From Flavipsychrobacter stenotrophus (GTDB lineage Bacteria; Bacteroidota; Bacteroidia; Chitinophagales; Chitinophagaceae), in contig CANCOG010000002.1 of the NCBI GenBank assembly GCA_947379685.1, positions 1-35,258 of the forward strand: a stretch of DNA of 35,258 nucleotides. The letters run 5' to 3'. The translations under genes and the position numbers were made by a program. Positions 1 through 35,258 of the stretch are shown one piece after another. The notes below the pieces were generated by a model that saw only the letters and a program-made list of their open reading frames with translations, ran no database searches and had not been told where the DNA came from. Position 1 is the first letter of the stretch. Each line of letters opens with the position of its first letter.

Positions 1-113
1 ACTTTTTACTTTTTACTTTTTACTTTTTACTTTTTACTTTTTACTTTTTACTTTTTACTTTTTACTTTTTACTTTTTACTTTTTACTTTTTACTTTTTAC
101 TTTTTACTTTTTT
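1..113. repeat. Heptanucleotide tandem repeat (ACTTTTT)n, at least 15 perfect units, truncated by the window edge
   Basis: Direct reading: an 'ac' occurs every 7 nt at positions 1, 8, 15 ... 106, each followed by a T5 run. The array begins immediately 3' of the paaD stop codon on the minus strand. Confidence 0.97.
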
Positions 114-612
114 AATGGCATTTGAAGTATTCAAACGGCTCCTTGCAATCCTCACATTTATACAGCGCCTTGCAAGAGGTAGGGCCAAACTGGCTCACCA
201 TGGCTGTATTGGTGGAGCCACAATGGGGACAGGGAACTGAGTCGTCCTGGAACAAATTGAGTGCATCTATCGCTTTCCGGTATGGCGGTGCAATGCCATA
301 AGCCTTAAGTTTTTCTTTTCCGTCTTCGCTCATCCAGTCGGTAGTCCAGGCAGGACTTAGCTGGTGTTCAATTTTTATTGAACTGATACCATGCCCAACC
401 AATGCCATCCTAACGCCAATGGCTATTGCATCCATTGCCGGGCAACCGCTGTAGGTGGGCGTTATGATTACAATAACTGAAGTGCTGCCGCCAGCCACAT
501 CTAACTTTACATCCCGAACAATGCCAAGGTCAAGAATAGACAAAACCGGCACTTCCGGATCCTTCACATCGGCCAGCCACGTATACACCTGTTCCTTAGT
601 TAATTCATTCAT
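112..612 (-). CDS. paaD: 1,2-phenylacetyl-CoA epoxidase subunit PaaD (MIP18/DUF59-type N-terminus, C-terminal Cys motifs)
   Basis: 166 aa. 'KDPEVPVLSILDLGIVRDV' and 'TPTYSGCPAMDAI' plus C-terminal 'CPHCGSTNT...FGPTSCKALYKCEDCKEPFEYFKCH' are typical of PaaD. Confidence 0.93.
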   Translation of the reverse strand: MNELTKEQVYTWLADVKDPEVPVLSILDLGIVRDVKLDVAGGSTSVIVIITPTYSGCPAMDAIAIGVRMALVGHGISSIKIEHQLSPAWTTDWMSEDGKEKLKAYGIAPPYRKAIDALNLFQDDSVPCPHCGSTNTAMVSQFGPTSCKALYKCEDCKEPFEYFKCH

Positions 613-623
613 ATGTCATCGCA

Positions 624-2981
624 TTAATTTCCCAGATATACAACAGGGTTGTGATTGTTTACCAGCAGACTTCCGTTTGCCTGTTTAGTAATAATTAAAG
701 CATCGGCAGGCCGAAGCATGAGTTCATCCAATGCCTCAAAAGTACGCTCTTCCGGGTGTTCCACGCTAAACCGGACAAACCGGGCCCTTTCCGGCAGCCT
801 AAAATACACATTAGCTCTCAGCCAGAGTGCTCGGGTAACATATACACCTTCCTCATGCATGTAATTATTGTCAGCACTTTCCTTGCCAAAGGCTCTGGTA
901 ACGAATATTACCTTCCTCGAGCTGTCCATGATCTCCATGAACAGGGTTGGGTTACGATAGTCATGCGATGGCACTAAAAACCAGCACGATAATTCATACA
1001 ACTGATTATCGAAGCTGGATTTAACAGACCCTTCCTTAAGTACTGAGTTCACGGTCTCGCACCACGGCAAACCAGACCTGCCAGCAAATGCAGCCTTTGA
1101 ACTCATCTCTTTATCAAAATGTTCTACAAACCAGCTGCGAGCGGCTCCAGACAAACAGGTATCACAAACTGGCAAATTGTGAGGAATTGCCAGGGTGGCT
1201 TTCTTATCCAGCTCTCTGAGCCTGGCAGGGTAAAAGGCATAAATCTGAGCATTTTGGAAATGCCCAATTGAGTCCGAAGCCTGTAGGAGGTATTGCTGAT
1301 CAGGATCTAACTCCACCCCATCCAATACAATCATCAGGAAAGGTTTGTCCGTCTTGATGTCCCTCAATATTGGCTTATTGGTGTATGGCCCGCCAACTAG
1401 TCTAACCTGTTTAAAAGCGACCTCCCACGAGGTGCGCGACATCATGGCGTCAACCATGGGTAATTGCAACTGAATGCCCGCCTGTATACCGAGTGCGACA
1501 CCCCAGGCGCTGATATTCTCGTCGCTGCATTTCCACAATTTCTCTGAGCCCACCTCAAAAAACGGCAGTACCAGTGTTGCCTGAAAATCTTCTTTCCTGT
1601 ATTTATGCTGCTCCAAAAACTGCCACCAGTGTTGCTGCCCTTTAGCAACGAAAACATCCCGGTTTTTGCGCCCGGTTTCCGCAACATTGTGGGTTCGGGC
1701 TATATACCCGCTCGCTTCAAAACTCCATAAACCCAAGGCGCCTAACAACAGAAGGTATCCTGCAAAACGCCTTCCTTTCGCGACACTTTCCGCATACCAG
1801 TGATAAATAGCGACAGCTCCGTAAATAGTAATAATGTAGTAAAATATCCAACTAAACCGCCCTATGGTCCTGAATTGCTTCAGCACAGAAACATAATTGA
1901 GCAACCATTCCATGTGCCAGATAAACGGCACGCCCATACTGAACAACAGCGAAGCGAATGCCATAAACAACCACACTCGCGGAAATGTATTTTCTTCAAC
2001 TTGATTCCCTTTCGATACCGCCATTTTACGCAGCCAAAATATGCCGGAAAAGAGCAAAGTCATGATAACAACCAGCCCCACATAAGCATTCCCTTCTCTT
2101 ACACCTACCGACTCAATTGGCCTGAATTGCCTGATGACAAAATTCCAGATGGGTGAGTGGACTGAAGTAACAACATCCTTCAGCATTGCCCGGTTTTCCA
2201 TAATGCCAAACGGAGTCACTGGCCTATCGGTTACCGGATCTGTTATCTTTATTGCAATCCCGAAAACAACAAAAAACAGCAAAACACTTAGGAGGAGCGG
2301 GAGGACGTGCCTAGCTTTCTTTATGACTGACTCCCGGACTGTTACAAAATATCCCACACCATAACAACCAACCCAAACCAGCGAAACTGCAGCATAGTAT
2401 GGATGCAGGAATGTAACCAGACAACCCATGATGAATATCCACAACAAGAATACATATCGCCGGGTCGCATGATACCGCAAAGTCCAGTAAAACAACATGG
2501 GTAAAATACATGACCACGATAATGCGTAATGACCCGATATCCTGAGCATCTGCGGGCTGCAAAGAGTAATCAAAGTAGCAAAACAAATTGCGAACAACGG
2601 CAACACCTGAAAATGGCGTAGTATTTTGTAGCAGTATACTATAGAAAGTACAAAACTCAAAGCTATAAACCACCACATTATGGCTAGCGCCTGCCCCATA
2701 GAAAGCCTGTTGTGCAAGTAGCTTAGTGGGACCGATAAAAGTGGCTGACCATCGGTATAAACTATGTGTTCGCCATAAGGGTAATTCATACCCGCAAACC
2801 ATATTCCCCGCCCGTACATTACCTGATACAAATAGGTGAAAATATTCTTGCCACCATCAGCGCCAAGCTCGGGCATTTCCTGTCCCGGATGTGTAACAAA
2901 ACCCGCAAAGGTATAAGCCACAACAACCGACGCAAAAAGTATGACCAGCAACAGCCAGATCCCGGAACTAATTTTATTCAT
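624..2981 (-). CDS. Large polytopic membrane protein, GT-C-like (putative membrane glycosyltransferase)
   Basis: Many hydrophobic helices, with an acidic/aromatic N-terminal loop 'GADGGKNIFTYLYQV...NYPYGEHIVYTDGQP'. The start is chosen at the Met at 2981 (MNKISSGIW), which overlaps the upstream GT2 stop by 8 nt (ATGAATAA). The track ORF extends to 3008. Confidence 0.75.
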   Translation of the reverse strand: MNKISSGIWLLLVILFASVVVAYTFAGFVTHPGQEMPELGADGGKNIFTYLYQVMYGRGIWFAGMNYPYGEHIVYTDGQPLLSVPLSYLHNRLSMGQALAIMWWFIALSFVLSIVYCYKILRHFQVLPLFAICFATLITLCSPQMLRISGHYALSWSCILPMLFYWTLRYHATRRYVFLLWIFIMGCLVTFLHPYYAAVSLVWVGCYGVGYFVTVRESVIKKARHVLPLLLSVLLFFVVFGIAIKITDPVTDRPVTPFGIMENRAMLKDVVTSVHSPIWNFVIRQFRPIESVGVREGNAYVGLVVIMTLLFSGIFWLRKMAVSKGNQVEENTFPRVWLFMAFASLLFSMGVPFIWHMEWLLNYVSVLKQFRTIGRFSWIFYYIITIYGAVAIYHWYAESVAKGRRFAGYLLLLGALGLWSFEASGYIARTHNVAETGRKNRDVFVAKGQQHWWQFLEQHKYRKEDFQATLVLPFFEVGSEKLWKCSDENISAWGVALGIQAGIQLQLPMVDAMMSRTSWEVAFKQVRLVGGPYTNKPILRDIKTDKPFLMIVLDGVELDPDQQYLLQASDSIGHFQNAQIYAFYPARLRELDKKATLAIPHNLPVCDTCLSGAARSWFVEHFDKEMSSKAAFAGRSGLPWCETVNSVLKEGSVKSSFDNQLYELSCWFLVPSHDYRNPTLFMEIMDSSRKVIFVTRAFGKESADNNYMHEEGVYVTRALWLRANVYFRLPERARFVRFSVEHPEERTFEALDELMLRPADALIITKQANGSLLVNNHNPVVYLGN

Positions 2982-3684
2982 GTGGCTTTTTAAACAATAG
3001 CCTGACAAAGTTGAGCAATTCGGGCAACAAAATTGAATAATTCATTTTGCGGAAATGAACTTCCTCATTCAGTGTAACCGGTACAGGGAGCACACGGTAT
3101 TTTTTTGCTGCAAAACAATTCCGCACAAACTCCAGGTCAAAAAGATACCTGTCTATATTGGTACGCAAGAATAAGGCCGCAGCGTCCTTCTTAAATCCTT
3201 TAAGTCCGCACTGGGTATCGGTAATAGGCATAGCGAGAAATACCCTTATCAAAACCCGCAGACAGCGCGAGATCAACTTTCTTGCAAAAGGTAAGTGCTG
3301 ATAATAATCCTCATCTTTTACACCTATCGCAACATCGCAGCTATTATTTTGTAAGCATTGAAAAACCGAAAACATGCTATCAATTGAATAGGGCATATCA
3401 ACATCGGTATACATAATAATTGCCCCGGTTGCAGTACGTACCCCTTCACGAATTGCAAACCCCTTCCCTCTGTTTTCCGGATATCTTACTATTCTTAACT
3501 CCTGAATTTGCGCCTGCAGCCATTGTAGATCTTCTTCTTTTACTGCTGCACTAACACCATCCAATACCAAAATCAACTCTGCTTTCACTCCTGCCATCCC
3601 GCAAAAGCTGGAATAAGCGCCAAAAATATTGCGCTCCCATCCCTGTTGAGGGTTATAACAGGGCAAAACAAGAGATAATTCCAT
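2974..3684 (-). CDS. Glycosyltransferase family 2, dolichyl-phosphate sugar transferase-like
   Basis: 'LSLVLPCYNPQQGWE', 'RGKGFAIREGVRTATGAIIMYTDVDMPY' and 'ITDTQCGLKGFKKDAA' match the GT2 DPM/ALG5-like pattern. Confidence 0.9.
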   Translation of the reverse strand: MELSLVLPCYNPQQGWERNIFGAYSSFCGMAGVKAELILVLDGVSAAVKEEDLQWLQAQIQELRIVRYPENRGKGFAIREGVRTATGAIIMYTDVDMPYSIDSMFSVFQCLQNNSCDVAIGVKDEDYYQHLPFARKLISRCLRVLIRVFLAMPITDTQCGLKGFKKDAAALFLRTNIDRYLFDLEFVRNCFAAKKYRVLPVPVTLNEEVHFRKMNYSILLPELLNFVRLLFKKPHE

Positions 3685-3734
3685 AGATGTTGCAAATTGA
3701 GCTCAAGAAGTTTAACGTAGCCAGGCGAGAATTA

Positions 3735-4547
3735 TTACCATTCCATCCCCGGATAAACCCTTTGCATGAACTGCAATTCTGTGAGTATGTAACCCAGATG
3801 TTCAGTGTGACGGCCTTCCTTGCCTCCCTTCTGCATCCAACTTCCGGCTGGCACAGCAATGGTTGCTTCATTCAAAATAGCAAGCACCCGTTCAGTCCAC
3901 TGGGCCTTTATTGGGTCCAGGTCAGGTGCTATTCCTTGTTGTTGCATTTCCAGCTCGTAAGGAGCAGCCACAAAAAATTCGCCGGTATAACTCCAGAGGT
4001 CATTTACTGCCTTTTGCAATTTATCGTGACTTTCATCTGTACCATCACCAAGCCTTATCATCCATTCGCTACTCCACCGAAGGTGGTAAGTAACCTCCTT
4101 AAGTGATTTTTCTGCAATGGCAGCAAGCGTGGAATCTGTGCTTTTCTCTAAAGCAGTATAATAGAAGAAATGAAATGTATCCAGAAAAAAAGCTCGTGTA
4201 ACCGTATATGCCCAATCAATGTTTGGATGTTCAGTAAGCAATACATTCTTAAAATCCCAGCCATCGCGGAGGTAAGCCAAACTATCTTCATTCAGGGGGG
4301 TACCCGCTTTCACCAGATTTTGAATAGCTACAGAAGTAATCGTTTCCCCTTTTTCTTGCACTGTCAGTTGGTTAAACAACTCCGCCGCATATTGGTAAAG
4401 ACTACGCGCACGCCCTAAATGATCGAGGGCTGTGTTAGTAAGTGCAATATCCTGTTCCAGTATTGGCCCGTGGCCGCACCATTCACTTAAACGGTGTCCG
4501 GTAATCAATGCATCATCAGCCAGGCGAAGTATGTAAGATAATTTCAT
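3735..4547 (-). CDS. paaC: 1,2-phenylacetyl-CoA epoxidase subunit PaaC
   Basis: 'LADDALITGHRLSEWCGHGPILEQDIALTNTALDHLGRARSLYQYAA' is typical of PaaC. The start is taken at MKLSYIL rather than the upstream Met at 4571. Confidence 0.93.
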   Translation of the reverse strand: MKLSYILRLADDALITGHRLSEWCGHGPILEQDIALTNTALDHLGRARSLYQYAAELFNQLTVQEKGETITSVAIQNLVKAGTPLNEDSLAYLRDGWDFKNVLLTEHPNIDWAYTVTRAFFLDTFHFFYYTALEKSTDSTLAAIAEKSLKEVTYHLRWSSEWMIRLGDGTDESHDKLQKAVNDLWSYTGEFFVAAPYELEMQQQGIAPDLDPIKAQWTERVLAILNEATIAVPAGSWMQKGGKEGRHTEHLGYILTELQFMQRVYPGMEW

Positions 4548-4596
4548 TCTATTGTAACAATTAAAAGTCAAACCACAAATTGGCTTGATCCGGGCT

Positions 4597-4604
4597 CAAA
4601 AGTA
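4597..4604 (-). promoter_or_regulatory. Candidate Bacteroidota -7 element TACTTTTG upstream of paaC
   Basis: Reverse complement of 'caaaagta' matches TAnnTTTG and lies about 50 bp upstream of the paaC ATG. No convincing -33 element was found. Confidence 0.35.
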
Positions 4605-4629
4605 TAAAATCAATGTGGTAAAACCCTAG

Positions 4630-4710
4630 GTTCCATCAGTCATTGTTACTACCGAACATTTATCAGCCAATTTTACCAGTCGCCGATTCCGCAAATCCAC
4701 CTGATGGAAC
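4630..4710. repeat. 10-bp inverted repeat GTTCCATCAG / CTGATGGAAC (4630-4639 and 4701-4710) upstream of paaC
   Basis: The arms are perfect reverse complements separated by 61 nt. Confidence 0.6.
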
Positions 4711-4736
4711 TAGTATAAATTTAGTGCACACCGGCA

Positions 4737-7223
4737 TCATTGCACTTCTTTAATTATCTGTTCCGCAATTACCGCGCTTTGGGCGGGCTCAATCAATTCA
4801 ATATGGCCACTCCTTACGTTAACCAACTTAAAACGGCCGGACGAGTACTTTCGCCAGTTATAACCGTGCCGCAAATAAGCAGGACAACTCCTTGTTGCTC
4901 GAATAAATAAACAAGCATGCGTTGCCGTTTTGTCTTTAGATGATGCACTAATAAAGTGGTGATAGAGATGAACCGACGGCTTTGCCGAAGAAGGGGAGAC
5001 TTCAATTTGCCTGGATTTTAAACCGAGAAATTTCTTACTTATAAAATCGCGCATGATACCGGGGTCTAATGAGACAATGGAATTGCCCATTATTGAAGCC
5101 CAATTTGTAAGTGAAGAACGGCTACCGGAGTAAAGATTCATTTCGTAATAATTGTATGTATCCAACATTACACACAACCTTACACCGTCAACCTTCTTTG
5201 CCAGTTCATGAGCAATCAACCCCTGGACGCTTAAACCGAGCAAAACCGCCTGCTGGCTATTTTCCTGTTTCCGGACCAAGCTGCCCAGTTCTTCAAGAAG
5301 TCCAATTGCCCCCATTGAATCCTTAACGCTCTCCAAATCAAATAGCAGATGAAAAATATTGTATTGATTTTCAATTTTCCGAATGATATACCTATAATCA
5401 TTTCCACCCTGAAAAGTGTTCAAAAAATATAAATTTCTTCGTCCTGCAACAAATCCATTCGCAGGTATACATGATGGCTTTTGATCCCCGATACCCGTAC
5501 TTAGAAATTCAGCTATTCGCTCAGGGGTCTCGTAAGCCCAAATGCAATGAGCAGGCAATTTAACGTTCAAACAGGCCTCCAGTTCTGCAATTGCAACAAG
5601 CCCCAAAAGCGAGTCGCCACCAAAATCATTAAAAAAAGACCCTGACTTAAAAATATTTTGTACCCCAAGTACACTTGCAAATACCTGCATGATCGTGCTT
5701 TCCAATACAGATGCGGGTAACTGGTCGTTTAATGAAGCCGTGGCAAGATTCGTAAAGGAAGCTATTTCCAGGCTTTTCCGGTCCACCTTCCCTGAATGCG
5801 TTTGTGGGAAGTGCTCCAATACACTATAAAAATTCGGATAATGCCCAACCGGTAACCTATTTTTCAAGAACTCATTGATTGCCCTTGGGTTAAGTTGCTG
5901 GTCAGATGTTTGGATAAAGGCAACAATTGCATTCGTTCCCGATTGAGTATTGTTAACTACTACAGCAACTCTGGTAATGCCTGGCATTATTGCCAATTCC
6001 TGTTCTACCAGTCCGAGATCAACCTTTACACCATTTACTTTTATTTCATTTGTTTTTCTGCCCTTCAAAAATAGCTCACCTGCGTCATTGAGATAGCCAA
6101 GGTCACCACTTCTGTAAGTTACCATTGCCCCGTTTACACTAAAGGCATCCTTCTTGGCAGCACTATTCCCAACATATTCTCCAGCAATATATTCCGACTC
6201 AACCACTATCTCGCCAATTTCATTGGCACTCATTTGTCGCCCATCATCTGCAACTATGGAAATTAGCTTATTACCTACTGCTACTCCGGCCGCCCCATTG
6301 TATGCAGAAATTTCAGCCCGGTCCTTTAAATGAACTTTTGCTATTGTCCTTGTTTCGGTGCTGGCGTAGGCTAATTGTAAAAGCGTTGATTCTGGAAATT
6401 TAGCGCAAAACAGCTCAATGGTCCCAGAATTTATCGGCTCGGCACTTAGAGACAAAAATCTCATTAACTGGAGCTGCTTTAATGACTCATTCACTTTACA
6501 GACTGCTAAAAACGCTGAGACAGAAACATTGGAAACGGTTACTCCGCGTTCCTCCCAAAAGGAGGCGAGTGCCCCTACCCCTTCCTTCCTTAGCGAGAAA
6601 ATACATAGTTGAGCACCAGACACCAAGGCCGGAAAAATACATGCGAGGGATGCACTAAAGGAAAGAGAAAAAACCAGATCAATTACATCATTCTCCGCGA
6701 TATTGTTTTCAGCAATTTGCCTGAGTGTATCAGAATTGATGGTTTTATAATTGTGGGCTATAATTTTCGAAACTCCGCTGGTACCAGAAGTTATGAACAT
6801 ACAAAAGCGCTGTAGTTCCAGGCACCTAAAATCGATCGGTACATAATTATCCGGCACCTCAATTTCGTCAATGCAAATGTCCGGCACCCCGGCGCTGGTC
6901 CTTTTTTTACTGCCCTTGCTGAGCAGACTAAATTTTATTGAAACAGGAAAATCCTCCCCGATATAGTATGCGTTTTCTTCAGTAACAGAGAGGTAATAAT
7001 TACCCGACAAAACAATACCGATCATTGCAACAATATGGTCTATACCGGCATCGATTTCAATAGCTATACACTCTCGATCAATTCCCTTTTGCTGAAAATA
7101 ACCTGCAATTGCTCTTGCACGCTTTCCCAATTCGCCATAGGTTATCGTTTCACCGCTATTATATACTGCTGTCTTTTCCGAAAAGGTATCAAAAGTGGCA
7201 AGCAGCCTATCCATTATACTCAT
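4737..7223 (-). CDS. NRPS-like protein: adenylation domain, PCP and type I thioesterase
   Basis: A3-like 'FITSGTSGVSKIIAHN', A7 'YRSGDLGYLNDAGELFLKGR', A10 'SGKVDRK'. PCP 'DFGGDSLLGL'. TE GxSxxG motif 'LLGLSVQGLIAHELA' with downstream 'VMLDTY' and 'SGHIELIEP'. The exact start is ambiguous (7244, 7223 or 7214). Confidence 0.92.
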   Translation of the reverse strand: MSIMDRLLATFDTFSEKTAVYNSGETITYGELGKRARAIAGYFQQKGIDRECIAIEIDAGIDHIVAMIGIVLSGNYYLSVTEENAYYIGEDFPVSIKFSLLSKGSKKRTSAGVPDICIDEIEVPDNYVPIDFRCLELQRFCMFITSGTSGVSKIIAHNYKTINSDTLRQIAENNIAENDVIDLVFSLSFSASLACIFPALVSGAQLCIFSLRKEGVGALASFWEERGVTVSNVSVSAFLAVCKVNESLKQLQLMRFLSLSAEPINSGTIELFCAKFPESTLLQLAYASTETRTIAKVHLKDRAEISAYNGAAGVAVGNKLISIVADDGRQMSANEIGEIVVESEYIAGEYVGNSAAKKDAFSVNGAMVTYRSGDLGYLNDAGELFLKGRKTNEIKVNGVKVDLGLVEQELAIMPGITRVAVVVNNTQSGTNAIVAFIQTSDQQLNPRAINEFLKNRLPVGHYPNFYSVLEHFPQTHSGKVDRKSLEIASFTNLATASLNDQLPASVLESTIMQVFASVLGVQNIFKSGSFFNDFGGDSLLGLVAIAELEACLNVKLPAHCIWAYETPERIAEFLSTGIGDQKPSCIPANGFVAGRRNLYFLNTFQGGNDYRYIIRKIENQYNIFHLLFDLESVKDSMGAIGLLEELGSLVRKQENSQQAVLLGLSVQGLIAHELAKKVDGVRLCVMLDTYNYYEMNLYSGSRSSLTNWASIMGNSIVSLDPGIMRDFISKKFLGLKSRQIEVSPSSAKPSVHLYHHFISASSKDKTATHACLFIRATRSCPAYLRHGYNWRKYSSGRFKLVNVRSGHIELIEPAQSAVIAEQIIKEVQ

Positions 7224-7983
7224 AAACATCGTATGCTTTGGCAATATCCATATTGATACTCAGCATATTCCTTACGCTGATACTGTCTTTATACGCCGAC
7301 GAATATATAGCTTTTAAATTGGTATCCTTTAGTGAATGTTTTATTCGCTGCAACATGCTGTGCTTATGAAATTGCTGACTTCTGAATTCTTTCAGGATAG
7401 CCCCGCCTGCCAGCAGATAGTCATCTCCGTCTTTGTAAAGAACATTAACCCCGGCATTCAGACCATGTTTTACCACGAGGAAAAGATCTAACCCCTCAAC
7501 ACCCAAAAGCTGCCTGAAATTCTGCTCCACCTTCCTGTAGTCTTCTTGTTCCGACTCAAAACTCTTGAGGTAAGCACATGTGAAGTCATAAATATTGTGG
7601 TCTTCTACACGTACCAGTTCCACCTTACTTCCATCACTATTCTTTACTGGCTCATTTATCGGAAAACTTGTCTTAACTATAGTCTTTGTGTACTCGTAGC
7701 CAAATTCCCTGCACAGCAATTCTTTACTCTCTTCGCAACCCGCCAAAACAATAATTTTGTGCGTTTTCACATCCCCTTCCCGGTAAAAGTCAATAACCGA
7801 ATCTACCTGTATTTTGCTGAGTGGTTTGCTCGCCGGGGAAAATGAATAATTAAAATAACCTACTTCTGGAAACATTAATTTCGTGACCCCGTCGTTATCA
7901 GAGATATCTATACGGTTATCGTACATTTCGTTACGCGAATATGCCCTTAGCCGCTCGATGTCGTACTTGAAAACGATTTCCAT
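7207..7983 (-). CDS. GNAT-fold-like acyltransferase, probable
   Basis: 258 aa. The C-terminal region 'LFLVVKHGLNAGVNVLYKDGDDYLLAGGAILKEFRSQQFHKHSMLQRIKHSLKDTNLKAIYSSAYKDSISVRNMLSINM' reads like the GNAT beta4-beta5/alpha core. It overlaps the start of the NRPS-like gene. Confidence 0.55.
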   Translation of the reverse strand: MEIVFKYDIERLRAYSRNEMYDNRIDISDNDGVTKLMFPEVGYFNYSFSPASKPLSKIQVDSVIDFYREGDVKTHKIIVLAGCEESKELLCREFGYEYTKTIVKTSFPINEPVKNSDGSKVELVRVEDHNIYDFTCAYLKSFESEQEDYRKVEQNFRQLLGVEGLDLFLVVKHGLNAGVNVLYKDGDDYLLAGGAILKEFRSQQFHKHSMLQRIKHSLKDTNLKAIYSSAYKDSISVRNMLSINMDIAKAYDVYEYNG

Positions 7984-8115
7984 AAATTACTTTTTCTCAA
8001 AAATAATTTACGAAAAATTAAAATTCTATTAAAGCAAATGAAGTTGCAATTCTGTGACAACTATACCGAACATAAAATTTTCACTTATGCGTCAAATATA
8101 AAAGCTCTAATGCGC

Positions 8116-8973
8116 CTATTTTTTTGCAAAATCCCTCCCCATTATGGTCCAGTCTTTTTTTGAATCACCGTCAGCGATGTGCTGGTCCATGACACGGGCA
8201 ACAATCTCCAAATGTTCAAGCGTTACCCCTTTCTCCTTTGCTTCAGTCAGCATTAAAGCAACATCCTTTCTGGCCATTTGCAGTTCCCAGGCAACCACCT
8301 CAAAGTTTCCCGCAGTTATTTTCCCAATACGGGACGGCAAGACTGCTCCGGGATTCCATCCTCCGGTAAACAAATCACTTATGAGCCCCGGTTCTACGCC
8401 CAGACTGGTGCCTAAATTTAGTGCCTCAAATAGTGCGGCATTCATGCCAATAATATAGTGGTTTCGCACGAGCTTTACAGCGGCAGCCTTTCCTGTAACA
8501 GGGCCATAGTTTACTACCTTACCTGTCATCTTTTGCAACTCCGGCTGCCATTTATCTATGACATCCTGATCGCCTGACAACAGCATAGATCCTTCACAGG
8601 CCAGTGCATTTTCAGGGCTCATGAAAACAGGGGCATGCAAATAACAAAAGCCTCTTCCCTTCCAGATTCCGGTCCTGTCAATCGCACCTTGAGTAGAAGT
8701 GGTCGTGTGGTCAATTATCGTTGCGCCTGGTTCTAAAGCACTTTGAATACACTCCAGTAGTTCATCGACCGACGCGTCATCTTTCAGCACGATATGTATT
8801 CTATCTGCCCCAATTACCGCACTTTGGGCATCGCGAAAAGCACGGGCTCCATAAGGCTCAAGCGCCTGAGCCTTTTCATAAGTCCGGTTCCATACGGCAA
8901 GGGCGTTACCACATTGCAGTAACGCCCTTGCCATATTACTTCCTAAATACCCCGTTCCTAAAAATGCTATCAT
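8116..8973 (-). CDS. NAD(P)-dependent oxidoreductase, 6PGDH/3-hydroxyisobutyrate dehydrogenase-like
   Basis: 'MIAFLGTGYLGSNMARALLQCGNALAVWNRT' Rossmann motif; 'HAPVFMSPENA'; 'GKAAAVKLVRNHYIIGMNAALFEAL' catalytic Lys region. Confidence 0.9.
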   Translation of the reverse strand: MIAFLGTGYLGSNMARALLQCGNALAVWNRTYEKAQALEPYGARAFRDAQSAVIGADRIHIVLKDDASVDELLECIQSALEPGATIIDHTTTSTQGAIDRTGIWKGRGFCYLHAPVFMSPENALACEGSMLLSGDQDVIDKWQPELQKMTGKVVNYGPVTGKAAAVKLVRNHYIIGMNAALFEALNLGTSLGVEPGLISDLFTGGWNPGAVLPSRIGKITAGNFEVVAWELQMARKDVALMLTEAKEKGVTLEHLEIVARVMDQHIADGDSKKDWTIMGRDFAKK

Positions 8974-8992
8974 AAACAGCAGCTATGGGTAA

Positions 8993-11900
8993 TTATTTAC
9001 CGTGACAGTTCTTAAATTTCTTCCCGCTGCCACAAGGACAAGCGTCATTGCGCCCAATCTTTGGTGCCGCCTGAACAGGTGCCCTCTTTACAGGTGCGGG
9101 TTCGTTATGTGTTTCAGTATAATAATCTTCATCCACATACTCGTCATCTACTTTATTTACCTGCATCTGACTCATATCGGTATGGTGGATTGGCGCTGCA
9201 ACAGCCTGTGGCGGTGCATCCTGAATTGGAATACCAGCCCTCAGCATAAAGGAAATGATGTTGCCGTTGGTTTCGAGCATCATCTCTTTAAAGAGCTTGA
9301 ACGCTTCGAACTTATAGATCAACAACGGATCTTTCTGCTCGTAAGAGGCCATCCTAACCGACTGGCGCAGATCGTCCATTGCGCGAAGATGATTCTTCCA
9401 GGCATCATCAATTAATGCCAGGGTCATGTTCTTTTCAAGTGCCTGTGTTACAGGGTGAGCTTCAAAAATCACAGCGTCCTTAAGTGGCACATATAGTTGA
9501 AGTCCTCTTATTCCATCAGTGAAAGGAATGGCAATGTTATCTATTTTGTCGCCATTCTCGTTGTAGATCTGAGTGAGCGTTGGCATCATAGATTCACGCA
9601 GTGCATTCATCTTCCTGGTGTAATAATCCTTCACCTGGTGATACAACTGGTCGCCAATTGCAACCGGGTCAGCCTTCGCCATATCGCTATCGCTGATCTG
9701 AGGCTCTATGGCCAGGTGCTGCATCACTTCAAGGTTAAACGCTTCTTTATCCTTTGTTGTAGCATAACGTTCTGCATAGCCGCTGCACACTGCATACATC
9801 GCATTGTCCAGGTCTATTGCAAGGCGCTCGCCAAACAGGGCATGTCTGCGGCGTTTGTAAATAACGTCACGCTGCGCGTTCATTACGTCATCGTACTCCA
9901 GCAAATTCTTACGTGTGCCAAAGTTATTTTCCTCCACTTTACGTTGTGCACGTTCAATGGAATTGGAGATCATTTTGTGCTGTAAAACTTCACCGTCCTT
10001 ATGTCCCATTTTGTCCATAAGCGCGGCAATGCGCTCCGAGCCAAATAAACGCATCAGGTCATCTTCAAGCGACACGAAGAACTGCGAAGTTCCCGGATCT
10101 CCCTGACGACCGGCACGGCCACGCAACTGCCTGTCAACACGGCGGCTTTCATGACGCTCGGTACCAACAATTGCCAAACCTCCCGATTCCTTAACACCCG
10201 CTCCCAGCTTGATATCCGTACCACGGCCAGCCATATTGGTAGCGATAGTAATTGCCCCTGCATAACCTGCTTCAGCTACTATTTGTGCTTCACGAGAGTG
10301 TTGTTTCGCATTCAGTACATTGTGTGGTATTTTCTTCTGCTGAAGCATACGGCTCAGCAATTCAGAAACTTCAACTGAGGTAGTACCTACCAGCACGGGG
10401 CGGCCAGCTGCTCTCAGCTTTTCAACCTCGTCAATAACTGCCTTGTACTTTTCACGTTTTGTTTTATAAACCAGATCTTGCTGATCTTTACGAATTACGT
10501 TTACGTTGGTTGGGATTGTTACCACATCCAACTTATAAATCTGCCAGAACTCACCGGCTTCCGTTTCCGCAGTACCAGTCATACCACAAAGCTTGTGATA
10601 CATCCTAAAATAGTTCTGCAGGGTAACTGTAGCAAAGGTCTGAGTTGCAGCTTCCACCTGAACGTTTTCCTTAGCCTCGATCGCCTGGTGTAAACCATCG
10701 CTGTATCGGCGGCCATCTAAAATACGTCCGGTCTGCTCGTCAACTATCTTAACCTTGCCTTCCATTACCACATACTCAATATCCTTATCGAACAGCGTAT
10801 AGGCTTTCAATAATTGTTGTACCGAGTGGATCCTATCCGCCTTCACTGCATAATCCTGCAGGAGGGCATCTTTACGTTGCGCTTTTTCTTCAGCGGATAA
10901 GCCCTGCTGCTCAATTACAGCCAGCTCGCTGCCTATATCTGGCAACACGAAAAAGCTTGCGTCTTCGCCAGCACCTGTTATCAGGCTAATACCCTTCTCG
11001 GTAAGGTCAACACTGTTATTTTTTTCATCAATGGCAAAGAACAATTCGGCATCTACCTTAGGCATATTCCTTTGCTGTTCGCCAATGTAATAGTTCTCAG
11101 TTTTTTGGAGAATCTGCTTGTTACCATCCTCACTCAGGTACTTAATGATTGCACTGTTCTTTGGCAATCCGCGATATGCACGATATAAGTGCAAGCCACC
11201 GGCTTCTTTATCGGTCTTCCCATCAGCTATCAATTTTTTCGCCTCTGTAAGGCTAGCATTGATAACTCTTCTCTGGGCCTCCATCAATTTTTCGATACGA
11301 GGCTTCAGGATATGGAACTGCTGCTCGTCACCTTTTGGAATTGGTCCGGATATGATCAGTGGTGTACGTGCATCGTCAATCAATACACTATCCACTTCAT
11401 CCACCATTGCAAAATGGTGTTTACGCTGCACCATTTCTTCCGGATGGTGAACCATGTTATCCCTAAGGTAGTCAAAACCAAATTCGTTATTGGTACCATA
11501 GGTGATATCGGCAAGATAAGCCTGGCGGCGCTCATTTGAATTTGGCTCATGCTTATCGATACAATCGGTAGTCAATCCCAGCCACTCAAACAAAGGTCCG
11601 TTCCACTCCTGGTCACGACGGGCGAGGTAGTCGTTCACGGTAACGATGTGAACTCCTTCTCCTGCAAGTGCATTCAAATAGGCCGGGAGGGTAGAAACAA
11701 GTGTCTTACCTTCACCCGTTGCCATTTCCGATATCTTACCGTCGTGCAACACCATACCGCCTATCAGCTGTACGTCATAGTGCAACATGTTCCAGGTAAC
11801 AGTGGTACCAGCAGCCTGCCAGGTATTTTTGTAAATTACTTTATCGCCATCAATAATAATGTGTGGCTTATTTACAGCCAGCTCGCGATCGAGGTCAGTA

Positions 11901-12292
11901 GCAGTCGATACTACGTCTGTGCTCTCCTTAAAACGCCTTGCTGTTTCCTTTACAACTGCAAAAGCCTCAGGAAGTATTTCCTTTAAGGCTTCTTCAATAT
12001 GCTCATCACGGGTTTTTACCAGTTTATCTACATCATTATATATTGTTTCCCTGTCCTGAATTTCCTCGAACTGATCTGCCTCGGCTTTTTTGTCAGCAAT
12101 CTGCTGGTCAATGCCTGTAAGATGCTCCTGGATGCGGGAACGAAACTCGTGCGTTTTATTACGCAGTTCATCATTGGACAGTGTTTTATAGCCGTTGTAA
12201 AAACGGTTAATTTCTGTAACCAGCGGTTGTATAGCTTTTACGTCTTTATCGGACTTGCTGCCACCAAATAATTTGGAAAGAAAACCAATCAT
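8993..12292 (-). CDS. secA: Preprotein translocase ATPase SecA
   Basis: 1099 aa. 'MATGEGKTLVSTLPAYLNAL', 'VDSVLIDDARTPLIISGP', 'NMAGRGTDIKLG', 'RQLRGRAGRQGDPG', C-terminal SEC-C 'NDACPCGSGKKFKNCHGK'. Confidence 0.98.
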   Translation of the reverse strand: MIGFLSKLFGGSKSDKDVKAIQPLVTEINRFYNGYKTLSNDELRNKTHEFRSRIQEHLTGIDQQIADKKAEADQFEEIQDRETIYNDVDKLVKTRDEHIEEALKEILPEAFAVVKETARRFKESTDVVSTATDLDRELAVNKPHIIIDGDKVIYKNTWQAAGTTVTWNMLHYDVQLIGGMVLHDGKISEMATGEGKTLVSTLPAYLNALAGEGVHIVTVNDYLARRDQEWNGPLFEWLGLTTDCIDKHEPNSNERRQAYLADITYGTNNEFGFDYLRDNMVHHPEEMVQRKHHFAMVDEVDSVLIDDARTPLIISGPIPKGDEQQFHILKPRIEKLMEAQRRVINASLTEAKKLIADGKTDKEAGGLHLYRAYRGLPKNSAIIKYLSEDGNKQILQKTENYYIGEQQRNMPKVDAELFFAIDEKNNSVDLTEKGISLITGAGEDASFFVLPDIGSELAVIEQQGLSAEEKAQRKDALLQDYAVKADRIHSVQQLLKAYTLFDKDIEYVVMEGKVKIVDEQTGRILDGRRYSDGLHQAIEAKENVQVEAATQTFATVTLQNYFRMYHKLCGMTGTAETEAGEFWQIYKLDVVTIPTNVNVIRKDQQDLVYKTKREKYKAVIDEVEKLRAAGRPVLVGTTSVEVSELLSRMLQQKKIPHNVLNAKQHSREAQIVAEAGYAGAITIATNMAGRGTDIKLGAGVKESGGLAIVGTERHESRRVDRQLRGRAGRQGDPGTSQFFVSLEDDLMRLFGSERIAALMDKMGHKDGEVLQHKMISNSIERAQRKVEENNFGTRKNLLEYDDVMNAQRDVIYKRRRHALFGERLAIDLDNAMYAVCSGYAERYATTKDKEAFNLEVMQHLAIEPQISDSDMAKADPVAIGDQLYHQVKDYYTRKMNALRESMMPTLTQIYNENGDKIDNIAIPFTDGIRGLQLYVPLKDAVIFEAHPVTQALEKNMTLALIDDAWKNHLRAMDDLRQSVRMASYEQKDPLLIYKFEAFKLFKEMMLETNGNIISFMLRAGIPIQDAPPQAVAAPIHHTDMSQMQVNKVDDEYVDEDYYTETHNEPAPVKRAPVQAAPKIGRNDACPCGSGKKFKNCHGK

Positions 12293-12430
12293 TATGAAAT
12301 GTTGTTAAAGTGCTATGGTATATAATTATGTAAACAAAAGTAAAAGCAGTTGCGCAAGTATCGCTTGCCATTCCTCCAAATCAAATACCGTGCTAAGGAC
12401 AATCCCTGACACGTTGACACAAAAGGGTTT

Positions 12431-12461
12431 CAAAAGTACGCCAATTACAGCATATCAACAA
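12431..12461 (-). promoter_or_regulatory. Candidate promoter TTG-N20-TACTTTTG for secA
   Basis: The minus strand reads CTTGTTGATATGCTGTAATTGGCGTACTTTTG. This is close to the Bacteroidota -33 (TTTG) / -7 (TAnnTTTG) consensus and lies about 140 bp upstream of the secA ATG. Confidence 0.4.
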
Positions 12462-12575
12462 GTTTGATAGGTATTAAAACCGCCGTTGACCGCCAACATT
12501 TCACACAATAGGTTATTGATCTCCGATGCCAATCTTTTTGAACGATGACAGCCACAGCTAAAATTTAGGCACTTC

Positions 12576-12597
12576 TACTTGTAGTTAACTACAAGTA
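12576..12597. promoter_or_regulatory. Perfect 22-bp palindrome TACTTGTAGTTAACTACAAGTA
   Basis: Direct reading: every base pairs with its complement across the centre. It lies in the secA / secreted-repeat-protein divergent intergenic region. Confidence 0.7.
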
Positions 12598-13017
12598 TAT
12601 TAAAGTACCTCCTGCTGAAACCCTGGCCAATGTATGGGCACGATCAAGTAGCCCAATTTAGACTTTGTGTAAATCTCCGACAAAATGCCCCTTTTATTAA
12701 TTGTAACCATTCAGTTTACCAATTCGGCTACCCAAATTGGCTTTATCTAATAAACAATCACTATATTCGCTTAAATTATCAATAATTGAATTTTTTTTCG
12801 TCAAACCAGTTTCCAGCCTGCAAAACACCAAAAAATGAAATGTTTTTTTGAATGGCGCTATGCCCCTCAAAAATCGACGAAACACAATACTGTAGCGGGT
12901 TACAGGATGCTGATCTGTTTAGATTTTGAGTGCTGATAAAAAAAATTTGGCTTAATAATTTGTTGGTCAACGAAAAATTTATGTATTTTGGGTGCAGTTT
13001 TGAAAATAATAGCAAAC

Positions 13018-13554
13018 ATGAAAAGAACCATCATTCTAATTACTACAGTATTAGTGTCTATTTTGTTAACCAGCAAAACCTATGCGCAGGAAGATCTCGT
13101 GCGTGTTTTCCGTTGGTTTGTACCCCAGGATAACCAGTTTGTTACAGTTGCTGACGGTGAGTATCAGGATGGCCAGTTGATTAACTGGGGCTGGACAGAT
13201 AAGACGCTTTTATTCTTCGCCTATCGTTCACCTGGTCCAGGTCGTGTTGCTGTTTATGGTTGGTCAAATCCTGTTTCCAGGGCGCACATTACAATTTGCG
13301 AAGATGAATTCACTGATGACCAGATGCTGAAATGGGGTTATACACAAAAACACCTTCAGTTCTATGCATTAACTCGTCGTGGCCCGAACACAGTTTGTGT
13401 TTATCGCTGGTTGCAAACTAAACGCGGTGCTTGGTTAACCGTTCCTGAAGAAGGTGATACTGACTTTATGATCAAGAAAGGCTTCCACATGAAAAAATAC
13501 CAGTATTATGGTGTTTATCGTAACGTAGATGCTCCTATCTACGATCAGCTTTAA
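13018..13554 (+). CDS. Secreted three-repeat protein, DUF5648-like
   Basis: Signal peptide 'MKRTIILITTVLVSILLTSKTYAQ'. Three roughly 45-50 aa degenerate repeats share V-x-[VF]-[FY]-x-W ... [FHW]-x-T-x3-[EG] ... G-[WYF]-x3-x3-[FY]-[FY]-x-x-[YL]. Confidence 0.75.
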   Translation: MKRTIILITTVLVSILLTSKTYAQEDLVRVFRWFVPQDNQFVTVADGEYQDGQLINWGWTDKTLLFFAYRSPGPGRVAVYGWSNPVSRAHITICEDEFTDDQMLKWGYTQKHLQFYALTRRGPNTVCVYRWLQTKRGAWLTVPEEGDTDFMIKKGFHMKKYQYYGVYRNVDAPIYDQL

Positions 13555-13579
13555 TAAAATAATTGAATATACTTTTCCA

Positions 13580-13610
13580 AAAACGGCCACATTTTGTGGT
13601 CGTTTTTTTT
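13580..13610 (+). terminator. Rho-independent terminator
   Basis: AACGGCCAC-ATTTT-GTGGTCGTT stem (one G-U pair) followed by T8, 26 nt after the stop of the preceding CDS. Confidence 0.85.
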
Positions 13611-13649
13611 GCCTGGCCCCTTGCTGGCGAATCAGAAAACTGCATTTCC

Positions 13650-14159
13650 ATGAAGACCCAAATCATGCTATTAGTCGTCTTGCTCCTTTGCTGTGGCTGT
13701 TCGGATGCTGTGATTAGACAACAACATTCCTCTAAACCGGAAGACACGGTTAAAAAGCCTATTGACTCTTCGCCAACTGACGCAATGCAAAAAGAGGATA
13801 TAAAAGTAGATGCGCAACAAGCTGTTACGCTCCCGGGTACGCTCACCTTTGAAATGTTCTATGGCGCACCCGGCTTCGGAGAAGACACAACCGAAGATGC
13901 AAAGGAGCCTACTTACATCTTACACTTAATCCACCCTATTGCATTCAGAGACACAGCTTTAGAAGAAACAGAATACGAAGCTGTTTCAACCATCCATGTG
14001 CGTTTTGAGCACGGCAGCCCGATAAATGGTGAAAACATGCGCAAACTAATCGGAAAACAGGTTTCCATCAAGTGTTCGTTGTATGGTGCGCATACAGGCC
14101 ATCACCACGCAAGGTCAGTAACGGAAAAAATATGGAGTATCATTGAGCAAGATAATTAG
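13650..14159 (+). CDS. Lipoprotein with DUF4431-like domain
   Basis: Lipobox 'LLLCCGC'. 'LPGTLTFEMFYGAPGFGEDTTEDAKEPTYILHLIHPI' ... 'LIGKQVSIKCSLYGAHTGHHHARSV' resembles DUF4431. The start is taken at MKTQIMLL. Confidence 0.75.
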   Translation: MKTQIMLLVVLLLCCGCSDAVIRQQHSSKPEDTVKKPIDSSPTDAMQKEDIKVDAQQAVTLPGTLTFEMFYGAPGFGEDTTEDAKEPTYILHLIHPIAFRDTALEETEYEAVSTIHVRFEHGSPINGENMRKLIGKQVSIKCSLYGAHTGHHHARSVTEKIWSIIEQDN

Positions 14160-14258
14160 GCCATTTTTTAACATCGCAAATGCCAAGGCCTTCAATTACT
14201 TATTGCTTTTTAACCCGCCTTGTCATTTAAACCCTATTTTTGCCGCAAAATCTAATCT

Positions 14259-16238
14259 ATGGAATTCGATAAGAGCGGTTTTACCGATAACCAGCTTATC
14301 AATATATATACCGAGTTGCTGCGCCCCCGCATGATAGAAGAGAAAATGCTTGTATTGCTGCGCCAGGGTAAAATAAGCAAATGGTTCAGCGGAATTGGAC
14401 AAGAAGCAATAGCTGTAGGTGCAACGTTGGCGCTTGATGCTGACGAATATATTATGCCCATGCACCGGAACCTGGGTGTGTTCACTGCACGTCAAATGCC
14501 ATTCGATAAACTCTTTATCCAATGGCAGGGTCGTAAAGAAGGATTTAGTAAGGGCAGGGAAAGGTCGTTTCACTTTGGTGCAAACGAATACCATATTTGT
14601 GGTATGATCTCCCACCTTGGCCCGCAACTGGCCATTGCCGATGGCGTGGCCCTTGCACACAAACTTAAAAAAGAACAAAAAGTATCTCTTGCATTCAGTG
14701 GCGATGGCGGTACCAGCGAAGGCGATTTCCATGAAGCGCTTAACGTGGCGGCAGTATGGGGGTTACCTGTCATATTTATTGTTGAAAACAATGGATACGG
14801 CCTGAGTACACCATCGAGCGAACAATTCATCTGCAGGCAAATTGCCGACAAGGCAATTGGCTTTGGGATGAAGGGCATAACCATCGATGGCAACAATATA
14901 TTAGAAGTTTATCAGAAGATAACAGAAGCCCGCCAATATTGTATTACCGAACAGAAACCAATTCTGGTTGAGTGCATGACCTTCCGTATGCGCGGGCATG
15001 AAGAGGCAAGCGGCGTAAAATATGTACCGAAGGAGTTATTCGAAGAATGGGGCAAAAAAGACCCTGTAACTAACTTTGAAAACTACTTGAAAGACGAGGG
15101 CATTTTGGACGAAAGTCAAATTTCTCAGATACGGGAAACCATCCTCCACGAAATTGAACATGGCATTGCTGCCGGGTTTGCAACCACACCTATTAAACCA
15201 GATACAGCTGAAGAAGTGGCAGACGTTTATGCGCCAACCGTTTCAAGCATAAGCACAACTGCTTCCGGCGTCCAAACCGAAAAGAAATTCATTAATGCAA
15301 TTACCGATGGTTTGAGGCAAAGTATGGAGCAATGGCCCAACCTTGTACTCATGGGGCAGGATATTGCAGAATATGGAGGAGCATTTAAGGTAACCGAAGG
15401 TTTTGTCGGGCAGTTTGGTAAGGAGCGAGTACGCAACACTCCCCTTTGCGAAAGCGCTATTGTAGGTGCTGCGCTGGGATTATCTATCAAGGGCTACAAA
15501 TCCATGATGGAGATGCAGTTTGCTGATTTTGTGACAGTTGGGTTTAACCAGATCGTCAATAATCTGGCAAAGATCCATTATCGCTGGGGCCAGAACGCCG
15601 ATGTAGTGATTCGTATGCCCACCGGGGCAGGAGTTGGTGCCGGTCCGTTCCATTCACAAAGTAACGAAGCTTGGTTTACTCATGTACCCGGACTAAAAGT
15701 AGTCTACCCTTCCACACCGGCCGATGCCAAGGGTCTTATGATTGCCGCTATTGAAGACCCAAACCCGGTCATGTTTTTTGAACATAAGGCTATGTACAGA
15801 AGCATTAGCGGAAACGTGCCTGATGAAATGTATACGGTTGAAATCGGAAAAGCCAGACAAGTGGCCACCGGAACAGACATCAGTATTATTACCTACGGAA
15901 TGGGCGTGCATTGGGCTTCCGACTATGCTGGTAAACACCCCGAAACCTCTTTCGATATTCTTGACCTGCGCACATTACTACCGCTGGACTATGAGGCTAT
16001 TAAAGCAGCTGTGCAACGTACCGGCAAAGTCCTGCTGTTGCATGAAGACACATTAACAGGCGGCATAGGCGGCGAACTGAGTGCCTGGATCGCAGAACAT
16101 TGCTTTCAATGGTTGGACGCTCCTATTATCCGTTGCGCAAGCCTGGATACACCCATACCTTTCGCAATTGAACTGGAGCAAAATTTCCTTGCCTCATCTC
16201 GCCTCAACGAGTCAATTGAAAAGTTACTTAACTTTTAA
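14259..16238 (+). CDS. Fused E1 alpha/beta 2-oxoacid dehydrogenase (thiamine diphosphate-dependent)
   Basis: Alpha part: 'GIGQEAIAVGATLAL', 'SGDGGTSEGDFHEALNVAAVWGLPVIFIVENN' (ThDP motif). Beta part: 'ITDGLRQSMEQWPNLVLMGQDIAEYGGAF', 'LLPLDYEAIKAAVQRTGKVLLLHED'. Confidence 0.95.
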   Translation: MEFDKSGFTDNQLINIYTELLRPRMIEEKMLVLLRQGKISKWFSGIGQEAIAVGATLALDADEYIMPMHRNLGVFTARQMPFDKLFIQWQGRKEGFSKGRERSFHFGANEYHICGMISHLGPQLAIADGVALAHKLKKEQKVSLAFSGDGGTSEGDFHEALNVAAVWGLPVIFIVENNGYGLSTPSSEQFICRQIADKAIGFGMKGITIDGNNILEVYQKITEARQYCITEQKPILVECMTFRMRGHEEASGVKYVPKELFEEWGKKDPVTNFENYLKDEGILDESQISQIRETILHEIEHGIAAGFATTPIKPDTAEEVADVYAPTVSSISTTASGVQTEKKFINAITDGLRQSMEQWPNLVLMGQDIAEYGGAFKVTEGFVGQFGKERVRNTPLCESAIVGAALGLSIKGYKSMMEMQFADFVTVGFNQIVNNLAKIHYRWGQNADVVIRMPTGAGVGAGPFHSQSNEAWFTHVPGLKVVYPSTPADAKGLMIAAIEDPNPVMFFEHKAMYRSISGNVPDEMYTVEIGKARQVATGTDISIITYGMGVHWASDYAGKHPETSFDILDLRTLLPLDYEAIKAAVQRTGKVLLLHEDTLTGGIGGELSAWIAEHCFQWLDAPIIRCASLDTPIPFAIELEQNFLASSRLNESIEKLLNF

Positions 16239-16244
16239 TCATAC

Positions 16245-16275
16245 TGTAGCGGCCGCCAACCCGGCGGTCGCTACA
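16245..16275. other. Strong GC-rich hairpin immediately downstream of the E1 gene
   Basis: TGTAGCGGCCGC-CAACCCG-GCGGTCGCTACA: 12-bp stem with one non-Watson-Crick (G-U) pair. No T-tract follows. Confidence 0.7.
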
Positions 16276-16380
16276 AAAGTAAATTCATGTTACCAGTAAC
16301 TTTTAGTATTTTTTTGAATTTTGTTCTCTAAATGCAGGATGAATTTTGAATTTTACAGTATCTTAGCGCAAATATCAGGT

Positions 16381-16842
16381 ATGAAAAAAGGCTTATTATA
16401 TATAGTTGCACTTATTTGCATTGGTGGGGTATTTTCTGGCTGTATCAAAAACGGTACTAACCGGACCATAAACCCATCTATGACACTCAGCCTGGGTAAT
16501 TACAACTTTAACGCTACAGACGTAGCTCCGTCAACGGCGACACCTCAATTAAAAGATACAGCTACTACTTTATTTATTACCGGATACGATGCCGTTACAG
16601 GCAACAAAGTTGTACTTGGCGTAAAGAAATTCAACCCTAAAGGTGGAACCTATTCAATTGCTGCCGGCGATGCAAGTGCCGTTTATTATCACAGTGGAAT
16701 CATAAGCCCTGCGTCAGGTGGTGTTATTGCAGTAAAGGATGTTTCATCCAATACCATAAGCGGCTACTTCTCTTTCGACACTTACGATGGCATTAAGGCT
16801 ACGGGTGGAACCTATGTAGTTGGAAAACCATGGAATTTCTAA
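16381..16842 (+). CDS. Hypothetical lipoprotein (DUF6252-like beta-rich)
   Basis: Signal and lipobox 'MKKGLLYIVALICIGGVFSGC'. Body pattern '...GGTYSIAAGDASAVYYHSG...GGVIAVKDVSSNTISGYFSFD'. The start is taken at MKKGLL. Confidence 0.65.
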   Translation: MKKGLLYIVALICIGGVFSGCIKNGTNRTINPSMTLSLGNYNFNATDVAPSTATPQLKDTATTLFITGYDAVTGNKVVLGVKKFNPKGGTYSIAAGDASAVYYHSGIISPASGGVIAVKDVSSNTISGYFSFDTYDGIKATGGTYVVGKPWNF

Positions 16843-16982
16843 TAACGTTTTGTCGCACCTATATTACCAAAACAAATAATTGCTGCTACTGCCTGAAGGC
16901 GCATTGGCTGAAGTGCAGGGTTTTGTGAGAACTTTCCCATACTAAACCTGCGTTTTTACCGTTATTATCAGCAGTACTCAAT

Positions 16983-17462
16983 ATGAAAAAAGTATTAACC
17001 ATTATCATTGCATTATGCTGCGTCGTGCAGTTCGCCTGTAAAAAACGGTCGGGGCCTGCTAATGGTAATAGTGTACAACCCGACAATGGCCTCGATAGCC
17101 TGGTTTCTATGAGCGCATCGATTAGTGGCAGAAGCTTTAGTACAGACTCGGTATATGGTTATTTGGTAAAACATATTGGTGATACTGCGAGAATAAACCT
17201 TCTTATAACCGGCAGCCAGCATCGCAACGACACCGCTTCAACTATTTCTTTTACAATTACAGACTATGCAGGAATAGGCACCTACCCTATTAATCCTCCT
17301 TACATTTCCGCAACTTACTATGTAGGCAACATCCGCCATTATGCCACATCAGGCCAAATTGTAGTCACTTCTGACACACAGTATGGAGTCATTGGCACCT
17401 TCAGTTTTGTTGCAGATTCCACAAACGTTACCGATGGAAAATTCAATGCCGCAAAGCCATAG
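16983..17462 (+). CDS. Hypothetical lipoprotein, apparent distant paralogue of the preceding gene
   Basis: Lipobox 'VVQFAC'. Body '...GIGTYPINPPYISATYYVGNIRHYATSGQIVVTSDTQYGVIGTFSFVAD...DGKF' has the same layout as 16381-16842. Confidence 0.65.
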   Translation: MKKVLTIIIALCCVVQFACKKRSGPANGNSVQPDNGLDSLVSMSASISGRSFSTDSVYGYLVKHIGDTARINLLITGSQHRNDTASTISFTITDYAGIGTYPINPPYISATYYVGNIRHYATSGQIVVTSDTQYGVIGTFSFVADSTNVTDGKFNAAKP

Positions 17463-17677
17463 GGGCGATGTCATTGACTTAGCAGGGTTTCTTTGCGGCT
17501 TTGCTTCAAATTAACCGAACGATGATTGAATAAACTGGAAACTGCACCTCTGCGTCTTTGTGCGAAACCTTAAGTCACTGACATTAGCCATAGGGGTGAA
17601 TCCACTTTATAATAGCCGTTAGCTTGGCAATTACCCCCGGTGTCGCCCCGGTGACATTCCCCTCAGCATACAAGTAA

Positions 17678-17700
17678 TATGTTTGCCTGACAATCAGGCA
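17678..17700 (+). promoter_or_regulatory. -7-like element TATGTTTG fused to dyad TGCCTGA-CAA-TCAGGCA, directly upstream of the ATG at 17703
   Basis: TATGTTTG at 17678-17685. The perfect 7-bp inverted repeat spans 17684-17700 and ends 2 nt before the start codon. Confidence 0.45.
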
Positions 17701-17702
17701 TC

Positions 17703-18626
17703 ATGAAATACCTTTTTCTGGCTCTCGCGCTTTCGACAGTGTACTTCTTCCCCGCTTCAACTTCAGCACAGGGCTGCTCTGATGCGGGCATTTGCACCGC
17801 TGGAGCAATTCACGCAGAACAAAATATCAATTTGGACACAAGCACTACCAATGCGCTTTCCGTTTCGTTTACCGCGGGGATTGGCGAAAACGGGACCAGA
17901 ATTTTCACACCCCAGGTAGAGGGCTATTTCACACTGCTCAAAAAATACAACTTTGAAGTTAAAGTCCCCTTCGTCTTCGCGACCGGCAATGCAGGTTCAG
18001 CTAGGGGGCTTGGGGATCCTGTCATTACTTGTTCGCACATATTGATTAAGAACAAATTTTCTGCCACAATTGGCACCCGCATTGGCACAGACAATGCAAA
18101 TGCCAATTACAATGGTATCGCTCTACCTATGCCCTACCAGTTCAGTTTGGGCACAACTGATATCATTGCCGCTTTAAACCTGATACCTGGCCGTCATTGG
18201 TCCTTTACAATGGGGTACCAGCAGCCTGTAGTAAATTATAACAGAAATAATTACTTGCCAGATCAAATCTATCCCGCATCGCCCGATCAGTCATCCTACT
18301 TCGCTTCACGCCATCTCGTCAGAAAAGGCGACATTCTATTTAAAGCTACAGGATCCTTTCACCGGAAAAAAACCTCCCTTACAATTGGCCCGCTGATAAT
18401 CTACCACCTCGGACGTGATAGAATTACGCTGGCAAACAGTGAAAGGATCGAACTGATCGGCAGTGAGGGATTGACCCTAAATCTTGCAGCCTCGATTACA
18501 CACAGCTTCAAAAATATCAAGGTCGAACTTTTGGCTGGAACACCCTTCATTGTAAGAGATTACCGACCAGATGGCCTTACCCGAGCATTGGTAATCACTG
18601 GCCGATTAAGTCGTAATCTAAGATAA
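17703..18626 (+). CDS. Outer-membrane beta-barrel-like secreted protein
   Basis: Signal peptide 'MKYLFLALALSTVYFFPASTSAQ', 'GCSDAGICTAGA', and alternating beta-strand-like segments throughout. Confidence 0.6.
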   Translation: MKYLFLALALSTVYFFPASTSAQGCSDAGICTAGAIHAEQNINLDTSTTNALSVSFTAGIGENGTRIFTPQVEGYFTLLKKYNFEVKVPFVFATGNAGSARGLGDPVITCSHILIKNKFSATIGTRIGTDNANANYNGIALPMPYQFSLGTTDIIAALNLIPGRHWSFTMGYQQPVVNYNRNNYLPDQIYPASPDQSSYFASRHLVRKGDILFKATGSFHRKKTSLTIGPLIIYHLGRDRITLANSERIELIGSEGLTLNLAASITHSFKNIKVELLAGTPFIVRDYRPDGLTRALVITGRLSRNLR

Positions 18627-18707
18627 TTGTTAAAAGCAATTATTTGTCGTTTAGCGGACAAGACCAATCTGAAAAAACTTCAATTTTTGCATGACAATCG
18701 TACTTCA

Positions 18708-19172
18708 ATGAAACACACATTATTATCACTATGTGCACTGCTTTTTATAACAATGACAAGTTTTGCACAGTCTGGTCAAAATAGGATAAAAACCTACAAT
18801 CTTAATAAAGGCCTCGCCATAGAAGGCTACGACCCCGTTAGCTATTTCAATGGCAAGCCACTTAAAGGGGCTACCGCTCTGGCGTTCACACATGAAGGGG
18901 TCACTTATCATTTTGCGAATGCAGCAAACCTAAATTCATTTAAGCAGAACCCACGGGGATACGAACCGCAATATGGTGGCTGGTGTGCATATGCTATGGG
19001 CAATACCGGCGAAAAAGTGGAGGTGGACCCCGAAACCTTCAAAATTATTAACGGAAAACTGTTCTTGTTTTACAACCACCTCTTTACCAATACCCTGAAA
19101 AGCTGGAACAAAAACGAAGGGCCACTTAAGGCCAAGGCAGACGTAAACTGGCAAAAGTTCGCCGGCAAATAA
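18708..19172 (+). CDS. YHS-domain-containing secreted protein
   Basis: 'IEGYDPVSYFNGKPLKGATALAFTHEGVTYHFANAANLNSFKQNPRGYEPQYGGWCAYAMGNTGEKVEVDPETFKIINGKLFLFYN' is typical of the YHS family. The start is taken at MKHTLLS. Confidence 0.88.
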   Translation: MKHTLLSLCALLFITMTSFAQSGQNRIKTYNLNKGLAIEGYDPVSYFNGKPLKGATALAFTHEGVTYHFANAANLNSFKQNPRGYEPQYGGWCAYAMGNTGEKVEVDPETFKIINGKLFLFYNHLFTNTLKSWNKNEGPLKAKADVNWQKFAGK

Positions 19173-19244
19173 TGACATAATAACGCCTCTGCAATCAAAT
19201 ACAATAAACAAAAGATTTATTTTTCTATCAAATTTGCCACAGTC

Positions 19245-19742
19245 ATGCATGTACATAGTTTGGTTGAAGCTGCTTTCTCAGAACTTGAGGACGTGCTTTG
19301 CTTACTCGACGAAAGCCAATATTCGATGCCTTCTAAAAACCTATTCAATGCTACCATTGGTCAGCATGTCAGGCATATAATAGAACTCTACCAATGTCTG
19401 TTAGTTGGTTACGACAATGGCACAGTCAACTATGATCATCGCAAACGAGATTACACTATTGAATCTAATAAGCTGATTGCGATACAAAAAATGCAACTCC
19501 TGCATGATCAAATTTCACTACCCGATAAGAAGATTGTCCTGGAAATACCCGGCACACAAAATGATAGTGGCGTAATAATTGAAAGTAACTTTATGCGTGA
19601 ACTTTGGTACAACCTGGAACATACCATCCACCATATGGCTTTAATCAGAGTAGGCATCAACGAACTTACAAATATAAAGGTATCAGCAACGTTCGGTGTA
19701 GCACCGTCCACAATTAAATACCGTACCGAATGTGTACAGTAA
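19245..19742 (+). CDS. DinB-like family protein
   Basis: 'TIGQHVRHIIELYQCLL', 'RELWYNLEHTIHHMALIRVG' His-containing helices of the DinB/YfiT-like fold. Confidence 0.75.
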   Translation: MHVHSLVEAAFSELEDVLCLLDESQYSMPSKNLFNATIGQHVRHIIELYQCLLVGYDNGTVNYDHRKRDYTIESNKLIAIQKMQLLHDQISLPDKKIVLEIPGTQNDSGVIIESNFMRELWYNLEHTIHHMALIRVGINELTNIKVSATFGVAPSTIKYRTECVQ

Positions 19743-20458
19743 CATTCATACCACTGTCAGACCGGATTCTTATCACGTCGAACCGTGACGAGCAAACACT
19801 CAGGGCTCCTGCGGAGTTGCCAGAGGCGGTTGAACTAAAAACAGGTAAAGTGTTATTCCCAAAGGATGGCAAGGCCGGAGGAACCTGGATAGCAATGCAT
19901 AACAACGGCAATGTAATGGTACTGCTCAATGGCGCATTTCACCGGCATGAGCCAGCTCCCCCCTATCGAAAAAGTCGCGGGCTGATCTTTCTCGACATTT
20001 TTGACAGCGCGAATCCCGAAAAAACTTTTGAACTGACAGACCTCACTGATATAGAACCATTCACGCTTGTAATATGGCAAGGCAACAAGCTATTTGAAAC
20101 CCGGTGGGACGGAAAGGAAAAGTATATAACACCTTTACCACCACATACGCCCCGAATCTGGTCATCTGCAACCTTGTATGACGACCAGGTGGTTGCAAAA
20201 AGGAAGGCATGGTTTCAGGCATGGCTACAGGAGACAAAGTACATTACGACCGAAGGAGTCAGGCAATTCCATGAATTTGGTGGTGACGGAGATGAGGCGA
20301 TCAGCTTACGCATGAACAGAGCTGGAATTTTACAGACGGTAAGCATCACTTCAATAGAGATCACCAGTGATCGGTCTATAATGCACTATAGGGACTTTAA
20401 TGCTGGCCTTGTCTCCGTTACCGAATGGTTTCACGCAATAAAACAGAACAACCAATGA
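19730..20458 (+). CDS. NRDE family protein (TANGO2-like)
   Basis: N-terminal 'MCTVTFIPLSDRILITSNRDEQ', a hallmark NRDE motif with Cys2. Confidence 0.92.
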   Translation: MCTVTFIPLSDRILITSNRDEQTLRAPAELPEAVELKTGKVLFPKDGKAGGTWIAMHNNGNVMVLLNGAFHRHEPAPPYRKSRGLIFLDIFDSANPEKTFELTDLTDIEPFTLVIWQGNKLFETRWDGKEKYITPLPPHTPRIWSSATLYDDQVVAKRKAWFQAWLQETKYITTEGVRQFHEFGGDGDEAISLRMNRAGILQTVSITSIEITSDRSIMHYRDFNAGLVSVTEWFHAIKQNNQ

Positions 20459-21510
20459 AGAAACTCCTGCATCGCCCTTTTTTTATCCGTCTTCGCAACT
20501 GGGAATATTGGAATAGCACGTTGGTATATACACCAATATTCCCCTGGTGGCTATGGCTCAGCCTAAAGGCAAGGTCGTTCATGTTTTTTACGGCCGCAAA
20601 TCCCAGAATAAAAAATGGCGGATTTATCATGGAAAGCAAGCGGGATGTCTATGATCTTCTCCCGGGCGAATACTATCCGGAGACTGTTTATGTAGAAGCT
20701 GGAACTACTTTCGAAGTGATAAATGAAAAAATAAAAAGGCAAAATATTCAGTTCCCGTATATCGCAAAGCCTGATATTGGCGAACGAGGATTGGCCGTCA
20801 AGAAGATACACAGTGAAACAGAACTTAGAGACTACCTTACCCATATCCCTGTCCCATTTTTAGTTCAATCGTACGTTGCCTATGAAAATGAGATAGGCAT
20901 ATTCTATTATCGCGTGCCCGGCGCCACGACAGGAAAAATATCCGGCATTGTAAAAAAAGAACCTGTAACTATCACCGGCGACGGCCGATCTACAGTAACC
21001 GAATTAGTAAAACAGAACGAAAGATATCTTTTGCAATGGGCGCAGATAAGGGCATTGAATCCCGAATTGCTGGATATTGTTCTGGCTACAGGTGACCAGC
21101 GGGTATTAGTACCATATGGTAACCATAGCCGCGGGTCGAAATTTACTGATGAAACCTTCAGGGCAACGGAAAAGCTGAATGAAACAATTGATCGTATATG
21201 TTCCCGCATACCCGAATTTTATTATGGCCGCCTCGATGTGAGGTTCGAAAGTTGGGAGTTATTAGAGCAGGGGAAAGCATTTGCCATAATAGAACTAAAC
21301 GGTAGCGGCAGTGAACCGACACACATTTATGACCCTAAACATTCCATTGTATATGCCTGGTGCGAAATTATACGCCATTGGAATATTTTGTACACTATTA
21401 GCAAGGAGAACAATAAACGGGGAGTGCAATACATTTCCCTTGCTCACGGGCGGAAAGAAATGAATGCGTTCAAATTAATAGATGCCCAACTCTCCGCAAG
21501 AATTTGGTAA
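20455..21510 (+). CDS. ATP-grasp domain protein (D-Ala-D-Ala ligase-like), function unknown
   Basis: 'FPYIAKPDIGERGLAVKKI', 'PFLVQSYV', 'FYYGRLDVRFES...FAIIELNGSGSEP' are typical of ATP-grasp. The start is taken at MKKLLHRPF, giving an ATGA overlap with the upstream stop. Confidence 0.85.
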   Translation: MKKLLHRPFFIRLRNWEYWNSTLVYTPIFPWWLWLSLKARSFMFFTAANPRIKNGGFIMESKRDVYDLLPGEYYPETVYVEAGTTFEVINEKIKRQNIQFPYIAKPDIGERGLAVKKIHSETELRDYLTHIPVPFLVQSYVAYENEIGIFYYRVPGATTGKISGIVKKEPVTITGDGRSTVTELVKQNERYLLQWAQIRALNPELLDIVLATGDQRVLVPYGNHSRGSKFTDETFRATEKLNETIDRICSRIPEFYYGRLDVRFESWELLEQGKAFAIIELNGSGSEPTHIYDPKHSIVYAWCEIIRHWNILYTISKENNKRGVQYISLAHGRKEMNAFKLIDAQLSARIW

Positions 21511-21540
21511 TGCCATAAAATACAAACCACCAGCAATGTA

Positions 21541-22197
21541 ATGATTACCAACTTTATCCATATCTTTTTTGTCGGGCTTATGATCAGCCTTTCAGGGTCG
21601 CTGCCGCTCGGCAATCTGAATGTAACGGCTATGCACATAGCCGTGGCAAATAATACACGCAAAGCCCTCATATTTGCAATTGGAGTAACAATTGTCGAAG
21701 TGCTTTACCTCGGTGTGGCGCTGAAATCAGGAAGCTATCTATCCTCGCACCTGCAATTGATCCTGTACTTTCGGATAGCAGCTATTCTACTGCTTTTATC
21801 TATGGCAATAGCAAGTTTCCTTTCTGCCGGAAAGCGAGCTGGAAAAACAAAAAATCCGCGCCTTGAAATAAATAAATTTCTTCTCGGTTTATTAATGAGT
21901 CTGGCCAACCCCATGCCGATCCCATTCTGGTTCGGATGGATCATCTACCTGATAGCAAGCTCAGTGCTCAAATCAAATTTATCGGAAGATATTCTGTTCA
22001 TTACAGGAGCAGGCGTTGGCACCTTTATTGCGCTGTCCCTTTTTGCATATACAGGAACACGTTTATCGTCATTTATGAAGAGACACAAAAAAATAGTTGA
22101 TATTGCAACCGCCAGTCTATTTTTAATGCTCGCGCTATATCAGTTCATTGATCTTTTCCATCACCCCAAAACACTGACTTATGCAACTATCCGTTGA
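21541..22197 (+). CDS. LysE family translocator
   Basis: 'ISLSGSLPLGNLNVTAMHIAVANNTRKALIFAIGVTIVEVLYLG', 'LLGLLMSLANPMPIPFWFGW'; multiple transmembrane segments. Confidence 0.85.
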   Translation: MITNFIHIFFVGLMISLSGSLPLGNLNVTAMHIAVANNTRKALIFAIGVTIVEVLYLGVALKSGSYLSSHLQLILYFRIAAILLLLSMAIASFLSAGKRAGKTKNPRLEINKFLLGLLMSLANPMPIPFWFGWIIYLIASSVLKSNLSEDILFITGAGVGTFIALSLFAYTGTRLSSFMKRHKKIVDIATASLFLMLALYQFIDLFHHPKTLTYATIR

Positions 22198-22885
22198 CGA
22201 TCAACTATTGATTGTACGCCGAACCGACTTCCTGGAAAAACTGAACAGGGAGGACTATGAGGAACTCAACATCCTGCACAACTTCATTATTGCAGACAAG
22301 GAAGCCTATATCTATTTCGACCCTCAAAATCTCAATAAATTATATTTTGTCAAAGAAGGTTTTGTCAAAATCGGCACTATAGATGAAGAAGGAAATGAGC
22401 TCATAAAAGATATCCTCCAACCGGGAGATGTGTTCGGGCAAATAACACTTGAAAAAGCACAAATGCTCGGCGAATTCGCCCAGGCACACAAATGCGAAAC
22501 CATTTTGTGCGCATTTACAATACAAGATTTTGAAAAGCTCTTGTGCCGCCGGCCAGATATGGCTGTTTCCTTTTCTAAAAAAGTCGGGCAAAGGTTGAAA
22601 AGAGTTGAAAACAGATTACTTAACCTGTTGCAGAAAGATGTGCGAACAAGGCTCTTATTCTTCTTTTGGACATTGTTACAACAAAGTGGCAAAAGTGACT
22701 CCAATTCCATAAAACTCACCAACTACCTCACTCATGAAGATATTTCAAGGCTGACTGGTACCAGCAGGCAAACAGTTACGACCCTGATCAATCAATTTTC
22801 CGAAGAGGGATTGATCGATGTAGACCGCCGTTCTATAATTATTCACAACACAAAATTATTACAAAAAGTGGCGAAAGTCGGATAA
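22181..22885 (+). CDS. Crp/Fnr family transcriptional regulator
   Basis: cNMP-like domain 'LYFVKEGFVKIGTIDEEGNELIKDILQPGDVFGQ' and HTH 'LTHEDISRLTGTSRQTVTTLINQFSEEGLIDVDRRSIIIHN'. Confidence 0.93.
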   Translation: MQLSVDDQLLIVRRTDFLEKLNREDYEELNILHNFIIADKEAYIYFDPQNLNKLYFVKEGFVKIGTIDEEGNELIKDILQPGDVFGQITLEKAQMLGEFAQAHKCETILCAFTIQDFEKLLCRRPDMAVSFSKKVGQRLKRVENRLLNLLQKDVRTRLLFFFWTLLQQSGKSDSNSIKLTNYLTHEDISRLTGTSRQTVTTLINQFSEEGLIDVDRRSIIIHNTKLLQKVAKVG

Positions 22886-22912
22886 CCGACAATTCCCCTT
22901 TTGCAGCCATAA

Positions 22913-22933
22913 TACCTTTGTTGCAAACAACAA
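22913..22933 (+). promoter_or_regulatory. -7-like TACCTTTG overlapping dyad TTGTTG-CAAA-CAACAA upstream of the DoxX-like gene
   Basis: TACCTTTG at 22913-22920 and a perfect 6-bp inverted repeat at 22918-22923/22928-22933. The ATG is at 22940. Confidence 0.45.
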
Positions 22934-22939
22934 TATATT

Positions 22940-23341
22940 ATGGGCAAGAGCATCCTTTTATGGTCATTACGAATTGTAGCAGCCTACATCCTGTTGCAAA
23001 CACTCCGGTTTAAGTTCGGCGCAGCACCTGAAAGCGTTTACATCTTTACAAAAGTGGGCATGGAGCCATGGGGCCGCATTGGGTCAGGGATAGTAGAACT
23101 GATTGCATCAATCCTCATCCTTATCCCACGAACAACAGCATTTGGGGCACTGGCCGCAATAGGAACTATGTCAGGAGCAATCTTCTTCCACCTAACGAAG
23201 CTTGGTATCGAAGTAATGGGCGACGGCGGCCAACTTTTCTATATGGGCATTGCGGTTTGGATAAGCAGCGCTGTACTACTTTTCGTCTACCGCAGGCAAA
23301 TACTCGTGCTGATGAATGCTAAGACCTTGAAACCAGCCTGA
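22940..23341 (+). CDS. DoxX-like family membrane protein
   Basis: 133 aa, four hydrophobic helices, 'LRFKFGAAPESVYIFTKVGMEPWGRIGSGIVELIASILILIPRTTAFGALAAIGTMSGAIFFHL'. Confidence 0.8.
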   Translation: MGKSILLWSLRIVAAYILLQTLRFKFGAAPESVYIFTKVGMEPWGRIGSGIVELIASILILIPRTTAFGALAAIGTMSGAIFFHLTKLGIEVMGDGGQLFYMGIAVWISSAVLLFVYRRQILVLMNAKTLKPA

Positions 23342-23384
23342 GCCAGTTGATGCCAATCTTCTATATCTCATTGCACCAAAAAGT

Positions 23385-23450
23385 ACAGTTAACCTTTAGT
23401 GTCATTGGACTACATGTCTGCTGTCTTAAATGACACTATAGGCTAACAGT
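23385..23450. repeat. Long imperfect inverted repeat (22-nt arms, 19/22 paired) between convergent genes
   Basis: Left arm ACAGTTAACCTTTAGTGTCATT. The reverse complement of the right arm is ACTGTTAGCCTATAGTGTCATT. The loop is 22 nt. Confidence 0.75.
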
Positions 23451-23481
23451 AAAAAAAGTCTCACGAAAACCAGCTAAACAA

Positions 23482-24072
23482 TTACATTACAACGCAAAGA
23501 CCCTTTATCACTGCACCCAATCGTACCGCGTCATATATCCTGGGCTCATCAGCTCCCTGCTCTTTAACCGAATGTTCATGAGAAGTAACACAACGCTCGC
23601 ACCCATTAACGGCTGAAACAACCAGACTGATCAGTTCGAACAAACCCTTACCCATAACCGGGTTCATCATCACGCTCATGCGTAACCCGGCAGGCGTTTT
23701 TGCATAATATTCTACTCCATCCATAAAATGACGGAACCTGTAAAACACGTTATTTACGTTCATGATGGAAACGCAGGCATGAGTTTCTGCTATCTCGTCA
23801 TCAACGGCTCCTTCTCTTTTTGCCAACGCTTCAAATGCCGTTATCAACGCATTGTGCTTTTCGTTTGAAGCTATACTCAGCGCCACGAGATAGGCCTCCT
23901 TCTTTGTCATGTTCTTGCTGTTCAACATACCTGAAACGTTCAGTTTAAGGTCACGCAGGTACTTACTGTTTACTACTGCCAGGCTGCCCATTGACAAGGA
24001 TTCAAATCCCTCATCTATACCCATATCCTGGAAAAAACTCATTACTGTTTCATTGTTTTTCAATACATCCAT
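23482..24072 (-). CDS. Carboxymuconolactone decarboxylase / AhpD-like alkylhydroperoxidase
   Basis: 'VSAVNGCERCVTSHEHSVKEQG' is the AhpD/CMD CxxC...H motif. The start is taken at MDVLKNNETV. Confidence 0.88.
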   Translation of the reverse strand: MDVLKNNETVMSFFQDMGIDEGFESLSMGSLAVVNSKYLRDLKLNVSGMLNSKNMTKKEAYLVALSIASNEKHNALITAFEALAKREGAVDDEIAETHACVSIMNVNNVFYRFRHFMDGVEYYAKTPAGLRMSVMMNPVMGKGLFELISLVVSAVNGCERCVTSHEHSVKEQGADEPRIYDAVRLGAVIKGLCVVM

Positions 24073-24115
24073 CTCAAAAGCAGGTTTGGTAATTTCAAAA
24101 ATCAGATAGCTAACT

Positions 24116-24150
24116 AAAAAAAATGTGCAGACCGAAAACCTGTCTGCACA
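24116..24150 (-). terminator. Rho-independent terminator of the peroxiredoxin gene
   Basis: Perfect 9-bp stem TGTGCAGAC/GTCTGCACA with a 9-nt loop, followed on the minus strand by a T-tract (A8 on the plus strand at 24116-24123). Confidence 0.9.
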
Positions 24151-24183
24151 TCCCTCTATATATTCAATATGCAATCAACACAG

Positions 24184-24741
24184 TTATCCAACGGCTGGTT
24201 CAAGAGTCTCTTCACCCTTAGCCCAGTTGCAAGGACATAATTCGTCTGTTTGCAGAGCATCAAGAACGCGTAAAACCTCTTCAACATTACGGCCTACGCT
24301 CAGGTCATTGATACAAACCCAGCGAACAACACCTTCAGTATCTATAATATAAGTAGCACGATAAGCAACTTTTTCGTCTTCGCTCAGTATACCGAGTGCC
24401 TCGGCAAGGCTCTTGGAAGTATCTGCTATCATAGGGAATTTTAGATCCTTCAGATCCTTATGATTCATCCTCCATGCATGGTGTACATATTCGTTGTCGG
24501 TTGATGCACCAAGCAATACAGTTTCACGATCAGTAAAATTTGTATAATTCTTATTGAATTCAGCAATTTCTGTGGGGCACACAAAAGTAAAATCCTTTGG
24601 CCACCAGAACATTACAGCCCATTTACCTTCAATGTCCTGATTGCTGATGTGTTTAAACTCCTTTCCCTTTTCAAGAGACACCACTGCTTTTTTGTTAAAC
24701 TCCGGGAATTTCGATCCCACTGTAATGAAATTGTTTGCCAT
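24184..24741 (-). CDS. Peroxiredoxin (AhpC/TSA family)
   Basis: 'WPKDFTFVCPTEIAEFNKNY' peroxidatic Cys; 'DELCPCNWAKGEETL' C-terminal Cys pair. Confidence 0.95.
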   Translation of the reverse strand: MANNFITVGSKFPEFNKKAVVSLEKGKEFKHISNQDIEGKWAVMFWWPKDFTFVCPTEIAEFNKNYTNFTDRETVLLGASTDNEYVHHAWRMNHKDLKDLKFPMIADTSKSLAEALGILSEDEKVAYRATYIIDTEGVVRWVCINDLSVGRNVEEVLRVLDALQTDELCPCNWAKGEETLEPAVG

Positions 24742-24946
24742 ACTTTATTTATCAATTTTAAATTTCTCGTGCAAAGGTCGGAGTTTAAACAGACAATACA
24801 TAGATGATTGACATTCTGTTTTCCAATGAAAAAATAAGAAATCTCAATAAGCAAACCTGACACAAATCATTGTACATGCGCTGGGAGTTGAATATGGTTT
24901 AGGAATATGGGCCTTAGTTAGAGAATTCATTCATACTTCCACATGC

Positions 24947-24976
24947 AAAAAGCCACCGGAAAATCCGGTGGCTTTT
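24947..24976. terminator. Bidirectional-looking terminator downstream of the T9SS cargo gene
   Basis: AGCCACCGGA-AAA-TCCGGTGGCT perfect 10-bp stem flanked by A4 and T3-4. Confidence 0.85.
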
Positions 24977-25000
24977 CATTTATCAAAACTTGATCGTTTC

Positions 25001-28000
25001 TTATCTTATGAGGGTAACATCTCCTTTCTTCTCGAAGCTCTTACCGTCACAATCAAATTTAATTACGTAGAAGTAAACACCCATGTCCTGAGGAACTCCA
25101 CCGAAGGTACCGTCCCACTCCATATTGTTGTTCGCTGATTCGAAAACTGTTTGACCCCAGCGATTTTGGATACGGAAGTAATGGAACCTGTGGAAGCCAT
25201 TGTATATCGGACGGAACTTATCGTTCTTACCATCAGAGTTTGGTGTAAACGCTGTTGGGAAAGTAACCGTGCAACATGCGTTTGGCTGAATCAGAACACT
25301 GTCGGTACCTATACAACCAAATGCATTGGCAACTGTAAGCTTAACATATCCCGGTGTTTCGATCTTACCCCAGCATCCTGGTTTGTTAGTATGATGGAAG
25401 AAGTGACTTGGAGACCATGTATAAGAGTTCTTGTAGTCATTTGAATCAACCGCTGTCAGGTACAAGCTATCTTCAAGACAAATTGTGCCGTTAAAAGTAT
25501 GGGTGTAAATTCTTGCATCAGGTAAAGCTAACACCTTAACAGTATCGCCTACTGGCTTGCCTTTACAACCTTCTGCTGTGTAAGCTGTGAGTTTTACAAC
25601 GTGTACACCTGGTGTGTTCCAGTAGATGCTGTAAGGACCACCACTATTTGAATTTGAAGTTACAACAGTTGCACCATCAAAATCCCATGTATAATTGTCA
25701 GCGTTAGGTGCATGAGTAGAGAGTGCAATTGTAACGGTGTCACCGAGACAGATATTCTCCTTAAGGTAAGAAGTAGCTGTTGGCTGTGGTACAACATGAA
25801 TGGTAAGCGTATCAGATGATTTACAACGGCCACCGTAATCGCTTGCAGTAAGTGTTACTGTCTGGAAAAACAATGAATCGAACCTTACAACAACTGAAGA
25901 TGTAGTTGATGAACCGACTACATAAGCGTCGCCATTTGAAAGAACCCATGAATAACCTGCACCTGAAAGAGATGGACCGTCATAATTGAAAGTCAGCGTA
26001 TCGAACTGGCAAGTGTAAGGGCGGCTTTGTGTGATGTGGAAAACTGGCAGATACAATATTGTAACTGTAATTGCAGCCCTGTCACTTTCGCAACCGTTAA
26101 CTGTCTGGCTTACATACCATGTAGTGCTACCAACAGTACTTGTGTTAGGGGTTGGCTCTGTAGCAAGTTCAGTACCACCGGCTGCTGAAGTATACCATTT
26201 CAAATGCGTACCGATAGCGTACAAATGACCTGCAGTTGAGAACTGGCAATAAGTAGTATCCAGAACGATTGGTGGATTTGGCTTAGCTATTACAAGAACA
26301 GGATCGGTAGTGCGTGGGCTTACACAACCAGCAATTGTTTGTGTAACGTAATAAGTATCAATACCTGGAGTTGAAGTTGAAGGAGTTGGAGCAGTAGATG
26401 AGCCAGATACGCCTGGGCCATACCACAGCAGGTTAGTACCTGTTGCTGAAAGTGCCGATGGCAAATCATACTGGCAGTAAGTCTGAAGAATAACCGGAGG
26501 TGCTGCTGGTATTGGAGGATCAGTTAAGGTGATAGGTCCGATAACATTATACTGGCAACCAGAAGTTACTACAGAGATATGATCATAAACACCCTGTCCT
26601 AAGCCGCTGAATACAACCACTCCGGCAGATGATGCTGTAAGTACTACAGTGTTGCTTACACCACCAAGTGTGTAGCTGAATGTATCAGTAGAACCTGCTG
26701 GCAAACCGCTGATAGTAATAGAACCGTCATGTGCACCACAAAGTGTTGGGCTTGTTGAGCCAACCAACGTTAATACGGTTGGGCCAGGCTGTGTAATAGT
26801 AATTGTAGAAACAGTAGTACAACCGGTAGAATCAGTCACGCTGAAGTTATAGGTACCAGCAACCAGGTGAATAGCAGTTGCGGTAGTTTGAACTGGGGAT
26901 GTACTCCAGCTAAATGTATATGGCGGTGCACCGGAAGTCATAGTTGCCGTAGCGGAACCATCATTAAAACCATAGCACGAAACATTTGTAGTAGCAATGG
27001 TACTTCCAATATAGTTACCAGCAATTGTGATCGAGTCACTCTGGAAGCAACCTACCGCATCGGTAACGGTAAAGTAATAGGTAGTAGTGGTAGTAGGTGT
27101 AGCAACCGGATTAGCACAAGTAGTACAACTCAATGAAGGGGAAGCAGACCACACATAATCAAGTGGCAGAGCTACGTCGGTTGCACCGGTAGTAAGTGTG
27201 TAACTTCCGCTGCCTCCAAAACATACAGTTGTGTCATGCGTCCTGTGCAATACAAGGTGAGAAGGAAAAACGTGTGTATACAAAGTATCAGGACAACCAT
27301 AACCAGTGTATGGAGTCAATACTACTGCATATGTAGTTGAAGATGATGGGTAAGGGAGGCTACATGTTTGGAAAGTATCCAGAATTGTAGCAAACGTAGA
27401 AGAGTCATACCATGTATAATGTGCGTAACCTGATGGAGAAGACAATGCTACCGAAGAAGTATCACAACTTACAGTAGAGATCGCGAATAATCCGCAGGAC
27501 ATGTCAAGGTAGCCATAACCAAAGTGACCACCATAACCACAGTCACCGCTCGCAAAGTCAACGATTACAGTAGTTCCGCCGAGACCTGAAAGGTCGATAC
27601 TGGCGGTTGACCAACTCTTGTAACGTACGCTTGAACAGGAGAATGAGTTGTGGAAACCAGGCAATGAACCTGATGCTACGTAATTGAACTGAGAGCAAGG
27701 TATTGCAGAACCTGTAACACTGTCAAATGCATTCACCTCAAAACGGGGCTGAGCGGATGCACTGTGACTTGGATCTTCCAATACTACTGCATACCTGTAT
27801 ACAAGGCTGAAGTTAAGCACTCCTGTTGGTACGTGAATGTAATAACGGGCCTTTTCAGCTTCCGAACCGGAACTGTTGTTACCCAAATGGAAGGAGTAAC
27901 TTCCACCGCCTGGTGCTACTATTGGAAAGAAACCACAAGGATCGACGGCCGAGCCTGATGTAACCTGAAATCTGCCTGTGTAGCTGGAGGCAGCAACACT

Positions 28001-28165
28001 CGTTGGAGTACTGATAGGACAACACGTCCCTATATAGTAGTACCAAATTGAGAAGTCGCCATACTCCCAATCAATGTTTGGGGGGCAGGTCGATCCTTGT
28101 CCTTTTGATGAGAAGCATATTCCCAGGAAAAGCAGGATTAGGAGGGATGTTTTCGTACGATTCAT
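25001..28165 (-). CDS. Large secreted multidomain protein (PKD/Ig-like, SprB-like repeat) with T9SS type-B C-terminal sorting domain
   Basis: Signal peptide 'MNRTKTSLLILLFLGICFSSKGQ'. SprB-like 'VSCYGFNDGSATATMTSGAPPYTFSWS...LVAGTYNFSVTDSTGCTTVSTITITQPG'. Ig-like 'PPIVLDTTYCQFSTAGHLYAIGTHLKWYTSAAGG'. C-terminus 'FPTAFTPNSDGKNDKFRPIYNGFHRFHYFRIQNRWGQTVFESANNNMEWDGTFGG'. Confidence 0.93.
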   Translation of the reverse strand: MNRTKTSLLILLFLGICFSSKGQGSTCPPNIDWEYGDFSIWYYYIGTCCPISTPTSVAASSYTGRFQVTSGSAVDPCGFFPIVAPGGGSYSFHLGNNSSGSEAEKARYYIHVPTGVLNFSLVYRYAVVLEDPSHSASAQPRFEVNAFDSVTGSAIPCSQFNYVASGSLPGFHNSFSCSSVRYKSWSTASIDLSGLGGTTVIVDFASGDCGYGGHFGYGYLDMSCGLFAISTVSCDTSSVALSSPSGYAHYTWYDSSTFATILDTFQTCSLPYPSSSTTYAVVLTPYTGYGCPDTLYTHVFPSHLVLHRTHDTTVCFGGSGSYTLTTGATDVALPLDYVWSASPSLSCTTCANPVATPTTTTTYYFTVTDAVGCFQSDSITIAGNYIGSTIATTNVSCYGFNDGSATATMTSGAPPYTFSWSTSPVQTTATAIHLVAGTYNFSVTDSTGCTTVSTITITQPGPTVLTLVGSTSPTLCGAHDGSITISGLPAGSTDTFSYTLGGVSNTVVLTASSAGVVVFSGLGQGVYDHISVVTSGCQYNVIGPITLTDPPIPAAPPVILQTYCQYDLPSALSATGTNLLWYGPGVSGSSTAPTPSTSTPGIDTYYVTQTIAGCVSPRTTDPVLVIAKPNPPIVLDTTYCQFSTAGHLYAIGTHLKWYTSAAGGTELATEPTPNTSTVGSTTWYVSQTVNGCESDRAAITVTILYLPVFHITQSRPYTCQFDTLTFNYDGPSLSGAGYSWVLSNGDAYVVGSSTTSSVVVRFDSLFFQTVTLTASDYGGRCKSSDTLTIHVVPQPTATSYLKENICLGDTVTIALSTHAPNADNYTWDFDGATVVTSNSNSGGPYSIYWNTPGVHVVKLTAYTAEGCKGKPVGDTVKVLALPDARIYTHTFNGTICLEDSLYLTAVDSNDYKNSYTWSPSHFFHHTNKPGCWGKIETPGYVKLTVANAFGCIGTDSVLIQPNACCTVTFPTAFTPNSDGKNDKFRPIYNGFHRFHYFRIQNRWGQTVFESANNNMEWDGTFGGVPQDMGVYFYVIKFDCDGKSFEKKGDVTLIR

Positions 28166-28220
28166 ATTTATGGTCTTATATTATGTTTAATGAATAGGTA
28201 TTTCGATTCTGTGGTCTGCT

Positions 28221-28251
28221 AAATTACAACTTTTTCATTCTTATTACAACT
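28221..28251 (-). promoter_or_regulatory. Candidate promoter (TTG-N20-TAATTTAG) overlapped by direct repeat AGTTGTAAT x2
   Basis: The minus strand reads AGTTGTAATAAGAATGAAAAAGTTGTAATTTAG. The 9-bp direct repeats are at a 20-bp pitch, about 58 bp upstream of the 28165 ATG. Confidence 0.4.
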
Positions 28252-28870
28252 ATTAAGCAAATTTTGTATTTATTTTTGAAATTTCATACTCATTCTCCAA
28301 AAAAATTTTCAAAATAATCGTCTTTGCTGGCTTAGGCGCCGACTTAAATCTATTTTGGTAATGAGTTAGAAACGATAGTGGTTTAATTAATAAATCAGAT
28401 ACTGTAAGCCGCTTAAAACAATCCTGATTCCTTTAACACCTATATAGACAGGTGATTGACGTTAATTAGTTGGTAAAATAATTACATTATTTTTATCGTA
28501 AAGCGTAAAAGTCGGCATTTTTCGTTGTTTCACTTCATTTTTCAAAATTTCAATTCGTAAAATTCCTTTCTACCGCTCCCTAATGCGAGTGGCTTTCTAT
28601 ACAACAATCTAATTATCAACACTAAATACATTAAAAATATTAAACAATCATTTTAAATGACGATTTCCTGAACGAATGCCGATTTTTTAAAGGAAATAAA
28701 AAATATATGCCGTTGCGCAGCAAACTCCTCTCCCGATACAAGTTTACTTCTCCCAAACATTAATGCACGAACAAAATTGAGCACTTTTTGTGTTAGGAGC
28801 CTTATTTGCTTTCTTTAAGATTATGCGTATTTCAACGAATTAGGAACCAAAGGTGAAACGAAAACAGGAA

Positions 28871-30352
28871 CTATGCCTTCACAAGAAAATGCACAGAAAA
28901 AGTTGTGCCCTCGCCCAATGCGCTTTGCACTTCAATTCTTCCTCCAAGAGCCTCTACCTGGTACCGGGTAATGAACAAACCAATGCCCCTAGCATCTTGG
29001 TTCTTGTTAAATGTACTGTACATACCAAAAAGACGGGCACCATTTTTCTCCATATCAATGCCAATTCCATTGTCCTTAATATGGAGTACTAACTCATGGC
29101 CAATCTTCTCGATTGATAATTCCACGTATGGCTGGCGATCTTTAGCCCTGTATTTTATGCCGTTGGTAAGGAAATTAAGCAATATGCTTTCCAGGTAAGC
29201 CGTGTTGTATTCAAACGTTGTTCCCCGGGGCACATTATTATGAACCATTACATTGGCCTCTTTTATGTCCATAGCAATGAGCTCAAGGCAACGTTCTATA
29301 TATATATACAGGTCAACTGATTCCTGTTCAACATTTTTTTTGGTTTGTACCGCTACAATTTCGTTGAGATGATTCACAGTCTCTGTAAAACCTTCCGATA
29401 CCTGCCTCAGGTAGACCAGCATCTCTGACCGCTCCTCTTCCGATTCCGCCTCAGCTATAAGGTCAACCACACGAGATAGGTTTCCGGAATGTGATCTGAG
29501 ATTATGGGAAACGATATGTGCAAAATTGATCAGCCGCTTATTTTGATCGCTGATGATCTCAACTGACTGCAGCATCTCCTTTTCTTTTTCCACCGTTTCT
29601 GTCATATCCCTTACTGCGGCCGCAATCAATAAGCCCTCTTCTGTTTCCAGCGGGCTAAGACTAATGTCGACAGGAAATATCGCTCCATTTTTACGAACTC
29701 CATTGAGGCGGAATAAACTATCTGTTTGCTTTGGCTCGGCATGTTGAACATTTTTCTGGCTGCTGGCTATGTGCCTGATGACTGAGGCTTCCGGAGTCAG
29801 CAATTCAATAGCCTGGCCAATCAACTCATCTCTGGTGTAGCCAAAAACCCTTGTACACTGACTGTTAATTAGCTGTATGATGCCAAAAGAATCGGTGATC
29901 ACCATGGCGTCCGGAGCATTCTCCAAAAACAATTTGAACTTTTGTTCCGATGCGCGCAAGCCATCTTCCAATTTCTTTATAGGTGTGATATCAGCCCCAT
30001 GTACGTAAAAGCCACTAACTGAGCCATCCTCTGCAAAATCGGGATAGTAGGTTGCAATGTACTCCTTCCGTGTTCCATCGGGCAAGATCAGGTCACGCTC
30101 AAATACCTGTGTTCTTCCGGCAAACACCCCCTTTATATGAGGTGAATTTTTTTCATAAATCGGTCCCAGTAATTCCTTAAGTGCAATTCCCCTCATTTCC
30201 GTTTTCGACTTCCCAAACCATTCAATAAATGAATTATTTGCATAGCGGCATATCTCATCCTTATCCCAATAAGACAGCAACGCGCCTATCTTATCAGCAA
30301 TAACTAATCCAATTTTATTAAAAGTATCCGGGGGTGTATTTCGGTTGGGCAT
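28871..30352 (-). CDS. PAS-domain sensor histidine kinase
   Basis: Two PAS/PAC regions. 'FAHIVSHNLRSHSGNLSRVVDLI' (H box), 'LESILLNFLTNGIKYRA' (N box), 'HIKDNGIGIDMEKNG', 'ARGIGLFITRYQVEALGGRIEVQSALGEGTTFSVHF'. No receiver domain. Confidence 0.95.
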   Translation of the reverse strand: MPNRNTPPDTFNKIGLVIADKIGALLSYWDKDEICRYANNSFIEWFGKSKTEMRGIALKELLGPIYEKNSPHIKGVFAGRTQVFERDLILPDGTRKEYIATYYPDFAEDGSVSGFYVHGADITPIKKLEDGLRASEQKFKLFLENAPDAMVITDSFGIIQLINSQCTRVFGYTRDELIGQAIELLTPEASVIRHIASSQKNVQHAEPKQTDSLFRLNGVRKNGAIFPVDISLSPLETEEGLLIAAAVRDMTETVEKEKEMLQSVEIISDQNKRLINFAHIVSHNLRSHSGNLSRVVDLIAEAESEEERSEMLVYLRQVSEGFTETVNHLNEIVAVQTKKNVEQESVDLYIYIERCLELIAMDIKEANVMVHNNVPRGTTFEYNTAYLESILLNFLTNGIKYRAKDRQPYVELSIEKIGHELVLHIKDNGIGIDMEKNGARLFGMYSTFNKNQDARGIGLFITRYQVEALGGRIEVQSALGEGTTFSVHFLVKA

Positions 30353-30390
30353 AAATGTTTCGGAATTAGAAATCTATATTTTCCTACAGA

Positions 30391-30421
30391 CAAAGATAAT
30401 AGAATTTAAACGCTTATTAAA
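30391..30421 (-). promoter_or_regulatory. Candidate promoter TTT-N20-TATCTTTG for the histidine kinase
   Basis: Reverse complement of 'caaagata' at 30391-30398 matches TAnnTTTG about 40 bp upstream of the ATG. Confidence 0.4.
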
Positions 30422-30695
30422 ATGGGAGTTGTGAAGCGTTTGAAAGGCACTTATCTTGTTTTACGAATAACCATTTCAAAATGAGAATCACCCAAAGCAC
30501 CAAAATTCTAAACCAGACTTGGCAAATGCCCACTTTCCATCTGCACTCGCTCAATGCCTAACACTTGGTAGAGAGTATTGCCAATCCCGGAGGTTGCTTA
30601 TTTTTATGTTTTTATGCTAATATTTTTAGTGCCCCTGATAATAAATTGTACTAGGAGTTCCAATAAGATTTTCTAAGTCGGTTAATCGAATTTAT

Positions 30696-31046
30696 ATGAA
30701 GCATTTGGCGGAAGAAATTAATTATTTAAGTTTGAGTGATACCAGACTTTTAGGGATGCATATCTCTCTTGAAGACTATGTTCGTAAGATTGTACTAACA
30801 ATTGATCTTCAATCGCATAGTAATGAAATAGTTCAGCTGCATTTTGAAAAAGTTCACAAATACTCATTCTACAACACAAACGATTGTGAACTCTACTACA
30901 TAGTTGACTACAAGTTCATTATTGCAGATAACATGTACTATATTCCACTAGATCCGGTAGATATTTCAGGTTCTCCGAACGAAGAGGATAACGACTATAT
31001 TTTTGCTGAAAAAGTATCAATTACATACAGTAATATTGTTAAATGA
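30696..31046 (+). CDS. Hypothetical protein, 116 aa
   Basis: Plausible amino-acid composition and a C-terminal segment 'YYIPLDPVDISGSPNEEDNDYIFAEKVSI'. It is the only sizeable ORF in the HK/nrdJ intergenic interval. No confident family assignment. Confidence 0.55.
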   Translation: MKHLAEEINYLSLSDTRLLGMHISLEDYVRKIVLTIDLQSHSNEIVQLHFEKVHKYSFYNTNDCELYYIVDYKFIIADNMYYIPLDPVDISGSPNEEDNDYIFAEKVSITYSNIVK

Positions 31047-31190
31047 CTTCGATTCTCCGAAGTATTCCTTCTTCATTAAAAGTCAAATAAAAAATCACAG
31101 TCCGCCGTTTTCCTGACTCTTGCGGGCGTTTGCAAATCCAACATTGTACTCACAAACAAAAAAATCTCCTCACCACCCACCACACAAACA

Positions 31191-31217
31191 AAAAACCGCC
31201 ATGGAAATGACGGTTTT
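31191..31217 (-). terminator. Probable rho-independent terminator of nrdJ
   Basis: AAAAACCGCCAT-GGAA-ATGACGGTTTTT. On the minus strand the single mismatch becomes a G-U pair, followed by a T-tract. Confidence 0.75.
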
Positions 31218-31280
31218 TATGTTTAAACACACACTGTTCTTAAATTTGAAGGGTTTTATTTTTCCCGGGGTAATGCCCTG

Positions 31281-34200
31281 CTAGCTGCAACCAGTGGTTG
31301 TACCACAGTTCGGACACATATAACAGGTTCCGTTACGCATCGTTATGTTACCACACTGACGGCACGCTGGTGCGTCGGCGCTCGTTCCCATTAATTTTTT
31401 AAGATCTGCACTCGTATTTGCACTCACCCCAACCGGCACCGGTGCAACTACAGTTTTAGGCTTGGCTGCCGCTACTTGTGGCGCTGTTACCCGTACCTGA
31501 GATAATTCCTGCTGTTTTTGTGCTTCAAGCTCCTCCTGACGGGTACGTTTGTTAGGGTCTGGTACGTGTACCAGATCATCACGATCGAGGTATTCATACG
31601 CCAGAAGACGGAAGATATAATCGAGTACCGATGTCGCAGACTTAATATTTGGATGTTCCACCATGCCCGATGGTTCGAAGCGGGAGAATATAAATTTATC
31701 AACATACTCTTCTAGTGGCACACCATATTGTAAACCAACTGAAATGGCAATGGCAAAACTATTCAGCAAGCTACGCATGGTAGCGCCTTCCTTGGCCATA
31801 TCAATGAATATTTCACCTAGTGTACCATCACCGTACTCTCCTGTACGCAGGAACATAGCCTGTCCGCCAACTTTTCCCTTTATGGTATACCCTCTGCGTT
31901 TAGCTGGCAATTGCTTGCGTTCAACTATCCGGCTGAGTTCACGTTTCAGTTGCGTATCCGGACTATCCTGTACACGCCTGTTCACTTCTTCCAGCAGTTC
32001 TTCCACTGTCAGCCTGCTCATATCCACTATCTGGCCGGTGTCTGCTGTTGCAGCTTCTTCCTTGGCTTCTTCTTTATCTTTTTTCTTGCTGTCGCTCTTG
32101 GTGCTTAAAGGCTGGCTCAACTTAGAACCATCGCGATACAATGCGCAAGCCTTCAGGCCCAGCTGCCAGCTGAGGTAATAACAATCCTTAATTTCATCAA
32201 CCGCCGCTTCATTTGGCAGGTTAATGGTCTTGGATATTGCACCGCTGATGAATGGCTGAACGGCACCCATCATCCTGATATGTCCATGAGCGTGAATGAA
32301 ACGTTCACCCTTCTTGCCGCACTTGTTGGCACAATCAAATACCGACAAATGTTCGTTTTTCAGGAACGGAGCCCCTTCAACGGTCATGGTACCGCAAGCG
32401 TAATCATTAGCTGCGCTTATTTCCACATCGCTGAATCCTAATTCATGCAACAGGCTGAAATCTGGCGCGTAATATTGCTCAGGAGTAAACCCGAGGCGCT
32501 GCAGGCAACTTTCGCCCAAAGTATACACATTGAATACAAAGCCTGATTCAAACGCACTTTCTACTGCCGTATCCAGCTTCTTCAGTTCTTCAGCGATAAA
32601 TCCTTTTTCGCTCAGCGACTGATGGTTAATGAACGGCGCACCGGCAAACGTGCCATGCCCCTTCGCATATTTAACTATGGTATCTATTTCATCGGCCTTG
32701 TAACCCAACTTCTTTAATGCAGCAGGTATACTCTGATTAATGATCTTAAAATAACCACCACCCGATAATTTTTTGAATTTCACCAGCGCAAAGTCTGGTT
32801 CTACTCCTGTAGTATCGCAATCCATAACCAGACCAATGGTGCCGGTAGGTGCAATTACAGTTGCCTGGGCATTGCGGTAACCATACAATTCACCCATTTG
32901 CACTGCTTCGTCCCACGCCTTGGTAGCTGCCTTAAGCAGGTAATCGGGGCAATACTTGGCATTGATACCTACTGGTTTAATTTCAATACCCTCGTAAGCA
33001 TCACTGGCATCGTAAGCAGCAGCACGGTGATTGCGCATTACACGCATCATGTGCTCCTTATTTTCAGCATAACGTGGGAATGTACCCAGGCTGCGCGCCA
33101 TTTCTGCCGATGTTTTATAGGCAACACCATTCATAATAGCGGTGATAGCACCAGCTATTGCACGGCTTTCTTCGCTGTCGTAAGCAATACCACTCACCAT
33201 AAGCATAGAGCCAAGGTTAGCGTATCCAAGTCCGAGTGTACGGTAATCGTAACTCAACTGAGCAACTTCAGGTGAAGGGAACTGCGCCATAAGCACAGAA
33301 ACTTCAAGCACCACTGTCCACAGGCGTACCATGTATTCAAAGCCAGGCACATCGAACGTGCTCGTCTCTTCATTAAAGAAGCGGCGCAGATTCAGAGATG
33401 CAAGGTTACATGCCGTATTATCCAGGAACATATATTCCGAACATGGGTTAGAAGCCCTTATCGGCCCGCCTTCAGGGCAGGTATGCCATTCATTAATAGT
33501 AGTATCATATTGTGTACCTGGGTCAGCACAACGCCATGCAGCATAAGATATTTTCTCCCACAATTCCTTTGAAGGCATTGTTTTCATTACCTTACCTGTA
33601 CCACGGGCGGTCATTTCCCAGTCACCGTTATTGTCGAGGCACTTAAAAAACGAATTCGGGATACGTACTGAATTGTTTGAATTCTGACCCGAAACAGTTC
33701 TGTAGGCTTCACCTTCGTAATCTGATGCGTAACCAGCAGCAATCAGCGCAGCTACTTTCTTTTCTTCTTCTACCTTCCAGTCAATAAAGTTAACTACTTC
33801 AGGGTGGTCAAGATCCAGGCACACCATTTTGGCAGCCCTGCGGGTTGTTCCACCACTCTTTATAGCACCTGCTGCTCTGTCGCCTATTTTAAGGAAACTC
33901 ATCAAACCGCTCGATGTACCGCCACCGCTCAGTTTTTCACCTTCTGCACGTATGTTGGAATAGTTGGTACCCACACCCGATCCGTATTTAAATATACGGG
34001 CCTCACGAACCCACAGGTCCATGATACCGCCATCGTTAACCAGATCGTCATCAACACTCAATATAAAACAGGCATGCGGCTGCGGACGCTCATAAGCATT
34101 CAGTGAACGCTCCAGCTTGCCCGAAATCGGGTCAACATAGTAATGACCTTGTGCCTTACCTTCAATGCCATAGCTGCTGAACAACCCGGTATTGAACCAC

Positions 34201-34607
34201 TGCGGCGAATTTGGCGCGCAGCTTTGTAATAATATACTATATATAAGCTCATCGTAGAATACCTGCGCATCTTTCTTAGATGCGAAGTACCCGTGCTTTT
34301 CACCCCAGCCCCGCCAGCAATCGGCCAGACGGTGGGCCACTTGTTTTACAGATGTCTCGTGAGAGGTTGTGCCATCAGGCTGAGGAACACCGGCTTTACG
34401 AAAATATTTCTGAGCCAATATGTCGGTAGCTATCTGAGACCAATGGGAAGGAACTTCCACGTTGGTCATTTCAAATACCTTCTCCCCACTGGGATTCCGG
34501 ATAACCGATGTACGGTAATCATAATCAAACATATCAAACGCGGCTACGTCGTCGCGTGTATAATGTCTTTCAAACGAAAGCCCCTTCATTTTGGTAGAAG
34601 TACTCAT
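31281..34607 (-). CDS. nrdJ: Adenosylcobalamin-dependent (class II) ribonucleoside-diphosphate reductase
   Basis: 1108 aa. 'CAPNSPQWFNTGLF', 'SGVGTNYSNIRAEGEKLSGGGTSSGLMSFLKIGDRAAGAIKSGGTTRRAAKMVCLDLDHPEV', 'NPCSEYMFLDNTACNLASLNL', 'ATVIAPTGTIGLVMDCDTTGVEPD', C-terminal 'CRQCGNITMRNGTCYMCPNCGTTTGCS'. Confidence 0.97.
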   Translation of the reverse strand: MSTSTKMKGLSFERHYTRDDVAAFDMFDYDYRTSVIRNPSGEKVFEMTNVEVPSHWSQIATDILAQKYFRKAGVPQPDGTTSHETSVKQVAHRLADCWRGWGEKHGYFASKKDAQVFYDELIYSILLQSCAPNSPQWFNTGLFSSYGIEGKAQGHYYVDPISGKLERSLNAYERPQPHACFILSVDDDLVNDGGIMDLWVREARIFKYGSGVGTNYSNIRAEGEKLSGGGTSSGLMSFLKIGDRAAGAIKSGGTTRRAAKMVCLDLDHPEVVNFIDWKVEEEKKVAALIAAGYASDYEGEAYRTVSGQNSNNSVRIPNSFFKCLDNNGDWEMTARGTGKVMKTMPSKELWEKISYAAWRCADPGTQYDTTINEWHTCPEGGPIRASNPCSEYMFLDNTACNLASLNLRRFFNEETSTFDVPGFEYMVRLWTVVLEVSVLMAQFPSPEVAQLSYDYRTLGLGYANLGSMLMVSGIAYDSEESRAIAGAITAIMNGVAYKTSAEMARSLGTFPRYAENKEHMMRVMRNHRAAAYDASDAYEGIEIKPVGINAKYCPDYLLKAATKAWDEAVQMGELYGYRNAQATVIAPTGTIGLVMDCDTTGVEPDFALVKFKKLSGGGYFKIINQSIPAALKKLGYKADEIDTIVKYAKGHGTFAGAPFINHQSLSEKGFIAEELKKLDTAVESAFESGFVFNVYTLGESCLQRLGFTPEQYYAPDFSLLHELGFSDVEISAANDYACGTMTVEGAPFLKNEHLSVFDCANKCGKKGERFIHAHGHIRMMGAVQPFISGAISKTINLPNEAAVDEIKDCYYLSWQLGLKACALYRDGSKLSQPLSTKSDSKKKDKEEAKEEAATADTGQIVDMSRLTVEELLEEVNRRVQDSPDTQLKRELSRIVERKQLPAKRRGYTIKGKVGGQAMFLRTGEYGDGTLGEIFIDMAKEGATMRSLLNSFAIAISVGLQYGVPLEEYVDKFIFSRFEPSGMVEHPNIKSATSVLDYIFRLLAYEYLDRDDLVHVPDPNKRTRQEELEAQKQQELSQVRVTAPQVAAAKPKTVVAPVPVGVSANTSADLKKLMGTSADAPACRQCGNITMRNGTCYMCPNCGTTTGCS

Positions 34608-34670
34608 GCAATGCTTGTTTTTCTAGTTAATATTTGGTTTTTCGGGAGATATTTTCCTGCTGCGGGACAG

Positions 34671-34700
34671 CTAAATTATCGCATTCTGATGCTACGGCAA
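34671..34700 (-). promoter_or_regulatory. Candidate nrdJ promoter TTG-N19-TAATTTAG
   Basis: The minus strand reads TTGCCGTAGCATCAGAATGCGATAATTTAG, about 64 bp upstream of the nrdJ ATG. Confidence 0.4.
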
Positions 34701-34720
34701 CACAAAAGAAATTAACCTGT

Positions 34721-34807
34721 TGTGGATAACTAAGGTAAGATAGACAGGTAAAGGGTATTAAATTAAATCTTATGTATAAACTAAAGTTATCCCCATTTTT
34801 ACCCACA
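34721..34807. promoter_or_regulatory. DnaA-box-like cluster upstream of nrdJ
   Basis: TGTGGATAA (34721-34729, exact TTATCCACA on the minus strand), TTATCCCCA (34787-34795) and TTACCCACA (34799-34807), the last two one mismatch each. Confidence 0.5.
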
Positions 34808-34927
34808 GCAACTCACGGGAATTCCACAGGTACTCTGCAAATAAAACTACTTCAATGTTTTAAGATAGATGCCCGTCCGAACTGATTGCTAGGCTGAGTT
34901 GAATAATGATATAGTTCTACATTAAAA

Positions 34928-34951
34928 AAAGCTCCGTTTCCGGAGCTTTCT
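34928..34951. terminator. Rho-independent terminator of the right-edge gene
   Basis: AAAGCTCCG-TTTC-CGGAGCTTT stem. On the minus strand it is followed by the complement of A7, i.e. a T-tract. Confidence 0.85.
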
Positions 34952-34976
34952 AAAATATTCCTTTAAGCTGAGACGA

Positions 34977-35258
34977 CTAAACAGTCCAGGTATTACTCGT
35001 AGTGATAACGAAAGATGATGCCTCTAAAGTAATTGTAACTGTGTCATTCATATTGAACAAATTGTCAAGGGCAGAACCACGAGTCATTACTATTTGGTCA
35101 GACAAAACAAGACCACCGTCGGCAAGACCTGATAAAGTAAGCTGATCTACATACGGATCGTTTGCATCACCGTAAGGAACCATCTGCTGACTGTTTGCTT
35201 CAACAGTAAAGTTTACTGTAGTTGGTAAATCAGTCCCTGGATTGTCACCCTGGCGAAC
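34977..35258 (-). CDS. C-terminal fragment of a larger protein, truncated by the window edge
   Basis: The frame stays open upstream of the listed Met to 35258: RQGDNPGTDLPTTVNFTVEANSQQMVPYGDANDPYVDQLTLSG...TSNTWTV*. Confidence 0.6.
   Translation of the reverse strand, partial: VRQGDNPGTDLPTTVNFTVEANSQQMVPYGDANDPYVDQLTLSGLADGGLVLSDQIVMTRGSALDNLFNMNDTVTITLEASSFVITTSNTWTV

What the first reader, a model, noticed from the sequence alone, without database searches (positions are those of the whole stretch)
4737..7223. Single-module A-PCP-TE enzyme whose adenylation domain lacks the canonical Asp235
Aligning 'LSFSASLACIFPALVSGA' with the GrsA A4 region 'ISFDASVWEMFMALLTGA' puts Ser where alpha-amino-acid-activating domains carry Asp235, and Ala where GrsA has Trp239. 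The A10 Lys motif (SGKVDRK), PCP Ser (GGDSL) and TE GxSxxG are intact, so the enzyme looks functional. Loss of Asp235 usually means a non-alpha-amino-acid substrate (aryl, hydroxy, keto or fatty acid, beta-amino acid). The A5 motif is also atypical (LAYASTETRT). With no condensation domain, this could be a minimal loader/releaser of an unusual acid.
Basis: partly seen in the sequence, partly recalled or inferred. Interest (0 to 1): 0.62.

Follow-up and report, generated by a model that had tools for sequence, protein, structure and literature searches.

The report
Two-gene acyltransferase plus mini-peptide-synthetase cassette
A bacterium carries a short peptide-synthetase-like enzyme, overlapped with a small acyltransferase gene, whose substrate pocket has consistently lost the acidic residue that grips ordinary amino acids, so the pair probably makes a small molecule from an unusual or amine-masked acid.

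Summary
Ser190 occupies the Asp235 position, Ala194 the Trp239 position, and the A10 Lys, PCP Ser and TE triad are intact. I found 22 members, mostly Bacteroidota plus one Verrucomicrobia MAG. Ser at 235 is invariant in 22/22, against Asp in 41/43 control A domains. In 18 of 22 loci, the window included, a ~255-aa tandem-GNAT-fold acyltransferase gene lies directly upstream and, in nearly all, overlaps the synthetase start. In the window's genus the pair fills a gap between secA and a paaC paralogue that is 325 bp in a congener, so it looks like a moving two-gene cassette.

Most likely working: the A domain adenylates a carboxylic acid lacking a free alpha-ammonium group and loads it on the PCP. 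The TE offloads it onto an acceptor or by cyclisation/dimerisation. The GNAT acylates an amine in substrate or product. Substrate and product are unknown and could not be tested here. New variant of a known kind (NRPS-like A-PCP-TE), moderately interesting.

The parts
4737..7223 (-). A-PCP-TE enzyme, 828 aa (ATG 7223; upstream TTG 7244 and ATG 7229 less likely because homologues start at the ATG-7223 position)
5754..7223 (-). Adenylation domain (residues 1-490)
   Evidence: Pfam AMP-binding and AMP-binding_C; TIGR01733 amino acid adenylation domain best NCBIfam match but far below its cut-off, 145.7 vs 317.4 bits
6654..6656 (-). Ser190 at the Asp235 position of alpha-amino-acid A domains
   Evidence: ungapped alignment with EntF; Ser in 22/22 family members vs Asp in 41/43 controls
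6348..6350 (-). Arg292 in the A5/beta13-beta14 loop (YASTETRT), invariant in the family
5787..5789 (-). Lys479, A10 lysine (Lys517 equivalent)
   Evidence: 22/22
5490..5711 (-). Peptidyl carrier protein domain (about residues 505-578)
   Evidence: PF00550 at residues 510-574; attachment Ser538 at 5610-5612, 22/22
4740..5456 (-). Type-I thioesterase domain (about residues 590-828), triad Ser665 (5229-5231), Asp688 (5160-5162), His807 (4803-4805)
   Evidence: alignment to EntF TE; 21/21 conserved; alternating strands and helices as in alpha/beta hydrolases
7207..7983 (-). Partner gene: 258-aa tandem-GNAT-fold acyltransferase, overlapping the A-PCP-TE start by 17 nt
   Evidence: conserved upstream in 18/22 loci; overlap 11/14/17 nt in 16 of 18; model pLDDT 93.5, Foldseek hits tandem GNATs; Acetyltransf_1 matches 11/18 members
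8116..8973 (-). 3-hydroxyisobutyrate-dehydrogenase-family gene in the same insertion; not a conserved partner elsewhere
   Evidence: absent from gene families shared between other loci
4572..8992 (.). Inserted segment between secA and the paaC paralogue (4421 bp here; 325 bp in congener G004)

Best explanation
A mobile two-gene biosynthetic cassette. The A domain of the A-PCP-TE enzyme adenylates a carboxylic acid that offers no free alpha-ammonium group and loads it on its own PCP; such an acid could be an N-acylated amino acid, or a hydroxy, keto or other acid. With no condensation domain, the TE forms the product-releasing bond itself, by transfer to an acceptor nucleophile, cyclisation or dimerisation. 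The overlapping tandem-GNAT gene product acylates an amine in the same small pathway: either the substrate before activation, which would explain why the Asp is not needed, or the released product. Shown: domain order, conserved catalytic residues, family-wide Ser235, conserved gene pair, overlap, insertion in the genus. Inferred: substrate class, TE chemistry, the order of GNAT and A-domain steps.
For: Ser235 invariant in 22/22 members against Asp in 41/43 controls; family monophyletic at 100/100 in a 65-sequence A-domain tree. All catalytic residues of A, PCP and TE are kept over deep divergence, down to 27-43% identity. Mapped pocket positions are small (window code S-A-A-N-S-S-A-T-I-K), with Trp239 replaced by Ala/Ser/Gly, which argues for a roomy pocket (read). 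GNAT gene upstream in 18/22 loci with 11-17 nt overlap in 16 of them. The GNAT and synthetase trees share their main groups. No other partner is shared widely. PPTase candidates exist in the genome. Gap of 325 bp at the same site in congener G004.
Against: No substrate, product or activity is known. McyG lacks the Asp and yet binds Phe (PMC11253843), so Asp loss alone does not prove a non-amino acid. The structure model is weak exactly at residues 133-194, the A3-A4 region, so the pocket rests on sequence alignment. Four members lack the GNAT, including all three congeners of the window that have the synthetase, so it is not strictly required, or its role has been replaced there.
Confidence: 0.6

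Rival explanations
1. A bacterial relative, by function, of the quinone/furanone synthetases (A-T-TE): the A domain loads an alpha-keto acid such as an aryl-pyruvate, and the TE joins two of them by Claisen-type condensation.
For: Same A-T-TE layout without a condensation domain, and lack of Asp235. Loss of the A5 Pro parallels the alpha-keto acid domain StsA (PMC11253843). Single-enzyme logic needs no partner, which fits the four loci without GNAT.
Against: Keto-acid domains carry Val or Ile at 235 (PMC10316625, PMC11253843); this family carries Ser in 22/22. A conserved GNAT has no place in that chemistry. Direct tree placement against RalA, EchA or the fungal enzymes was not done.
Confidence: 0.15
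2. The A domain still activates an ordinary or slightly modified alpha-amino acid by another contact; the GNAT is a self-protection or tailoring acetyltransferase acting on the released product.
For: The A domain lies among NRPS A domains, and the best named family is amino-acid adenylation. McyG binds Phe without the Asp (PMC11253843). Foldseek lists PamZ, from my own knowledge a self-resistance acetyltransferase of the paenilamicin pathway, among the GNAT hits.
Against: Asp is replaced in every member, not just a few, together with the A5 Gly-Pro. No family-specific acidic residue falls at a mapped pocket position; Asp182 is invariant but eight residues upstream.
Confidence: 0.2
3. Supply of an activated acyl group to surface polysaccharide: the enzyme loads an acid and the TE, or a partner transferase, passes it to an amino sugar.
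For: Two of the three GNAT-less congener copies sit in polysaccharide gene surroundings: two glycosyltransferases, an O-antigen-ligase-family gene and a nucleotidyltransferase in one; a DegT aminotransferase and dTDP-sugar epimerase in the other.
Against: Most other loci have no sugar genes evident beside the pair (not every neighbour was annotated). In the window the nearby GT2 belongs to the genus-wide secA-paaC2-GT2-membrane protein-paaD block, present in congeners G003, G004 and G006 without the cassette.
Confidence: 0.1

Closest known systems
Terminal NRPS modules C-A-PCP-TE (EntF, SrfA-C, AB3403)
   Same: A, PCP and TE domains homologous and in the same order; TE triad and A10 Lys kept
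   Different: No condensation domain, Ser instead of Asp235, A5 YA[ST]TE instead of YGPTE, GNAT partner
Quinone/furanone synthetases (fungal AtrA/NPS3, CorA, PpaA1; bacterial RalA, EchA)
   Same: A-T-TE layout, Asp235 replaced
   Different: Val (PMC10316625) versus Ser at the first code position; conserved GNAT partner here; no direct sequence comparison was made
Aryl-acid ligases (EntE, DhbE)
   Same: Lack Asp235
   Different: Stand-alone enzymes; Asn at 235 in DhbE and a distinct A5 (PMC11253843; EntE reads FGMAEG); EntE matches the family far worse than EntF and is the outlier in the tree
Tandem-GNAT acyltransferases (VipF, MshD, 2wpw from the clavulanic acid pathway, PamZ, 3frm)
   Same: Predicted fold over nearly the whole length
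   Different: 9-12% identity; the acetyl-CoA loop reads R-x-x-x-x-H, not RxxGxG/A; substrate unknown

Membership tests
Alpha-amino-acid-activating NRPS A domain | Asp at position 235 | tested here: not met
   Ser in 22/22 members; Asp in 41/43 controls
Alpha-amino-acid-activating NRPS A domain | Lys517 in A10 | tested here: met
   K479, 22/22
Alpha-amino-acid-activating NRPS A domain | A5 motif NxYGPTE | tested here: not met
   YA[ST]TE in nearly all
NRPS-like A-PCP-TE enzyme | A, PCP and TE in one chain with catalytic residues, no C domain | tested here: met
   no Condensation domain in the genome
Quinone/furanone synthetase | Val at first code position | tested here: not met
   Ser; criterion from PMC10316625
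Quinone/furanone synthetase | Claisen dimerisation of two keto acids by the TE | not testable with these tools
   needs enzyme assay
Quinone/furanone synthetase | Common clade with RalA/EchA or the fungal enzymes | not tested
Aryl-acid A domain (EntE/DhbE) | Asn at 235 (DhbE) and the aryl-type A5 (MAEG) | tested here: not met
GNAT superfamily (partner gene) | GNAT fold | tested here: met
   model pLDDT 93.5; 269 PDB hits at E<=0.001, those at the top of the list GNATs; Acetyltransf_1 in 11/18 members
GNAT superfamily (partner gene) | RxxGxG/A acetyl-CoA loop | tested here: inconclusive
   R201 and H206 invariant, Gly204 only in part of the members and absent in the window, third position always His

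The most novel reading that the evidence does not exclude
A 'mask then activate' two-gene NRPS. The tandem GNAT first N-acylates an amino acid, the Ser235 A domain activates that amine-masked acid, and the TE offloads it as an ester, amide or ring. This would be an NRPS-like route in which loss of Asp235 is explained by the partner gene, spread as a compact cassette.
Probability: 0.2. Interest if true: 0.72.

Novelty: new variant of a known kind. Interest (0 to 1): 0.5.

Why it matters
It defines a small, coherent family of NRPS-like enzymes with a fixed non-canonical specificity position and a nearly fixed acyltransferase partner, in genomes where routine code-based prediction would likely fail. 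Only two proteins are needed, so the question of what a Ser235 A domain activates, and what a TE does without a condensation domain, becomes directly testable in vitro.

Tried and rejected
PADLOC: no match, so not filed as defence. First genome-contig scan with the single protein found nothing; the alignment-based scan found 30 loci. The weaker hits of the family and phylum scans (E 1e-60 to 1e-75; longer NRPS frames) and the stand-alone Clostridia-type enzymes (L066-L075) were used as controls, not counted as members. Literature searches for A-PCP-TE plus GNAT found no description; only an open-licence library was searched. Substrate prediction from the 10-residue code was not pushed: the AlphaFold model is under pLDDT 50 at residues 133-194 and no coordinates were available for superposition. 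A functional link to the adjacent paaC paralogue and GT2 was rejected because those genes form a genus-wide block present without the cassette.

Full report
What is there. The minus strand of window:4737-7223 encodes 828 aa. Pfam finds an adenylation domain, its C-terminal subdomain and a carrier domain. The last 240 residues hit no Pfam TE model even at E<=10, but EntF of E. coli aligns to the family profile from A through PCP to TE with 206 bits, and Foldseek ranks the A-PCP-TE modules AB3403, SrfA-C and EntF first.

The Asp235 claim. EntF Asp (SFDVSVW) falls on Ser190 (LSFSASLAC) without gaps, and EntF Trp239 on Ala194. Mapped by eye onto these alignments, the window's ten-position code reads S-A-A-N-S-S-A-T-I-K. 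In 22 homologues position 235 is always Ser; in 43 control A domains taken from related genomes, Clostridia and E. coli it is Asp in 41, the exceptions being EntE and one stand-alone enzyme (L068). The controls are the best A-domain hits to the family profile in loci fetched here, so they are not a random sample. A5 is YA[ST]TE-TRT rather than YGPTE, with an invariant Arg292. A 2024 review reports Gly/Ala/Val/Ile at 235 for hydroxy and keto acids, Asn for the aryl-acid domain DhbE, and Pro-to-Met in A5 of a keto-acid domain, but also McyG, which binds Phe with Val there (PMC11253843). The inference 'no free alpha-amine' is therefore likely, not proven.

A family, not a one-off. Three of ten congeners carry a 38-43% identical full-length copy. 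A wider search added Limnovirga, seven Larkinella, two Algoriphagus, several Bacteroidota MAGs and one Verrucomicrobia MAG; the last is a 15.8-kb contig of a MAG and could be a binning error. True members are rare: 4 of 299 family genomes and 3 of 396 phylum genomes, own genome included, at E below 1e-150. The 22 members form one clade with 100/100 support. K479 and PCP Ser538 are kept in 22/22, TE Ser665/Asp688/His807 in 21/21; the 22nd (L050) has its frame split.

The partner. A 258-aa gene (7207-7983, minus) overlaps the synthetase start by 17 nt. Its homologue lies directly upstream in 18 of 22 loci, overlapping by 11, 14 or 17 nt in 16 of them, always in the same frame relation; in the other two (L049, L063) the synthetase start is uncertain. 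The window protein alone has no Pfam GNAT hit, but 11 of 18 family members hit Acetyltransf_1, and the AlphaFold model (pLDDT 93.5) matches tandem GNATs such as VipF, 3frm, MshD, 2wpw and PamZ. The partner and synthetase trees share their main groups, though several forks of the GNAT tree are open. The partner is missing from L046, L047, L051 (the window's congeners) and L058, and from the whole genomes G007, G008 and G009; in the tree the congeners nest inside GNAT-bearing lineages, so loss is the simpler reading.

Insertion. In congeners G003, G004 and G006 the order is secA, paaC paralogue, GT2, membrane protein, paaD, with gaps between secA and paaC of 1476, 325 and 994 bp; in the window this gap is 4421 bp and holds a dehydrogenase, the GNAT and the synthetase. 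The surroundings of members differ between genera. This pattern indicates a cassette that moves; no transposase or repeat was looked for at the ends, so the vehicle is unknown.

Mechanism. Two candidate PPTases exist in the genome, so the carrier can be armed. With no condensation domain found in the genome, the TE must do the bond-forming step if there is one. A GNAT partner suggests amine acylation somewhere in the path. The economical reading is that the amine is masked before activation, which would make Asp235 useless; the alternative is acylation of the product. I put the general scheme at 0.6 and the mask-first order at 0.2.

Verdict. Observation confirmed; interpretation partly supported; a new variant of NRPS-like A-PCP-TE enzymes with a conserved acyltransferase partner that appears undescribed in the literature I could search. 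Interest 0.5.

Noticed in passing
window 8116-8973 (-) and G000:C584:3206-3577: 3-hydroxyisobutyrate-dehydrogenase-family gene inserted with the cassette; the own genome has a second, partial match elsewhere, and eight of nine other genomes of the genus listed have one match each, in G003, G007, G008 and G009 seen at another site. It might make a hydroxy acid, but it is not conserved with the pair.
   Followed up: partly
window 112-4571 (-): Genus-wide block paaC paralogue, GT2, 794-aa membrane protein without Pfam match, paaD; the genome has a second paaC-like gene on contig C443. Why a glycosyltransferase gene sits inside a paa-like block is unexplained.
   Followed up: partly
between secA and the paaC paralogue in G003, G004, G006 and the window: The interval differs in content between congeners (two small genes, none, one small gene, or the cassette), like a small insertion hotspot.
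   Followed up: partly
L068:9992-11509 (+): Stand-alone A-domain enzyme with FSMS at the Asp235 position, outside the family clade.
   Followed up: no
L045:10458-12910 (+): ABC transporter ATPase and permease genes directly downstream of the synthetase in G549; several Larkinella loci have a convergent MFS transporter gene instead. Possible export of the product.
   Followed up: partly
L050:4519-7034 (+): Synthetase reading frame split into 581 and 232 aa pieces; real frameshift or assembly error not resolved.
   Followed up: no
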